From: Caldifarciminota bacterium | GTDB taxonomy: Bacteria > Hydrothermota > Hydrothermia > LBFQ01 > DSFT01 | Length of the DNA: 64,000 nucleotides | Direction: 5' to 3' | Assembly (NCBI GenBank): GCA_025060695.1 | Contig: JANXBH010000004.1 | Coordinates: 18,734-82,733, forward strand | Part shown: positions 1 through 64,000 of the stretch, one piece after another | Numbering within the stretch: the stretch's first letter is position 1 | Layout of the letters: each line of letters starts with the position of its first letter | The notes under the pieces: model-generated | Databases searched by the model: none | The model's input: the letters and a program-made list of their open reading frames with translations, nothing else | What the model was told of the DNA's origin: nothing | Made by a program: the position numbers and the translations under genes

Positions 1-467
1 ATGGCATTATTAATCTTTGCAAGTGTTCCCTCATACGCCTCAGCACTGTCAACCGGCAAAGGATTCCCAGAAGTCGTGTCTAAGTGAGCACCTGTTATTA
101 TGTTGGGACTTGGAAGAGGCCTGTTATTCGCAACTACTTGAATATTGGCATTATTGTTTATAATTATCTCCGTATTATTAAAGTATTCAGTAACACTCGC
201 TGTTGTTATTACTATACTATCACCTGCGTTTAGCGTAGGAAAGTTTGCTGACTGACTTGAATATACTAAAATTCCTCTCCATGGACCATATGGCCTTTCG
301 TATATGTAAAAGTTCCTCGTCCCAGTTATACCTACAGGAGTAAATACAACCCCTGTTATGTTAGTCACTGTTTGATTATTACATAGTGAGTTTTGGTTCT
401 GGTCCCTTTGAAATTGTATTTGATATATATTCGTGCACTGAACTTGGCTAACTAACATCCATATCAT
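1..467 (-). CDS. Partial exported/surface protein with OB-fold-like beta domain (runs off left edge)
   Basis: Manual minus-strand translation MIWMLVSQVQCTNIYQIQF...NITGVVFTPVGITGTRNFYIYERPYGPWRGILVYSS...; SD AGGAGG 8 nt upstream; in-frame TAA just upstream; no stop inside window so absent from the ORF track. Confidence 0.75.
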   Translation of the reverse strand, partial: MIWMLVSQVQCTNIYQIQFQRDQNQNSLCNNQTVTNITGVVFTPVGITGTRNFYIYERPYGPWRGILVYSSQSANFPTLNAGDSIVITTASVTEYFNNTEIIINNNANIQVVANNRPLPSPNIITGAHLDTTSGNPLPVDSAEAYEGTLAKINNA

Positions 468-574
468 CTTTTACCTCCTTTTTGAAAGGAATAAAATTTT
501 AGGGTATTTGAAATTTAAATTTTTTATCATCTAATTTGACTAATAAAACTTGCCTTAAAATTTTAAAATTGCAC

Positions 575-1207
575 TTAATAGCTATAAACTAAATCTTCAA
601 AAATTTTAATAAGCTTCTCAAAATCAACTGTAAAATATCTTATACTATCAAAATTGAGTTTATTTAAGTTTTCCAAAAATTCAAATTCAAGCACATTAAT
701 GTCAAAGTCCCCGCTACTCTTGCAAAGCTCGCAAAATCCACCAACACTCCTTATGTAGTATCTAATACGGTAATTACCACAACTCTTACAATAAAGTAGA
801 TGATTTATACCTAAAACTGAGCTAATAAGACGATATAACCAAAGCATATAGTATTTACGCACATTTTCTTCATCAAACATAAGATATTTCAAATAGTTTA
901 TTGTATCTTCATATAAACCATTAAATGGAGAGGAAACAGGTAAAACTCTATTTATCAACTTAATAACACTAATTGCATACTTGTATTTGTTATAACTCTT
1001 TACAATGGGATAAAACGAATATAAAAATCTACTTTCTTTTACCCTAAATAATTCACTATTACTAACATAGAAGGTAACACTATATACTGATAAAGTTAGT
1101 AAGTGCTGAGAACCTATAAATTTTATTTTTCCGTAATTTTTAGAAATAGCTACGCTTATTCTTGGACCAATTTTACCAATAATAAGTATCTCATCACTTT
1201 TTAACAT
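575..1207 (-). CDS. recO: DNA repair protein RecO-like
   Basis: 210 aa with N-terminal OB-like region and Cys4 motif CKSC...CELC typical of RecO. Confidence 0.7.
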   Translation of the reverse strand: MLKSDEILIIGKIGPRISVAISKNYGKIKFIGSQHLLTLSVYSVTFYVSNSELFRVKESRFLYSFYPIVKSYNKYKYAISVIKLINRVLPVSSPFNGLYEDTINYLKYLMFDEENVRKYYMLWLYRLISSVLGINHLLYCKSCGNYRIRYYIRSVGGFCELCKSSGDFDINVLEFEFLENLNKLNFDSIRYFTVDFEKLIKIFEDLVYSY

Positions 1208-1568
1208 TCCTAATTAGGATATATAGCATCAACCACGAACACGCTGCAGAAATTAAACACCAAGAGCATATAGACCTTATTATAAAAACTTCTACTATCG
1301 TTAAGTATAAAGAAAATATTGCACCTACTACTACCATGAATAAGAGCAATTTTTCCAATTTCTTAATGAAGCTCAAAGAGAATGAGGACAGGTAAAACAT
1401 AAACCCCCAGAAGGGTAATGAAATATTTAGAAATTTCGAATATATACTATTTGCAACAAACTCGCAACCACCACCAATACATAAAATATGTCTTGAAAAT
1501 TCATAAGCATATATTAAATAACTACTAACTATTAAACCAAGAAAAGCCAGAATTCTAAAAATGGTCAT
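1194..1568 (-). CDS. Vitamin K epoxide reductase (VKOR) family membrane protein
   Basis: 124 aa polytopic protein with CIGGGCEFV...S.Y and CSWC motifs. Confidence 0.8.
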
Positions 1569-3190
1569 TCTTCATCAAGAAGCATTTTAAGTTTTTGCCT
1601 CCTCTTTTGATTATTAGTAATTTTAGCGATAGCTCTTGCTTCTATTTGCCTTACTCTTTCTCTTGATATTCCAAGTTCATCCGCTACCTCATCAAGTGAT
1701 CTGGGCGGTTTATCGTCCAAACCAAATCTCATAATAATAACTTTTCTTTCCCTTGAAGTTAAGGTATTTAAAACTTCCATTATTTTTTCTCTCATGAGAG
1801 CTCTTCTTGCATCCAAGTCCGGAGAAGAATAGTTTTTATCAGCTATAAAATCTCCTACGTAGGCATCTTCATCCTTACCCACAGGTTTGTCCATACTTAT
1901 CGGTTCTCTTGCTGCATCTATTGCTTGTTTTACTTTTTCAGCAGGCATATCTAAGTATTCCGCTATTTCCTCATAAGTTGGCTCTCTACCGAGTTCTTGA
2001 GTTAAAGCTTTACTTGCTTTAGTAATTCTCATAATTGTTTCTATCATGTGTATCGGAATCCTTATAATTCTTGCATGGTCTGCTATAGCCCTAATTATTG
2101 CTTGCCTTATCCACCAAGTAGCATAAGTTGAAAATTTATAACCCTTTCTATAATCAAACTTCTCTACAGCTCTTAAAAGACCTGAGTTTCCTTCCTGAAT
2201 TAGATCATTAAACTCAAGACCTCTATTTAAAAACTTCTTCGCTATACCAATAACTAATCTTAAATTACCTGTAATCATTTTTTCTTTTGCTTTTTCATAT
2301 TGAGAATAGCTATTTTCAATTTTATCAATTATGCGCTTCATTTCCTCATATGTACAATTGAAATATTTTTCATATCCCTTTATCATATTTTCAAGCTCAT
2401 TATATTCGCCCTTTAGCCTTACTAAGTCTTTCTTTTCCTCTTCATCTAACAACTCTAAACTTTCTAATGAACTTATAGCAACATCAATATCTTTTTTTCT
2501 TAAATAAAGTTTCTCCCAGAGTTTAAACTTTTTTTCAAGTTTTCTGTAAAATTCAGTAATTTTCTTAAAATTAGGTTTAAGATCAACTAATAATTGAGTT
2601 AATTCTGAATATTTACCTTTCTCGTATACTTGTTTAATGTTTTCAAAAGCTTTACTCACTCTCTCCTTTTCCTCTCTATTTTTCTTCTTACTTGTCCAAT
2701 AACTTGAATCAACACTTACCACCTCCTCTATGGAAACTATACCAAGATCTACTAACTCAATCCATTTCATAAATTTCCTTATACCATATTCAGTAGAAAA
2801 CAATAATCTCACTATTTCATTTCTTGCATCGTCCATTTCCTTTGCATACTGGACTTCCTGTTCTTTAGTTAGCAAACCAATATTTGCAATTTGCTTTAAA
2901 TATATTTTAGCAGGATCATCACCTATTCTTGATTCCTCATCATCTTCAAAATCATACATTTCTGAGTAATCCTTTCTACCATGATATTCAATTTCTATAC
3001 CACTCTCTAAAAGCTTAGTTACTATCTCATTAAACATTTCCGTGCCTTCTGAATATTCTGGTGGTATCTTTTTAATTAAATCCTCATATATTATTTTGTT
3101 CTGATTTTTCTTAGCCTCATTTATAAGTTTAGATATGAGCTTTTCTATTCTTTGAAGTTTATTCTTCACAAAACCCTTCTGTCTTGGCAT
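1565..3190 (-). CDS. rpoD: RNA polymerase primary sigma factor (sigma70)
   Basis: Region 2 [13 protein letters not shown]...[15 protein letters not shown] and region 4 [30 protein letters not shown]. Confidence 0.95.
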
Positions 3191-3193
3191 AAA

Positions 3194-4747
3194 CTACCTC
3201 CTTTTTAACTCTATTATACTTTCTAATTTTCCTTCTTGTTTATATTTAAGCATCTTAGCTCTTTCTTCCCACTTATCAATAAAGGCTTCAATAGTATTTT
3301 CGTCAATTTCCCTGTCTATAAATTCTAATCTTGATATTATGTCAAGATTGCTTTCACTAACAATTCCATCTGATTTAATAAGTGAAAATAACTTCTTTGA
3401 CACTGGGTTTGTAAATACTTTCTCATCAAACTTCTGAATAATAGGTCTATATTTTTCGTTCTTATATGCATTCCACAAAACATAAACTTCGTCGCTTAGT
3501 CTCTCATAATTATTAAGATTTTGTATTTTAAAATTATAGTTCTTAAATAGAAATTCCAGCTCTTTCATAACTACTAACTTCACATCCTCCGCACTTAATT
3601 TTGCTATAATATCCCTAATTTTTCCAATAAGATTGATTTTATCCTCCATCTTTCCTTTTTCTTTTATTATCCATTCTACATAACTTTGTATATTATAAGG
3701 ATTTTTGATATAAAAGTCAAGCTCCCCCTTTAATGCTATCTCGTCAGGATCACCTCCACTTGTAAGCACAAAATACGGTATTAAGCGATTATTTAGAATT
3801 TTATCTAAATTCCTCAAAATAGCTTTTTCCCCTGCTTCATCACTATCAAAAAATAGATATATTTTATTAGTATAGTTTGAAATAAGTTTTAGCTGACTAT
3901 CACTTATATTAGTTCCCATAAATGAGACTGTATTTTGATATCCTAATTGGTGCAAAACAATTGTATCAAAGAAGCCTTCAACAACTATTACGAAATTCTT
4001 TTTTGTTATATCAGACTTTGCAAAATTAAATCCATATATTGCTAAGCCTTTTTTAAATACAGGACTATCTATTGAGTTTTTATATTTCGGTGTAGATTCG
4101 TCAATACTTCTTCCAGAAAATCCAACAACATACTTGCCATTAGTAGAAAAAATGGGAAATATAATTCTATTTTTAAAAAATGGTTCTACTTTTGAATTAA
4201 GCTTAACTGCAAGACCCACCTTATAAATTTGTTCCATTTTAAACCCTTTATCTATTAGGAATTTTATAACGTTTAAACTACTATCTGCATATCCTATCTT
4301 AAATTTATATATACTATCATCGTTCAGACCTCTTGATTTTAAATAATTTATAACTTGTTCATTTTTTTGTAAACTATCAACGTAAAACTCCATTGCATAT
4401 TGCATTAGTCTATAAAGTGAGGAGTTCTCATCTTCAAATTCTTCAATCTCTATATTAAACTTTCTTGCAAGATACTCTATAGCTTCTTCATAGTCATATC
4501 CATATGCTTTCATTACAAACTTCAATGCATTACCCTTTTCACCACATCCAAAGCAGTGATATACACCTATCGGACTTACATAAAAAGATGGATTTCTATC
4601 GTCATGAAAAGGGCATAAACCTCTATATTGGTTTCCAACTTTCTTTAGTTCAACTTTCTCTGAAACAACTTGAATTATATCTATTTTTTCATAAAAACTA
4701 TTAGGAATTTTCTTCATCGTAATAGTCATCTCTCTCAAAATCCTCAA
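3194..4747 (-). CDS. dnaG: DNA primase DnaG (true start may be MKKIP at about 4717)
   Basis: Zinc-binding CPFHDDRNPSF...CFGCGEKGN, TOPRIM VVEGFFD; adjacent to rpoD. Confidence 0.93.
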   Translation of the reverse strand: MRILREMTITMKKIPNSFYEKIDIIQVVSEKVELKKVGNQYRGLCPFHDDRNPSFYVSPIGVYHCFGCGEKGNALKFVMKAYGYDYEEAIEYLARKFNIEIEEFEDENSSLYRLMQYAMEFYVDSLQKNEQVINYLKSRGLNDDSIYKFKIGYADSSLNVIKFLIDKGFKMEQIYKVGLAVKLNSKVEPFFKNRIIFPIFSTNGKYVVGFSGRSIDESTPKYKNSIDSPVFKKGLAIYGFNFAKSDITKKNFVIVVEGFFDTIVLHQLGYQNTVSFMGTNISDSQLKLISNYTNKIYLFFDSDEAGEKAILRNLDKILNNRLIPYFVLTSGGDPDEIALKGELDFYIKNPYNIQSYVEWIIKEKGKMEDKINLIGKIRDIIAKLSAEDVKLVVMKELEFLFKNYNFKIQNLNNYERLSDEVYVLWNAYKNEKYRPIIQKFDEKVFTNPVSKKLFSLIKSDGIVSESNLDIISRLEFIDREIDENTIEAFIDKWEERAKMLKYKQEGKLESIIELKRR

Positions 4748-5093
4748 ATTCTTCCATTTCTCTATATTTCATTATTTTTTCTTCTACCTCCCTTAAAAAC
4801 TCACCTACACTCCTAAACGTATCTTCTACGTCTAATGAACTTATTTCCCCAAGCAAAGCTTGTTTTATTGTTTCCCTTAAATTAGAACGAGCTAGTTTAA
4901 CCTCCTCAATGAGAGCATCTACAGATGTATCGTCATCTACAAAATCCTCATAATAGTCATCATCACTATCTTCTATAGTTCTATTAAGATTTAAGCTTTC
5001 AAGCTCATCAAGAATTTCAGAAAATTTAGTTTCCCAATCTTCAATATATCCAGTTATACTCTGCCACATATCAAGAAGCTTCTCCTCACTCAT
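4701..5093 (-). CDS. Small hyper-acidic protein of unknown function
   Basis: MSEEKLLDMWQS...SDDDYYEDFVDDD...; internal start preferred over 5117 because AGGAGGTAAGTATATG precedes it; overlaps dnaG 5' end. Confidence 0.65.
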   Translation of the reverse strand: MSEEKLLDMWQSITGYIEDWETKFSEILDELESLNLNRTIEDSDDDYYEDFVDDDTSVDALIEEVKLARSNLRETIKQALLGEISSLDVEDTFRSVGEFLREVEEKIMKYREMEEFEDFERDDYYDEENS

Positions 5094-5106
5094 ATACTTA
5101 CCTCCT

Positions 5107-7203
5107 TTAACCTCCAAATATAAATTTTAAAGCATTTACTATAGTTTTATGAAATTCATAAATAAATGGTAAAAATACCAACGAAACAATTGACATCATT
5201 TTTAATAGTATATTTAACGAAGGACCAGCTGTATCCTTAAATGGATCTCCGACCGTATCACCTTCAACTGCAGCCTTATGCGTTTGAGAACCCTTACCAC
5301 CGAATGCACCAGTTTGCTCAATATACTTTTTGGCATTATCCCAAGCAGCACCTGCGTTATTCATCATAAGTGCAAGTGGAATACCAGAAACCATTGCACC
5401 TACTAAAAACCCTCCAAGTGCTTCAAGACCAAACAAAATTCCAACTACTATTGGTGATAAAAATGCAGTCATACCAGGAATCGACATATTCCTTATTGCT
5501 CCAGCAGTAGTTATGTCTACTATTTTTGCATAGTCCGCCCTTACCCCTTTCTTTCCTTCTAATAGCCCCGGTATTTCTTTCCACTGTCTTCTAACTTCCT
5601 CAACTACTAACTTTGCTGTCCTTCCAACAGCACGCATAGCACCTGACGAAAAGAAAAATGGAATAATTGCTCCGATTAGAGCCGATGCAACAACTTCTGG
5701 TTTCATGAGTGAAGGATTAAATTCAAGACCAAATCTTTGAGTTATCATATCAGAAAATGCAGAAAAAACTGCCATAACAGTAAATATAGCTGAACCTATA
5801 GCAAAACCTTTTCCAATTGCAGCAGTAGTATTTCCTGCAGCATCTAATATATCCGTTGTTTTTCTTACTTCTTTTCCAAGACCTGCCATTTCCGCAATAC
5901 CACCTGCATTGTCCGCTATTGGACCAAAAGCATCAACTGTTACAGTAATTCCTGTAATAGCTAACATACCAATGCATGCAATTGCTACTCCGTAAAATCC
6001 GCCATATCCACTTACTTCACCCATCTTAAATGCTATTACAAAGGAAATAGCAACTGCTATAGCAGGAATCACCGCACTTTTCATGCCAAGAGCAATACCT
6101 TCAATAATATTTACCGCAACTCCCGAACTTGAAGCTTGTGCTAATTCTATAATTCTCTTACCTGTTGAGAAGAATTCCGCAATATAACCAATAAGAATAC
6201 CAGAAACAAGTCCAAAAATTAAAGGCCAAAATAGCACTAAGTTTTTAAATAGAATAAGAGTTAAAACTAAAGAAACAATAGCAAATATAAGACCTACCAA
6301 AAGAACTGTTAAAAGTAGTATTCTTTCAGGTTTTAAATTTTTTAAAAAAGGTATGAAGGTATAACCAAGTATTGATGAGAGCGTCCCAATTCCTCCAAGA
6401 GCTAATGCATATCCTATGCCCAACATCGGATCAGCACTTCTTGCAAATGCAGCGATTACTATAGCAGATACAGTTCCTGCAACTAATGAGTCATATAAAT
6501 CAGCACCCATACCAGCGGTATCACCAACATTATCTCCAACATTATCCGCAATAACAGCAGGATTTCTTGGGTCATCTTCTGGTATCCCAGCTTCAACTTT
6601 ACCTACTAAGTCCGCACCAACATCAGCAGCTTTCGTATATATTCCACCACCTACTCTTGCAAATAGGGCTACAAATGCTGCTCCCATTGAAAAACCTGCA
6701 ACTACACTTGCAGAAAGCTGAATGTTATTGCTAATAAAATAAAAAATAAGAAATAGTCCTGACATACCAAGCAGAGATAAACTTGCAACACTCAAACCCA
6801 TTACTGAACCACCAAGATAAGCAATCTTAAAAGCCTCAATTAATCCCTTATTTTTTGCTGCATTTGTTGTTCTGACATTTGAAATAGTAGCAGTATCCAT
6901 TCCTATCCAACCTGCTAACAAGGAAAATGCCGAACCTATAATAAATGCTATAATTGTATATATTACATAACTTATACCTTCATATGAAAGACCAAGTGCT
7001 ATTAAAATTACAACCAAAAGTGATAAAAATGCAATTGTTGTATACTCCCTTTTTAAAAACGCCCTTGCCCCCTCTCTAATGTAAGAAGAAATAGCTATCA
7101 TTTCCTCACTACCCGCATCTTTATTTTTTACCAAGTTGGATATGTAAATGGCTACGAGAAATGCAAGTATCGCCGAAACAAGCGAAAAAATTACAAGATT
7201 CAT
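5107..7203 (-). CDS. hppA: Membrane-bound ion-translocating pyrophosphatase, K+-dependent type
   Basis: 698 aa, DVGADLVGKVEAGIPEDDPRNPAVIADNVGDNVGD; GNTTAAIGKG (Ala/Gly type). Confidence 0.95.
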   Translation of the reverse strand: MNLVIFSLVSAILAFLVAIYISNLVKNKDAGSEEMIAISSYIREGARAFLKREYTTIAFLSLLVVILIALGLSYEGISYVIYTIIAFIIGSAFSLLAGWIGMDTATISNVRTTNAAKNKGLIEAFKIAYLGGSVMGLSVASLSLLGMSGLFLIFYFISNNIQLSASVVAGFSMGAAFVALFARVGGGIYTKAADVGADLVGKVEAGIPEDDPRNPAVIADNVGDNVGDTAGMGADLYDSLVAGTVSAIVIAAFARSADPMLGIGYALALGGIGTLSSILGYTFIPFLKNLKPERILLLTVLLVGLIFAIVSLVLTLILFKNLVLFWPLIFGLVSGILIGYIAEFFSTGKRIIELAQASSSGVAVNIIEGIALGMKSAVIPAIAVAISFVIAFKMGEVSGYGGFYGVAIACIGMLAITGITVTVDAFGPIADNAGGIAEMAGLGKEVRKTTDILDAAGNTTAAIGKGFAIGSAIFTVMAVFSAFSDMITQRFGLEFNPSLMKPEVVASALIGAIIPFFFSSGAMRAVGRTAKLVVEEVRRQWKEIPGLLEGKKGVRADYAKIVDITTAGAIRNMSIPGMTAFLSPIVVGILFGLEALGGFLVGAMVSGIPLALMMNNAGAAWDNAKKYIEQTGAFGGKGSQTHKAAVEGDTVGDPFKDTAGPSLNILLKMMSIVSLVFLPFIYEFHKTIVNALKFIFGG

Positions 7204-7760
7204 ATCTTAACCTCCTTTGTATTTATAATTTGCATAGCTTTTTCTATTTCACCCTGACTGTAAAACAGAAGACCATTGTAAACCTTATCAAACTTGTCGT
7301 AGAGAACATTTATTTCTTCGTCTGCAAAGTCCGAAAGAACCCATTCTTTAAGTGGTATATTTGGATGCCTACCTATTCCTATTCTAATTCTTGGTATATC
7401 TTCACTTTCTAAGTAGTAAATAACTGACTTCATACCATTGTGAGAACCTGCAGAACCCCTTAGCTTAAACTTTATTACACCAAGTTCTAAGTCTGCATCA
7501 TCATAAACCACAATTAATTGACTTAGAGAAACTCTATAGTGCTTAACTATTTGTTTTATAACTATGCCTGAAAGGTTCATAAGTGTTAAAGGTTTAAACA
7601 GCATAAAATCTTTGCATTCCGCATATGCATAATCTCCCTTGCCCTTCTTATAGCTACAATTTAACTTTTTAGAAAGATAATCTAAAAATATCCATCCTGC
7701 ATTATGACGATTTTTTTTATACATTTCTCCATAATTACCAAGACCTACGATATATAGCAT
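7200..7760 (-). CDS. pth: Peptidyl-tRNA hydrolase
   Basis: GLGNYGEMYKKNRHNAGW, VVYDDADLELG, GSAGSHNGMKS. Confidence 0.93.
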   Translation of the reverse strand: MLYIVGLGNYGEMYKKNRHNAGWIFLDYLSKKLNCSYKKGKGDYAYAECKDFMLFKPLTLMNLSGIVIKQIVKHYRVSLSQLIVVYDDADLELGVIKFKLRGSAGSHNGMKSVIYYLESEDIPRIRIGIGRHPNIPLKEWVLSDFADEEINVLYDKFDKVYNGLLFYSQGEIEKAMQIINTKEVKI

Positions 7761-7766
7761 GAAAAT

Positions 7767-8354
7767 TTACTTCTGTTCAGTTTGAGTTTCTGTCTCTACT
7801 CTCGGTGGAATAATTGATAACACTACTTCATCCATATCTTCCTCAAATTCAACATTTTCAATTTTTATATCGCTTACATGAATAACACTACCTATATCCA
7901 AATTAGATATATCAATTTCTATATGCCCAGGTATATTTTCAGGAAAAGCCTTTATATCTATACTATGTAAGTGAACCTCAAGAATTCCACCTTTCTTTAT
8001 TCCCGGAGAATTCTCTTGACCTTTTACAACAACAGGTACACTTACACTAACTTTTTCTCTTTCATGCACTATATGAAAATCTACGTGAATAACCTTACCT
8101 GTTATTATGTCTCTCTGAATTTCTTGAATAAACGACTTTTTAGTATTTCCATTATATTCAAGCTCAACTATAGCGGTTTCATCACCGATTTCCTTTAGCA
8201 ATTTATAAAAGTCCATTTCATTTATAAGAAGATGAAGATTTTTTTCACTTAATCCATAGGCAACAGCAGGGATAAATCCTTCTTTTCTGTATTTTTTGGC
8301 ACTTGAACTACCCAAGTTTTCTCTCAATTTTACCTTTAATTTATAAGTTTTCAT
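7767..8354 (-). CDS. rplY: 50S ribosomal protein L25/general stress protein Ctc
   Basis: L25 N-domain plus TL5-type C-domain; leaderless box upstream. Confidence 0.9.
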   Translation of the reverse strand: MKTYKLKVKLRENLGSSSAKKYRKEGFIPAVAYGLSEKNLHLLINEMDFYKLLKEIGDETAIVELEYNGNTKKSFIQEIQRDIITGKVIHVDFHIVHEREKVSVSVPVVVKGQENSPGIKKGGILEVHLHSIDIKAFPENIPGHIEIDISNLDIGSVIHVSDIKIENVEFEEDMDEVVLSIIPPRVETETQTEQK

Positions 8355-8377
8355 AAGTGCGAAAATTTTAAAGCAAT

Positions 8378-9637
8378 TTACTCTATTTCACTATAAGTTA
8401 TTTTTCCATCTTTCATGGTTAAAACAACTTTACCTTTAAATTTCCAATTTATAAATGGAGAATTTTTACTCTTTGAAATTATTAAATTTTCCGAAAATAT
8501 CCACTCCCTGTCTTTATCAAATAACACAAGATTTGCCCTATAACCTTTCTTTATTTCTCCGGTATTTCTTAGTTTTAAGAACCTTGTAGGGAAACTCACA
8601 AACTTCTCAATAAGAAAGTCTATGTCTAATCCTCTTTTTATAGCTTCACTATAAACTAAACTAAATGCAGTTTGAAGACCAATAATGCCTCTTTCACTTT
8701 CAATAAAATCCAATTTACTTTCAAATTCATGCGGTGCATGGTCGCTAGCAATAGCATCTATTGTACCATCAATTAAACCCTGCCATAGCGATTCTATATC
8801 TTCTTTTGTCCTCAATGGTGGATACATTTTAAAATTAGGAGAATAGTTATTCTCTTTTATATAGGAACTATCCAATACTAAATGATGTGGTGTAGTGTCA
8901 GCAGTTATTCTTGCTCCTAATTTTTTAAAAAGTCTAATAATTTCTACTGAAAGCTTCGAACTAACGTGCGAAAAGTGTATCCATCCACCTGTTTCAAGTG
9001 CTAATATACAATCTCTTGCAATAATACTCACTTCCGCACTCTCAGGAATTCCTAATAGACCATCTCTTAATGCGTCAAATGACCAACCTGTTGCATAGTT
9101 TAGGGATAAATTTCCGTCTTCCGCATGCTGAATAATTGGTAAATCGAACATTTTTAAATATATAAGTGCATTTCTTAATACACTTGTATTATATATACAA
9201 TTTCCATCATCTGAAAAACCAACACTTCCAGATTTATGCAATAAATAATATTCAGCCATCTCTTTACCTTCTCTATTTTTTGTAGCACAAGCAATAGGAA
9301 ATATATCTACTAAGTCAACTTCCCTTGCTCTATTAATCTGGTATATAACTAATTCTGGTTTGTCTATAGGAGGATTAGTATTCGGCATCGTGCAAACCGC
9401 CCAAAAACCTCCAAAACTTGCACTTTTACTACCTGTTTCAATATCCTCCTTATATTCATATCCCGGTTCTCTAAAATGCACATGTAAATCTATAAATGCA
9501 GGCAAAACTATTAATCCGCTTGCATCAATTATCTTATCTGCCTGCTTTGATATTTTTCCAATTTCTTCAATTATTCCATTTTCAATAAAAATATCGCCTT
9601 TATCAGTATTTTTTATAAGTAATGTTTTCATTTTCAA
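8378..9637 (-). CDS. pyrC: Dihydroorotase
   Basis: FIDLHVHFREPGYEYKEDIETGSKSASFGGF; DHAPHEFESK. Confidence 0.9.
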   Translation of the reverse strand: MKMKTLLIKNTDKGDIFIENGIIEEIGKISKQADKIIDASGLIVLPAFIDLHVHFREPGYEYKEDIETGSKSASFGGFWAVCTMPNTNPPIDKPELVIYQINRAREVDLVDIFPIACATKNREGKEMAEYYLLHKSGSVGFSDDGNCIYNTSVLRNALIYLKMFDLPIIQHAEDGNLSLNYATGWSFDALRDGLLGIPESAEVSIIARDCILALETGGWIHFSHVSSKLSVEIIRLFKKLGARITADTTPHHLVLDSSYIKENNYSPNFKMYPPLRTKEDIESLWQGLIDGTIDAIASDHAPHEFESKLDFIESERGIIGLQTAFSLVYSEAIKRGLDIDFLIEKFVSFPTRFLKLRNTGEIKKGYRANLVLFDKDREWIFSENLIISKSKNSPFINWKFKGKVVLTMKDGKITYSEIE

Positions 9638-9647
9638 AATTTTAAAG
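9636..9647 (-). promoter_or_regulatory. Leaderless-type box for pyrC
   Basis: CTTTAAAATTTT just upstream of start. Confidence 0.55.
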
Positions 9648-9653
9648 TAATAG

Positions 9654-9664
9654 CTTTAAAATTT
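9654..9664 (+). promoter_or_regulatory. Leaderless-type box
   Basis: CTTTAAAATTT, TTG start at 9671. Confidence 0.55.
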
Positions 9665-9670
9665 GCTTTC

Positions 9671-10480
9671 TTGAAAAAACTTATCCACTACAACTATAAA
9701 GAAATATTTAGAAGCCTTAGATTTGCCCTAAGTCCCAAGAAACTAATACTTCTTTATCCACTATCTTTGCTTATGTATTTACTCTTAGATAGCTTTAACT
9801 ACGTATTATTCGTTTTAACCATAATTTATTACATATTTTCAAAAATCGCTATTTCTAAGATTACTTACGAAGAAATAAAGGGAGATTATTTTTATGAGAT
9901 GCAAAAAGCTATAGTATTTTCCGCAAAATCAATACTTAGATTTTTTGGTTTTTTGTTGATAATATTCATTAGCTTTTCATTACTAATAATTCTGATATTC
10001 CTACTAACTCTAATTGCAAAGCTTCATATCGCTATTCTATATCTAACATTTCCCTTAATACTCTTTCTTTCAATCTTAGTAATATATCTTCTACTTGGAA
10101 CAACTTTAAGCGAGACTATAGGCATGGCTTGTATATCTACTCAGAACTTTGATAGCTTCGATGTATTTTTTGAAACATTTTCCATGCTAAATAATCAGAT
10201 ATATAGAGTAATTTCATACAAAATAACTTCTATTATAACTGCAGTCTTTGGCACAATATTTCTCTTTGCCTTTTTATATACATGTGTCTCTATTATCAAT
10301 GTATTTTTAAAATTAGAACATACGCATACTCTTTACATATTAACATATCTCATTGCTCCTACCTATGGTCTTTCTACACTATTTATATCTGACCTCTTTA
10401 GTTATATACTTTTAGTCTATAAAAGGGATAATTTTGACCTTTCAAGTATTGAGCCTGAAATTCATTCACAACGCACATAG
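9671..10480 (+). CDS. Polytopic membrane protein of unknown function
   Basis: 269 aa, multiple hydrophobic helices; TTG start after promoter box. Confidence 0.6.
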   Translation: MKKLIHYNYKEIFRSLRFALSPKKLILLYPLSLLMYLLLDSFNYVLFVLTIIYYIFSKIAISKITYEEIKGDYFYEMQKAIVFSAKSILRFFGFLLIIFISFSLLIILIFLLTLIAKLHIAILYLTFPLILFLSILVIYLLLGTTLSETIGMACISTQNFDSFDVFFETFSMLNNQIYRVISYKITSIITAVFGTIFLFAFLYTCVSIINVFLKLEHTHTLYILTYLIAPTYGLSTLFISDLFSYILLVYKRDNFDLSSIEPEIHSQRT

Positions 10481-10854
10481 TAAGTATTAAGATAGTATTT
10501 TTTAAACTCATCTGAGTTGTTTCTAATATAGACTGCATACTCACCCGCTTCAATAATGTGAAATTTCCAATTTATTTCTGGTATATTTTCAGAACAGGCA
10601 ATAGGCTTTCCAATACCCTTAGTTAAATATATACTATTAGAAAAGCATATAAGGTCTATGGTATTCCCTTCCAATGCCTTGCTGGTTATATATATACTAT
10701 CTCCTGCCTTTAAGAAGAACTTAACGTTATATCCTGATTTCGGGACAAGTCTATATCCCGCTTCCTGAATTTTATATATGTTTCTTCTACACTCTTCTTT
10801 ACAAGATATCGTTAAACTACCTAAGCTTATAAGAGCTATCAATCTTAAATACAT
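10462..10854 (-). CDS. Putative lipoprotein
   Basis: MYLRLIALISLGSLTISC lipobox. Confidence 0.6.
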   Translation of the reverse strand: MYLRLIALISLGSLTISCKEECRRNIYKIQEAGYRLVPKSGYNVKFFLKAGDSIYITSKALEGNTIDLICFSNSIYLTKGIGKPIACSENIPEINWKFHIIEAGEYAVYIRNNSDEFKKYYLNTYYVRCE

Positions 10855-11548
10855 CTAAACTTTCTCTTTTCTCAACAGCATACACTTTTGAAGAATATCT
10901 ATATATTAACGAAGTATCACTATAATAGTTAAATTCCATACTTAATGGATAGCCCTTTATTTTTAGGATTTTCTCCAAATCATTTCTTTTAAGAGTACCA
11001 CTCATTAGTAATTTCACAAGCGGATTATTTAGCTGAAATACTGAAAGCTTTTCAAATACTCTACTATCTATCTCAGTTTTATGCTTTGCATTGTAGTTCG
11101 TAAAAAATTGAGATGAAGGAACATTAATATCTTTATAGCATACCTTTGCTATAATGCTGTCGTTATCAAACAAAAACTTCATTTCGTAATTACAATCCTT
11201 TAAGTCCTTAATACTAAATTTCAATCTTATATCTCTTTTTCCTTTTTCTTCCTCAATTGGTTTTATATAACTATCAAACCTATAAACATAGTAGCTTCTT
11301 TCATCGTTATCTATTTTATATACACTATCCTTTTCCAAGTCAATTATTAGGCTCTTGTTTCCAGCATAGTATTTCTCCATGAATTTACTTATATTTCTCT
11401 CTCTATTTAAAATTAGTCTTGTATCAATCCTATACTTATTGTCCGAGATATAACTTTCTTGAATTCCTAAAAGCTCACCGAGATCTTTTATGTATATATT
11501 AATACTCTCTGCCCTAAAAACTACTTGTGATAGAAAAATAAATAGCAT
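10817..11548 (-). CDS. Putative exported protein with ultra-short hydrophobic leader
   Basis: MLFIFLSQVVFRAES...; start adjacent to palindromic promoter. Confidence 0.65.
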   Translation of the reverse strand: MLFIFLSQVVFRAESINIYIKDLGELLGIQESYISDNKYRIDTRLILNRERNISKFMEKYYAGNKSLIIDLEKDSVYKIDNDERSYYVYRFDSYIKPIEEEKGKRDIRLKFSIKDLKDCNYEMKFLFDNDSIIAKVCYKDINVPSSQFFTNYNAKHKTEIDSRVFEKLSVFQLNNPLVKLLMSGTLKRNDLEKILKIKGYPLSMEFNYYSDTSLIYRYSSKVYAVEKRESLDVFKIDSSYKLR

Positions 11549-11564
11549 CTTTAAAATTTTAAAG
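11549..11564. promoter_or_regulatory. Bidirectional palindromic promoter box
   Basis: Perfect palindrome CTTTAAAATTTTAAAG filling 16 of the 18 bp between divergent ATGs. Confidence 0.7.
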
Positions 11565-11566
11565 CT

Positions 11567-11830
11567 ATGGAACCTATAATCTTATCAATGGTTCTTTTTA
11601 CACTTTCCCTAATTATAGGTTTTGAAGTTATTACGAAAGTCCCTCCAATACTCCATACTCCCCTTGTAGTTGCAAGTCATGCCATGGCATCAATTATGGT
11701 TGTTTCCGCTATTGAATCAGCAGGGAGTGGCTCAATACTTGGATTTATAGCTCTTTTAATAGGGACAATTAACGTAGTTGGTGGATACTTTATAGCGGAT
11801 AGAATGCTAAGTATGTTTAGAAAAAGATGA
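11567..11830 (+). CDS. NAD(P) transhydrogenase subunit alpha part 2 (PntA2-like), orphan
   Basis: GFEVITKVPPILHTPLVVASHAMASIMVVSAI matches the PntA2 membrane domain pattern. Confidence 0.75.
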   Translation: MEPIILSMVLFTLSLIIGFEVITKVPPILHTPLVVASHAMASIMVVSAIESAGSGSILGFIALLIGTINVVGGYFIADRMLSMFRKR

Positions 11831-12507
11831 AGGAAATAATCGTAAAAGAAGAGTCCAAATTTACTAAGGAAGGGGGATATGTAGTATACGTAGAAAATGG
11901 AAAGGAATACAAAGAAGACTTAATAAGTGCAGAATTATTAAATCCTAAGCTTAATTTTAAATTTTTAAATCCTGTTCAAACAGTTTTCTATAAATTCTAC
12001 GAAAATAAATCCGCACTTGTAGCAACACCAACATCAAGTGGAAAAACTATATGTGCTTTACATTTTATACAAAAGCATATTGGACTTAAGGTTTATACTG
12101 TACCAACAAAATCACTTGCAAATGAAATTTACAATTTTTTTAAGAAAATATTCATAAACGTGGACTTAAGAACTGGAGATGTAATTGAAGAAGCATATGA
12201 AATTAGGTCGGATTTAGTAGTTTGCACCTATGAGAGTCTTCTACTATCTATTAGAAACGGGGGATGGGGTTATAATGCAAGCGCAATAGTAATCGACGAA
12301 ATTCATTTTATTTTTAGCAATAGAGGAAGTGCAATCGAAGAAATAGTCGCCTTTTTGAAAATGAAAAATAAGGCTGATATTTTGGGACTTTCCGCAACAT
12401 TACCTATGTATATGGAAATAGCAAGATGGATAGAAGCAAAACTTGTAATTAAAAGCAACTTTAGACCTGTAAAACTTATAATAAATACACAACAAATAAA
12501 GCTATAA
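11827..12507 (+). CDS. Ski2/Hel308-like helicase, RecA1 domain only
   Basis: ATPTSSGKT (motif I), DEIH (II), GLSATLP (III); ends before any RecA2 domain; ATGA overlap with PntA2. Confidence 0.75.
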   Translation: MKEIIVKEESKFTKEGGYVVYVENGKEYKEDLISAELLNPKLNFKFLNPVQTVFYKFYENKSALVATPTSSGKTICALHFIQKHIGLKVYTVPTKSLANEIYNFFKKIFINVDLRTGDVIEEAYEIRSDLVVCTYESLLLSIRNGGWGYNASAIVIDEIHFIFSNRGSAIEEIVAFLKMKNKADILGLSATLPMYMEIARWIEAKLVIKSNFRPVKLIINTQQIKL

Positions 12508-12509
12508 TA

Positions 12510-12520
12510 CTTTAAAATTT
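12510..12520 (+). promoter_or_regulatory. Leaderless-type box for secD
   Basis: CTTTAAAATTT, ATG at 12529. Confidence 0.6.
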
Positions 12521-12528
12521 CCAAGTCT

Positions 12529-14097
12529 ATGAAAACTCTCAACATAAGACTAATTATAGTGCTTATAGTAATAGGTATTTCAATATACTTTTTACTTCCT
12601 ACAATTCAATACTATACTCTCTCAGATATTCAAAAACAATTTATGCCAAGGGAAAAATTTAGAGAACTAAAGAGTAAGTCCTTAAACTTAGGATTAGACT
12701 TACAAGGTGGTATGTATTTGGTCTTACAAGTTGAACAACCAAGAGAAAGAACTACCGAAAATATTGCGGATATAGTAGAAAGAACAGTTTTTGTAATAAA
12801 AAATAGAATAGATAATCTTGGAATTGCTGAGCCAATAGTTCAAAAAATTGGAAATGAAAGAATCATGGTGCAACTTCCGGGAGTATTAGATAGAGAAAGA
12901 GCAAGGGAAATTATAGGAAGAACAGCACAACTTGAATTTAGACTGGTTGCAGAACCACAAATTTTAGAAGCAACATTAAATAGAATTGATAGATATCTAT
13001 TAGGTGAAGATACATTAAAGCAAGATACCTTAAAAGATACACTAATGTTAAATAGACCATTTAGTTCTATGCTGATAAACTACGGAGGAGATATGGCTAT
13101 AATGGAAGAAAACATAGATTCAATTAAAAAACTATTGTCTCGTAGCGATATCAAACAATTAATTCCAAGAGGTTATGAATTTTTCTTTGGAAACTTGGAA
13201 GTTAGCGGAAATACTAAGTTTAGAAGATTATATTTACTAAGAGACAGGCCTGAACTTACAGGGGCATACTTAATAAATGCTGTAGCAACTGTAGGAGGTG
13301 ATCAATTCAATCCAAATGCTCCAGTTGTAAGTCTTGAATTTAATCCTCAAGGTGCTATGAGATTCGCCAATATTACTTCTTCACATGTCGGAAAAAGACT
13401 TGCAATTGTCTTAGATAGTTTCGTATATTCTGCACCACAAATAAGAGAAGCTATACTTGGAGGAAGAGCCCAAATTACAGGTATTCCTAATATGCAAGAA
13501 GCTAAGGACTTGTCAAATATACTAAAGGCTGGAGCACTTCCTGCACCTGTTAGAATATTAGAAGAAAGAAGTGTAGGTCCAACCTTAGGAAAAGACTCAA
13601 TAGAAAGAGGAACAAAAGCAATCATATTTGGATACCTATTCGTTTTAGTATTTATGATGATATACTATAGACTTGGTGGTTTTATAACAGTTCTAATTCA
13701 AGCACTCAACTTCTTAATAATTTTGTCAATACTTTCATTACTTGGAGCAACACTTACCTTACCGGGTATGGCGGGTTTAATTTTAACTGTTGGTTTTGCT
13801 ATTGATGCAAATGTATTGATATTTGAAAGAATTAGAGAAGAAATGCGAAATGGTAAAGACTTTATTACTGCTATTGAATATGGATATAAAAATGCAAGCA
13901 GAGCAATATGGGATACAAATATACTACACTTTTTAGCAGCACTTGTTTTAACATTTTTCGGCTCAGGACCTGTAAAAGGTTTTGCAGTAATACTCGCTAT
14001 TGGTGTTATTACAAGTTTATTTACTGCGGTTTTTGTATCAAGACTAATTTTCGACCTGCTTGTATATAAACTAAATGTAAGATACATACCCATATAG
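12529..14097 (+). CDS. secD: Protein translocase subunit SecD
   Basis: LGLDLQGGMYLVLQV...; GLILTVGFAIDANVLIFERIREE. Confidence 0.95.
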   Translation: MKTLNIRLIIVLIVIGISIYFLLPTIQYYTLSDIQKQFMPREKFRELKSKSLNLGLDLQGGMYLVLQVEQPRERTTENIADIVERTVFVIKNRIDNLGIAEPIVQKIGNERIMVQLPGVLDRERAREIIGRTAQLEFRLVAEPQILEATLNRIDRYLLGEDTLKQDTLKDTLMLNRPFSSMLINYGGDMAIMEENIDSIKKLLSRSDIKQLIPRGYEFFFGNLEVSGNTKFRRLYLLRDRPELTGAYLINAVATVGGDQFNPNAPVVSLEFNPQGAMRFANITSSHVGKRLAIVLDSFVYSAPQIREAILGGRAQITGIPNMQEAKDLSNILKAGALPAPVRILEERSVGPTLGKDSIERGTKAIIFGYLFVLVFMMIYYRLGGFITVLIQALNFLIILSILSLLGATLTLPGMAGLILTVGFAIDANVLIFERIREEMRNGKDFITAIEYGYKNASRAIWDTNILHFLAALVLTFFGSGPVKGFAVILAIGVITSLFTAVFVSRLIFDLLVYKLNVRYIPI

Positions 14098-14107
14098 GAG
14101 GTAGTTT

Positions 14108-15001
14108 ATGAAATGGATAGATATTTTCGCTAATGCTAATTACGACTTTATGAACAAAAGAAAAATATTTTATTTTATATACACATTCTTGAGTATTCTT
14201 TTTATTGCAATCATACTTTTTAGAGGTATAAACTTTGGAATAGATTTCACTGGTGGTAATCTAATACAAGTATCTACGCAAAAAGCTGATATTTCAGAAG
14301 TAAGAAGTGCATTAAAAGAAATTAATCTAAAAGATGTTTCTGTGCAAAACTTCGGACAAGAAAAGGAATTTATAGTTAGGTATAGTTCTGATGAAGACGC
14401 GAATTTTGTAGTAAAAAGATTATCGGAAATACTAAAGGAAAACGTCGAACTAAAAAGAGCGGAAAAAGTAGGACCAACAATAGGTGCGGAATTAAGAAAA
14501 CAGGCTTACATTCTCTCAATTATTGCAATTATACTTATTTTAGTATATATATGGATAAGATTTGACCTTTATTTTGGTATAGGAACAATAATTGCACTAA
14601 TAGTTGACTTGATTTTAGTATTGGGTCTTTATTCTATATTCCAAATTGAATTTAATACTATCACTGTTGCAGCAATTTTAACTATATTAGGATATGACGT
14701 GAATGATTCAGTTATTATTGCAGACAGAATACGAGAGTATCTTAAAAAGTATGAAGGTATTAAATTAGAAAAAGCAAAGCTTATTGAAATCTATAATAAA
14801 GGTATAAATTCTACTTTAAGTAGAACTATTATAACTTCACTATCTACATTAGTTGTAGTAGTTGCACTATTACTTTTTGGAGGACCAGTGCTTTATGGCT
14901 TCTCATTTATATTGTTTTGGGGTATAATATTCGGGACGATGTCATCTATATTTATAGTTTCCGCGTCCGCACTTGATTTAAAAACAAGACATCAGAAGTG
15001 A
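14108..15001 (+). CDS. secF: Protein translocase subunit SecF
   Basis: GINFGIDFTGGNLI; LGYDVNDSVIIADRIRE; SD AGGAGGTAGTTTATG. Confidence 0.95.
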   Translation: MKWIDIFANANYDFMNKRKIFYFIYTFLSILFIAIILFRGINFGIDFTGGNLIQVSTQKADISEVRSALKEINLKDVSVQNFGQEKEFIVRYSSDEDANFVVKRLSEILKENVELKRAEKVGPTIGAELRKQAYILSIIAIILILVYIWIRFDLYFGIGTIIALIVDLILVLGLYSIFQIEFNTITVAAILTILGYDVNDSVIIADRIREYLKKYEGIKLEKAKLIEIYNKGINSTLSRTIITSLSTLVVVVALLLFGGPVLYGFSFILFWGIIFGTMSSIFIVSASALDLKTRHQK

Positions 15002-15789
15002 AAATTGGACTATATGGAAATCCCTATAGAGATATTAGTAATGCAATTGACAAAGTAGTAGAAGTTTTTCAAGAAGTATATATTTCAAAAGATATTGGAG
15101 GAAATTACGATAATGAATTTATAAATGAAAATTGTGATGTTATTATATCAATTGGTGGTGATGGAACATTATTAAGATGTGCAAAAAAGTTCAAAAAGCC
15201 CATTATTGGTATAAAAGTAGGGAAGCTTGGATTTTTAACATTTTTTAACTTAGAAGATTTAGAAAATATAAAAAATGCACTTTTTTCAGGGAAATATCTT
15301 TTAGAAGAAAGGAACAGACTAAAGATTTATCTAAATAATATAGAACTGGACAGTGCTTTAAATGACTTTAGTGTTAATACAATTTCAGGAAGAGGCCTTG
15401 ATATTATAGTAAAATCAGATAATTCAACTATAACCTCCTTTTACGGTGATGGAATAATTATCTCGTCCGCATCAGGTTCAACAGCATATAATCTCTCTGC
15501 AGGAGGACCAATATTACATCCGTTAGTAAAGGCATATATAGTAACTCCTATATGTCCACACAACTTATCCGCAAGACCAATAGTTTTACCAAAAGAAGTA
15601 ATGCTAACAATAACCATAAAGTCCAAATTTGGTAGTTGGAGAATAAACTCAGACGGTGAACTAATAAAAAAGTGTGAAGGCGAATTAAGCTTTAGTGTAG
15701 AACTATCAGATGAAAAAACAGCCTTAATAAAACTTGAAAATACTGACAACTTTTTTGAAATTTTAAGAAAAAAATTAAACTTTTCTTAG
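14998..15789 (+). CDS. nadK: NAD kinase
   Basis: ISIGGDGTLLR, GSTAYNLSAGGPI; overlaps the secF stop. Confidence 0.93.
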   Translation: MKIGLYGNPYRDISNAIDKVVEVFQEVYISKDIGGNYDNEFINENCDVIISIGGDGTLLRCAKKFKKPIIGIKVGKLGFLTFFNLEDLENIKNALFSGKYLLEERNRLKIYLNNIELDSALNDFSVNTISGRGLDIIVKSDNSTITSFYGDGIIISSASGSTAYNLSAGGPILHPLVKAYIVTPICPHNLSARPIVLPKEVMLTITIKSKFGSWRINSDGELIKKCEGELSFSVELSDEKTALIKLENTDNFFEILRKKLNFS

Positions 15790-15793
15790 TATC

Positions 15794-15803
15794 CTTTAAA
15801 ATT
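15794..15803 (+). promoter_or_regulatory. Box upstream of tRNA-fMet
   Basis: CTTTAAAATT, tRNA begins 15818. Confidence 0.55.
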
Positions 15804-15817
15804 ATAAAACATTCCAA

Positions 15818-15891
15818 CGCGGGGTGGAGCAGTCAGGTAGCTCGCCGGGCTCATAACCCGGAGGTCGAGGGTTCAAATCCCTCCCCCGCTA
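15818..15891 (+). tRNA. Initiator tRNA-fMet (CAT)
   Basis: Cloverleaf with unpaired C1:U72, three G:C pairs at base of anticodon stem (CCGGG CTCATAA CCCGG); no encoded CCA. Confidence 0.93.
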
Positions 15892-15894
15892 TGT

Positions 15895-15967
15895 GGTGGT
15901 GTAGCTCAGCTGGTAGAGCGGGGGTCTCATAAGCCCTGTGTCGGCGGTTCGAGTCCGCCCACCACTA
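15895..15967 (+). tRNA. tRNA-Met (CAT), probably elongator (tRNA-Ile2 not excluded)
   Basis: GGTGGTG TAGCTCAG...loop CTCATAA...GGCGGTTCGAGTCCGCC CACCACT A; no CCA. Confidence 0.85.
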
Positions 15968-15976
15968 TTAATCCAG

Positions 15977-16651
15977 TTGTTCTCAAAAACGAAGAAAAAA
16001 GTTATCTTGATTGATCCTGATAAGTGGAAAGAGGAAAAATTAGAAGTGGTCTGTAGATATATAAACGAAAACAATAATATAGATTTTATATTTGTAGGAG
16101 GAAGTATAATAAAAAGTGAGAATTTTCATACTATACTGAAAAAACTTAGATACTACTTGAAAAAACCAATAATACTATTTTGCGGAAGCTCATACCAAAT
16201 TAACGATATAGCAGATGCATTTCTAATTCCTTTCCCTCTAAATACCTATGACTACAATTACTTTCATATAGAACTTTTAAAGAACGCATTTTTAATAAGC
16301 AAAAAACCAGCATATATCTGTGGATATTTATTAATTGGAAGTCAATATACAAGTGCATATATAATTTCAAGAGCATACGATATATCAAAAAATAACGATA
16401 TAATTTTAGCATTTTTGAAATTTTCAGAAATTATGAAATTTTCAGCAATATACTTGGAAGCTGGTTCAGGTAGTTCAAAAACTATAGATATAGAAACAAT
16501 AAAACTTGTATCAAATGAAACTAAATTACCTATAATTGTTGGCGGAGGTCTAAGAGATAAAAATACAATAGAAGAGATTTTAAATTATGCGAATTACGTA
16601 GTTGTAGGTAATTATGTTGAGGAAAATCCAGAGTTTGTTAAAGAATTGTAA
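15977..16651 (+). CDS. Geranylgeranylglyceryl/heptaprenylglyceryl phosphate synthase family (GGGPS/PcrB)
   Basis: KVILIDPDKW...IFVGGS...YLEAGSGSSK...PIIVGGGLRDK...VVVGN; the track start (15938) lies inside the tRNA, so the start is revised to TTG at 15977. Confidence 0.85.
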   Translation: MFSKTKKKVILIDPDKWKEEKLEVVCRYINENNNIDFIFVGGSIIKSENFHTILKKLRYYLKKPIILFCGSSYQINDIADAFLIPFPLNTYDYNYFHIELLKNAFLISKKPAYICGYLLIGSQYTSAYIISRAYDISKNNDIILAFLKFSEIMKFSAIYLEAGSGSSKTIDIETIKLVSNETKLPIIVGGGLRDKNTIEEILNYANYVVVGNYVEENPEFVKEL

Positions 16652-16663
16652 AAGGAGGTAAAC

Positions 16664-17326
16664 ATGATAACTATAAAGCAAGTAAAAGAAAATCCAAAAG
16701 TAAATCATTATATAATGCTTGCAGATAAGTGCTTAGAAGCGTTAGGATATACAGAGCACGGTCTTAAACATGTCTCATGGGTCTCATATCAAGCTGGTAG
16801 GATACTTAGAAAGCTTGGGTACGAAGAAAGACTTGCACAACTTGCAGAAATAGCCGGTTATTTGCATGATATAGGAAATAGCATAAACAGACTAAATCAT
16901 GAAGTAAGCGGCGCGATGATTGCATACGATATACTAAAGGAAATGGGTATGAGCTATGAAGAAATAGGCATTGTTATTAGTGCTATCGGGACACACCATG
17001 AAGCAAGTGGTTATCCAGTTTCCGAAGTATCAGCAGCAGTTATATTAGCGGATAAAGGTGATGTTCATAGAGGAAGAGTAAGAACACCCGAAAATCTAAA
17101 TGTAGATATTCACGATAGAGTAAATTATGCAGCGATTTCAAGAGAAATAATTGTTACAAATAAAGAATCAAGAAATATTGCATATAAAATAGAGATTGAC
17201 ACTAAAATTGCACCAGTTCTTGAATTTTTTGAAATTTTCCTTGATAGAACCATTATGGCACAAAAAGCAGCAAAGGTTTTAAATTGTAATTTTGATTTAT
17301 ATATAAACAATACCAAAATGCTATAG
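16664..17326 (+). CDS. HD-domain phosphohydrolase
   Basis: H...HDIGN...THHE motif set; SD AAAGGAGGTAAACATG. Confidence 0.85.
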   Translation: MITIKQVKENPKVNHYIMLADKCLEALGYTEHGLKHVSWVSYQAGRILRKLGYEERLAQLAEIAGYLHDIGNSINRLNHEVSGAMIAYDILKEMGMSYEEIGIVISAIGTHHEASGYPVSEVSAAVILADKGDVHRGRVRTPENLNVDIHDRVNYAAISREIIVTNKESRNIAYKIEIDTKIAPVLEFFEIFLDRTIMAQKAAKVLNCNFDLYINNTKML

Positions 17327-17337
17327 GGGGTGGCAAT

Positions 17338-18606
17338 ATGCTGTTAAAGGAATTAAAACAGAAGAAACTTTCAGAACTATACGAAATAGCGAAGCAGATG
17401 AATATAGAAGGATATGAAAACTTGAAAAAGGAAGAGTTAATAAGAAAAATAATAGAAAACACTACAACTGAAGAGGGTCTCGTATTTAAGGAAGGTCTTT
17501 TGGATATTATACCAGAAGGAGGATATGGATTTTTAAGACTACCTAGTCAAAACTTTCAGCAAAGCCCAGAAGACATCTATGTTTCTCCTGTTATTATAAA
17601 AAAACATAAATTAAAAGAAGGGGATATGATTGCAGGATTTGTAAAAGTTCCAAAAGAAAATGAGAAATACCATTCACTTGTAAAAATAGAAACTATAAAT
17701 GATGTAGAAGTAGACAAAATTATAGAAAGAAGAGAATTTGAAAAACTTACACCATTTTATCCAACACAAAAGATAAACCTTGAAATTCCTGGAGACGAAG
17801 ACTTATCAAGAAGAATAATAGACTTATTTATTCCTATAGGAAAAGGACAAAGAGGATTAATTGTTTCACCACCAAGAGCAGGAAAAACTATACTTTTGCA
17901 AAAAATTGCCCAAAGCATAGTAATAAATCATCCTGAAATTTACTTAATTATACTACTTATTGACGAGAGACCTGAAGAAGTAACTGATATGAAAAGACTT
18001 GTCCCCGAAGCGGAGATTTACTATTCTACCTTTGACCAACCTGCAGAAAAACATGCATATATTGCGGATATAGTCCTTGAGAGAGCAAAAAGATTAGCAG
18101 AAATGGGAAAAGATGTAGTAATACTATTAGATTCACTTACAAGATTTTCAAGAGCTCACAATGTAATAACACCGCACTCAGGAAGAACTATGACAGGTGG
18201 TCTTGATGCAGCAGCATTAATAAAGCCTAAGAAATTCTTCGGTAGTGCAAGAAACCTTGAGGAAGGAGGAAGCCTTACGATTATTGCAACCGCATTAATA
18301 GAAACAGGGTCAAGAATGGACGATGTAATATATGAAGAATTTAAAGGAACAGGAAATATGGAAATAGTATTAGATAGAAGATTAGCTGATAGAAGAATTT
18401 TCCCTGCAATTGACTTAAATAAGAGCGGGACAAGAAGAGAAGAATTTTTATTATCTAAGGAAGTATTAGAGAAAGTTTGGACCTTAAGAAAGGCTATATC
18501 AAGTAAAGATCCAGTAGACGCTATGGAATTTTTAATAAATAAAATGAAAAGGACAAACTCAAATAAGGAATTTTTAGAGCTATTAGAAATGGAATTGAAA
18601 TTATAA
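17338..18606 (+). CDS. rho: Transcription termination factor Rho
   Basis: GQRGLIVSPPRAGKTILLQKIA; DERPEEVTDM; SGGRTMTGGLDAAAL-type Q/R loop. Confidence 0.96.
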   Translation: MLLKELKQKKLSELYEIAKQMNIEGYENLKKEELIRKIIENTTTEEGLVFKEGLLDIIPEGGYGFLRLPSQNFQQSPEDIYVSPVIIKKHKLKEGDMIAGFVKVPKENEKYHSLVKIETINDVEVDKIIERREFEKLTPFYPTQKINLEIPGDEDLSRRIIDLFIPIGKGQRGLIVSPPRAGKTILLQKIAQSIVINHPEIYLIILLIDERPEEVTDMKRLVPEAEIYYSTFDQPAEKHAYIADIVLERAKRLAEMGKDVVILLDSLTRFSRAHNVITPHSGRTMTGGLDAAALIKPKKFFGSARNLEEGGSLTIIATALIETGSRMDDVIYEEFKGTGNMEIVLDRRLADRRIFPAIDLNKSGTRREEFLLSKEVLEKVWTLRKAISSKDPVDAMEFLINKMKRTNSNKEFLELLEMELKL

Positions 18607-18607
18607 A

Positions 18608-19960
18608 CTATTCACTCTCAAGAAAAACTTTATAAGCTTTATATGTCATAAATAAATCAGCCTTAGAGCTTATTTCAAAAGGTGAGTGCATGTTCAATAT
18701 TGGAGGACCTACATCTATTATGTCCATTCCATATTCTGCTAAAAACATTGCAACAGTTCCTCCACCACCTTCATCCACTTTTCCTAAAATACCTGTTTGC
18801 CATATAACACCATTTTTATTAAATAAATTCCTGATATACGATGTATATTCTGCACTTGCTTCACTTGCATAGTATTTCCCCCCACTTCCTGTATATTTTA
18901 CTATTGCTACACCATGACCTAGCTTTGCACTATTCTTTAAATCATCAACTTCCTTAAAGTTAGGATTTACTGCGCTTGTTACATCTGCTGAAATGGCTCT
19001 TGAATTGTATAGTGAAATTTCTACATCATATGGCTTAATATCTTCCTCCATTTCAAGAATTTTTTTAACTACTATTTCTAAAAATTTACTCTTTGCAGAT
19101 GTATTTCCAAATGAGCCAATTTCTTCTCTATCTACAAATAGTAGTAAAATTGGATGTATATTCTCCTTTATATCCATAAGTGCTTTCAAAGAACAAAATA
19201 CACATATTCTATCATCTTGACCATAACCACCTATCAAGCTTTTGTCTATTCCAACATCCCTTGCTTTAAATGCAGGGACAATTTCAATATCAGCAGAAAC
19301 TAAATCTTCCTCCTCTATTTCATACTTTTCTTTTAAAATATGTAATGCATATTTTTTAATTTCCTCTTCCTTTTCACCATCCATAGGAACACTACCAAAC
19401 AGCACATCAAGTTTTTCTCCTGGCAATGCTTCATCTATCGGCTTATTTCCCTGAACTTTTCTTGAAAGATGTGGAAGTAAATCTGCTATGGTAAATACAG
19501 GGTCATCATTATCCTCACCAATTACTATGTACTGCTTTCTACCATATTTATTCAATATAACGCCGTGAATTGCTAAAGGAATTGAAAACCACTGATATTT
19601 TTTTATTCCACCATAGTACTGAGTATCTAATAAAACCAACTCACTATCTTCATATATTGGTCTTGGTTTTAAGTCAATTCTTGGACTATCAATGTGAGAT
19701 ACAATTATATTAAAGCCTCCTTTTTGACTTCTTACTCCCTTTTTATATAGTGCAACTATCCTTTCTTTGTCTGAAAATATAAGTTTTTCAGATTTATTAC
19801 TAAATCCATCTTTATATCCATTTTCAAGAGCTACACTAGTTATATAATTTACAACCTCTCTTTCAGTTTTACAGAGATTTAAAAATCTCTTATATTCTTC
19901 CGCGAAATTATATATCTGTTCTTTTTCTTGCGAAGATACTTTTTTCCATATGTTATTCAT
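18608..19960 (-). CDS. M18 family aminopeptidase
   Basis: NIIVSHIDSPRIDLKP; GYGQDDRICVFCSL; VDREEIGS; HSPFEISSKAD. Confidence 0.88.
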   Translation of the reverse strand: MNNIWKKVSSQEKEQIYNFAEEYKRFLNLCKTEREVVNYITSVALENGYKDGFSNKSEKLIFSDKERIVALYKKGVRSQKGGFNIIVSHIDSPRIDLKPRPIYEDSELVLLDTQYYGGIKKYQWFSIPLAIHGVILNKYGRKQYIVIGEDNDDPVFTIADLLPHLSRKVQGNKPIDEALPGEKLDVLFGSVPMDGEKEEEIKKYALHILKEKYEIEEEDLVSADIEIVPAFKARDVGIDKSLIGGYGQDDRICVFCSLKALMDIKENIHPILLLFVDREEIGSFGNTSAKSKFLEIVVKKILEMEEDIKPYDVEISLYNSRAISADVTSAVNPNFKEVDDLKNSAKLGHGVAIVKYTGSGGKYYASEASAEYTSYIRNLFNKNGVIWQTGILGKVDEGGGGTVAMFLAEYGMDIIDVGPPILNMHSPFEISSKADLFMTYKAYKVFLESE

Positions 19961-20036
19961 AATTTGAAAATTTTAAGGTCATTAAGAAAAAGGAGTAAAG
20001 CTTTAGCTACAAATTTGAAACTATAAAGTTAAAATC

Positions 20037-20048
20037 CCTTAAAATTTT
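20037..20048 (+). promoter_or_regulatory. Leaderless-type box for methylmalonyl-CoA mutase
   Basis: CCTTAAAATTTT, ATG at 20055. Confidence 0.6.
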
Positions 20049-20054
20049 GTTTTT

Positions 20055-21626
20055 ATGAAAGAATTAAGGAGAAAATTTCTAACTCCTTCAAACATAGAAA
20101 TAAAAGAAGTATACGACAAGGAAGATTTAGGTGAAATTCAAATAGAAAAGCCCGGCGAATTTCCATATACAAGGGGCATTCATAAAAATATGTATAGAGG
20201 AAGATTATGGACTATGAGACAATACTCTGGATTTGGTAGTGCGGAAGAAACAAATGAAAGATTTAAATACTTATTATTACAAGGACAAACAGGATTATCA
20301 ACAGCTTTTGATTTACCTACACAACTTGGATATGACCCAGACGAACCATTTAGTGAAGGAGAAATAGGAAAAACTGGAGTTTCAATTTCAAATCCAATAG
20401 ACATGGACATATTATTTAAAGATATTCCACTTGATGTAGTTTCAACATCTATGACTATAAATGCTACTGCAGGAATACTACTTGGTCTATATATTTATAT
20501 CGCAAAACAAAGAAATATAGAAATAGAGAAACTTTCAGGAACTACTCAAAATGATATATTAAAGGAGTTTGCTGCAAGAGGAAATTATATTTATCCAATT
20601 GAACCTTCAGTTAGACTTGTAGGAGATATTATAGAGTTTTGTTCTAAATATCTTCCAAAGTGGAACCCTATATCTATTTCAGGATATCACTATAGAGAAG
20701 CAGGAGCAAATGCAGTTCAAGAGCTTGCATTTACATTTGCTGATGCAATAGCATATGTAGAGGAAGTATTAAGAAGAGGTATTGATGTTGACGAATTTGC
20801 ACCAAGACTCTCGTTCTTCTTTAATGGACATATATACTTCTTTGAAGAAATAGCAAAATTTAGAGCTGCAAGAAGAATATGGGCTAAGATTATGAAGTAT
20901 AAATTTAAAGCAAAGAATGAAAATTCATTAAAACTTAGATTTCATACCCAAACCGCAGGTTCATCCCTAACAGCTCAAGAACCAGAGAATAACATAATAA
21001 GAACAACGATAGAAGCACTTGCAGCAGTCTTGGGTGGGACCCAAAGTCTTCACACTAATTCTTATGATGAAGCACTTGCACTTCCAACAGAAAAATCAGC
21101 AAGAATAGCACTAAGAACACAACAGATAATTGCATACGAAAGTGGGGTTGCGGATACCGTGGATCCTTTAGCAGGTAGTTACTTTGTAGAAAAATTAACA
21201 AATGAAATAGAAGAAAAAGTTTGGGAATATCTTGAGAAAATAGAGAAAATGGGTGGTGCTGTTGAGTGCATTAAAAATGGATATTTTCAAAATGAAATAG
21301 CCGAAAGTTCTTATAGATATCAAAAGGAAATAGAAAGTCGAGAAAGATACATCATCGGAGTAAATATATTTAAAACTGAAGAAAATCAAAAAATTGAAAT
21401 ATTTAGACTACCCGATGAAGTAGTTGAAAAAATCCTAAGGAGAGTAAAAGACTTTAAAGAAAATAGAAGTAAAGGTTATATCAGTGCACTTGAAGAATTA
21501 AAGAAAAAAGCTAAAACAAATGAAAACTTAATGGCATATATTATAAGAGCAATAGAAGAAAAAGCAACATTAGGTGAGATTTCACATGCTTTAAGAGAAG
21601 TTTGGGGTGAATATGATAGAATATGA
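20055..21626 (+). CDS. Methylmalonyl-CoA mutase large (catalytic) subunit, without B12-binding domain
   Basis: YTRGIHKNMYRGRLWTMRQYSGFGSAEETN; FHTQTAGSSLTAQEP; TNSYDEALALPTE. Confidence 0.93.
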   Translation: MKELRRKFLTPSNIEIKEVYDKEDLGEIQIEKPGEFPYTRGIHKNMYRGRLWTMRQYSGFGSAEETNERFKYLLLQGQTGLSTAFDLPTQLGYDPDEPFSEGEIGKTGVSISNPIDMDILFKDIPLDVVSTSMTINATAGILLGLYIYIAKQRNIEIEKLSGTTQNDILKEFAARGNYIYPIEPSVRLVGDIIEFCSKYLPKWNPISISGYHYREAGANAVQELAFTFADAIAYVEEVLRRGIDVDEFAPRLSFFFNGHIYFFEEIAKFRAARRIWAKIMKYKFKAKNENSLKLRFHTQTAGSSLTAQEPENNIIRTTIEALAAVLGGTQSLHTNSYDEALALPTEKSARIALRTQQIIAYESGVADTVDPLAGSYFVEKLTNEIEEKVWEYLEKIEKMGGAVECIKNGYFQNEIAESSYRYQKEIESRERYIIGVNIFKTEENQKIEIFRLPDEVVEKILRRVKDFKENRSKGYISALEELKKKAKTNENLMAYIIRAIEEKATLGEISHALREVWGEYDRI

Positions 21627-22450
21627 TATTTATAGTTCTCTTTATTCTTACATCTTGCAAGGAAAAGGAAGAGTTTATAATGGGTTATTATCCAAGTGCG
21701 GAAAGCGAAAAAGTAGTAGAAGATTTAAGTCCATTAGAAGAATACTTAGAAAAGAAACTCAATATAAAAATTAAACCATTTATAGCAACGGACTATACAT
21801 CACTTATTGAGGGTCTTTGCTCAGGGAAAATTGATGGTAGCTTTCTTTCGGCTTTGCCTTATGTAATTTCAAAGAGCAAGTGCAAAACAAAAATGATAGT
21901 TACATCCTTAAGAAAAGATGGAACCATTTTCTATAAAACTTACTTTTTAGTAAACTTAAACAAACCATATAAAAACCTATATGACTTAAAGGGTAAAACT
22001 TGGGGAATTCCTGATATTGCATCCACAAGTGGATACTTATTCCCAGTCTTAAGAATGAATGAATTAGGTTTAAATCCTGATAAGGACTTTAAAAAGATAC
22101 AGCTAAATACTCACGAAAATGTAATTATCGCGGTATATAATAATGAGATAGATTTTGGAACAATTTATTCAGATGCAAGAATAACACTAAAAGAAGAATA
22201 CCCAGATATTTTTGAAAAAACAAAAGTAATAGATAGCATAGGACCAATACCAAATGATGGTTTTGTAGTATCTTCAAGAGTAAATGAAAATTTAATTAAA
22301 GGACTAAAGGAAGCATTCCTGTCTATAAATAGCGATACAAATATATTAAACAGACTTAAAAAGTATGGATGGTATGGAGTGGTTGAAACGAACGACAGTA
22401 TATATAATTTAGTGGAAAAGCTATATTTTGAGGTTTTAAAAGGCAAGTAA
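21623..22450 (+). CDS. PhnD-like phosphate/phosphonate substrate-binding lipoprotein
   Basis: MIFIVLFILTSCKEKEE lipobox; periplasmic binding fold segments; ATGA overlap with mutase. Confidence 0.8.
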   Translation: MIFIVLFILTSCKEKEEFIMGYYPSAESEKVVEDLSPLEEYLEKKLNIKIKPFIATDYTSLIEGLCSGKIDGSFLSALPYVISKSKCKTKMIVTSLRKDGTIFYKTYFLVNLNKPYKNLYDLKGKTWGIPDIASTSGYLFPVLRMNELGLNPDKDFKKIQLNTHENVIIAVYNNEIDFGTIYSDARITLKEEYPDIFEKTKVIDSIGPIPNDGFVVSSRVNENLIKGLKEAFLSINSDTNILNRLKKYGWYGVVETNDSIYNLVEKLYFEVLKGK

Positions 22451-22453
22451 ATT

Positions 22454-23278
22454 TTATAAGATATCCTCTAATTTTTTCTTTATATATGGCAGAACCTCAG
22501 TAATAAAACTTGGACCATAATGAGCTATATAATCACCGGGTGTTAAAATAATTCTACTTTCCTTAACTGCCCTTAGTTCTCCAAGACCAATACTAATGTA
22601 TCTTTGAATCACTTCATCAAGAGTCGGTTTTTTTATTCTTTCAGCTTTCGGTTCATATATAATAATATCAGGGTCTATAAGTTTTACTTCTTCATAATTT
22701 GGGAAAAAGTAGCTTTGTCTTTCATTAATAAATATATTTTCAAGACCCAATATAAATAAGCCATGAGTAATGTATGAATTTGAGCCAAATGTAATCTCAG
22801 GTGCAAGGTCAATTTCAGCAAAGTATTTGGCTTTGATACTGTCCACTTTTAACTTATTTAAAATTTCAAGTAAACCCATAGTTTTCTCGTAAGCGATTTT
22901 TGAAATAGAAAACAGATTTCCAATTCTTATGATATTATCTAATATATCAAACACACTATTTGCAAGTTTTGTAGTAAATATCACAAACCCTGAGTTTATT
23001 AAATCTTCATATACTTTTCTTTGAACTCCAGATGTAGTTAAAACAACTTGTGGATTTAAACTTTTTAAAAGCTCCATATTTATTTTTAAATATCCTCCAA
23101 GTTTTGGTTTATTTCTTGCTTCCTTTGGTCTATAACAGTATGCACTCACTCCCACAACCCTTTCAAAAAGACCAAGAAAGTCCAATATATCAGTAATATC
23201 CGGTGCAAGCGAAACCACCCTCTCTATCTTATCCTTAATCTCAAATTCTACATTTAAAAATTCATTATAGAATTTCAT
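22454..23278 (-). CDS. BtuF-like helical-backbone metal receptor protein lacking a signal peptide
   Basis: IERVVSLAPDITDILDFLGLFERVVGVSAYCYRP...LNPQVVLTT; N-terminus not hydrophobic. Confidence 0.75.
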   Translation of the reverse strand: MKFYNEFLNVEFEIKDKIERVVSLAPDITDILDFLGLFERVVGVSAYCYRPKEARNKPKLGGYLKINMELLKSLNPQVVLTTSGVQRKVYEDLINSGFVIFTTKLANSVFDILDNIIRIGNLFSISKIAYEKTMGLLEILNKLKVDSIKAKYFAEIDLAPEITFGSNSYITHGLFILGLENIFINERQSYFFPNYEEVKLIDPDIIIYEPKAERIKKPTLDEVIQRYISIGLGELRAVKESRIILTPGDYIAHYGPSFITEVLPYIKKKLEDIL

Positions 23279-25269
23279 TTCAGCGCTTTTTCAATATAGC
23301 CATTCCAAAAATCAATTCTATCATTCAAACCTTTCTGTTTAATCAAGTCCAAAAGCCTATTAAAAACTTTACTATCAAGATTTCTAAATAGCGAGCTTTC
23401 CAAATACGCAATAGCTAAATTTTCCATATTTTTCTTTATTAGCAAATCGGATAGAAGTAATATACCCTGAGAGAAAAGCTGTTTTAATCTTTCTCTTTCC
23501 GTATATATCCATTCCTCGTATAAATCGCCCTCAAGCAAGTCAGCACTATATAAATTAAATGCATGGATAATTTTAGATATTGAAGTTTCAGTCTCTTTAT
23601 AATATAGCGATATAGCGGACTTTATGGAATTTTCAAAATCTTGAATATCAATATAAAATCTTTCATCAGTAAAAAATCCATAGCTTCCTCCTGAACTTTT
23701 AATAACATCACCATCTACAAGTATTTTCCTTATATTACTAACTATGGTATGTAGTTTTTGAGTAGCTTTTCTTTTGTCATCCTCTGACCATAAATCCTCA
23801 AATATTCTTTCCTTTGGTATAAATTTATCTCTGTTTATTAGAAAATATTTAAAAACTCTTAAATTAATCGGCCTATCAAAGTCATCTTCGTATAAAGTTT
23901 TACCACTTATAATAATCTTCAACTTACCAAACGCATATATTTCGTATTTCAATATCTTCTTTAGTCTTGTTAAAATTTTTACACTTTTAATTTTATCAAT
24001 CCTTTGAAGCAAGTCATAGTCATCCATATATTCGTAAATATCCTTAATTTTAAAATCTTCTTCAAGATGGAACTTAACTATAAATTTCTTGAAGTTCTCA
24101 GAAACTTCTTTATTTCTTTCAACATACATTCTTATTACTGGTTTTATACTTTCAATAATTTCCCTATCTATGGTTTGATATAAAATTTCCTCATTTTCAA
24201 TTATCTTCAAAAATTCTTCATAAGCTTCATCTAATCTTTTACCGATAGCAAGCAAATAGCACTTATATATCATTGCTGACATTTTTTGATATTTAGATTT
24301 TGACATATTTATAACTTTTTGAATAAGGTTTATTGCTTCCTCTAAATTACCCTTCTTTTCCAGCAAAAATACCTTTGAAAATAGAAACTTTGCATTCTCC
24401 CTTCTTGATATTGATACTAATTTTTCATATTCATTTATCATATTTTGTGCCTTTTCCAATTGATTGTTTTTTAAGTAGTAAGAAATCAAGTAGTTTAGTG
24501 CATTAGTTTGATTTAAGTAATTGTTTGACATTTTAGCATAATCAAGAGCAGCTATTAAATCCTGAACATTTACAGTATTTTCATAGTGAGATACAAAATA
24601 TTTATATAGAAAATACCTTGAAAGTGCACTTAAAGAGCCAATTCTCTTTGAAATTTCGTATGCATAACTTAATCTTAAACGAGCTTCAGCAAATCGATAG
24701 CTCATAGCAAAAAATGCACTATTATACAAAATTAGTCCAAAGTAGTGGTTTAGATTACCATAGTTCTTTAGTTCAATTTCTAATCTAAGCAATATTTTCT
24801 TAAATTCTTCCTTCTCGTACATTACGTCTAAGTTCCTATAGTAAGTAGCATCCAATATGGACTTATATACAAACAAATTCTTACTTAGAGCAAAATTTAC
24901 AGCATTGTTGTATACGTCTTCTATCTCTTGAATTCTTCCTAACCTTACGAGGACATTTATTAGTAAAATATAGCTTTCAAGCTTTATATAATCCAACACT
25001 CTATCTGATGAAACTACTTCATATAGTATTTTCATAGCTTTTAATTCATCTAATTGATTGTATGCAATATATCCCTCTACAAACATAAAGTTATAGTCAT
25101 TTTTGTATTTATTTGCAATTATCTTACAACCATTAAAGTCATCTAAAAATAATAACAAACAGCACTTTACAATATCCGCTTCATAATCCTCTAAGTTATA
25201 ATTTCTTAAATTATTCAAAATTTCTCTATAATTTCCAACTTCAAATATTTGAGAGAACAAATTTTGCAT
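23275..25269 (-). CDS. TPR-rich protein with C-terminal SARP/BTAD-like winged-helix transcriptional regulator
   Basis: C-terminal ...RVFKYFLINRDKFIPKERIFEDLWSEDDKRKATQKLHTIVSNIRKIL... plus BTAD-like region; repetitive helical N-terminus. Confidence 0.8.
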   Translation of the reverse strand: MQNLFSQIFEVGNYREILNNLRNYNLEDYEADIVKCCLLLFLDDFNGCKIIANKYKNDYNFMFVEGYIAYNQLDELKAMKILYEVVSSDRVLDYIKLESYILLINVLVRLGRIQEIEDVYNNAVNFALSKNLFVYKSILDATYYRNLDVMYEKEEFKKILLRLEIELKNYGNLNHYFGLILYNSAFFAMSYRFAEARLRLSYAYEISKRIGSLSALSRYFLYKYFVSHYENTVNVQDLIAALDYAKMSNNYLNQTNALNYLISYYLKNNQLEKAQNMINEYEKLVSISRRENAKFLFSKVFLLEKKGNLEEAINLIQKVINMSKSKYQKMSAMIYKCYLLAIGKRLDEAYEEFLKIIENEEILYQTIDREIIESIKPVIRMYVERNKEVSENFKKFIVKFHLEEDFKIKDIYEYMDDYDLLQRIDKIKSVKILTRLKKILKYEIYAFGKLKIIISGKTLYEDDFDRPINLRVFKYFLINRDKFIPKERIFEDLWSEDDKRKATQKLHTIVSNIRKILVDGDVIKSSGGSYGFFTDERFYIDIQDFENSIKSAISLYYKETETSISKIIHAFNLYSADLLEGDLYEEWIYTERERLKQLFSQGILLLSDLLIKKNMENLAIAYLESSLFRNLDSKVFNRLLDLIKQKGLNDRIDFWNGYIEKALK

Positions 25270-25273
25270 ATTA

Positions 25274-25289
25274 CTTTAAAATTTTAAGG
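25274..25289. promoter_or_regulatory. Bidirectional promoter box
   Basis: CTTTAAAATTTTAAGG in a 22-bp divergent spacer. Confidence 0.7.
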
Positions 25290-25291
25290 CT

Positions 25292-27274
25292 ATGATACTA
25301 ATATTTACATTACAAATTATTACAAACAAAGAACCTCTAAGACCTTTTAAGGATACTTATGTAAATCCGAATAATCCATATGTTCAAATAGACAAACTAT
25401 ATTATCAAGGTAAATTCTCTGAATCAGCAAGCTTATATGAAAAAGAATTACCAAGAGCATATACTGATGAGCAAAAATTTAGAACACTTTCAGGACTTGC
25501 TTGGAGTTATATTGGTATTGGGAGATTTCTTGAAGCTGCGGACTACTTTGAAAGAGCATCAGTTCTTGCAAAACAACCTAATCAACAGCTTGAAATAAAA
25601 TTAGGTGTTTCATTTGTTTGGCTTTTTTCAAGGAGATTTGATAGAGCACTACAAAATGTAGAACTTGCAAAAAGTATATACATAACTGATAAAGAAGGAT
25701 TAGCACAACTACACTTTTTAGAAGCTTGTATATTCTGGGAAAGTGGAAATAGAAATAGAGCTGAACAAAAATTCAACGAAGTTTTTAACAATTATCCAAA
25801 TACACTATGGGGACAAAAGAGCTTATTGGTATTAGCAAAGGCATATATTCAAAGTGGTGAACAACAAAAGGGCATAGAATATTTAAATAAAGTAATTGAA
25901 AGGGCGAAGGACGAGGAAATAATAAGTCAAGCATCTTTATTACTATTTGATATACACATGAATGCAGGCAAGGTTGATGAAGCAATTGAAGCACTAACGA
26001 AAGTTATAGAAAATTCACCAAATACAGAAGTTTCACGACAAGCTGAAGCAAGAATAGCACAAATAGCTGAACAATATAGAAGCAGATTAATTACAAATGA
26101 TCATCTTCTAAGTAAAAGTAGAACTGCAGCCGTATTTATATTATACAATCCAGGTATAAGGGCATATTATAATAAGGACTACTTTACAGCAAAACCGCTA
26201 TTAGAAAAGTTTATAAAATTATATCCAGAAGATACACTATCACAAAGGGTTGCTATACCACTTTCAGCTATATACATAGATGAGAAGGAACTTCAAAAAG
26301 CGATAGATGTATTAAAATTAGTAAATTTAAATAGACTTGATAAGGAAAATCTTGAAACTGCACAATATTTCCTTGCTACTTCCTATTTAGGTATTTCAGA
26401 CTTTCAAAATGCTGCATTTTATTATTCTAAACTCTTAAATTCACAAAAATTTTCAAAAGAAGCAGAACAAAAACTATTAGCAATACTAAATCAATATCCA
26501 GAATATGTAAACTATTTACCATCAACTCATCCATTCTACAATAGAATATCTGCTATATCTTCTTTAAAAGCAGGTGATACACTTGGAGCTATAAATAGTT
26601 TAGAAAGATATCTTTCAAGCAATCCTAATGATACTATTGCACTTTTATCAATTATAGACCTTTCGTATAAGAAAAAAGACTACAATAGAACATTAAAATA
26701 TGCAAAACAGTATATAAGCAAAAATCTTCAAACAAATAGAGATATAATACTCTATATTGCAGGAGCAAGTGCGTATTCATTAAATTACTATGGAGAAGCA
26801 CTTGAATATTGGGACGAACTTTTAGCAAGTTATTCAAATAGTCAATTTTATGAAAGAGCTCTAAACTTCTCAAGACAACTATTAACTGAGAGACCAGAAC
26901 TATTTTCGTTAAATTTAAAAAGTCAGGCATTGCTAAAAGAAAAAGAATATCAAAAAGTTTATGATTTATTTAAGAGAAAAATGTATAACGAAGTAATAAA
27001 TGCACTCGCTAACGATAACTCTGAACAAGCATTACTATTAAAATCTCAAAGTTATTTAAATTTAAAGGACTATCAAAATGCATATCTTCATATTTCAAGG
27101 ATTACAAAAGAAACACCTGAAATAGCTTTTATAAAGGCTGAAGCACTTTTTGGGATGAACAAACTAAGAGACGCCTACATTTACTATAAAAAAGCATTAG
27201 AATCACAAAATCCACAAATACAAAACATAAGTCAATTAAGAATACAACAACTTGAAGCAAAAGGAATAAAATGA
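25292..27274 (+). CDS. TPR-repeat protein, putatively exported
   Basis: MILIFTLQIITNKEP; repeated TPR-like helices. Confidence 0.75.
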   Translation: MILIFTLQIITNKEPLRPFKDTYVNPNNPYVQIDKLYYQGKFSESASLYEKELPRAYTDEQKFRTLSGLAWSYIGIGRFLEAADYFERASVLAKQPNQQLEIKLGVSFVWLFSRRFDRALQNVELAKSIYITDKEGLAQLHFLEACIFWESGNRNRAEQKFNEVFNNYPNTLWGQKSLLVLAKAYIQSGEQQKGIEYLNKVIERAKDEEIISQASLLLFDIHMNAGKVDEAIEALTKVIENSPNTEVSRQAEARIAQIAEQYRSRLITNDHLLSKSRTAAVFILYNPGIRAYYNKDYFTAKPLLEKFIKLYPEDTLSQRVAIPLSAIYIDEKELQKAIDVLKLVNLNRLDKENLETAQYFLATSYLGISDFQNAAFYYSKLLNSQKFSKEAEQKLLAILNQYPEYVNYLPSTHPFYNRISAISSLKAGDTLGAINSLERYLSSNPNDTIALLSIIDLSYKKKDYNRTLKYAKQYISKNLQTNRDIILYIAGASAYSLNYYGEALEYWDELLASYSNSQFYERALNFSRQLLTERPELFSLNLKSQALLKEKEYQKVYDLFKRKMYNEVINALANDNSEQALLLKSQSYLNLKDYQNAYLHISRITKETPEIAFIKAEALFGMNKLRDAYIYYKKALESQNPQIQNISQLRIQQLEAKGIK

Positions 27275-28290
27275 ATAAAAATTTAAAAAGCTTTACATTA
27301 AGACAACTTGGAGAAATTGTAGAAAAGCCATACAATAGTATTCAAATATATAGATGGATATGGAAAAAAGGAGTAGATAGAATTGAAGAATTTAGCGATA
27401 TTTCAAAGAGATTAAGAAAAAAGCTAATAGATGAGGGATATTTTGTAGGAAATATAGGGGAAAAATTTAGAATAAATTCAAGTGATGGAAGTGTCAAGTT
27501 CGTATTTGAAGATGGATACGAAGCGGTATATATGCCTGAAAAAAATAGAAATACGGTCTGTGTTTCAAGTCAACTTGGATGTAATTTAAAATGTAAATTT
27601 TGTGCAACCGGACTTTTAGGTTTTAGAAGAAATTTAATGGCATGGGAAATAGCAGACCAAGTCTTACAAATTTCAAAGAAACTAAATAAAAAAATTACTA
27701 ATGTAGTTTTTATGGGAATGGGAGAGCCACTTTTAAATTTTGAAAATGTAAAACAAGCAATAAGAATCATGACATCGCATATAGGATTAAATATAGGTGC
27801 AAAACACATTACTATTTCAACAAGCGGAATAGTTCCAAAGATTTACGAACTTGCAAATTTTGATAGAAGAGTAAAATTAGCAATATCACTCCACTCTGCA
27901 ATAGAAGAAAAAAGAATAAAAATTATGCCAATAGCAAAAGCTTATAGTCTTAGAGAAATTAAAGAAGCACTAATTTACTACTTAGAAAAACAAAGATTGA
28001 GAATAACTATTGAATACATACACTTAAAAGGATTTAATGACACAGATGAAGACATTTACGAACTAAGGAAATTTATTAGAGGTATTGATTGTAAAATTAA
28101 TATAATTCCTTATAACAAAGTTGATTATTTTGACTGGGAGGCACCAAATGAGGAAGATGTTTATAATTTTTACGATAAATTAAAGAAAATATTAGATAAT
28201 GTAGTAATTACGATTAGATGGTCTAAAGGAAGAGATATTTATGGAGCATGTGGACAGCTTGGATATCAGCTCGTTCATAACGCAAAATGA
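27271..28290 (+). CDS. rlmN: 23S rRNA (adenine2503-C2) methyltransferase
   Basis: SQLGCNLKCKFCATG radical-SAM motif; GMGEPLLNF. Confidence 0.95.
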   Translation: MNKNLKSFTLRQLGEIVEKPYNSIQIYRWIWKKGVDRIEEFSDISKRLRKKLIDEGYFVGNIGEKFRINSSDGSVKFVFEDGYEAVYMPEKNRNTVCVSSQLGCNLKCKFCATGLLGFRRNLMAWEIADQVLQISKKLNKKITNVVFMGMGEPLLNFENVKQAIRIMTSHIGLNIGAKHITISTSGIVPKIYELANFDRRVKLAISLHSAIEEKRIKIMPIAKAYSLREIKEALIYYLEKQRLRITIEYIHLKGFNDTDEDIYELRKFIRGIDCKINIIPYNKVDYFDWEAPNEEDVYNFYDKLKKILDNVVITIRWSKGRDIYGACGQLGYQLVHNAK

Positions 28291-29560
28291 TAAAATACTA
28301 ATAGCATTCTCCGGTGGTCCTGATTCAGTATTTTTAGTAAAGAAACTATTGGAACTAAAAGAAAAAATAAATTTTGAAATAGGTATATGCTATATAAATC
28401 ACATGTTAAGAAACGAGGCATACGAAGAAGAAATATGGATAAGAAATTTTGCAAAAAACTACAACTTAAAGTGCTATATAAAAAGAGCGAATGTTTTAGA
28501 ATATTCTAAAAAGAAAAAAATCTCAATAGAAACTGCAGGTAGGATTTTAAGATATAAAATTTTAAAAAAAATTTCAAAAAGAGAAAATTACAATAAAATT
28601 GCAACTGCTCATCATTTAGATGATGCATTTGAAACTTTCATATTAAATAGTATCAGAGGAAGTGGAATTTTAGGAATACTGCTAAAACCAAGAAGAAAAA
28701 ATATTATAAGACCTATAATGTTATACTCAAAGCATGAGATACTAAGCTCACTATCCCCCAGTGAATACTTAATAGATAAAACCAACTTTGAAATTCACTA
28801 CTCAAGAAATTATATAAGAAACGAAGTAGTTAGTAAAATTAGAGAAAAATTCCCTAATTACATATTTGGCTTTAGAAAGACCTATTTAAATTTATTAGCA
28901 ATATACAATAGGATTGAGAGTGAAATGAAGAAAATTTACAAAAACTCTATAGTTTTTAGTTCAAGGGATATAAAGGTTTTTAAGAGAAAAGAATTCCTAT
29001 CTTTAAATAGCGAAAAAGTAAAAACTTTCTTTTCAAAAATTATAAAAGAACCAAAGTATGAGCATTTGGAGAATATTTCAAAAATCATTAAAAGTGGAGG
29101 GAAAATTAATATTTCTAAAAACTACTTTTTTGAAGTAAGAGAAAAAATCATAGGAATATACAAAAAACCCTTAGCTTTTAGATATTTAATTTACATATAT
29201 CCAAAGGAACAAATAATTTACTTAGATGAACTTAACATAAATGTAAGCATATCCGAAAAACCAGTTATAAAGGAATTTACACTAAACTTCGACCTATATA
29301 AGATATCTTCACCTATAGTAATTAGAAAAAGGAAAAAGGGAGATAGAGTTGGAAATAAGAAATTAAAAGAAATACTTATAAACTATAAGGTGCCGAATTT
29401 TTTAAAAGACTTCTTGCCAGTAGTTCAAAAAGAAGATAGAATTATTTTAGCAATAGAACCCTATGTTGAAAATGCAAGAAGATATCTTATAATTGAATTC
29501 TTATTTAAAAAGAATTATACGGAACTATTTAGGGAAATTTTTAAAGCGTCAATTACATAA
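28241..29560 (+). CDS. tilS: tRNA(Ile)-lysidine synthase
   Basis: ILIAFSGGPDSV; INHMLRNEA; TAHHLDDAFET. Confidence 0.9.
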   Translation: MEHVDSLDISSFITQNDKILIAFSGGPDSVFLVKKLLELKEKINFEIGICYINHMLRNEAYEEEIWIRNFAKNYNLKCYIKRANVLEYSKKKKISIETAGRILRYKILKKISKRENYNKIATAHHLDDAFETFILNSIRGSGILGILLKPRRKNIIRPIMLYSKHEILSSLSPSEYLIDKTNFEIHYSRNYIRNEVVSKIREKFPNYIFGFRKTYLNLLAIYNRIESEMKKIYKNSIVFSSRDIKVFKRKEFLSLNSEKVKTFFSKIIKEPKYEHLENISKIIKSGGKINISKNYFFEVREKIIGIYKKPLAFRYLIYIYPKEQIIYLDELNINVSISEKPVIKEFTLNFDLYKISSPIVIRKRKKGDRVGNKKLKEILINYKVPNFLKDFLPVVQKEDRIILAIEPYVENARRYLIIEFLFKKNYTELFREIFKASIT

Positions 29561-30630
29561 GACATATCTTCATTACTCATACTTGGATAAAAAGGCAAAC
29601 TTAAAGCATGCTCCGATATCCAAAGAGCATTTTTAAATTCGCTTTTATTGTATTTAAAATTTTCTCTATAAAACTTTAAAAGTGGTATAGGTTTTGGATA
29701 ATGAATTGAAACTTCTACTTGCATATCATTTAGTTTCTTTATTATTTCATTTCTATTTTCTATGAAAATTATAAAAAGATGATATGCACTCTTACCATAT
29801 ATTTTGGGCATTTTAATAGAAAGTTTTTCAAGTTCACCTTTATATTTTTCATAAATTTGCCTTCTTCTTTCCCATAGTTTATCAATCCTTTTTAATTGTG
29901 AAATAAGCATTGCACTTTGAAAATTTGTTAAGTTGTATTTCCAACCAAGTAGCTCCATATCATATAGAATCTTATCCTTTCTCCTATCTAACCCATGAAG
30001 TCTTAGTAATTTTAATTTATCAAGATAATTACTATCATTAAAAACAATTGCACCCCCCTCTCCACAAGTTATATTTTTAGTTGCATAAAAGCTAAAGCAA
30101 GCAAAATCACCAAAGCCCGGTTTATATCCATCACGTTCCCCCTCTATACAATGAGCACTATCTTCAATAAGATAAAATCCATATTTTTCCTTTAAATACA
30201 ATAAATCCTTCGGAGATACCATTTGACCATATAAATGAACTACTATTACCACCCTAATCTTACTATCCTTTTTTAATTTATCCTCTAACATGTTTAAATC
30301 TATTAAACCTGTTTCTCTATCTACGTCTACAAAAACTATTTCCCTTTTAGCCATTAAAACAGCGTTAGCAGTTGCCATAAATGACATTGCAGGAACTATC
30401 ACTTTTTCATCCGGTTTTAAGTTTAGAGCTAATATTGAAAGATGTAATCCAGCAGTACAGCTATTAACAGTTAAACAATAATTTACGCCTAAATATTTGG
30501 AAAACATACTTTCAAATTCTTCGTTTTTTTCTGCTGTTGTTAAATTCGGAGAATTTAGAACTTTTACTACTTCTTGAATATCTTCTTCATTTAGAGAATG
30601 TCTATAGAATGGAACTTTATAGCTTCTCAC
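29515..30630 (-). CDS. DegT/DnrJ/EryC1/StrS aminotransferase
   Basis: VPAMSFMATANAVLMAKREIVFVDVD; IEDSAHCIEG; FSFYATKNITCGEGGAI. Confidence 0.92.
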   Translation of the reverse strand: MRSYKVPFYRHSLNEEDIQEVVKVLNSPNLTTAEKNEEFESMFSKYLGVNYCLTVNSCTAGLHLSILALNLKPDEKVIVPAMSFMATANAVLMAKREIVFVDVDRETGLIDLNMLEDKLKKDSKIRVVIVVHLYGQMVSPKDLLYLKEKYGFYLIEDSAHCIEGERDGYKPGFGDFACFSFYATKNITCGEGGAIVFNDSNYLDKLKLLRLHGLDRRKDKILYDMELLGWKYNLTNFQSAMLISQLKRIDKLWERRRQIYEKYKGELEKLSIKMPKIYGKSAYHLFIIFIENRNEIIKKLNDMQVEVSIHYPKPIPLLKFYRENFKYNKSEFKNALWISEHALSLPFYPSMSNEDMSYVIDALKISLNSSV

Positions 30631-31105
30631 TTAGCTTTTTCTTTAGCTTATTATAAGTATCTTCTAAGCCTTCAGGTATTACTTTAGTATTTGATATAAT
30701 TGGCATAAAGTTCGTATCACCTGACCACCTTGGAACTACATGAATATGTATGTGCTCTTCAATACCTGCACCTGCTATTTTTCCAAGATTCATTCCTATA
30801 TTAAATCCATGAGGCTTATATACACTTTCAAGAATTCTAATAGATAAATCCAAAAGTCCTGTAATATCAATCCACTCATCATTATTTAAATCACTTATCT
30901 TAGAAGTATGCTTATATGGTGCAACCATGACATGACCTGTATTATATGGAAATAAGTTCAATATAATAAAAGCATACCTTGACTTATATAAAACTAAATT
31001 TTCTACTGATGGTTCTTCTTTTGATTTTTCACAAAATATACACTTGTTTTGACTATTCACACTTTCAATATATTTGAATCTCCAAGGTGCCCATAGTATA
31101 TACAT
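30617..31105 (-). CDS. HIT family protein
   Basis: CIFCEKS...GHVMVAPYKHTSKISDL...EHIHIHVVPRW. Confidence 0.93.
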   Translation of the reverse strand: MYILWAPWRFKYIESVNSQNKCIFCEKSKEEPSVENLVLYKSRYAFIILNLFPYNTGHVMVAPYKHTSKISDLNNDEWIDITGLLDLSIRILESVYKPHGFNIGMNLGKIAGAGIEEHIHIHVVPRWSGDTNFMPIISNTKVIPEGLEDTYNKLKKKLSEKL

Positions 31106-33255
31106 TACCTTGGTCTTATTCTAAAAACCACTTTATTTCTTGTTTTACCATTAACAGTAATTGCAACTAAGTAAATACCAGGTTTTAACTTGGAAGTATT
31201 GTAAAATACTAATCCCTTTTTCGTTGTATAATTTCTCTCGTAGTATATTCTATCTATGTATCTTCCCACATCATCATATAGATAGATATAAATGTTATCA
31301 CTTTCGTCTTTAATATTAAACGCAAAGTGAAGTATTTCTCCCTTTGCAAGGTCTTTCTTATTTACAACAATTTCATCACTATCAGTTATATAAATATCAT
31401 TTTCCTTACCAGGTGTACCATTTATAGTTGCAGATGGTCCCCAAGCACTTCTTGTCCAGCCCCTCTCATCTTTACTTACTCTAATAGTCGTATAAGGATG
31501 TCTTCCTCCCCAATATGAATCGTACCATAGTGAATCCACCGCAAAACCCATCTCAGTAGATATAACCATAGGTTGTTGAGAATTTAAGTAGGTCCACTTT
31601 GGAAGCGCAATGCAATTACTTAAGTTATATCTTTGACAGATATTATTTTGAAAAGTATCGTATACAAAAACAAAAATACCATTTGGCTCCAATTCAATAT
31701 TCGGAAAGACAGAACTTGTATAGATATTAACACCAGAATAACTCTTTACAAATAAATTTCCAATATTTACCTTATAGGGACAGAAATTCTTAATTTCTAT
31801 AAATTCTTCAACTGTTGGAAAATCATCAAATTCATTTATAAGAACACAGCTAAAGCCGTTAGGATATGGAAGTCTAAACTTAATTAAATTTGTATCATTG
31901 TTATATACTATGCCAAGAACAGCGTTATAAAAGCCCCTCTCTAAACTATTTAGTCTAATCATAAATTGAAAGCTATCAACATTAAAAATAGTAGTATCAA
32001 AATTCAAATTAGATACAGAAAATAAGAGTTTTACGTCGGAATTTGGATTAAACTTTTTTCTAAACTTAAATGTTATACCATCACCGTACCCATAGTTTAT
32101 CTTTTCAAGTCTATATGGAAAGTCATGGATATACACACTATCAGCATATATTCTATACTCTCCAAATTCATATACCAAAACTCCCCACACTGAAACAATA
32201 TCATTTTCCTGCAAGTTTTGAACGTTATATTTTGATAAGTATGCACTTAAATTACCGTTTTTTATAGTATACCTATAATTATGAGAAGCATCCACTATAA
32301 CAGCTTTTCTTATGAAAATATATACACCTTCATATCTTTCGGCAGTAGTTGGACTTGAAGAACTAATAGAGTCAGTTATAAGTGTATCAACTTTAAATGA
32401 AACATTCTGAGAAATAACTTGAATATTTGGATTTGTAATCTCAGTATATTTGTAGTATTCTTTCACTACACCACTAACTATGACTGAATCTCCTTTAGAA
32501 TACCCTGCAATATTTGTAGTATAAACATAAATTCCAGAATAAGGACCACCGTTTTTCATTTTAATGTGAAAACCTCTTCCATTATATTTACCCACTTCAG
32601 CAATAATACCTGTTGTAGTTATCGTTTGCCCAGAAAATATAGAACTATCAGTATTTGGATAAACAGCTTTTTGAATACTATCTATCGGAATATATGAAGG
32701 AGGAGGATTTCCTTGTTTTATACCAACGAAAATAGAGTCTATATTGAAATATGAATTAGAACTAACAGTTGCATTTGTATTATCTATGAATATCCATCTT
32801 ATGTATATAGATAAGTTTTGATATGAGGAGACATCAAATTGAACCTTTTTATTCTGATTATTTGCATTTGTAAAGAGTGTAGTTGAATCCCATACTATGA
32901 GGTTATTCCAATTATTTCCATCTGTTGATATTTGAACTTTTATGGTATCAGTGCTCCTAAACCTCGTATCAAACTGACCTCCAACCGATGGAAGTCTATA
33001 GTAAAATGAAAAAACTATGGTATCATATGGATTTACTGAAGGTAAATTTATTAATGGTGTTTGAAGTATTGCAGTTCCCACTTCAGATGATGTTTGTGCT
33101 ATTTGAATACCTGCAGATGCACTACCAAAAACTACTCCGCTTGTTCTTCTTACCCACTTTGTATTTCTTGTTCCTACATTTTGCCAATTAGAAGGTGGAA
33201 AATTGGGAGATTCAAAGTCTTCATAAAAAAATTGAAAAACAAAAATTGTTAGCAT
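31105..33255 (-). CDS. Secreted surface protein: beta-jelly/OB-fold/lamin-tail-like domains, T9SS-like C-terminal domain
   Basis: MLTIFVFQFFYEDFES; SCVLINEFDDFPTVEEFIEIKN; C-term LKPGIYLVAITVNGKTRNKVVFRI. Confidence 0.7.
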   Translation of the reverse strand: MLTIFVFQFFYEDFESPNFPPSNWQNVGTRNTKWVRRTSGVVFGSASAGIQIAQTSSEVGTAILQTPLINLPSVNPYDTIVFSFYYRLPSVGGQFDTRFRSTDTIKVQISTDGNNWNNLIVWDSTTLFTNANNQNKKVQFDVSSYQNLSIYIRWIFIDNTNATVSSNSYFNIDSIFVGIKQGNPPPSYIPIDSIQKAVYPNTDSSIFSGQTITTTGIIAEVGKYNGRGFHIKMKNGGPYSGIYVYTTNIAGYSKGDSVIVSGVVKEYYKYTEITNPNIQVISQNVSFKVDTLITDSISSSSPTTAERYEGVYIFIRKAVIVDASHNYRYTIKNGNLSAYLSKYNVQNLQENDIVSVWGVLVYEFGEYRIYADSVYIHDFPYRLEKINYGYGDGITFKFRKKFNPNSDVKLLFSVSNLNFDTTIFNVDSFQFMIRLNSLERGFYNAVLGIVYNNDTNLIKFRLPYPNGFSCVLINEFDDFPTVEEFIEIKNFCPYKVNIGNLFVKSYSGVNIYTSSVFPNIELEPNGIFVFVYDTFQNNICQRYNLSNCIALPKWTYLNSQQPMVISTEMGFAVDSLWYDSYWGGRHPYTTIRVSKDERGWTRSAWGPSATINGTPGKENDIYITDSDEIVVNKKDLAKGEILHFAFNIKDESDNIYIYLYDDVGRYIDRIYYERNYTTKKGLVFYNTSKLKPGIYLVAITVNGKTRNKVVFRIRPR

Positions 33256-33286
33256 ATCCTAAATTTTAAAGTAAATTAAATTTAGG

Positions 33287-33296
33287 TTTAAAATTT
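33287..33296 (+). promoter_or_regulatory. Leaderless-type box for fabD
   Basis: TTTAAAATTT, ATG at 33303. Confidence 0.6.
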
Positions 33297-33302
33297 GTAA
33301 AT

Positions 33303-34184
33303 ATGAAAACAACCTTTATGTTCCCTGGACAAGGTTCTCAATATGTAGGCATGGGAAAGGAATTATATGATAATTACGATATTGCAAAAGAGGTCTTTAA
33401 GAAAGTAAAGAATATTTTAGGTGATAACTTTTTAGAAATGGTATTTTATGGTAGTAATGAAGAATTAACTAAAACGGAAAATGCACAGCCTGCTATATAT
33501 GCAGTATCAGTAGCTTCCTTAGAAGTAATAAGAGACAAAAATTTATATAGTGCGGATATTTGCTTTGGTCATAGTCTGGGAGAATTTACAGCTTTATATT
33601 GTTCGGGCGTATTTAGTTTTGAATATGGACTAAAACTAACAAGAATTAGAGGAGAGATTATGTCAAGTGCAAAAAAAGGTTCTATGGCAGCAGTAATTGG
33701 GTTAGATGAAACGAAATTAAAAGAAATAATCTCAAAATACGACAATTTGGTAATTGCAAACTACAACTCGCCTGAGCAACTTGTAATATCAGGAGATATT
33801 AATGAACTAAAAACAGTAGTAGAAGAAATTAAAAACCATGCAAAACGAGTAATTCAACTAAATGTATCGGGGGCATTCCATTCACCATTAATGGAAGAAG
33901 CATCAAGGGAATTTTCAAAATATATAAAAAAGGAAGAATTAAACGAACCCAAAATACCAATTATTTCAAATTCAACAGGAGAGATAGTATACAATTTAGA
34001 TAGTCTATATGAGGCACTAATTAAACAATTAAGAAGTCCCGTTCTATTTACAAAAATGGTAGATAATGCATTTAAGTTCGGTGTAAGAAAATTTATAGAA
34101 ATAGGACCTTCAAAAGTTCTTTCAGGATTAGTAAAAAGAATACTAAAAGACTATGAAATTGAGATACTTAATTTTGGTTCTTAG
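33303..34184 (+). CDS. fabD: Malonyl-CoA:ACP transacylase
   Basis: MFPGQGSQYVGMGKEL; FGHSLGEFTAL; SGAFHSPLM. Confidence 0.95.
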   Translation: MKTTFMFPGQGSQYVGMGKELYDNYDIAKEVFKKVKNILGDNFLEMVFYGSNEELTKTENAQPAIYAVSVASLEVIRDKNLYSADICFGHSLGEFTALYCSGVFSFEYGLKLTRIRGEIMSSAKKGSMAAVIGLDETKLKEIISKYDNLVIANYNSPEQLVISGDINELKTVVEEIKNHAKRVIQLNVSGAFHSPLMEEASREFSKYIKKEELNEPKIPIISNSTGEIVYNLDSLYEALIKQLRSPVLFTKMVDNAFKFGVRKFIEIGPSKVLSGLVKRILKDYEIEILNFGS

Positions 34185-35151
34185 TTTCATATCGTGTAGT
34201 GAAGACAATGAAGAGCCTAAGTATATAGAGAGTGATAAAATACTCATAGCATTTCAAAATACAAGGAAAGTATACTATTTTTTAGAAGATAGTCAAAAAT
34301 TCTACTTTCTATTCAATAGTGGAGATGTTCCTAATCAATTTATTTTAGGAAACAATGAAATTTTTCTAATAAACTCAGGAGGATTTACTGGCTCTCCATC
34401 AATACAAAGATACGACCTTAAAAACAATAGTTTAAGTACATTCCCACTGGATAATGCACTAAATCCGCTATTTGGTGTATACGATAATGAAAAAATATAC
34501 TTTACTGATTTTGGCAAATATTATTCCGAAAAAATTTACATTTTTAAGAACCAACTAATAGATAGTCTGGCAGTTTCAAATAGACCTATAGATATAAAAC
34601 TATGTGCTAATTTTTTAATAGTCTCTACAAATGGTATGAGAAGTGATTATTCATACGATACCATTTCCAAGGTTTTTAAAATTTCAAAGAATTTACAGAA
34701 AATAGACAGTCTAATAGTATTTCCAGGTGCTTCTAATATAGAAGTTATAGGAGATATTGTATTTTTGGTATCTACAGGTATATATAATCAAACACCTGCA
34801 AGGATTTATAAGATAGATTGCCTAAACTTTAAAAAAATTGACAGCATTACTATTTCAAGGAATATATATTCATCTGGTGTAAGCTCGGAATATTTAATTC
34901 TTGGTAGTTGGGACGGTTGGATCTATGTTCTAAATCATAACTTAACTATACTTGACAGTTTTAAAATTTCACATAGTATAAATTTCATACATAGTTTTGA
35001 AAACAAATTTTATATCGCAGTAAATGGATTCTCACATAACCCTAACTACTTGATTATTTATAGTCCTTTTGTAAAAGCAGATAGTTTTAAATTTTCAGAC
35101 GAGGACTTAGGAATAGGTCCTATATTTTATCTAAAACAGTTTATACAATAG
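34153..35151 (+). CDS. Putative beta-propeller lipoprotein
   Basis: MKLRYLILVLSFISC lipobox; repetitive beta strands. Confidence 0.7.
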   Translation: MKLRYLILVLSFISCSEDNEEPKYIESDKILIAFQNTRKVYYFLEDSQKFYFLFNSGDVPNQFILGNNEIFLINSGGFTGSPSIQRYDLKNNSLSTFPLDNALNPLFGVYDNEKIYFTDFGKYYSEKIYIFKNQLIDSLAVSNRPIDIKLCANFLIVSTNGMRSDYSYDTISKVFKISKNLQKIDSLIVFPGASNIEVIGDIVFLVSTGIYNQTPARIYKIDCLNFKKIDSITISRNIYSSGVSSEYLILGSWDGWIYVLNHNLTILDSFKISHSINFIHSFENKFYIAVNGFSHNPNYLIIYSPFVKADSFKFSDEDLGIGPIFYLKQFIQ

Positions 35152-36129
35152 TTCAAAGAACAAGCCAAGTATAAATAGATAACCAAACTTCTTATTATGG
35201 TCAAACGCAAAGGCTACATACCAAAGCGGCCAAGCGCTTTCAGGATAATTTTCAGGTCTCTCAGATGGTTTCGGCTTAAGATAGACCAATAGAACTCTAC
35301 TAAAGAACCAATATAAACCTAAAAGCGTGACTAACATCGTAAACTTGAAAAATCCAACCATCACCAGATAGACAACAAGAATATATTGAAGTAGCATTAT
35401 TATGATATTTATAATTCTCGCATTTTTCTCCCCTACTATTACAGGAAAAGTCCGAATACCCTTTGATTTATCCTCATGATATTTATCTATATGTTTTCCA
35501 AAGAGAACACTTGTAGCTCCAAGACTATATACAAAACTCATTAAAATAACACTTAAATTCCACTCATTTGCAACTACATAGTATCCACCACCAATCATCA
35601 AAGGTCCCCAAACTATCAAAACACTTGGCTCTCCAAGCCCAATATACTTTAAAGGATAAGTATAAAATAAAACAAAGAAAGAACCAATAAGAACAAGAAT
35701 AAGAGCAACTATACCTTTTGTAATAATAAAGTAAAGTGCCACCGCTAATGCCAAAATACCAGTAATAACAACATACTTTAAAAATTCATCCTTTGACATT
35801 AAACCATGCTCCAAAACATGCGGTCCATACTTCGCCCTAAAGTAATTATCTTTATCTACTCCCTTAATATAATCAGTATAGTCATTTAACATATTATTCA
35901 AAGCATGTGCCAAAACTAAACCTATAGTCAACATTACCCAGTCCAAGAGATTGAACTTATTATTTAAATAAGCAAGAATAGCAACTATAATAGCTGGAAT
36001 TATTGTAATTACGAACACTGCAGATCTTGTAAGAACTAACCATTTAGATATAAAATCGAGCTTCTGCCACTCCTCTTTTTCTATTCTTGGTATTACTTTA
36101 AGCGCTTTTATCCAAAATGTTATGTTCAT
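35131..36129 (-). CDS. UbiA-family prenyltransferase (MenA-like)
   Basis: NMLNDYTDYIKGVDKDNYFRAKYGPHVLEHG; polytopic. Confidence 0.85.
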   Translation of the reverse strand: MNITFWIKALKVIPRIEKEEWQKLDFISKWLVLTRSAVFVITIIPAIIVAILAYLNNKFNLLDWVMLTIGLVLAHALNNMLNDYTDYIKGVDKDNYFRAKYGPHVLEHGLMSKDEFLKYVVITGILALAVALYFIITKGIVALILVLIGSFFVLFYTYPLKYIGLGEPSVLIVWGPLMIGGGYYVVANEWNLSVILMSFVYSLGATSVLFGKHIDKYHEDKSKGIRTFPVIVGEKNARIINIIIMLLQYILVVYLVMVGFFKFTMLVTLLGLYWFFSRVLLVYLKPKPSERPENYPESAWPLWYVAFAFDHNKKFGYLFILGLFFELLYKLF

Positions 36130-36136
36130 ATTAATG

Positions 36137-36147
36137 AAATTTTAAAG
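36137..36147 (-). promoter_or_regulatory. Leaderless-type box for UbiA gene
   Basis: CTTTAAAATTT, ATG at 36129. Confidence 0.6.
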
Positions 36148-36188
36148 TTAAAAAATTTTTCAAAATATAGAACTATAAAATTTCAGTG

Positions 36189-37487
36189 ATGAAAATCGGA
36201 GTAATAGGTCTTGGATATGTAGGGCTTACAACAGCACTATCACTTGCAAAGCTTGGATTTAAGGTATATGGGAATGATAAGGATAAAGAGAAAATGGAAA
36301 AATTAAAAAATGGTATTTGTCCCATATATGAACCGGGCTTGGATGAACTATTAGTTGAAATGAAAGAAAAAGGAAATATTGAGTTTATTGACAATATTTC
36401 AGAAACTATAAGAATTTCGGATGTAATTTTCATATGTGTTGGGACACCAACAAATGAAGATGGCTCACCTGATTTAAGCCAAGTAGAGGAAGTTAGTAGA
36501 ATAATTGCGGAAAATTTAAATGGATATAAACTGATAGTTGAAAAGTCAACAGTTCCCGTTCAAACCGCACAATGGATTAAAAGAACGATAAAGTTATATT
36601 CTCATGAAAATGCTCATTTTGATGTTGCAAGTAATCCAGAGTTTTTAAGAGAGGGGTCAGCTTTATATGACACCTTTAATCCTGACAGAATAGTAATCGG
36701 AGTAGAAAGTGAAAGAGCAAAGGAAATATTACTAAAAATATACGAGAAAATAAATGCACCAAAACTCATTGTAGATGTAAATACTGCAGAAATAATTAAA
36801 CATGCATCAAATGCATTTTTAGCTATGAAAATATCGTTTATAAACATGGTTTCAGACTTATGCGAAAAAACAGGAGCGGATATTAAGAAGGTTGCGGAAG
36901 GTATAGGATATGATAGAAGAATAGGAAGAGAGTTTTTAAGTGCAGGAGTAGGATATGGGGGCTATTGTCTTCCAAAGGACATAAGAGCATTTTATTATAT
37001 AGGAAAAATTCACAATTTGGACTTTTCTCTACTTGAATTAGTAGAAAGAATAAACAATTCAAGAATAGATAGACTAATGGAGAAATTGAAAAAAGCTCTT
37101 TGGCATCTAAAAAATAAGAAAATTGCAATATGGGGGCTATCTTTTAAGCCTAATACAGACGATATAAGAGAAGCACCAAGTATTAAGATTGTAAAAAGGT
37201 TAATAAATGAAGAAGCAATTATTAGTGCATATGACCCGAAAGCGATGGAAAACTTTAAAAAAATCTTTCAGAATATTCAATATGGCAAAGATAAATACGA
37301 AGTATTAAAAGATGCACACGCATTAGTTATATTAACTGAGTGGGATGAATTTAAAAGTATAGATATTCAAACCATTAAAAAACTGATGAGAACATATATT
37401 ATAGTAGATGGAAGAAATATATTTGATTGCGAAATATTTAGAGGTCAGAATATTGAATACTATCCAATTGGTAGAACTTGTATTTAA
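36189..37487 (+). CDS. UDP-glucose/GDP-mannose 6-dehydrogenase family
   Basis: MKIGVIGLGYVGLTTALSLAKLGFKVYGND; VEKSTVPVQT; GGYCLPKD. Confidence 0.93.
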   Translation: MKIGVIGLGYVGLTTALSLAKLGFKVYGNDKDKEKMEKLKNGICPIYEPGLDELLVEMKEKGNIEFIDNISETIRISDVIFICVGTPTNEDGSPDLSQVEEVSRIIAENLNGYKLIVEKSTVPVQTAQWIKRTIKLYSHENAHFDVASNPEFLREGSALYDTFNPDRIVIGVESERAKEILLKIYEKINAPKLIVDVNTAEIIKHASNAFLAMKISFINMVSDLCEKTGADIKKVAEGIGYDRRIGREFLSAGVGYGGYCLPKDIRAFYYIGKIHNLDFSLLELVERINNSRIDRLMEKLKKALWHLKNKKIAIWGLSFKPNTDDIREAPSIKIVKRLINEEAIISAYDPKAMENFKKIFQNIQYGKDKYEVLKDAHALVILTEWDEFKSIDIQTIKKLMRTYIIVDGRNIFDCEIFRGQNIEYYPIGRTCI

Positions 37488-37509
37488 TATACTTTAAAAT
37501 TCTCAAACT

Positions 37510-37866
37510 ATGCGAGTAAAAACCGGATTTGTAAGAAGAAGAAAGCATAAAAAAATTTTAAAATTAGCAAAAGGTTATTATTTGTCAAAATCAAAGGTTT
37601 TTAGAAGAGCAAACGAACAAGTAATCAGATCATTATATTATTCTTATATACATAGAAAAGAGAGAAAAAGAGACTTCAGAAAGCTGTGGATTATGAGAAT
37701 AAATGCAGCAGTAAGAGAATTTGGTTTAAACTATTCAAGATTCATACATGCTCTTAGAAAATTAAATATAAATTTAAATAGAAAAGTTCTATCTGAAATG
37801 GCAATAAATGAACCAGAAGCCTTCAAGAAAATTGTAGAACAGGCAAAAATCGCAATAAATGCATAA
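37510..37866 (+). CDS. rplT: 50S ribosomal protein L20
   Basis: MRVKTGFVRRRKHKKILKLAKGY...RKLWIMRINAAVRE. Confidence 0.97.
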   Translation: MRVKTGFVRRRKHKKILKLAKGYYLSKSKVFRRANEQVIRSLYYSYIHRKERKRDFRKLWIMRINAAVREFGLNYSRFIHALRKLNINLNRKVLSEMAINEPEAFKKIVEQAKIAINA

Positions 37867-38830
37867 TTTAGATGAGATAAAATTAATTGCAATAGAAGAG
37901 TTAAAAAAAATCAAAACTATAGAAGAACTATATGAAATAAAGTCAAAGTACTTAGGTAAAGAAGGTATTATTACAAAACGGTTAAAAACTCTTAGGGATT
38001 TAAGTATAGAAGAGAGAAGAATCTTAGGGAGTAAACTAAATGAAATAAAGGAATTATTAGAAAACGAGTTTGAAATGAAAAAAGAAGAAATAGAAGAAGG
38101 AGGAGAAATTAAATACGATATTACTCTTGTCGGTTATAAGAGGGAATTTGGTAATATTCATCCAATAACAAGAGTATATAGAGAAATAGTTGATATTTTT
38201 AAAAGTATGGGCTTTAGTATTGAAGAAGGTCCAGAAGTAGAAAGTGATTGGTATAACTTTACAGCATTAAACATACCTAAATATCATCCCGCAAGAGACA
38301 TGCAAGATACTTTTTATTTAGAAAATGGAAAATTACTAAGAACACATACATCTCCAATTCAAATTAGAACTATGGAAAAGAAAAAACCACCAATTAGAAT
38401 AGTTGCACCCGGAAGAGTTTTCAGAAGAGATGAAATAGATAGCACGCATTCTCCCGTTTTTCATCAACTTGAAGGTCTTTATGTAGATAAGTCAGTTTCA
38501 ATTTCAGACTTAAAAGGAACATTAGAAAGTTTTATATATAACTTATTTTCAAAAGATATAAAAATTAAATTTAGACCTTCATATTTCCCATTTACAGAAC
38601 CAAGTTTAGAAGTTTTGATTTACAAAAATAATAGATGGCTTGAGATACTTGGGGCGGGCATAGTCCATCCAAAAGTTTTAGAAAATTGCAATATAGATAG
38701 TAAAGTATATAAAGGTTTTGCATTTGGACTTGGAATAGAAAGAATAGCTATGATAAAATACAATATTAATGATATTAGACTTTTCTATGAAAACGATATT
38801 AGGTTCTTAAAACAAATAAAAGGAGGTTAA
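37859..38830 (+). CDS. pheS: Phenylalanyl-tRNA synthetase alpha subunit
   Basis: HPITRVYREIVDIFKSMGF; RTHTSPIQIRTM; FGLGIERIAMI. Confidence 0.96.
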   Translation: MHNLDEIKLIAIEELKKIKTIEELYEIKSKYLGKEGIITKRLKTLRDLSIEERRILGSKLNEIKELLENEFEMKKEEIEEGGEIKYDITLVGYKREFGNIHPITRVYREIVDIFKSMGFSIEEGPEVESDWYNFTALNIPKYHPARDMQDTFYLENGKLLRTHTSPIQIRTMEKKKPPIRIVAPGRVFRRDEIDSTHSPVFHQLEGLYVDKSVSISDLKGTLESFIYNLFSKDIKIKFRPSYFPFTEPSLEVLIYKNNRWLEILGAGIVHPKVLENCNIDSKVYKGFAFGLGIERIAMIKYNINDIRLFYENDIRFLKQIKGG

Positions 38831-38834
38831 AACT

Positions 38835-39974
38835 ATGAGAAAGCTGATACTACTTCTTAGTATAATCGTTCTTTCTTGTGCTCCACAAAAAGCAAAAATT
38901 ATGGTAGCACTTCCGTTAGAAGGGTCTGGATTATCATATGGTTTGGATGCAAGGGACGGTATAAATCTTGCAGTATTGAACTTAGGTGAAAAGAATATAC
39001 AATTTTCTTATTGTGATACTGAAGGAAATGCGGATAAATTCGTAGAATGTTATGAAAAAGCTAAGAAAGAAGGTGCTAATTTTGTAATTGGTCCAATACT
39101 TACAAGAGAAATAAACGAAAAAGCAATAGAACTAATAAATAAATATAAAATCCCTGTAATTAGTCCCTCTATATCCACAGATGAAATATTCAATAAAAGT
39201 GAATACATATTTGCGGTAGCAGCATCAAACTCGATTATAGCCTCAAATTTAGCATTCGTCCTAAACTCAGCAAACATAAGGGAAGTTATAATTGTATTAG
39301 ACCCTAATAGCGAATATTCCAAAGATATAACTGAAAGAGAAAAAAAAGCTTTTGAGAAATTCAATATAAAAGTTGTAGATGAGGTTAACTTTAGAAACTC
39401 CAGAAGTGATCTAATAAACGACCTAAAGGCATCAATAGCAAAGTTTTCCAAACCTCAAGCAAAAAGAGGGAAAGAACAGGCAGAAATTAAAAATGCTATT
39501 ATTTTAAATATATATGCGGTGGATTTGGATAAAATTTTATTAGATATAAGGAACGAATTAAAATACACAGGAGTTTTAGCAGGTCCAGATGCTTGGGATG
39601 AAGTAAAAGAGAAAACCCAACCTATTTCTGGAGAAAACTTTTACATAGCTCATTTCTTTCCTTTAGAAAATCAAAAAACCACTGAATTTACCAAACAATA
39701 CGAGTCTCAATTCAAAAAATTACCCTCTTCTTGGTCCGCACTAAGTTATGACGCAATGAGCATGTTAATAAATGCCATTAGAGAAGCAAAAGCTGTTGAA
39801 ACACAAAGAATTATACTAAGAATGAAGTATCAAGATTATGAAGGACTAACAGGAAGAATAACCTATGGAGGAGATAATAGACCTGATAATAAATCTGTAG
39901 TTGTCATAAAATATAGTGGAGATACAAAGGGTTTTCTCAGAAGAACTAACGTCGCAGGTACTTACGCTCAATAG
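38835..39974 (+). CDS. LivJ-type ABC substrate-binding lipoprotein
   Basis: MRKLILLLSIIVLSCAPQ lipobox; IMVALPLEGSGLSYGLDARDGINLA. Confidence 0.88.
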   Translation: MRKLILLLSIIVLSCAPQKAKIMVALPLEGSGLSYGLDARDGINLAVLNLGEKNIQFSYCDTEGNADKFVECYEKAKKEGANFVIGPILTREINEKAIELINKYKIPVISPSISTDEIFNKSEYIFAVAASNSIIASNLAFVLNSANIREVIIVLDPNSEYSKDITEREKKAFEKFNIKVVDEVNFRNSRSDLINDLKASIAKFSKPQAKRGKEQAEIKNAIILNIYAVDLDKILLDIRNELKYTGVLAGPDAWDEVKEKTQPISGENFYIAHFFPLENQKTTEFTKQYESQFKKLPSSWSALSYDAMSMLINAIREAKAVETQRIILRMKYQDYEGLTGRITYGGDNRPDNKSVVVIKYSGDTKGFLRRTNVAGTYAQ

Positions 39975-39989
39975 GGGCCTTGCCCCTAT
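39971..39989 (+). other. GC-rich intercistronic hairpin spanning stop and start codons
   Basis: ATAGGGGC-CTT-GCCCCTAT; TAG at 39972 in 5' arm, AT of ATG 39988 in 3' arm. Confidence 0.7.
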
Positions 39990-40761
39990 GGAAATAATTG
40001 GAAAACTTGAAGACGGTTCTGATAGAGTATTTTATAGAGTAAAAGTAAAAAATCAAACCTACATACTATTAAGAGAAAAAAAGAGGTATAGGTTTGAGAA
40101 CTATATAAAAATAAGCTCAATACTTTATCCATTTTCACCAAAAATATTCAGTATAAACGAAACTAATATGGAAATTCTGATGGAAGATTTAGGAGATTTG
40201 AGCTTATTTGAATATGTAAAAAAGTACAAGGATTACAAGATATACTTTAAAATAATTGATTTTCTAAAAGAAATACAAAACATAAACACAAAACTACCAG
40301 AATTTGACCAAGAACATCTAATACACGAAATTAACTACTTCTTAGAATATAATCCCGAATATGAAACTTATCGTGATTTTCTATATGAAAATGCCAAATT
40401 AGTTTCAGAATTTGAAAAGTGTTTTATGCATAGAGATTTTCAATCAAGAAATATAGTTATAAAAGATGGTAAAATCAGAGTAATAGATTTTCAAAATGCA
40501 CATATTGGACCAAAGTTATACGACTTAACGAGTTTACTTATGGACCCCTATGTAAACTTAGATTATAAGTCAATTAGAGAATATTTTAATTATTACAACG
40601 ATGAATATGAAAAATTTTTAAGAGTTTCTATACAAAGAACTGCACAGGTTTGTGCAGCGTATAAAAAACTATCAAAAACTAAAGAATTTTTTAAGCAGTT
40701 TATTTCTATAGCTTTAGACAGATTCAAACATCTTATTAGTTTTTACTTTAAAATTTCATAG
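39988..40761 (+). CDS. Aminoglycoside-phosphotransferase-like sugar kinase (AmgK-like)
   Basis: CFMHRDFQSRNIVIKDGKIRVIDFQNAHIGPKLYDL; start revised to ATG 39988; upstream of ManC-like gene. Confidence 0.8.
   Translation: MEIIGKLEDGSDRVFYRVKVKNQTYILLREKKRYRFENYIKISSILYPFSPKIFSINETNMEILMEDLGDLSLFEYVKKYKDYKIYFKIIDFLKEIQNINTKLPEFDQEHLIHEINYFLEYNPEYETYRDFLYENAKLVSEFEKCFMHRDFQSRNIVIKDGKIRVIDFQNAHIGPKLYDLTSLLMDPYVNLDYKSIREYFNYYNDEYEKFLRVSIQRTAQVCAAYKKLSKTKEFFKQFISIALDRFKHLISFYFKIS
40746..40756 (+). promoter_or_regulatory. Leaderless-type box inside the 3' end of the upstream CDS
   Basis: CTTTAAAATTT encodes part of YFKIS*; TTG start at 40763. Confidence 0.55.
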
Positions 40762-40762
40762 T

Positions 40763-41776
40763 TTGAAAACTATATCCATTATATTAGCAGGGGGGAAAGG
40801 CGAAAGATTTTGGCCAATATCAAGAAGAAACAAACCAAAGCAACTTTTAGATATATTTACAGGAAAACCACTAATTTTAGAAGCATACGAAAGGGCAAAA
40901 AAAATTGGTGAAGTATTCATTATAACAACAAAGGATATAGAAGAACCTATAAGGGAATTAACAAATGATGATAATATAATTTCAGAGCCTACTACAAAAA
41001 ATACAGCACCTGCAATATATTATGCTATAAACGAAATAAAAAATTTACGGGATGAAGATATTATTGTTATTCAGACAGCAGACCATATTATTGGCAATAT
41101 TCCTACCTTTATGAAAAATATAAACTTAGGAATTGAGGTGGCAAAAAAAGACTATATCGTTGTTTTTGGAATTGTTCCTAATAGACCTGAAACTGGTTTT
41201 GGATATATTGAGATAAGTGGAGAAGTTTATAAAAATGTCTATAAAGTAATAAAGTTCCACGAAAAACCTTCAATAGAAAAAGCAATGGAATATATAAGTA
41301 AAGGTAATTTTTATTGGAATTCTGGAATGTTTATATTTAAAAAATCAGTTATTTTAGATGCATATGAAACTTACGCAAAGGATATCGTATTGGCATATAG
41401 AAGGTCAAGAAATATTCAGGAATTCTACCATGTAGTAAATAATATATCTATTGACCATGCTATTATGGAAAAGGTTCGAAATTTAGCACTTATAAGAGCG
41501 GAATTTTATTGGGAAGATGCTGGTTCATATATTTCACTTGAGAGCTTATTTAAAAAGGATGAAAATGGAAATATAGTCATAGGGGATGCGGTTTTGATAG
41601 ATGTAAAAAACTGTATAATTATATCAAAGGATGGTATTTGTGCAGTTTATGGTATAGAAAACTCAATAATTGTAAAAACATTTGATAGCACATTAGTTAT
41701 TCCAAAATCAAAGGCTCAGAATGTAAAAGAAATAGTAGAATTATTGAAGAAACTAAAATTAGATAAGTATTTATGA
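40763..41776 (+). CDS. Mannose-1-phosphate guanylyltransferase-like nucleotidyltransferase
   Basis: IILAGGKGERFWPISRRNKPKQLL; VIKFHEKP; NSGMF; TTG start. Confidence 0.9.
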   Translation: MKTISIILAGGKGERFWPISRRNKPKQLLDIFTGKPLILEAYERAKKIGEVFIITTKDIEEPIRELTNDDNIISEPTTKNTAPAIYYAINEIKNLRDEDIIVIQTADHIIGNIPTFMKNINLGIEVAKKDYIVVFGIVPNRPETGFGYIEISGEVYKNVYKVIKFHEKPSIEKAMEYISKGNFYWNSGMFIFKKSVILDAYETYAKDIVLAYRRSRNIQEFYHVVNNISIDHAIMEKVRNLALIRAEFYWEDAGSYISLESLFKKDENGNIVIGDAVLIDVKNCIIISKDGICAVYGIENSIIVKTFDSTLVIPKSKAQNVKEIVELLKKLKLDKYL

Positions 41777-43587
41777 AAAAATTTTTATCTGACATATACA
41801 AACCTTTGGGCATAGTTTTCGGTGATATTGGTACAAGTCCAATATATACACTATCTTTAATAATTCTACTAATTGAAAATTCAAATAAGGAGAACATTTT
41901 TGGAATAATATCGTTGATATTTTGGTCAATGTTGGTAATGGTTTCTATACAGTATGCATTTCTTTCAATGCGCTTTAGCATAAGAGGAGAAGGGGGGAAA
42001 ATTATTTTATATGAGCATATTTCAAGAAGTATAAAGAATACGAAAGTTATTTTGACTTCAAAAATTTTGCTTTTTATAGGAATAGCATTTTTTATAGGAG
42101 ATGGCATTATCACACCATCTATAAGTATTCTTAGTGCAGTTGAAGGAATAAAAGTAATAAAAATATTTGAAAATATATCTCAAATGTTTATAGTAATAAT
42201 TGCTATTTTTATAGCTTTTCTTCTATTTAGTATTCAAAAAGGAGGAGTTGATAAAATTTATCAACTTTTCAGCCCAATTATACTACTCTGGTTTTCCACA
42301 CTTTCTATATTGGGAATAATATACATACTAAAATATCCAGCTATTATACTTGCACTAAATCCAGTATATGGAATTGAATTTTTACTAAGTAATGGATTGA
42401 AAGGCTTTCTTGTCCTATCACTCGTTATTTTAGCAGTTACAGGAGGTGAAGCACTATATTCAGATATGGGACATCTTGGCAAAGAACCAATTAGAAATTC
42501 CTGGTTCTTTTTCGTATTCCCTTCACTTACTATAAACTATCTTGGTCAAGGAGCCTATGCTATAATAAATCCTACTTCTAAAAGCATTCTCTTCGAAATG
42601 GCAAATTCTATTTTTAATGAATTTTATTTTATTTTTCTAATAATTACCATATTGGCTACGATTATAGCATCTCAAGCAATGATTAGTGCTATGTTTTCTA
42701 TATTTTTCCAGATGGGGAATATAGGCATATTTCCAAGAATAAGGTTTTTCCATACTTCAAGACATCTATATGGTCAAATATATTCTGGATTTATAAATTG
42801 GAGTTTGTTCCTTTGTATAATTTTAGTTCTTTTACTATTTCAAACAACCGAAAAAATAGGCCATGCTTATGGTCTTTCAGTATCAATGACTATGCTTATA
42901 ACAAGTATATTTCTTATAATTTTACACATACATAGAAATGAATTACTTTTAGCTTCACTTTCATTTTTAGTCTTTATCTTTGACTTAGCATTTGTTATTG
43001 CATCTTTTTCTAAGGTTCTTGAAGGAGGGTATATTTCATTAATAGTTGCTATTTTTGTGCTATTTGTAATTATAAACTACATACAAGGACAAAAGCGAGT
43101 ATATGAAGCACTCGAGCCAATAGATTTTAAGGAGTTTGAAATATTATTCAATAATGCATATGAAAACTCAAATAAGATAAAAGGAACTGCTGTTTTTCTT
43201 GTCAGGGACTATAGAAAAGTCCCTCCATATGTAGTAAGTGTCATGTTCAACCAAGGTATAATATACGAGAGAAATGTCTTTTTATCTCTTGTAAAAAAAG
43301 ATGAACCTTTTGGTATTAAATATGGTTTTGAAAAAGAACTACTTGATGGTCTTGACTTGTTCAAAATAGAGTATGGATATATGGAATTTTTAGATGTTGA
43401 GAAGATATTAAATAATGCAGGTATAAACGAAAAAGTGATTTTCTATGGAGTAGAGGATATCATAACTAACAAGTGGTTTTATAAGATATTTTCTTTTATT
43501 AAAAGTATTTCTCCAAGTTTTGATAGATTCTATCACTTTCCTACAAATAAAATGCATGGTGTAATTAGCAGAGTTAATCTTGATTGA
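41773..43587 (+). CDS. kup: KUP-family potassium transporter
   Basis: PLGIVFGDIGTSPIYTLSLI; TGGEALYSDMGHLGKEPI. Confidence 0.92.
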   Translation: MKKFLSDIYKPLGIVFGDIGTSPIYTLSLIILLIENSNKENIFGIISLIFWSMLVMVSIQYAFLSMRFSIRGEGGKIILYEHISRSIKNTKVILTSKILLFIGIAFFIGDGIITPSISILSAVEGIKVIKIFENISQMFIVIIAIFIAFLLFSIQKGGVDKIYQLFSPIILLWFSTLSILGIIYILKYPAIILALNPVYGIEFLLSNGLKGFLVLSLVILAVTGGEALYSDMGHLGKEPIRNSWFFFVFPSLTINYLGQGAYAIINPTSKSILFEMANSIFNEFYFIFLIITILATIIASQAMISAMFSIFFQMGNIGIFPRIRFFHTSRHLYGQIYSGFINWSLFLCIILVLLLFQTTEKIGHAYGLSVSMTMLITSIFLIILHIHRNELLLASLSFLVFIFDLAFVIASFSKVLEGGYISLIVAIFVLFVIINYIQGQKRVYEALEPIDFKEFEILFNNAYENSNKIKGTAVFLVRDYRKVPPYVVSVMFNQGIIYERNVFLSLVKKDEPFGIKYGFEKELLDGLDLFKIEYGYMEFLDVEKILNNAGINEKVIFYGVEDIITNKWFYKIFSFIKSISPSFDRFYHFPTNKMHGVISRVNLD

Positions 43588-45250
43588 ATTTACTGTCTAT
43601 AAAATTCAATACATAATTATAATCTTTCTCTGATAGTAAGCTACGCAGTACTGGAAGTATTTTACGTTGTATAACATCCTTTAAATCATTAGGTTCTACA
43701 AGAAAGTAGCTATGCCCAATTAAAAATTCTTCTCCAAGCCTTTTTGAAATAATGTTGTCATTTATCTCTTTAAAAAATTCCCTTATTCTTTCTAAATATT
43801 TATCCTCATAGCCCTTTTCCCGATAGAACTTTTCAATAACATTGAAATCAGGAGCAAATTTTATAAAAATAAATCTCCTTCTTAACGCTATATCAAGTGC
43901 ATGAACACTTCTATCGGCCGTATTCATAGTTCCAATAATATAAACATTTTCGGGAATTACAAAACTTTCTGAAGAATATGGCAAAATAACTGGATTATTT
44001 CTATATTCAAGAGCATATAGAAGTTCACCAAAAACTTGAATAATATTAGCCCTACTTATTTCATCTAAAATTACTACAAACTTTTTCGAAGGATTTTCAA
44101 GAGCTCTCTTACAGATTTTCTTAAATATACCATCCTTGATATAAAAACCTCCATCTTGATGGGGTCTTATACCTTCTAAAAATTCTTCATAGCTATAACT
44201 TGGATGTAGCTGAACTATGTAGTAATTTCTTGGAGCTATTTCGTTTGCAACTTTTATAGCCATATAAGTTTTCCCTGTACCCGGAGGTCCATAAAATATT
44301 ACATTCTTATATTTTTCTAATAATTCCGCATACTCAGACTTAGTTTTAATAATAACTGATATCTCTAAAGTAAGAAACTTTTCAATTTCTTTGTTTACAA
44401 GTTCCAAATTATCTTCAAATACATGCATTATACCAAGCGACCAGTTAGGTAAATATGGGTCATTTTCATAACTTTTAATAGTTCCATCTGAATAATCACT
44501 ATTGCAAGCATAGAAATTTAGTACATATTGCTGGCTTTTATTTATATAATTATCTGAAATATTCGTTTTTGGTCTAAAATGCAATAAATAACCAACCCTA
44601 TCGTATATTCTTGAAAGAAACAAGGCTCCCTCTTCAATTTCAGCGTATAGCCTTTCATACCCAATTATAGGTTTAAATCTCAAAGTAGTAGCTAACTCAA
44701 GCTCAGATAGAAACTTTTTTAACTTACTTTCAAGGTCTATTGCAAAGAACTTTAAAGTCTGCAATATTCTAAAATTCTTAAAAATCTCCCTATTTACCTT
44801 GTTTGAATAGAATATTTCAATAATAAGAGTTTTATTCTCAAATACATCACTTGGAAATAAGGTTCTTTCAAAAAATTCTTCTAAATTACCATTTTCAAAT
44901 TTCCTACCATTTAAGTAAAATATAGATATATCGTCCTTATAAGGCTGGATAGTTCTTAAAAACTTGTATTTATCAGTTTTATAAGTATATCTTAAAAATG
45001 GTTTTTGAGATATAGGAAAATTTCTCATATCTGAAAATCTATAGTATCCTCTAAAAAGACCTTTTTCATCAAGTTCTAAAATAAAAACAGGTAGCAAGTG
45101 TGGATAAGTTTTATCCACTAACATTAGTTTATGTTTATTTTTTACAAATTTGTGTATAATTTTGTAGTTAAGAATATCTATTTCATCAGTATCAGTTTTA
45201 ATTGGTTGTTCTATGAGTTCCTCCAATGCTTGAAAAATTCTTTCTCTCAT
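43574..45250 (-). CDS. McrB-like AAA ATPase with uncharacterised N-terminal domain
   Basis: VIFYGPPGTGKTYMA; LHPSYSYEEFLEGIRP; ILDEISRANI; GTMNTADRSVHALDIALRRRF. Confidence 0.88.
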   Translation of the reverse strand: MRERIFQALEELIEQPIKTDTDEIDILNYKIIHKFVKNKHKLMLVDKTYPHLLPVFILELDEKGLFRGYYRFSDMRNFPISQKPFLRYTYKTDKYKFLRTIQPYKDDISIFYLNGRKFENGNLEEFFERTLFPSDVFENKTLIIEIFYSNKVNREIFKNFRILQTLKFFAIDLESKLKKFLSELELATTLRFKPIIGYERLYAEIEEGALFLSRIYDRVGYLLHFRPKTNISDNYINKSQQYVLNFYACNSDYSDGTIKSYENDPYLPNWSLGIMHVFEDNLELVNKEIEKFLTLEISVIIKTKSEYAELLEKYKNVIFYGPPGTGKTYMAIKVANEIAPRNYYIVQLHPSYSYEEFLEGIRPHQDGGFYIKDGIFKKICKRALENPSKKFVVILDEISRANIIQVFGELLYALEYRNNPVILPYSSESFVIPENVYIIGTMNTADRSVHALDIALRRRFIFIKFAPDFNVIEKFYREKGYEDKYLERIREFFKEINDNIISKRLGEEFLIGHSYFLVEPNDLKDVIQRKILPVLRSLLSEKDYNYVLNFIDSKFNQD

Positions 45251-46498
45251 CTACAGTAATACTCTATAAAATGGAAATTGGTTAGTCAGTTCCTTAACTA
45301 AGCCTTTTGCCCAAGATTTTGTCCTATCATCTTGGTTTTTTATAACTTTTGCTATGATTTTTCCAACAAGTCTTAACTCCTCCTCTTTCATTCCTCTTGT
45401 GGTTAAAATAGGTGTTCCTATTCTAATACCACTTGTAACTGTTGGCTTTTGGGGATCAAATGGTATTGTGTTTTTATTAACTGTTATTCCTACTTCTTCA
45501 AGCAATTTCTCTGCTTCCTTTCCAGTAATACCTAAATTTCTTAAATCTACTAAAACTAAATGGTTATCCGTTCCTCCTGACACTAATCTAAGACCTTCCT
45601 CCATTAAGCTTTCAGCGAGAGCCTTAGAATTCTTCACTATTTGCATTGCATACTCCTTAAATTCGGCTTTCATTGCCTCCTTAAATGCAACCGCTTTTGA
45701 AGCTATAACGTGCATAAATGGACCACCTTGAATACCCGGAAATACATTTTTATCTATCTTTTGAGAAATCTCTTGGTTATTAGTTAATATCATACCACCT
45801 CTTGGACCCCTTAGCGTCTTATGCGTAGTAGTAGTAATAACGTGAGCATAATCTTTTGGAGATGGATGGACATTGCCAACTATTAGACCTGCTATATGAG
45901 CTATATCAGCCATAAAGTATGCATTTACCTCATCCGCAATTTCTCTAAATTTTGCCCAATCAATAATTCTTGGATAGGAAGAATAACCTGCTATAATTAA
46001 TTTTGGCTTATACTCCCTTGCAAGCTTATAAACTAAATCAAAGTCAATAGTTTCGGAATTAGGATTTACACCGTAGTAAATTACATTATAAAACTTTCCA
46101 GAAAAGCTTACCTTTGCTCCATGGCTTAAATGACCTCCATGAGAAAGTTCCATAGATAGGATAGTATCACCAACTTCTAAAAGCGAAAAATAAACCGCCA
46201 TATTAGCTTGACTACCTGAGTGAGGTTGAACGTTGACATATTTAATATCAAATAATATTTTTGCTCTTTCTTGAGCTAATATTTCAGCTTGGTCAACAAA
46301 TTCACAACCACCATAATATCTCCTATTAGGATAACCTTCCGCATATTTATTATTTAAAGGCGTTGCCATAGTTAATAAAACAGCCAAAGAAGGATAATTT
46401 TCAGATGCTATCATTTCAAGTGTTTCCTCTTGCCTTTTAATTTCACCAATAATAACCTCATATATTTGAGGGTCTAACCTTTTAATTATTTCATACAT
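45251..46498 (-). CDS. glyA: Serine hydroxymethyltransferase
   Basis: [39 protein letters not shown]. Confidence 0.96.
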
Positions 46499-46501
46499 AA
46501 T

Positions 46502-46533
46502 AAAAATTTTAAAGTTTTTTCACTTTAAAATTT
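46502..46533. promoter_or_regulatory. Back-to-back divergent boxes glyA / htrA
   Basis: AAAAATTTTAAAG (minus) and CTTTAAAATTT (plus). Confidence 0.65.
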
Positions 46534-46539
46534 GAAACT

Positions 46540-47997
46540 ATGAGAAAAAAACTTTTAATAGTCGCATCCCTTATTGGACTTGGCATAGCTGTTGGGATGT
46601 TGATTAGTTCAAATTTAAATATTTTCAACAAAGCGGTAGCACAAAGTCAAACAATTCAAACACCACAAAAAGTTCTATCAGAAATACAAGTTGGATTTAC
46701 ACAAATAGCAGAAGCAGCTATTCCAAGTGTAGTTAATATATCAGCAATTGGAAGAACAACAAGAAGAACACCAAGCGAATTTGAAGAACTTTTTAGGAGA
46801 TTCTTTGGAGAGGAGTTTGAATTTCCATTTCCTGAAGTACCAAGAAGTAGTTTAGGTTCTGGTTTCATATTTAGAAAAGAGGGGAAAACCTATTATGTAA
46901 TGACAAACCACCACGTTATAAAGAATGGAGATAAAATTAAAATAACCCTGAGTGATGGGACTAACATAGAAAACGTAAAAGTAGTAGGAGCGGACCCAAG
47001 AACTGATATAGCGGTATTGAAATTTGAAAGTAGTAAAGATATACCTGTATTAAAACTTGGAAATTCAGATGAGGTAAGAGTTGGGCAGTGGGTAATTGCT
47101 ATTGGAAGCCCATTTGGACTATCTTCAACCGTCACAGTAGGAGTAATAAGCTCTATTCATAGGAAAAACATAGCTTTGCCAGAAGGACCAGATTATCAAG
47201 ACTTTTTACAAACTGACGCAGCAATCAACCCCGGTAATAGCGGAGGTCCTTTGCTTAATATAAATGGAGAAGTAATAGGAGTTAATACCGCAATAGCAAC
47301 ACCAACAGGCGTATTTGCAGGCATAGGCTTTGCAGTGCCTATAAACCTTGCAAAGAATATTACAGAACAACTAATAACAAAAGGTACAATAGAAAGAGGT
47401 TATCTTGGTATAAGGATTCAAGATGTAACACCAGAATTAGCTCAGGCAATAGGACTACCAGAGCAAGGTGGTGCATTAGTAAATCAAGTTATAAAAGGTG
47501 AAGCAGCTGACAAAGCAGGAATAAGGGAAGGTGATATAATTCTTGAAGTAGATAAGAGAAAAATAAAGGATGCAAATGATTTAAGATTATATATAGGTTC
47601 ATTGCCACCAGGAAAAGAAGTTGAGTTAAAGATATATAGGGATAAAAAATATATAACTATTAAGGCAAAACTTGGGAAAATGCCTGAAAAGATATCTCAA
47701 ATACCAAGTGAAAGAGAAAGTGAAACTACTAGTTCAGATACAGCTACATGGCTTGGCATGACAGTAACAGAAAAAAATAATAGAGTAGTAGTAATAAACT
47801 CACAAGATAAAGCGCTTGAAATAGGCATAAGACCAGGAGATGTTATTATAAAGATAGGAGATATTGCCATAAATTCACTGAGAGACTTTATTGAAGCAAA
47901 AAAAAGATACGAAAAATCAGATAGACCTATTTTAATAGTAGTAGAAAATGGAGGAATTAAGAGATTCCTTGCTATAACACCTATACAGACTCAATGA
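46540..47997 (+). CDS. HtrA/DegP-type periplasmic serine protease
   Basis: NHHVI, AVLKF, NPGNSGGPLL; two PDZ-like regions. Confidence 0.95.
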   Translation: MRKKLLIVASLIGLGIAVGMLISSNLNIFNKAVAQSQTIQTPQKVLSEIQVGFTQIAEAAIPSVVNISAIGRTTRRTPSEFEELFRRFFGEEFEFPFPEVPRSSLGSGFIFRKEGKTYYVMTNHHVIKNGDKIKITLSDGTNIENVKVVGADPRTDIAVLKFESSKDIPVLKLGNSDEVRVGQWVIAIGSPFGLSSTVTVGVISSIHRKNIALPEGPDYQDFLQTDAAINPGNSGGPLLNINGEVIGVNTAIATPTGVFAGIGFAVPINLAKNITEQLITKGTIERGYLGIRIQDVTPELAQAIGLPEQGGALVNQVIKGEAADKAGIREGDIILEVDKRKIKDANDLRLYIGSLPPGKEVELKIYRDKKYITIKAKLGKMPEKISQIPSERESETTSSDTATWLGMTVTEKNNRVVVINSQDKALEIGIRPGDVIIKIGDIAINSLRDFIEAKKRYEKSDRPILIVVENGGIKRFLAITPIQTQ

Positions 47998-48782
47998 AAA
48001 AACTTCTAATTACCACTATTATTTTTACAATTGGTTTATTAGTTTTAGGAGTAATCACCTCAGCATTTGGAGCATGTTTAGGTTGCCCAGACTGGCCACT
48101 TTGTTATGGTAGTGTTTTACCACCCGAAACATTTACAGCAAAGCTTGAATATTATCACAGACTACTTGCAGCGATAGTTGGTATAATGTCAATAACTATA
48201 GGAATATTACTTTATAGAACTCAAAAACTCCTTTCTATAGCCTTAATCTTTCTAATAGTTTCACAAGTTTTAATTGGCGGATTAACGGTTATTTTGAAAA
48301 TGCCATTTATAGTTTCTATGGCACATACCATATTTGGAATTTTAACTTATATAGCACTTATTATGTTATTTAAGGGAAATTATAAATTTCAAAATAATTT
48401 ATGGCTTACTATATTCTTGCTAATACTTATATACTACATCTGGGATGGAGTAGTAGAAAAAACAGCATCACAGCTTGCATGCGAAGATATATTTTGTTTA
48501 TCTTCTGACCTTAGTAATCCAAAAGTTTTAATCCAACTTATATACAAACTAATAGGTATTTCAATAATTATTACCTCAATAATTTCACTAAAAGAATTTT
48601 CTATTGATAAGTTAGCATTCGTACTTCTGGCAATATCAATATTCATCTCAAATATCTTAATAGTAAAAAGTCTCCTTAGCGTTTCAATGGTAGTTTTGCA
48701 CTATATTCTTCTTCTATCCGCATTAACTATAAGTTTGTTTAAATCAATAAAGACAGATAGCCTAGAAACATCAAAAGTTTAA
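47994..48782 (+). CDS. CtaA/COX15-like heme A synthase family protein
   Basis: FGACLGCPDWPLCYGSVLP; EYYHRLLAAIVG; MAHTIFG; VLHYILL. Confidence 0.8.
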   Translation: MKKLLITTIIFTIGLLVLGVITSAFGACLGCPDWPLCYGSVLPPETFTAKLEYYHRLLAAIVGIMSITIGILLYRTQKLLSIALIFLIVSQVLIGGLTVILKMPFIVSMAHTIFGILTYIALIMLFKGNYKFQNNLWLTIFLLILIYYIWDGVVEKTASQLACEDIFCLSSDLSNPKVLIQLIYKLIGISIIITSIISLKEFSIDKLAFVLLAISIFISNILIVKSLLSVSMVVLHYILLLSALTISLFKSIKTDSLETSKV

Positions 48783-49467
48783 GAAGTTTCGAAAACAACC
48801 ATTCATTTAAAAAAGCAAAGATATACATAAATATTAAAATTGATGAGACTATACTATATGCAATAAATTCTTTTTTACTTACTACAATTGAAGAAACGAC
48901 TAACAAAAGAACAAGAAAAATAGCTATTAATTTTGCAAGAAATATAGTTCTTTGCTTACCTAAAAAAATAGCTATTGTCCTTCTATATCCAAAGTCATAA
49001 CTATAATCAAGATAACTTTTTACAATTTCTCTTTCAAGATTAAAGAAAAAGGAGAATAAAATAAGCAGGAAAAGTTCAAACTTAAAGCCAAATGCGAAAC
49101 CTAAGCTCAATACCCCTATACTAATTACTAAACTTGTAATTATAAAGCCGTATGGTTTTTTACTTGAAAAGGAATTATAAAAATAAATCAAAATAGCCAT
49201 AACTACAAACAATAAAAAAACCACGAAATTTATAAACATTGAAGTAATTAGACTAATTAGTAAAATGGAAAAAATTAAGGAAGGATGTAGAACTATCCTT
49301 TTCTTGCCCTTATTTATGTCAATTTCCCTATCAAAATAGTCATTTTGGAAGTTAGCAAACAGGATAAGAAAAATTGAAGAAATGATAAATAGTATTGAGT
49401 TTTTATCTATGTCAGTTGAATAAAAAAGAACTAAAGCTACAAGAATTAGTATATTTAAAAATCTCAA
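48739..49467 (-). CDS. UbiA-family prenyltransferase resembling digeranylgeranylglyceryl phosphate synthase
   Basis: NFQNDYFDREIDINKGKKR and FNLEREIVKSYLDYSYDFGYRRTIAIFLGKQRT; TTG start. Confidence 0.7.
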   Translation of the reverse strand: MRFLNILILVALVLFYSTDIDKNSILFIISSIFLILFANFQNDYFDREIDINKGKKRIVLHPSLIFSILLISLITSMFINFVVFLLFVVMAILIYFYNSFSSKKPYGFIITSLVISIGVLSLGFAFGFKFELFLLILFSFFFNLEREIVKSYLDYSYDFGYRRTIAIFLGKQRTIFLAKLIAIFLVLLLVVSSIVVSKKEFIAYSIVSSILIFMYIFAFLNEWLFSKLLKLLMFLGYLSLLI

Positions 49468-49479
49468 GAAGTTAGTTTA

Positions 49480-49499
49480 TAGCCCCCGGAAGGGGGCTA
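49480..49499. other. GC-rich intercistronic hairpin
   Basis: TAGCCCCC-GGAA-GGGGGCTA perfect inverted repeat between two minus-strand genes, no following T-tract. Confidence 0.7.
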
Positions 49500-49504
49500 A
49501 TTAT

Positions 49505-52500
49505 CTATTTTACAATTATAGTCTTAAATTCCTTAGTTAAATTATCAACCCTAGCTCTTATTAGATATGGACCTTTTGGTAAACTACCTAAGTCAAATCT
49601 GACATAACCTGCCTTGTAGTTTGAATTTATACCAAAAACTAATCTACCTGAAATGTTATATACCTCAAGGGAAATTTTTGCCTCTACTGGGAGAGCGAAA
49701 GTTAATACATTATTATTATATACAATATCAAATTTCTTTGGAATATCAACTAAACTTACTGCTACAATAGGTATCTTAGTTGTATCAGTTATTCTTACAT
49801 TAGTAGACTCATCAGCAACTTTGAAATAGAAGAATAAAGTGTCATTAGCCATTAATCCAGTTATACTAAGATTATAAACAAAAGTATCAGGATTAATTAC
49901 GTTATCTTTAGACTTGGATAACCATGAATTTAGTAAGGTTCTATAGTAAATCGTATCGTATTTGATAGGTGAGAAATCTTGAAATACTGCTTTTACCTGA
50001 GTATTTAGATTAGGACCAACTATATTGAAGTTAAATGTATCCGCATAAATCTTTCTTGGAGCTCTAATATCATAAATAGTAAAAGCTGAAACATATGGAG
50101 ATGAGCCAGCAGTATAGTTTGCTCTAATTCTATAATATTTAACATATTCGCTATCAGATGGCAATATGTGTTTATAAGTAGTAGTGTTTATATTTGCTAT
50201 AGTTGCTATTACTGACCAATTGTTATTATCAGATGAATATTCAACTTGATATGATTGAAATGCTAAAATTTGATTATCATTTTTCTTTAATAAAGCTGGT
50301 GGATTCCATACTAATACTACGCTATCCAAGTCCCTATAACTAACTTGAAAGTTAAGAGGTGCATTTAAAACGTCATATTCATATACAAGCTTTGAGGTAT
50401 TGGAAGTATTCGCTGGACCATATACACCGTAGTTCAATTTATGTGCTGTAAAGTATACTTCAAATGAATCTTTCTTATAACTTGCAGGCTCATTTACAGG
50501 TATTGCAATATGGAAAAAGTATCCGTCTGAATTAGATGAGTCATAGACCGCTTGAACTTTAGTCCAAGAACCGACGCCAAAAGGCCTATAGTATCCATAT
50601 ACTCTTAAATCTGAAGCACTTGATATACTTGGATCATTTACTCTTACTACTGCTTTAAATATGTCAGGTGAACTTCCATCCACTGCTAAGTTATATGAAC
50701 TATTGTATGCTTGAACTTCATTTAAGCAAGTAGAAACAGGAATAAAGTTATGTATTCTTCTAAATATAGTATCTACTCTTGTCTGTCCATCTGCATCATA
50801 AGTTGCAACGTAGTTTATAGCAAATGAACCAAAAATTGAATAATATCCTATTCCATTGTAAAATACACTTGCAATTGAAGGATTAGCAGGATTAGCAATA
50901 GTTGAGTCTCCATTCTTCACATACAATATAGCAACTGATGTATTCTCGTCTCCTGCTGGATGAACTCTAATATCATCAGGATATACATCGTTTGTATAAA
51001 TTTGATAAGTCATATCTCCAAAAATTGGTCTATTAGTTATTCCAAGTATTGTATCTGAAACATCCGATGCACCAGTCCAATCATCACTTACGTATCTAAA
51101 GTGTAAATAGTTTCTTGTAAATATAGTGTCTCTATCAGTTGCACCTGACCTATCGTGGAAATATCCAAAGTCATTTCCAAACCATACTAATGATTTCCTA
51201 TTAGCACAAGTTCCAAGGTCTAAATAAGCTCTTATCTTATTTCTTTTTAAAGCACTTGTGGAGTTTTGATGCCAATATATTCTGTCCCAAAGCCTTAGAG
51301 AATCTAACCATACTAAGGAATCTGGTGGAAGTAATAAATCAGGTTGTAAGTCTATATTATTTCTGAAAAATGCAAATCTTATTCTTTCTTCATCTATAAA
51401 TTCTCTTTTCTGAGCAAATTTTGCTGTCGGCATTATATTATATATATACCAATTATTCGGAGCACCTGAAGGAATATAATTAACAAGATTAGAAGCATCT
51501 GTACATTTAATATAGTAATTTCCTCTCAAACCTCTATCAGTATGAGGTATAATATAAACGAATGTATCTGGATAAATGTTTGGATTTGCATCACTTAAAG
51601 TCATATTGTATTCAGTAAATGGTCCACTTGGTGAATTTCCTTCCTGATTTGGATTTATAACATATCTATAACCAACTTGACAACTTACATTTGGTAAATT
51701 TTCGGGATCACTTGCAATTATCCTAATTGTATCAGGAATACCATTATAGAAATGATAAACAGCTCCTTTTAAAAGAGAAATAGAAGGTGGTAAATCTCTT
51801 ACCGTTGCTCCAACTGTTGCAAAATCATCTACATATAGTCTTAAAGCATTACGTGCCTTATATCTTATAGCAACATATACAGTATCATTAACTACAGCAT
51901 TAACAGGTCCTCTTAAGTCATATGCTGTATAAATATAAGGTGTTCCAGTTGTCCCTGTTCTTGGATATTTGGTATCTAATCTTATTCCTGAGTTTATAAA
52001 ATCAGAAGGTGTTGGTGGATTTGCCTGATTGTTCCATTTTATAATATAAACATCGAACGAGTCAATAAAACCTGTCGATTGTGAAAGATACCAAAAGCTA
52101 ATTATACTCGGTGAAATGTATATTCTTGGAGACCTCAAATAAGCATAACCCGTAGTACTTCCTGTTTCAGTATATGCAAACCCTGCGCATGCTGTTGTAG
52201 TTTCAGTAAATGGACATGCACTAGTCCTCCTTTGCCATCTTCTCGTAGTAGTTGAAGTGGTTGTGTCATATCCTGCACTTAAAAATATAGTACCTGCAGT
52301 CCAGCTTTCAAGCAAGAAAGTATATTGATCATCTATAATGCTAAGTGAGTCAATATTAAAATAGTTAATTGCAGCATCTGCTGTTGACTTGTTATCATAA
52401 AATGCAAATCTTATATGAGTAAGATTTTGTGGAACAGATAAAGTTACCCAAACAGGATTAGTGTTTGCTGCACCATCCCATTGCCAAATTCTAGTCCAAG

Positions 52501-52990
52501 TTGCACCACCATCTGTTGAGATTTCAAGATTCAAGGAATCACCTGTATTCATATTAGTAGCTGTAGAGGTTCTATACGCAAATCTTATTTGAGGATTACT
52601 TAAAGAGACATTCCGTATTATAAGACCTGGTGTCACAAGCCAGTCATTATTAGTAAGAGCATCACCTTCATATAGCACTGAAGCACAAGCAGGAGCAGTT
52701 CTACAGTTAGTAGTATATCTTATCCACATTTGAGTGCCATTATCTTGATTATATACACTCCATCCTGCTGGTGGAAATGCTGTTCCAGTAAAGCTTTCAT
52801 TTAGTGGAGAGCTTAGTATAGAAAAGTCATGGTTGGGTTTATAGTATATTTGATATTGTGGTTGAAGGTTCGTTCTGTACTCAATTTCTCTACCTTCTAT
52901 TTTCTGGGATTTTATACACTCTGACCTCTTTTCTAAATCAGATATACCCGCACACACATCGTTTAGTTTAGATATTAGCAAAATTTCCAT
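49505..52990 (-). CDS. Large secreted surface protein (MAM/choice-of-anchor-like N-term, FN3-like domains, T9SS type A-like sorting domain)
   Basis: SFTGTAFPPAGWSVYNQDNGTQMW; NISGRLVFGINSNYKAGYVRFDLGSLPKGPYLIRARVDNLTKEFKTIIVK. Confidence 0.78.
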   Translation of the reverse strand: MEILLISKLNDVCAGISDLEKRSECIKSQKIEGREIEYRTNLQPQYQIYYKPNHDFSILSSPLNESFTGTAFPPAGWSVYNQDNGTQMWIRYTTNCRTAPACASVLYEGDALTNNDWLVTPGLIIRNVSLSNPQIRFAYRTSTATNMNTGDSLNLEISTDGGATWTRIWQWDGAANTNPVWVTLSVPQNLTHIRFAFYDNKSTADAAINYFNIDSLSIIDDQYTFLLESWTAGTIFLSAGYDTTTSTTTRRWQRRTSACPFTETTTACAGFAYTETGSTTGYAYLRSPRIYISPSIISFWYLSQSTGFIDSFDVYIIKWNNQANPPTPSDFINSGIRLDTKYPRTGTTGTPYIYTAYDLRGPVNAVVNDTVYVAIRYKARNALRLYVDDFATVGATVRDLPPSISLLKGAVYHFYNGIPDTIRIIASDPENLPNVSCQVGYRYVINPNQEGNSPSGPFTEYNMTLSDANPNIYPDTFVYIIPHTDRGLRGNYYIKCTDASNLVNYIPSGAPNNWYIYNIMPTAKFAQKREFIDEERIRFAFFRNNIDLQPDLLLPPDSLVWLDSLRLWDRIYWHQNSTSALKRNKIRAYLDLGTCANRKSLVWFGNDFGYFHDRSGATDRDTIFTRNYLHFRYVSDDWTGASDVSDTILGITNRPIFGDMTYQIYTNDVYPDDIRVHPAGDENTSVAILYVKNGDSTIANPANPSIASVFYNGIGYYSIFGSFAINYVATYDADGQTRVDTIFRRIHNFIPVSTCLNEVQAYNSSYNLAVDGSSPDIFKAVVRVNDPSISSASDLRVYGYYRPFGVGSWTKVQAVYDSSNSDGYFFHIAIPVNEPASYKKDSFEVYFTAHKLNYGVYGPANTSNTSKLVYEYDVLNAPLNFQVSYRDLDSVVLVWNPPALLKKNDNQILAFQSYQVEYSSDNNNWSVIATIANINTTTYKHILPSDSEYVKYYRIRANYTAGSSPYVSAFTIYDIRAPRKIYADTFNFNIVGPNLNTQVKAVFQDFSPIKYDTIYYRTLLNSWLSKSKDNVINPDTFVYNLSITGLMANDTLFFYFKVADESTNVRITDTTKIPIVAVSLVDIPKKFDIVYNNNVLTFALPVEAKISLEVYNISGRLVFGINSNYKAGYVRFDLGSLPKGPYLIRARVDNLTKEFKTIIVK

Positions 52991-53049
52991 AAGCTATCTC
53001 CTCCCATTTTACTGTAAAAATCAAACCATCTATAATTAAAACTTTTACC

Positions 53050-53187
53050 CTAAAATTTTAAAGCACGTAAAGCACCATTTTTAACATCATTCTCAATTAA
53101 TCGCAAAATTAGTTGTTCCACATTTAAAGCTTGTTTTGGTTCTGCCAATGTGCAGTCCACAGAACAATTTGGATAAATAAACTCCAA
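53050..53187 (-). CDS. Candidate 45-aa small protein
   Basis: TTG start; translation MEFIYPNCSVDCTLAEPKQALNVEQLILRLIENDVKNGALRALKF; palindromic promoter box upstream; below the track length cutoff. Confidence 0.35.
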   Translation of the reverse strand: MEFIYPNCSVDCTLAEPKQALNVEQLILRLIENDVKNGALRALKF

Positions 53188-53209
53188 TTTATTATACAAT
53201 TTAAAACTC

Positions 53210-53225
53210 CTTTAAAATTTTAAAG
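53210..53225. promoter_or_regulatory. Bidirectional promoter box upstream of tRNA-Leu
   Basis: CTTTAAAATTTTAAAG 3 bp upstream of tRNA-Leu. Confidence 0.6.
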
Positions 53226-53228
53226 CAT

Positions 53229-53311
53229 GCGGGAGTGGCGGAATTGGCAGACGCGCCAGATTTAGGATCTGGTCCCGATAAGGGGTGAGGGTTCAACTCC
53301 CTCCTCCCGCA
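53229..53311 (+). tRNA. tRNA-Leu (TAG)
   Basis: GCGGGAG...CCAGA TTTAGGA TCTGG, long variable arm, GAGGGTTCAACTCCCTC, CTCCCGC A; no CCA. Confidence 0.95.
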
Positions 53312-53312
53312 T

Positions 53313-53936
53313 CTGAAACTTGTAATTTTTGACTTTGATGGGACTATATTTGACACATCACTTGGTTTAACACTCTCTATAAACGAACTATTAAGAAGAT
53401 ATAAACTGCTTGAACTAAACTCTAAAGAAGTAAAAAAGATTATCGGTGGCGGTATAGAACTAACCTTAAGAAGGATTTTTAATGAAAACTTCAAAGAGGA
53501 ATTAATAGAAGAATTTAATGAAGTTTACAAGAATTTCATGCATGAAGGACTTAAACCATACGACAATGTAATTAATGTGATAGAAAAACTTAAAAAAGAG
53601 AAAGGTTTCATTGTAGTAATTTATACAAACAAATCAAAAAACTTTGTAATTGATATCTTAAGAAAGTTCAACATATTAGAATTTTTTGATGAAATTATAA
53701 CTATTGATGATGGATTTAAAAAACCAGATAAGGAAGCTATTGACTATTTAGAAAGGACATACAATATAAAAAAAGAGAATATGTATATTATCGGAGATAG
53801 TGAGTTTGACATACAAACAGCAAAAATTTCAGGTATTAAGAGTATTTTCGTAAATTGGGGATTTGGAGAAAATATTGGAGCAGACTTTGAAGTTAATGAA
53901 CCTTATGAGATATACGAAATACTAAATTCAAAATAG
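53313..53936 (+). CDS. HAD-superfamily (phosphoglycolate-phosphatase-like) hydrolase; start CTG
   Basis: In-frame extension of track ORF 53538 gives (M)KLVIFDFDGTIFDTSLG...; DFDGT motif is absent from the track ORF; in-frame TGA at 53286. Confidence 0.85.
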   Translation: MKLVIFDFDGTIFDTSLGLTLSINELLRRYKLLELNSKEVKKIIGGGIELTLRRIFNENFKEELIEEFNEVYKNFMHEGLKPYDNVINVIEKLKKEKGFIVVIYTNKSKNFVIDILRKFNILEFFDEIITIDDGFKKPDKEAIDYLERTYNIKKENMYIIGDSEFDIQTAKISGIKSIFVNWGFGENIGADFEVNEPYEIYEILNSK

Positions 53937-54819
53937 AAATTTTATCTCTATGAAAGGTTTTATAACTTCTATCAACTAAGAGTGATAAGTACAATAGCTC
54001 AATTAAATCATTTTTTTCTAATTTTTTGGTAATTTTTGATAGGGAATGTTTAAAAAGCGAAGGCTTTACTAATTCATACGTGTTCTCTGCTATATATATC
54101 ATGTTCAATATTGTCCTTAATATGTACATATTAAGCTCAAGAGGAGCTATTTCTTTTACTAATTTTAAGATTTCATCAAAATTGCCCTTTTCTAAGTAGT
54201 TTATAAAACTATAGACTTTCAGATTTTCACTCTTAGATAGAATAAGTTCTAAGTTCTCAGAACCTGCTAAGTAAATTTTTTCTACTTCATTATTGCAGCT
54301 TGATAGGTCCTTCGGTAAATTTCTAAACAAGTAATCCATTTGCTCTGCACTTAGCATTAGATTTAACTTATTTAACCTTTTAATTATCCACTTCTTTTTT
54401 TCCCCTTCAGTTAGATACGGCATTAAAACTAACGTGTATTTATCTGATTTTGACAAGTTCTTCCCAATAAATTCTTCCACAACTTTATTCAATTTCTTTA
54501 AGTCTTCTTCATAAAAATCTAAGCTTGAATATAAAATCACCTTTTTATTTTTTAATTTTAGAATTTCTTTCCACTTTTTTAATTTTTCAAAATTCCTAAT
54601 AATTGCCAATTTCCCCTTTTTACTAAATAAGCTACTCTGATTAAAAAACTCAACTATTTTATCTATACTTATCTCATCACCCCAAAATGTCCTCGTTTCA
54701 TAGTCTATAAATTTTTCTCTAATAGCTCTTATTGGATAATCCTCAGGTCCAATTAGAATAAAGACTTCCTCGTCCTTATATTTATCAAATTTCTTTAAAA
54801 ATTCAATATGAGTTAGCAT
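53893..54819 (-). CDS. holA: DNA polymerase III delta subunit-like
   Basis: FILIGPEDYPIRAIREKF; SSLFSKKGKLAIIRNFEKL; overall HolA layout. Confidence 0.75.
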   Translation of the reverse strand: MLTHIEFLKKFDKYKDEEVFILIGPEDYPIRAIREKFIDYETRTFWGDEISIDKIVEFFNQSSLFSKKGKLAIIRNFEKLKKWKEILKLKNKKVILYSSLDFYEEDLKKLNKVVEEFIGKNLSKSDKYTLVLMPYLTEGEKKKWIIKRLNKLNLMLSAEQMDYLFRNLPKDLSSCNNEVEKIYLAGSENLELILSKSENLKVYSFINYLEKGNFDEILKLVKEIAPLELNMYILRTILNMIYIAENTYELVKPSLFKHSLSKITKKLEKNDLIELLYLSLLVDRSYKTFHRDKISILNLVFRISHKVH

Positions 54820-55777
54820 AAATGATTAAGCCATTTCTTGATGCGGAAAGTATATAATTACCTTGAACTATTAAATCAAATATTACGTCGTTATTGTATT
54901 CAGGAGCTCTATATCTTGCAACTTCACTTTCTAAAATAGTTTTCCTACCAAGTCTAAACTCATTTTCAACCCTATCCAAATCAAAAACTCTAATTCCACC
55001 CTTACCTGCAGCAAGGTGTAGATAATTACCTCTTAAATATAGACCAAGTGCTTCACCAATTCCAACATATCTGATAATCGGTTTTATGTCCTTTATATTA
55101 GAAACATCAAAAACATATAGACCATTTTTTCCTACAGCTAAATATGCTCTATTGTTATGATATCTGACAGCTATAGCAAAAGTAGTATCACCAAGAGAGT
55201 ATGAATTTAGCATTTTTATATTCTTAATATTTGAAATATCTAAAACTACTAAACCTGCAGGTCCATCTGCAACATATGCATAGTTTCCAACCACGTGTAT
55301 TCCTCGTGCAAAACCAGGTGTATCAAAAAAGGAGACCATTTTAGGTTGTTTTGGGTTAGATATGTCATATATAGTTATGCCTGCTTCCGCATCCGCTAAA
55401 AAAAGATAATTTTCTCTAATATCCAAGAATACCGCCGAATCTCTTGAAGGCACTTGAGAAACTACCTGAGCTGTATATGGGTCAGTAATATCTATAACTA
55501 TTAAACCTTCTTTTCCACCCGCCACATATAAATAATTTCCACTTACTTTAAGACCTACGGGCATACCTTCTAATTTAATTTCAGGCGCAGCACCTAATTG
55601 CTTTACTTCAGAAAAATCTATAATATATATACTTTTAAGTGAACTCAAATATGCATAGTTTCCCTTAACATCAATACCTACGATGGGTTTTAACGACTTC
55701 CACCTTGATACAAATTTTATATTTAAACTATCGCCAAACCTTAAACTATCTGTCTGAAGAATTATAAAAAAGAGCAT
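54803..55777 (-). CDS. LVIVD-repeat beta-propeller protein, putatively exported
   Basis: MLFFIILQTDSLRFG; repeats GNYAYLSS...YIIDFS, GNYLYVAGGKEGLIVIDI. Confidence 0.85.
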   Translation of the reverse strand: MLFFIILQTDSLRFGDSLNIKFVSRWKSLKPIVGIDVKGNYAYLSSLKSIYIIDFSEVKQLGAAPEIKLEGMPVGLKVSGNYLYVAGGKEGLIVIDITDPYTAQVVSQVPSRDSAVFLDIRENYLFLADAEAGITIYDISNPKQPKMVSFFDTPGFARGIHVVGNYAYVADGPAGLVVLDISNIKNIKMLNSYSLGDTTFAIAVRYHNNRAYLAVGKNGLYVFDVSNIKDIKPIIRYVGIGEALGLYLRGNYLHLAAGKGGIRVFDLDRVENEFRLGRKTILESEVARYRAPEYNNDVIFDLIVQGNYILSASRNGLIIYANSY

Positions 55778-55781
55778 AAAT

Positions 55782-55792
55782 AAATTTTAAAG
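55782..55792 (-). promoter_or_regulatory. Leaderless-type box overlapping the tkt stop codon
   Basis: CTTTAAAATTT, ATG at 55777. Confidence 0.6.
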
Positions 55793-57760
55793 TTTAGATA
55801 AAATCCTAAAGGCAATCTTCTTAGGTGTAAATCCAAAATGCTCAAATAAATCTTTATAATGCCCCGATTTACCAAACTCGTTCATGCTTATCTTTAAACC
55901 ATCTATACCTATAAACTCCTCCCAACCAAAACCACTTAGTGCTTCAACTGATACTCTCAAAACATTACTTAAATTCTTTCCGAGAATGTAGTTTCTATAG
56001 TCTTCACTTTGACTTTTAAATAATTCAAAGGATACAACATTTACTAATCTACATCTTATTCCAATTCCTCTTAGTATTTCACATGCCTTCATACTTGGAT
56101 ATACCTCTGAACCACTTGCATAAATTATTACCTCAGGACTTTCATCTTCTAATATAACATATGCACCATATACTAATTTCTCTACATCTAATCCTTCTAT
56201 AATTGGGACGTTTTGACGAGTTAAAATCAAAGCTATTGGACCTTTTTTATAATTTATAGCAAATTCCATAGCTTTAACCGTTTCATTAGCATCTGCTGGT
56301 CTTAAGACTATTAAATTTGGAATACTCCTTAAACCTGCAAGCTGTTCAATAGGTTGATGAGTTGGTCCATCCTCTCCAAGTCCAATAGAATCGTGAGTAA
56401 AAATGTAAATAACAGGAAGTTTCATAAATGCAGATAGCCTAATTGATGGCTTCATGTAGTCTGAAAAAATAAGAAATGTCCCACAAAACGCCCTAAGACC
56501 ATATAAAGCAATACCATTTACTATGCTTCCCATTGCGTGTTCTCTCACTCCAAAGTGAATATTTTTACCTAAGGGATTATCCTTTAGAAAGTCTCCAAGT
56601 TTTGGGACAAATGTTTTATTAGAGGTGCTTAAATCTGCAGAGCCACCAATTAAAAAATCCAAATCTTCCCAAATAGTTTCCAATACTTTACCAAATGCAT
56701 TCCTTGTCGCAGTTTCATCGTTAAATCTTACATTCCTAAGCTTTTGAAATACTTTCTCTTCAATTCTTTTTTCTAAAAATATATTGAACTTTTTCTCCAT
56801 TTCGGGATACTCTCTAAAATATTCTTTAAGTAATAAGTTCCATTCTCTCTCTAATTTTTCTCCTTCCTCTAACTTCCTTCTTGTCCAATTTAAAACTTCA
56901 TCTGGCACTTCAAAAGGTTTATATTTCCAATTGAAGAATTTTCTTGCATATTCAATCTCCTCTTTTCCAAGTGGTTCTCCGTGGGCTTTCTCACTATTTG
57001 CCTTTCTAGTTCCATAACCTATAATACTTTTAACCTCAATAAATTTAGGCTTATCCTTTACTTTTAGTGCTAAATTTATCTTACTCTCAATTTCCTCTAT
57101 ATTATTGATATCCTCAATACTAAAAACTTCCCAATTGAATGCCCTAAATCTCATCTTTACATCTTCACTCCAAGTTAAATCAGTTCTTCCATCAATTGTA
57201 ATTCCATTATTGTCCCAAAATACAATCAGATTATTTAAATTAAAATGACCTGCTAAGGAACATGCTTCATAACTAATACCTTCCATTAAATCACCATCAC
57301 TTACAATTACAAATATGTTGTGATTGAATATTTTATAATTTTCCTTATTAAAATAAGCGCTCAAATACTTATAAGCTATAGCCATACCTACCGAATTAGC
57401 TAAGCCCTGTCCAAGTGGTCCAGTTGTCGTTTCCACACCTATATCCAAATCGTATTCTGGATGACCTGGAGTTTTACTACCTAACTTTCTAAAATTTTTT
57501 ATATCCTCAATACTTAGGTCATATCCATAGAGATACAAAAGTGAATATAGTAGCATGCTTGCATGACCACAGGATAAAATAAATCTATCTCTATTTAACC
57601 ATCTTGGATTTTTAGGATTAAATTTTAAGAATCTATCAAATATAATATAGCCTAAAGGAGCAAGAGCAAGTGGTGTGCCAGGATGCCCGCTCTTTGCCTC
57701 CTCTACCGCATCAATAGATAAAAATCTAATAGTATTAATTACAAGCTCATCCATATACAA
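55787..57760 (-). CDS. tkt: Transketolase
   Basis: EEAKSGHPGTPLALAPLGY; GDGDLMEG-type SDGDLMEGISYEA; GLGEDGPTHQPIEQL. Confidence 0.96.
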   Translation of the reverse strand: MYMDELVINTIRFLSIDAVEEAKSGHPGTPLALAPLGYIIFDRFLKFNPKNPRWLNRDRFILSCGHASMLLYSLLYLYGYDLSIEDIKNFRKLGSKTPGHPEYDLDIGVETTTGPLGQGLANSVGMAIAYKYLSAYFNKENYKIFNHNIFVIVSDGDLMEGISYEACSLAGHFNLNNLIVFWDNNGITIDGRTDLTWSEDVKMRFRAFNWEVFSIEDINNIEEIESKINLALKVKDKPKFIEVKSIIGYGTRKANSEKAHGEPLGKEEIEYARKFFNWKYKPFEVPDEVLNWTRRKLEEGEKLEREWNLLLKEYFREYPEMEKKFNIFLEKRIEEKVFQKLRNVRFNDETATRNAFGKVLETIWEDLDFLIGGSADLSTSNKTFVPKLGDFLKDNPLGKNIHFGVREHAMGSIVNGIALYGLRAFCGTFLIFSDYMKPSIRLSAFMKLPVIYIFTHDSIGLGEDGPTHQPIEQLAGLRSIPNLIVLRPADANETVKAMEFAINYKKGPIALILTRQNVPIIEGLDVEKLVYGAYVILEDESPEVIIYASGSEVYPSMKACEILRGIGIRCRLVNVVSFELFKSQSEDYRNYILGKNLSNVLRVSVEALSGFGWEEFIGIDGLKISMNEFGKSGHYKDLFEHFGFTPKKIAFRILSKL

Positions 57761-58691
57761 TTCCTACCCTTCTATATTTTTCATATCTTAGCTTTAAAAT
57801 CTCGTCTATATCTAAATTCTTAAGAAAATATAACTGCTCTATTATATGCTCTTTTAAGTTTTTATACATTTCCTTTGGTTGCCAATGAGCACCACCTAAT
57901 GGTTCCTTTACTATTCCATCAATTACTCCAAGTTCAAGTAAATCCCTTGCCGTTAATTTTAAAATATCTGCTGCTTTTTCTGCTTTACTTGCATCTCTAA
58001 ATAGAATGGAAGCACATCCCTCAGGGGATATGACTGAATAAATACTATACTCAAGGGCAAAAACCCTATCAGCAGCTGCTATAGCAAGTGCACCACCACT
58101 ACCACCCTCACCTATAATATACGAAATTGTTGGAGTCTTAATTGATAACATTTTCATTATAGAATAAGCAATAGCTGAAAACTGACCCCTTTCTTCTGCA
58201 CCAATTCCGGGATAAGCACCAGGCGTATCTACAAATGTAATTATAGGTAGTTTTAGCTTTTCTGCCAAATCCATAATTCTCATACCTTTTCTATAACCTT
58301 CAGGATGCGGCATACCAAAATTCCTCTCAATTTTTTCATTAGTAGTTTTTCCCTTTTCTTGAGCTATGAAAGCAATTGAGAATTTATCAATTTTTCCAAT
58401 ACCTACAATAATAGCACTATCATCTGAGAAAAGTCTATCGCCATGAAGCTCTAAAAATTCATCTAATACGTTATTTAGATAATCTAAAGACTTAGGTCTA
58501 TCTTGATGTCTTGCTATTTGAACTATCTGCCATCTTGTTAAATTACTATATATTTCTTCCTTTAATTTCTCCGCTTCTTTCTTTAGTCTATCTACACTAT
58601 CTTTTAACGAAGGGTTAGTTTCAAGCTCCCTTATTTTCTCTAAAATATCGTATAAAGGCTTTTCAAAATCAAGGGGTCTCATAGGCAACAC
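57747..58691 (-). CDS. accA: Acetyl-CoA carboxylase carboxyltransferase alpha subunit
   Basis: LHGDRLFSDDSAIIVGIG; FVDTPGAYPGIGAEERGQ; GEGGSGGALAI. Confidence 0.96.
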   Translation of the reverse strand: MLPMRPLDFEKPLYDILEKIRELETNPSLKDSVDRLKKEAEKLKEEIYSNLTRWQIVQIARHQDRPKSLDYLNNVLDEFLELHGDRLFSDDSAIIVGIGKIDKFSIAFIAQEKGKTTNEKIERNFGMPHPEGYRKGMRIMDLAEKLKLPIITFVDTPGAYPGIGAEERGQFSAIAYSIMKMLSIKTPTISYIIGEGGSGGALAIAAADRVFALEYSIYSVISPEGCASILFRDASKAEKAADILKLTARDLLELGVIDGIVKEPLGGAHWQPKEMYKNLKEHIIEQLYFLKNLDIDEILKLRYEKYRRVGIVYG

Positions 58692-59433
58692 TTATAGTAT
58701 TTGTAAAATTTAGATAGTTTGGAATATAAGCCTTATATCCTATAGTTAGCTTTTTATACTTTAGACGAAATAATGTAGAGATTTTGGAATAGTCATAGTC
58801 AGGAGTATAAACAATTCCAAGCGCTAAATTTTCTAATCCATATTCAAAACCTATGAATTTTTCAAATTTGTAATATCTATTTATTCCCGAAATAAAGCTA
58901 AATTTATTAAGCTGAAGATTAATTCCTAATGATAAAATAGATGGAAGTTCTAATTGATTTGCTGAAAAAAGCTTTTTAAAACTAAAGTTCTCAAGCATAA
59001 ACATAAATTTCAACCTCTCAAAAACATTAATATTAGAAAATATGGACAAAAATGGTGAAGATTTTATTTCATCTAACACTCTATTTTCATAGTAGCCCAA
59101 GGAAAAACCCATAGAAACATTTTTTTCAACCTGAAAACTCTTGCCAATGGAAGTATAAATGGAAAAGGGAGAAAAACTTAAAAAATTTTCATCACTTGGA
59201 ATATCACTTTGATAATTAAATTTACCAAAGTCATAATATCTTAGATTAAACCCGAAACCCCTATAACCTATGAATATACTATAAATTTTACTATCAACAA
59301 GCCAAAAATTTATTGAGCTGATTATTGTAGACTTTTCTCCTAAAATAGAGATATTGGACTGCAAGTCAATTAGTCTGTTAGGAAAGGTATTTATTTCTAT
59401 CCAAGTTTCATTTAAACATACTATAAATATCAT
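58669..59433 (-). CDS. Putative outer-membrane beta-barrel (PorV/PorQ-like)
   Basis: MIFIVCLNETWIEIN; FGFNLRYYDFGKF; alternating beta strands. Confidence 0.5.
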   Translation of the reverse strand: MIFIVCLNETWIEINTFPNRLIDLQSNISILGEKSTIISSINFWLVDSKIYSIFIGYRGFGFNLRYYDFGKFNYQSDIPSDENFLSFSPFSIYTSIGKSFQVEKNVSMGFSLGYYENRVLDEIKSSPFLSIFSNINVFERLKFMFMLENFSFKKLFSANQLELPSILSLGINLQLNKFSFISGINRYYKFEKFIGFEYGLENLALGIVYTPDYDYSKISTLFRLKYKKLTIGYKAYIPNYLNFTNTISVAYETP

Positions 59434-60254
59434 AAACCCAACCTTTTTAAAAAGTTTTCAAATTCGTCCCTATTTTTAAAGTCTAAAATAAGTTTTAATC
59501 TTCTTCTTGTCACTTTCAACTCTGCTTTTAAACCTATATTTTTAAATAATTTTTCAGAAATTTCTCTTGACAAACTCTCATTTTCTTCTAATTTTTTATC
59601 CTTAGGAGATAACATCTTTTCTAACTGCCTAACACTTATTCCTTCTTCTATAATCCTCATTGCCATTTCTTCCTGCTCTTTAAAATCACTTATTCTTAGT
59701 AATACTCTTGCGTGTCCCTCAGTAATTTTATTTTCTCTTAAAAGTTCTAAGACTTTTTCACTTAAATTTAGTAGTCTTATCGTATTAGTTATTGTTGCCC
59801 TATCCTTTCCTACAATTTGCGCTATTTCATTTTGAGTAAAACCGAATTTTTCAATAAGCTGTTTATATGCTAATGCTTCTTCAATAGGATTTAAGTCCTC
59901 CCTTTGCAAGTTTTCGACTAATGCTAATTGTAGCATTTCGGAATCTTCTAACTCCTTTACAATAGCCGGAATTTTTGTAAGACCAGCTATTCTACTTGCT
60001 CTCCATCTCCTCTCTCCCGCAACGATTTGATATTTATCTTCAGATATCTGCCTTACAATTATAGGCTGTAATAAGCCATTAGACTTTATAGATTCTGCAA
60101 GCTCTCTTAGTTCTTGTTCTGAAAAGCTTCTTCTCGGTTGATAGGGATTTGGTTCAATTAATTCAATATCAATTAGTTGTAAATTCTCTAAGGTATCACC
60201 TCCCGGAAGTATAGCAGCTAAACCCCTCCCAAGACCTCTAAGTTTCTTACTCAT
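59430..60254 (-). CDS. parB: Chromosome-partitioning protein ParB
   Basis: IEPNPYQPRRSF; VAGERRWRASRIAG; ALVENLQREDLNPIEEA. Confidence 0.96.
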   Translation of the reverse strand: MSKKLRGLGRGLAAILPGGDTLENLQLIDIELIEPNPYQPRRSFSEQELRELAESIKSNGLLQPIIVRQISEDKYQIVAGERRWRASRIAGLTKIPAIVKELEDSEMLQLALVENLQREDLNPIEEALAYKQLIEKFGFTQNEIAQIVGKDRATITNTIRLLNLSEKVLELLRENKITEGHARVLLRISDFKEQEEMAMRIIEEGISVRQLEKMLSPKDKKLEENESLSREISEKLFKNIGLKAELKVTRRRLKLILDFKNRDEFENFLKRLGL

Positions 60255-61027
60255 ACCCTTACCTCCCTTCTTGCAAATCTATTTATTATTTCCTTTGCTA
60301 AATTTTTATACGCAATTGCACCAACTGATAGTGGATCAAATATAACTCCCGGAATACCATAACTTGGAGCTTCAGCTAACCTTATACTTCTGGGAATTAT
60401 AGTTTGAAAGACCATTTCTTTAAATATTCTTCTTATCTCCTCCTCTACCTGTTCAGAAAGCTTCGTTCGCTTATCATACATAGTTATTAAAAAACCTAAA
60501 AGTTTTAATTTCGGATTTATGGTTCTTCTAACATAGTGTACTGTCTCTAATAGTTGTGCAACCCCCTCCAATGCATAGTATTCTGCCTGAACAGGTATTA
60601 AAACATACTCAGCAGATGAAAGAATTAATATTGTTAAAGTCCCAAGAGAAGGAGGTGCATCTATAAATATATAGTCGTAGTTTTGAGAAATGCTCTCTAA
60701 GATATTTTTTAAAGTTAATTCCCAATTAGGCTTTCCCCTTAATTCAGTATCTACTCCTATTAAATCAGGTGAAGACGGTAATAAGTCCAGTTTTGCATTT
60801 TCAACTTTAATCAATACATCCTCAATAGTTGCCTTACCTATAAGTAGATGATATAGATTTTTAGCATTTCTTCTATTTATTCCAAAACCACTAGAAGCAT
60901 TTGCTTGTGCATCGCCGTCTACTACTAAGACTCTCAAATCTTCAAGTGCTATAGCAGTCGACAGATTCACCACAGTAGTTGTTTTACCAACACCACCTTT
61001 CTGATTAACAACTGCGACTTTTATCAT
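60251..61027 (-). CDS. parA: Chromosome-partitioning ATPase ParA/Soj
   Basis: VVNQKGGVGKTTTVVNLSTAIA. Confidence 0.96.
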   Translation of the reverse strand: MIKVAVVNQKGGVGKTTTVVNLSTAIALEDLRVLVVDGDAQANASSGFGINRRNAKNLYHLLIGKATIEDVLIKVENAKLDLLPSSPDLIGVDTELRGKPNWELTLKNILESISQNYDYIFIDAPPSLGTLTILILSSAEYVLIPVQAEYYALEGVAQLLETVHYVRRTINPKLKLLGFLITMYDKRTKLSEQVEEEIRRIFKEMVFQTIIPRSIRLAEAPSYGIPGVIFDPLSVGAIAYKNLAKEIINRFARREVRV

Positions 61028-61031
61028 GGCG

Positions 61032-61043
61032 AAAATTATAAAG
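61032..61043 (-). promoter_or_regulatory. Leaderless-type box for parA (TATAAT variant)
   Basis: CTTTATAATTTT, ATG at 61027. Confidence 0.6.
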
Positions 61044-62124
61044 CTATAGTTTCATGTGAAACCATTTCTTTTATTTTTAAAAAATTCATACTTTCTTTTT
61101 GATATGACAAATTAGACATAAAATAGTTAAGAACTGATGGATTTTGTATAATAAACTCTGTATATCTAACGAGTTGTTTAAAATTTTTCGCAATAAATCC
61201 AAGACCATGCTCTTTTATAAATCTTTCATTACCTTCCTCTTGACCAGGCAAGCTTTTATAGTAAATCGCAGGAGTTTTAGTATATATTAGTTCAGTTAAA
61301 TTTAAACCACCTGCTTTTGCAACTGAAAAATCACACAAAAACATAAGTTTGTGAATATCTTCAGTAAAGCCAAACAGTTTAAAATCATATGTATTTAAAT
61401 CTATAAAAACCTCCTGTAGCTTTTCGTAGTTCTTCTCATTCCTTCCTGCAATAACAAGAAAGTATAATTTTTTACTAAACATTTTTATATATTTTATTGC
61501 ATCCCTTAGTGGTAGAACACTATTAGAACCAAGATTTAATAGAACTATTAAATTTTTAGTATGAATATTAAACTCCCTTCTTAGTGCATTTTTGTCTATT
61601 TCTTCTAAAAATCCTTTTCTTAAAGGAATTCCAGTAATCATGTAGTTTGATGATTTAAGGTCTTTGACAGAATACTCAGAGGGCAAAAAATACATATCTA
61701 CAAAGTTATTTATCCAAATTGGATGAACTTCATAATCTGTTATACATACGAATAGTTTTGTACTTTTATTTTCAAGTTTATACTTTGCCCCATAGAGTGT
61801 AGAGAGAAAATGTGTAGAAATTATAATGTCTGGTCTATAATTTTCAAGTATACTATATACTTTCTTATTTATGAACGAAGTAAGTATAGATTTTATTATA
61901 TTCAGCCTTGTAATGGGATTATAATAAATTAGTCTCCATAGAAAGTGCGAATGCTTGCTCATCCAGATATAAAACTTCGATGTTATTTTCTCAATATATC
62001 CACCTTTTTCAACAATATCCAATAACAAAACATCATTACTATTCCCTATCATCTGTTCTATTGCTTTTGATGCAATTAAGTGCCCTGTCCCGTAATTTGC
62101 AGTGATAATAAGAATTTTCTTCAA
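61036..62124 (-). CDS. MGDG synthase/MurG-like glycosyltransferase; start TTG
   Basis: KKILIITANYGTGHLIASKAIEQ; SVAKAGGLNLTELIYTKTPAIYYKSLPGQEEGN; track start lies inside tRNA-Val. Confidence 0.85.
   Translation of the reverse strand: MKKILIITANYGTGHLIASKAIEQMIGNSNDVLLLDIVEKGGYIEKITSKFYIWMSKHSHFLWRLIYYNPITRLNIIKSILTSFINKKVYSILENYRPDIIISTHFLSTLYGAKYKLENKSTKLFVCITDYEVHPIWINNFVDMYFLPSEYSVKDLKSSNYMITGIPLRKGFLEEIDKNALRREFNIHTKNLIVLLNLGSNSVLPLRDAIKYIKMFSKKLYFLVIAGRNEKNYEKLQEVFIDLNTYDFKLFGFTEDIHKLMFLCDFSVAKAGGLNLTELIYTKTPAIYYKSLPGQEEGNERFIKEHGLGFIAKNFKQLVRYTEFIIQNPSVLNYFMSNLSYQKESMNFLKIKEMVSHETIAL
61049..61062. promoter_or_regulatory. parS-like ParB binding site
   Basis: GTTTCATGTGAAAC; one central change from the core of the canonical TGTTTCACGTGAAACA, immediately upstream of parAB. 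Confidence 0.75.
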
Positions 62125-62126
62125 AA

Positions 62127-62199
62127 TGGGCAGTGGAGGATTCGAACCTCCGACCTCTCGCATGTCAAACGAGCGCTCTAACCCCTGAGCTAACTGCCC
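62127..62199 (-). tRNA. tRNA-Val (GAC)
   Basis: GGGCAGT TAGCTCAG...CTCGT TTGACAT GCGAG...CGGAGGTTCGAATCCTCC ACTGCCC A; no CCA. Confidence 0.95.
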
Positions 62200-62208
62200 G
62201 AAGTAATG

Positions 62209-62219
62209 AAATTTTAAAG
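62209..62219 (-). promoter_or_regulatory. Box upstream of tRNA-Val
   Basis: CTTTAAAATTT, tRNA begins at 62199. Confidence 0.6.
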
Positions 62220-62256
62220 TGTTAGTTTTCTTTATTTAGGATTAAACGAAAAATAA

Positions 62257-62267
62257 CTTTAAAATTT
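62257..62267 (+). promoter_or_regulatory. Leaderless-type box for histidine kinase
   Basis: CTTTAAAATTT, ATG at 62275. Confidence 0.6.
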
Positions 62268-62274
62268 TTTTGTA

Positions 62275-63375
62275 ATGCCTTTTCTTATTCAACTATTTCT
62301 TATCATCTCATTTTCTGTAATAGTGATTTCATCTTATGTAATGTCAAGTATTACAATATCAAAAATTAGAAATGAGATTAGAAACTATAGTTTTGTTCTC
62401 GCCAAGTCTTTAAGTTCAGCTCTTATCTCTGGCTCTGAAGATATTGAAAATATCATATCAAGTATTCCATTTGGCATAATAATTACAGATGATAAGGATA
62501 GAATAAGGTTTTATGCTAATTTAGAAGTAAATGATAAAGTCGAAGAATTAAAGGAAAAACTGAAAAAACAGAAGCAATATGCTGAAATAAAGTACGAAAA
62601 TTTTAACATTGGTAGAATATACTACTTAGAGCCCACATCTATAATCTACCTTACTATACTACCATATATTTTAGCAATTATAACTCTTGGAACCTTTTTT
62701 ATTATTGTCTTAGCTTTGAGAAATGCTTACAAGTATGAGCATGAGAAGTTCTACTCTACATTTGCAAAGGGGCTTGCTCATCAGATGGGAACACCAATAT
62801 CGTCATTAGTAGCAAATATCGAATTATTAAAAAAAGGAGAAGATAGATTCTCTCAAATTCAGGATGATATAAATAAGATTTCATCAATATTAAAAAGATT
62901 TTCAAAAATCGGAAGCTCAATTAATTTACAAGAGGTTAGTATAGAAGAAGTTATTCTTAATGCATACAAAAATTTAGAAGGCAAGCTTAGAAGAAATCTT
63001 CAGCTAAATATCTCTGGCAATTGTAAAGTAATGGGAGATATTGAACTTTTAGAGTGGGTTTTTGAAAATTTAATTAAAAATAGTTATGAGGCAAATAGCA
63101 CTAAAATAGAATTTAAGGTTTCTGAAAATAAATATTTTTGCATTATAGACGTTATAGATAATGGAGTTGGTATTAGTAATAGCATTAGAAGGAAAATTTT
63201 TTCAGATAGTATAACTACGAAAAGCAAAGGATGGGGTATCGGACTTTTACTTTCAAACAGAATAATTAGAATGCATAGAGGTAAGATAAAACTTTTGGAA
63301 AGTGTAAAGGGAATGACTACATTTAGAATCTTACTACCTAAAGTTAGCACCCACGAAAACCGTAATCACTTCTAA
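62275..63375 (+). CDS. Sensor histidine kinase
   Basis: LAHQMGTPISSLVANIELL (H-box), NLIKNSYEA (N), DNGVGIS, KGWGIGLLLSNRI. Confidence 0.9.
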   Translation: MPFLIQLFLIISFSVIVISSYVMSSITISKIRNEIRNYSFVLAKSLSSALISGSEDIENIISSIPFGIIITDDKDRIRFYANLEVNDKVEELKEKLKKQKQYAEIKYENFNIGRIYYLEPTSIIYLTILPYILAIITLGTFFIIVLALRNAYKYEHEKFYSTFAKGLAHQMGTPISSLVANIELLKKGEDRFSQIQDDINKISSILKRFSKIGSSINLQEVSIEEVILNAYKNLEGKLRRNLQLNISGNCKVMGDIELLEWVFENLIKNSYEANSTKIEFKVSENKYFCIIDVIDNGVGISNSIRRKIFSDSITTKSKGWGIGLLLSNRIIRMHRGKIKLLESVKGMTTFRILLPKVSTHENRNHF

Positions 63376-63401
63376 GGGGAAGCGAATATTTTGTATAAAC
63401 T

Positions 63402-64000
63402 CTAATACTCTTCCTTTCTAATAAAATATAAGGCAATAAGAAAGAAGAAAACATTTGGAAACCACATCGCAATAGCTCCATTTATCATACCCTTCTTTGC
63501 AAGTTCTTCGCCACCTATTAGAAAAATATAGTATATTGTAAATATCACAAAGGATATACCTAAAGCGGTTCCAAATCCTCCTCTTCTTACAATTGAAGAT
63601 ATTGGTGCGGAAAGCATAACAAATACAATTGCTGCAAATGGAAGAGAAAATTTTTTATTTATCTCAACAAGAATTTGATTTACACGAGTTTTTAGGTATT
63701 TTTTTAGTTCCACATCTGACGCCTTTTTATATTCCTCCTTTTTCCTTTTATATTCATCAAGCAATTGCCTTATATTCATTTCCCTATCACTTCTAAAATC
63801 TCTTTCTCTTATCTGCATGCTAATATCAAGCTTGATTATTACTTCATAATTCTTAAAGTTTATGACTCTATACTTATTTACAAAACCATCTAAAAATTGA
63901 TGCATCTGACCATTTATTAGGTTAAACACAAGAATACTATCTTGAAAACTTTGAATATAACCTTCCTTTGCTGTAAGAAATGTTTTTCCATAGTCAGAAA
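63402..64000 (-). CDS. LptF/LptG-family LPS export permease (partial, runs off right edge)
   Basis: RDFRSDREMNIRQLL...EINKKFSLPFAAIVFVMLSAPISSIVRRGGFGTALGISFVIF; frame stays open to window end (...SDYGKTFLTAKEGYIQSFQDSILVFN). Confidence 0.85.
   Translation of the reverse strand, partial: SDYGKTFLTAKEGYIQSFQDSILVFNLINGQMHQFLDGFVNKYRVINFKNYEVIIKLDISMQIRERDFRSDREMNIRQLLDEYKRKKEEYKKASDVELKKYLKTRVNQILVEINKKFSLPFAAIVFVMLSAPISSIVRRGGFGTALGISFVIFTIYYIFLIGGEELAKKGMINGAIAMWFPNVFFFLIALYFIRKEEY

Follow-up and report, generated by a model that had tools for sequence, protein, structure and literature searches.

Bacterial tRNA genes can be transcribed together with protein-coding genes, as in the E. coli operon thrU-tyrU-glyT-thrT-tufB, where tRNA and mRNA are carried in one transcript. 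To our knowledge, all tRNA-mRNA operons of this kind have an SD leader between the tRNA and the gene. In animal mitochondrial genomes, tRNA punctuation was described by Ojala, Montoya and Attardi in 1981, as cited in PMC5203842, and the start codons are AUG, AUA and AUU (PMC5203842). Promoter-made leaderless genes have been reported in bacteria (Zheng 2011, PMC3160421) and in mycobacteria, where CTG and TTG are ineffective starts in leaderless reporters (PMC4633059). Finally, tRNA 3' end cleavage has been mapped in Propionibacterium acnes, which has no obvious tRNase Z (PMC3848588). We found no bacterial precedent for a layout of the tRNA-punctuation type in the open-licence literature.

Here, we describe such a layout in a stretch of 64,000 nucleotides (the window) from the genome of an uncultured Caldifarciminota bacterium (G000). 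The genomes compared include a second species of the same genus (G001), a sister genus (G002), which belongs with G003 to the family of the window, and a member of another family of the same order (G005).

The junction of tRNA-Leu(UAG) and the HAD gene

A tRNA-Leu(UAG) gene of the window lies one nucleotide upstream of a gene for a HAD phosphatase, and the following features were assigned to this locus:

53213..53218, + strand: -10-like box TAAAAT, 10 nt 5' of the first tRNA base (read from the sequence)
53229..53311, + strand: tRNA-Leu(UAG), CCA not encoded, discriminator A53311 (ARAGORN, Rfam and sequence)
53312..53312, + strand: 1-nt spacer T, the predicted leader upon 3' cleavage (sequence)
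53313..53936, + strand: HAD phosphatase gene with CTG start, 207 codons (HAD_2 profile; ATG at the aligned codon of the congener)

The acceptor stem consists of seven perfect pairs (5' GCGGGAG at 53229-53235, 3' CTCCCGC at 53304-53310); Rfam ends the tRNA at 53311, and ARAGORN bounds it at 53228-53313. Upstream of the CTG at 53313-53315, the HAD frame contains a TGA (53286-53288) followed by eight codons (GGG TTC AAC TCC CTC CTC CCG CAT), none of which is ATG, GTG or TTG. The first canonical start of this frame in the ORF list is an ATG at 53538, 75 codons late. The first-pass annotation had already given the tRNA end at 53311, the in-frame TGA at 53286, the CTG at 53313 and the 75-codon error, and every one of these coordinates holds on direct reading. 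The 207-aa product matches Pfam HAD_2 (E 2e-38, profile position 1 at residue 4), and this profile together with an N-terminal DxDGT motif places it among the HAD superfamily phosphatases.

That CTG is the only plausible start, as was also proposed, is borne out by the lack of any ATG, GTG or TTG before the DFDGT motif and by the second species of the genus. Its junction reads CTCCCGC-A-TT-ATG-AAA-CTT-CTT-ATT-TTT-GAT-TTT-GAT, and the two proteins are 64% identical from their first residues. The tRNA-Leu/HAD abutment is present in this congener with ATG, not CTG, as the start, and since the same tRNA is followed there by TT-ATG at exactly the aligned codon, CTG is supported as the start codon of the HAD gene, which qualifies as CUG-initiated in having no upstream canonical start and a CUG aligned with an orthologue's AUG. 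The pair is also kept in the sister genus, with 19 nt between the tRNA and the ATG. This synteny was supplied by whole-genome relatives; a search of contigs of relatives for the HAD gene returned remote homologues alone (22-33% identity), useless for synteny. A start at the ATT of codon 5 was considered and rejected: the protein would lose its first beta strand, and it is the CTG position that carries ATG in the congener.

tRNA genes and start codons across the genome and its relatives

The genome contains 43 tRNAs, of which 36 are run ends. Setting aside two doubtful ones with no convincing downstream gene (L120 and L152) and five that face an opposite-strand gene leaves 29 co-directional cases. 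By hand count, a start codon lies 0-9 nt 3' of the discriminator at 26 of these 29 (median 2.5 nt). The remaining three comprise tRNA-Arg-CCG and tRNA-Gly-CCC, where the gene has its own promoter box 15-25 nt 3' of the tRNA, and tRNA-Ile-GAT, which is followed by a long leader with an SD. The 26 junction starts are ATG (12), TTG (10), CTG (3) and ATA (1), and among the 79 bases of their leaders there is a single G, and no SD is present; leaders so short and free of SD would imply initiation of the leaderless type, provided that cleavage takes place. Many of the abutting genes are housekeeping genes, and the list includes Ndk, L19, L31, L33, lactate/malate dehydrogenase, PRPP synthase, glycine cleavage P protein, an HMGL-like lyase, an OmpH-like protein and NifU. 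When the frame is started at the tRNA, the Pfam match of most of these proteins begins only a few residues from the N terminus.

An automatic count, scoring the junctions at which the first ATG, GTG or TTG of the downstream frame is at most 9 nt from the tRNA, gave 20/31 in G000, 22/31 in G001 and 14/24 in G005, compared with 6/41 in two genomes of the phylum that are more distantly related (Fisher p 1.5e-5 for G000 and 1.3e-6 for G001). The hand count is set beside it because the automatic one misses CTG and ATA starts and short ribosomal genes. The same layout and many of the same gene pairs recur in G001. In G002 and G003, by contrast, the automatic count is no different from that of the outgroups, and the trait is therefore uneven within the order. 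The tRNA-HAD junction is thus confirmed, and it belongs to an arrangement that is shared across the genus and partly across the order. In G005, four junctions (L219, L237, L238 and L243) consist of a tRNA, some 5-8 consecutive T and an ATG, as if terminator and leader had been fused. The doubtful L120, on contig C56 of G000, departs from the rest of the genome: this tRNA-Met seems to have its CCA encoded, and no coding frame that scores lies 3' of it. The contig is possibly foreign or misbinned.

The three tRNA loci of the window share one design, with a start codon 0-9 nt 3' of the tRNA; the first-pass annotation had described it for tRNA-Leu and had overlooked it at the other two:

62211..62216, - strand: -10-like box 5' of tRNA-Val (sequence)
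62127..62199, - strand: tRNA-Val(GAC) (ARAGORN)
61036..62124, - strand: MGDG-synthase-like glycosyltransferase, TTG start, 2 nt (TT) after tRNA-Val(GAC)
15797..15802, + strand: -10-like box 5' of the tRNA-Met pair (sequence)
15818..15891, + strand: tRNA-Met(CAT), first of the pair (ARAGORN)
15895..15967, + strand: tRNA-Met(CAT)-type, second of the pair and run end (ARAGORN)
15977..16651, + strand: PcrB-family gene, TTG start 9 nt 3' of tRNA-Met

The TTG and the 2-nt leader of the glycosyltransferase are conserved in G001.

Some gene pairs are kept across genera with a different spacer. Between tRNA-Gly(GCC) and L19, a 37-nt spacer with GGGAGGTG 5' of the ATG is found in G002 and G003, whereas the genus of the window has 3-4 nt and no SD. 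Between tRNA-Trp and L33, an SD is present in G002 and G018, and G000 has TTT-ATG. The two spacers measure 32-37 nt in G002, and both genes are SD-led there. Across the loci in question (L099, L111, L142, L140, L196 and L257), the pairs are retained, SD-led in some genera and abutting without SD in others. These sequences are most simply read as loss of the spacer with its SD, as far as the tRNA end, from gene pairs that were themselves retained; such a loss would be understandable if the mRNA has its 5' boundary at the tRNA end.

Proposed maturation of the tRNA and the 5' end of the mRNA

We consider tRNA punctuation, in a bacterial form, to be the best explanation of the abutment, and hold this with moderate confidence. 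A promoter directly 5' of the tRNA would produce a single precursor spanning the tRNA and the protein gene; at the HAD locus, the TAAAAT at 53213..53218 is likely to serve both. Endonucleolytic cleavage at the 3' end of the tRNA, or immediately beside it, would then mature the CCA-less tRNA and free an mRNA with a leader of 0-9 nt (1 nt for HAD). The cut tRNA would pass to the CCA-adding enzyme, which is encoded in G000 (PF01743), CCA being encoded in 2 of the 43 tRNAs, and the freed mRNA would be translated by the leaderless route that already serves promoter-made mRNAs. In the predicted fold, the region 3' of tRNA-Leu is unpaired, which favours this model; against it, A53311 and T53312 are paired with the tRNA 5' leader, so that 5' trimming of the tRNA might have to precede the 3' cut.

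RNase Z is the usual enzyme for the tRNA 3' cut. However, no protein exceeds the cut-off of the RNase Z model in G000, G001, G002, G005 or G018, draft genomes that are mutually consistent in this respect, which leaves the usual cutting enzyme in doubt. G000, G001 and G002 yield a generic metallo-beta-lactamase-fold protein far below the cut-off, and G005 and G018 yield nothing. The only match to the model, L306, was rejected as an RNase Z, as general metallo-beta-lactamase-fold models score higher and its nearest PDB chains are PqsE; L306, L307 and L310 are metallo-beta-lactamase-fold proteins of the lineage, none of them at the cut-off. Likewise, RNase E/G gave no match over the family cut-off in the draft genomes G000, G001, G002 and G005. 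The earlier proposal that tRNA 3' maturation generates a leaderless mRNA is therefore strengthened by the genome-wide abutment and the many promoter-made leaderless genes, and weakened on the side of the enzyme. A broader suggestion, which we put forward tentatively and think somewhat less probable than its converse, is a lineage-wide shift in which a sizeable set of housekeeping genes would be expressed from leaderless mRNAs cut from tRNA-mRNA precursors by a tRNA 3' endonuclease other than RNase Z and RNase E/G, with tRNA and mRNA synthesis coupled and CUG, UUG and AUA acting as efficient leaderless starts.

The lack of a recognised RNase Z would also suit compaction alone, in which tRNA and gene share a promoter and nearly all spacers of the genome were lost, the uncut tRNA-mRNA precursor being translated through standby binding or 70S scanning with no processed 5' end. 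Short spacers are indeed found throughout, and divergent genes are 22-56 nt apart. However, the start codon stands against a stable acceptor stem in the predicted fold, with no SD, the tRNAs need cutting free in any case, and the loss of SD spacers is confined to places where start and tRNA end adjoin. We consider compaction without processing unlikely, though the strongest of the alternatives.

The start codons at other junctions bear on the punctuation reading and on the HAD start itself. CTG starts are conserved in G000 and G001 for RdgB/Ham1 (3' of tRNA-Tyr) and for a Wzy_C-domain protein (3' of tRNA-His), as is the ATA start of a family 2 glycosyltransferase (GT2; 3' of tRNA-Val(UAC)), the three proteins being 55-64% identical between the two species. 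For RdgB and GT2, the stretch from the in-frame stop to the assigned start is free of canonical starts in both species; for the Wzy_C protein, the corresponding stretch contains a single in-frame GTG in G000, which falls within the tRNA, and none in G001. RNA polymerase favours a purine at +1. A processed 5' end would be exempt from this preference, and UUG, CUG and even AUA starts could then be tolerated, as such an end need not begin with a purine. Pyrimidine starts are found at 13 of the 26 tRNA junctions versus 2 of 19 promoter-led starts (p 0.009, a small sample), as expected if the mRNAs made at junctions are not subject to the polymerase's preference. For the HAD gene alone, the CTG might stem from faulty base calling or from a recent mutation weakening the gene: the congener has ATG here, and the genome from which the window comes is a draft of about 95% completeness in 77 contigs. 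Nevertheless, the frame is unbroken and conserved over 207 codons, and CTG occurs at two more junctions of the genome, where the second species conserves it. We judge such an error or mutation improbable; base-calling error comes into question only at the HAD CTG.

Promoter-made leaderless genes are well represented in the window. Of the 56 starts, 19 have a TAAAAT whose end lies 4-13 nt upstream, with a peak at 7-9 nt and about 1 expected (positional test on listed ORFs), and the motif occupies this position in 13 of 21 operon-first genes. A recognisable SD precedes 8 of 35 operon-internal genes, so that both initiation routes exist. A -10-like motif is found within 40 nt 5' of 32 of the 43 tRNAs, most commonly about 7-17 nt from where the tRNA begins. 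A short promoter of one kind thus appears to serve tRNA genes and many protein genes alike, transcripts beginning at the first functional base or close to it, and the organism probably translates leaderless mRNAs as a matter of routine. A promoter-motif scan 5' of any scored ORF start was not separable from control motifs, because AT-rich coding sequence yields many matches; the positional test on listed ORFs succeeded. Four divergent pairs, 22-56 nt apart (25269-25292, 33255-33303, 36129-36186 and 46498-46540), have on each side a TTAAAAT-like box 7-11 nt 5' of the start, and each is made up of two putative leaderless promoters placed back to back. An exception among operon-first genes is a large secreted-looking protein of 1161 aa (49505-52990, - strand), with an SD (gggaggag) 5' of its ATG.

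Start sites of the genes' own, inside or near the tRNA 3' end, would give primary leaderless mRNAs with no part for tRNA processing, and although promoter-made leaderless genes are common in the genome and several tRNAs of G002 are followed by a separate box (e.g. TATAATTTCCCC-ATG), we find this very improbable, since the -10 position at abutting junctions is acceptor or T-arm sequence with no TAAAAT, and the genes that do have a box, after Arg-CCG and Gly-CCC, carry it 15-25 nt beyond the tRNA. At the HAD gene, an independent TSS inside the tRNA had been named as a threat to the proposal, and no -10-like motif is present at the tRNA 3' end. The usual -10 position (~7-12 nt 5' of the start) is occupied by the acceptor stem, and HAD is therefore not an ordinary promoter-made leaderless gene.

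Comparison with described systems

If tRNA punctuation is true of these bacteria, the supply of tRNA and mRNA would be coupled, a processed (monophosphate) class of leaderless mRNA is predicted, CUG and AUA would be available as natural, directly testable leaderless starts, and start-site misannotation would be explained. It also raises the question of how CCA-less tRNAs are matured, and by what nuclease, where neither RNase Z nor RNase E/G is recognisable in the lineage. In this respect, the genome resembles P. acnes, where tRNase Z is not evident either; the passages on P. acnes draw no link to downstream mRNA 5' ends (PMC3848588).

Compared with tRNA-mRNA operons of the E. coli type, the spacer and its SD are gone here, and the layout is genome-wide. 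Like promoter-made leaderless genes, of which the genome has many with a nearby -10 box, the junction genes have no SD and a start codon at or near the presumed 5' end; unlike them, they have no -10 box at the junction, and their 5' end would arise by processing. The poor performance of CTG and TTG in mycobacterial leaderless reporters counts against the punctuation model, and because those reporters reject both codons, their use here would be informative.

The likeness to animal mitochondria lies in tRNAs that directly adjoin open reading frames, so that tRNA excision would leave little or no mRNA leader, and in an AUA start, used here probably once. The differences are a bacterial genome in 77 contigs with many promoters, SD-led genes alongside, CUG and UUG starts, and no recognised RNase Z. 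The anatomy is that of mitochondrial tRNA punctuation, and the processing step is predicted. Leaderless mRNAs are usually seen as products of transcription starts, and tRNA punctuation as mitochondrial; the genome-wide abutment in a bacterium joins both.
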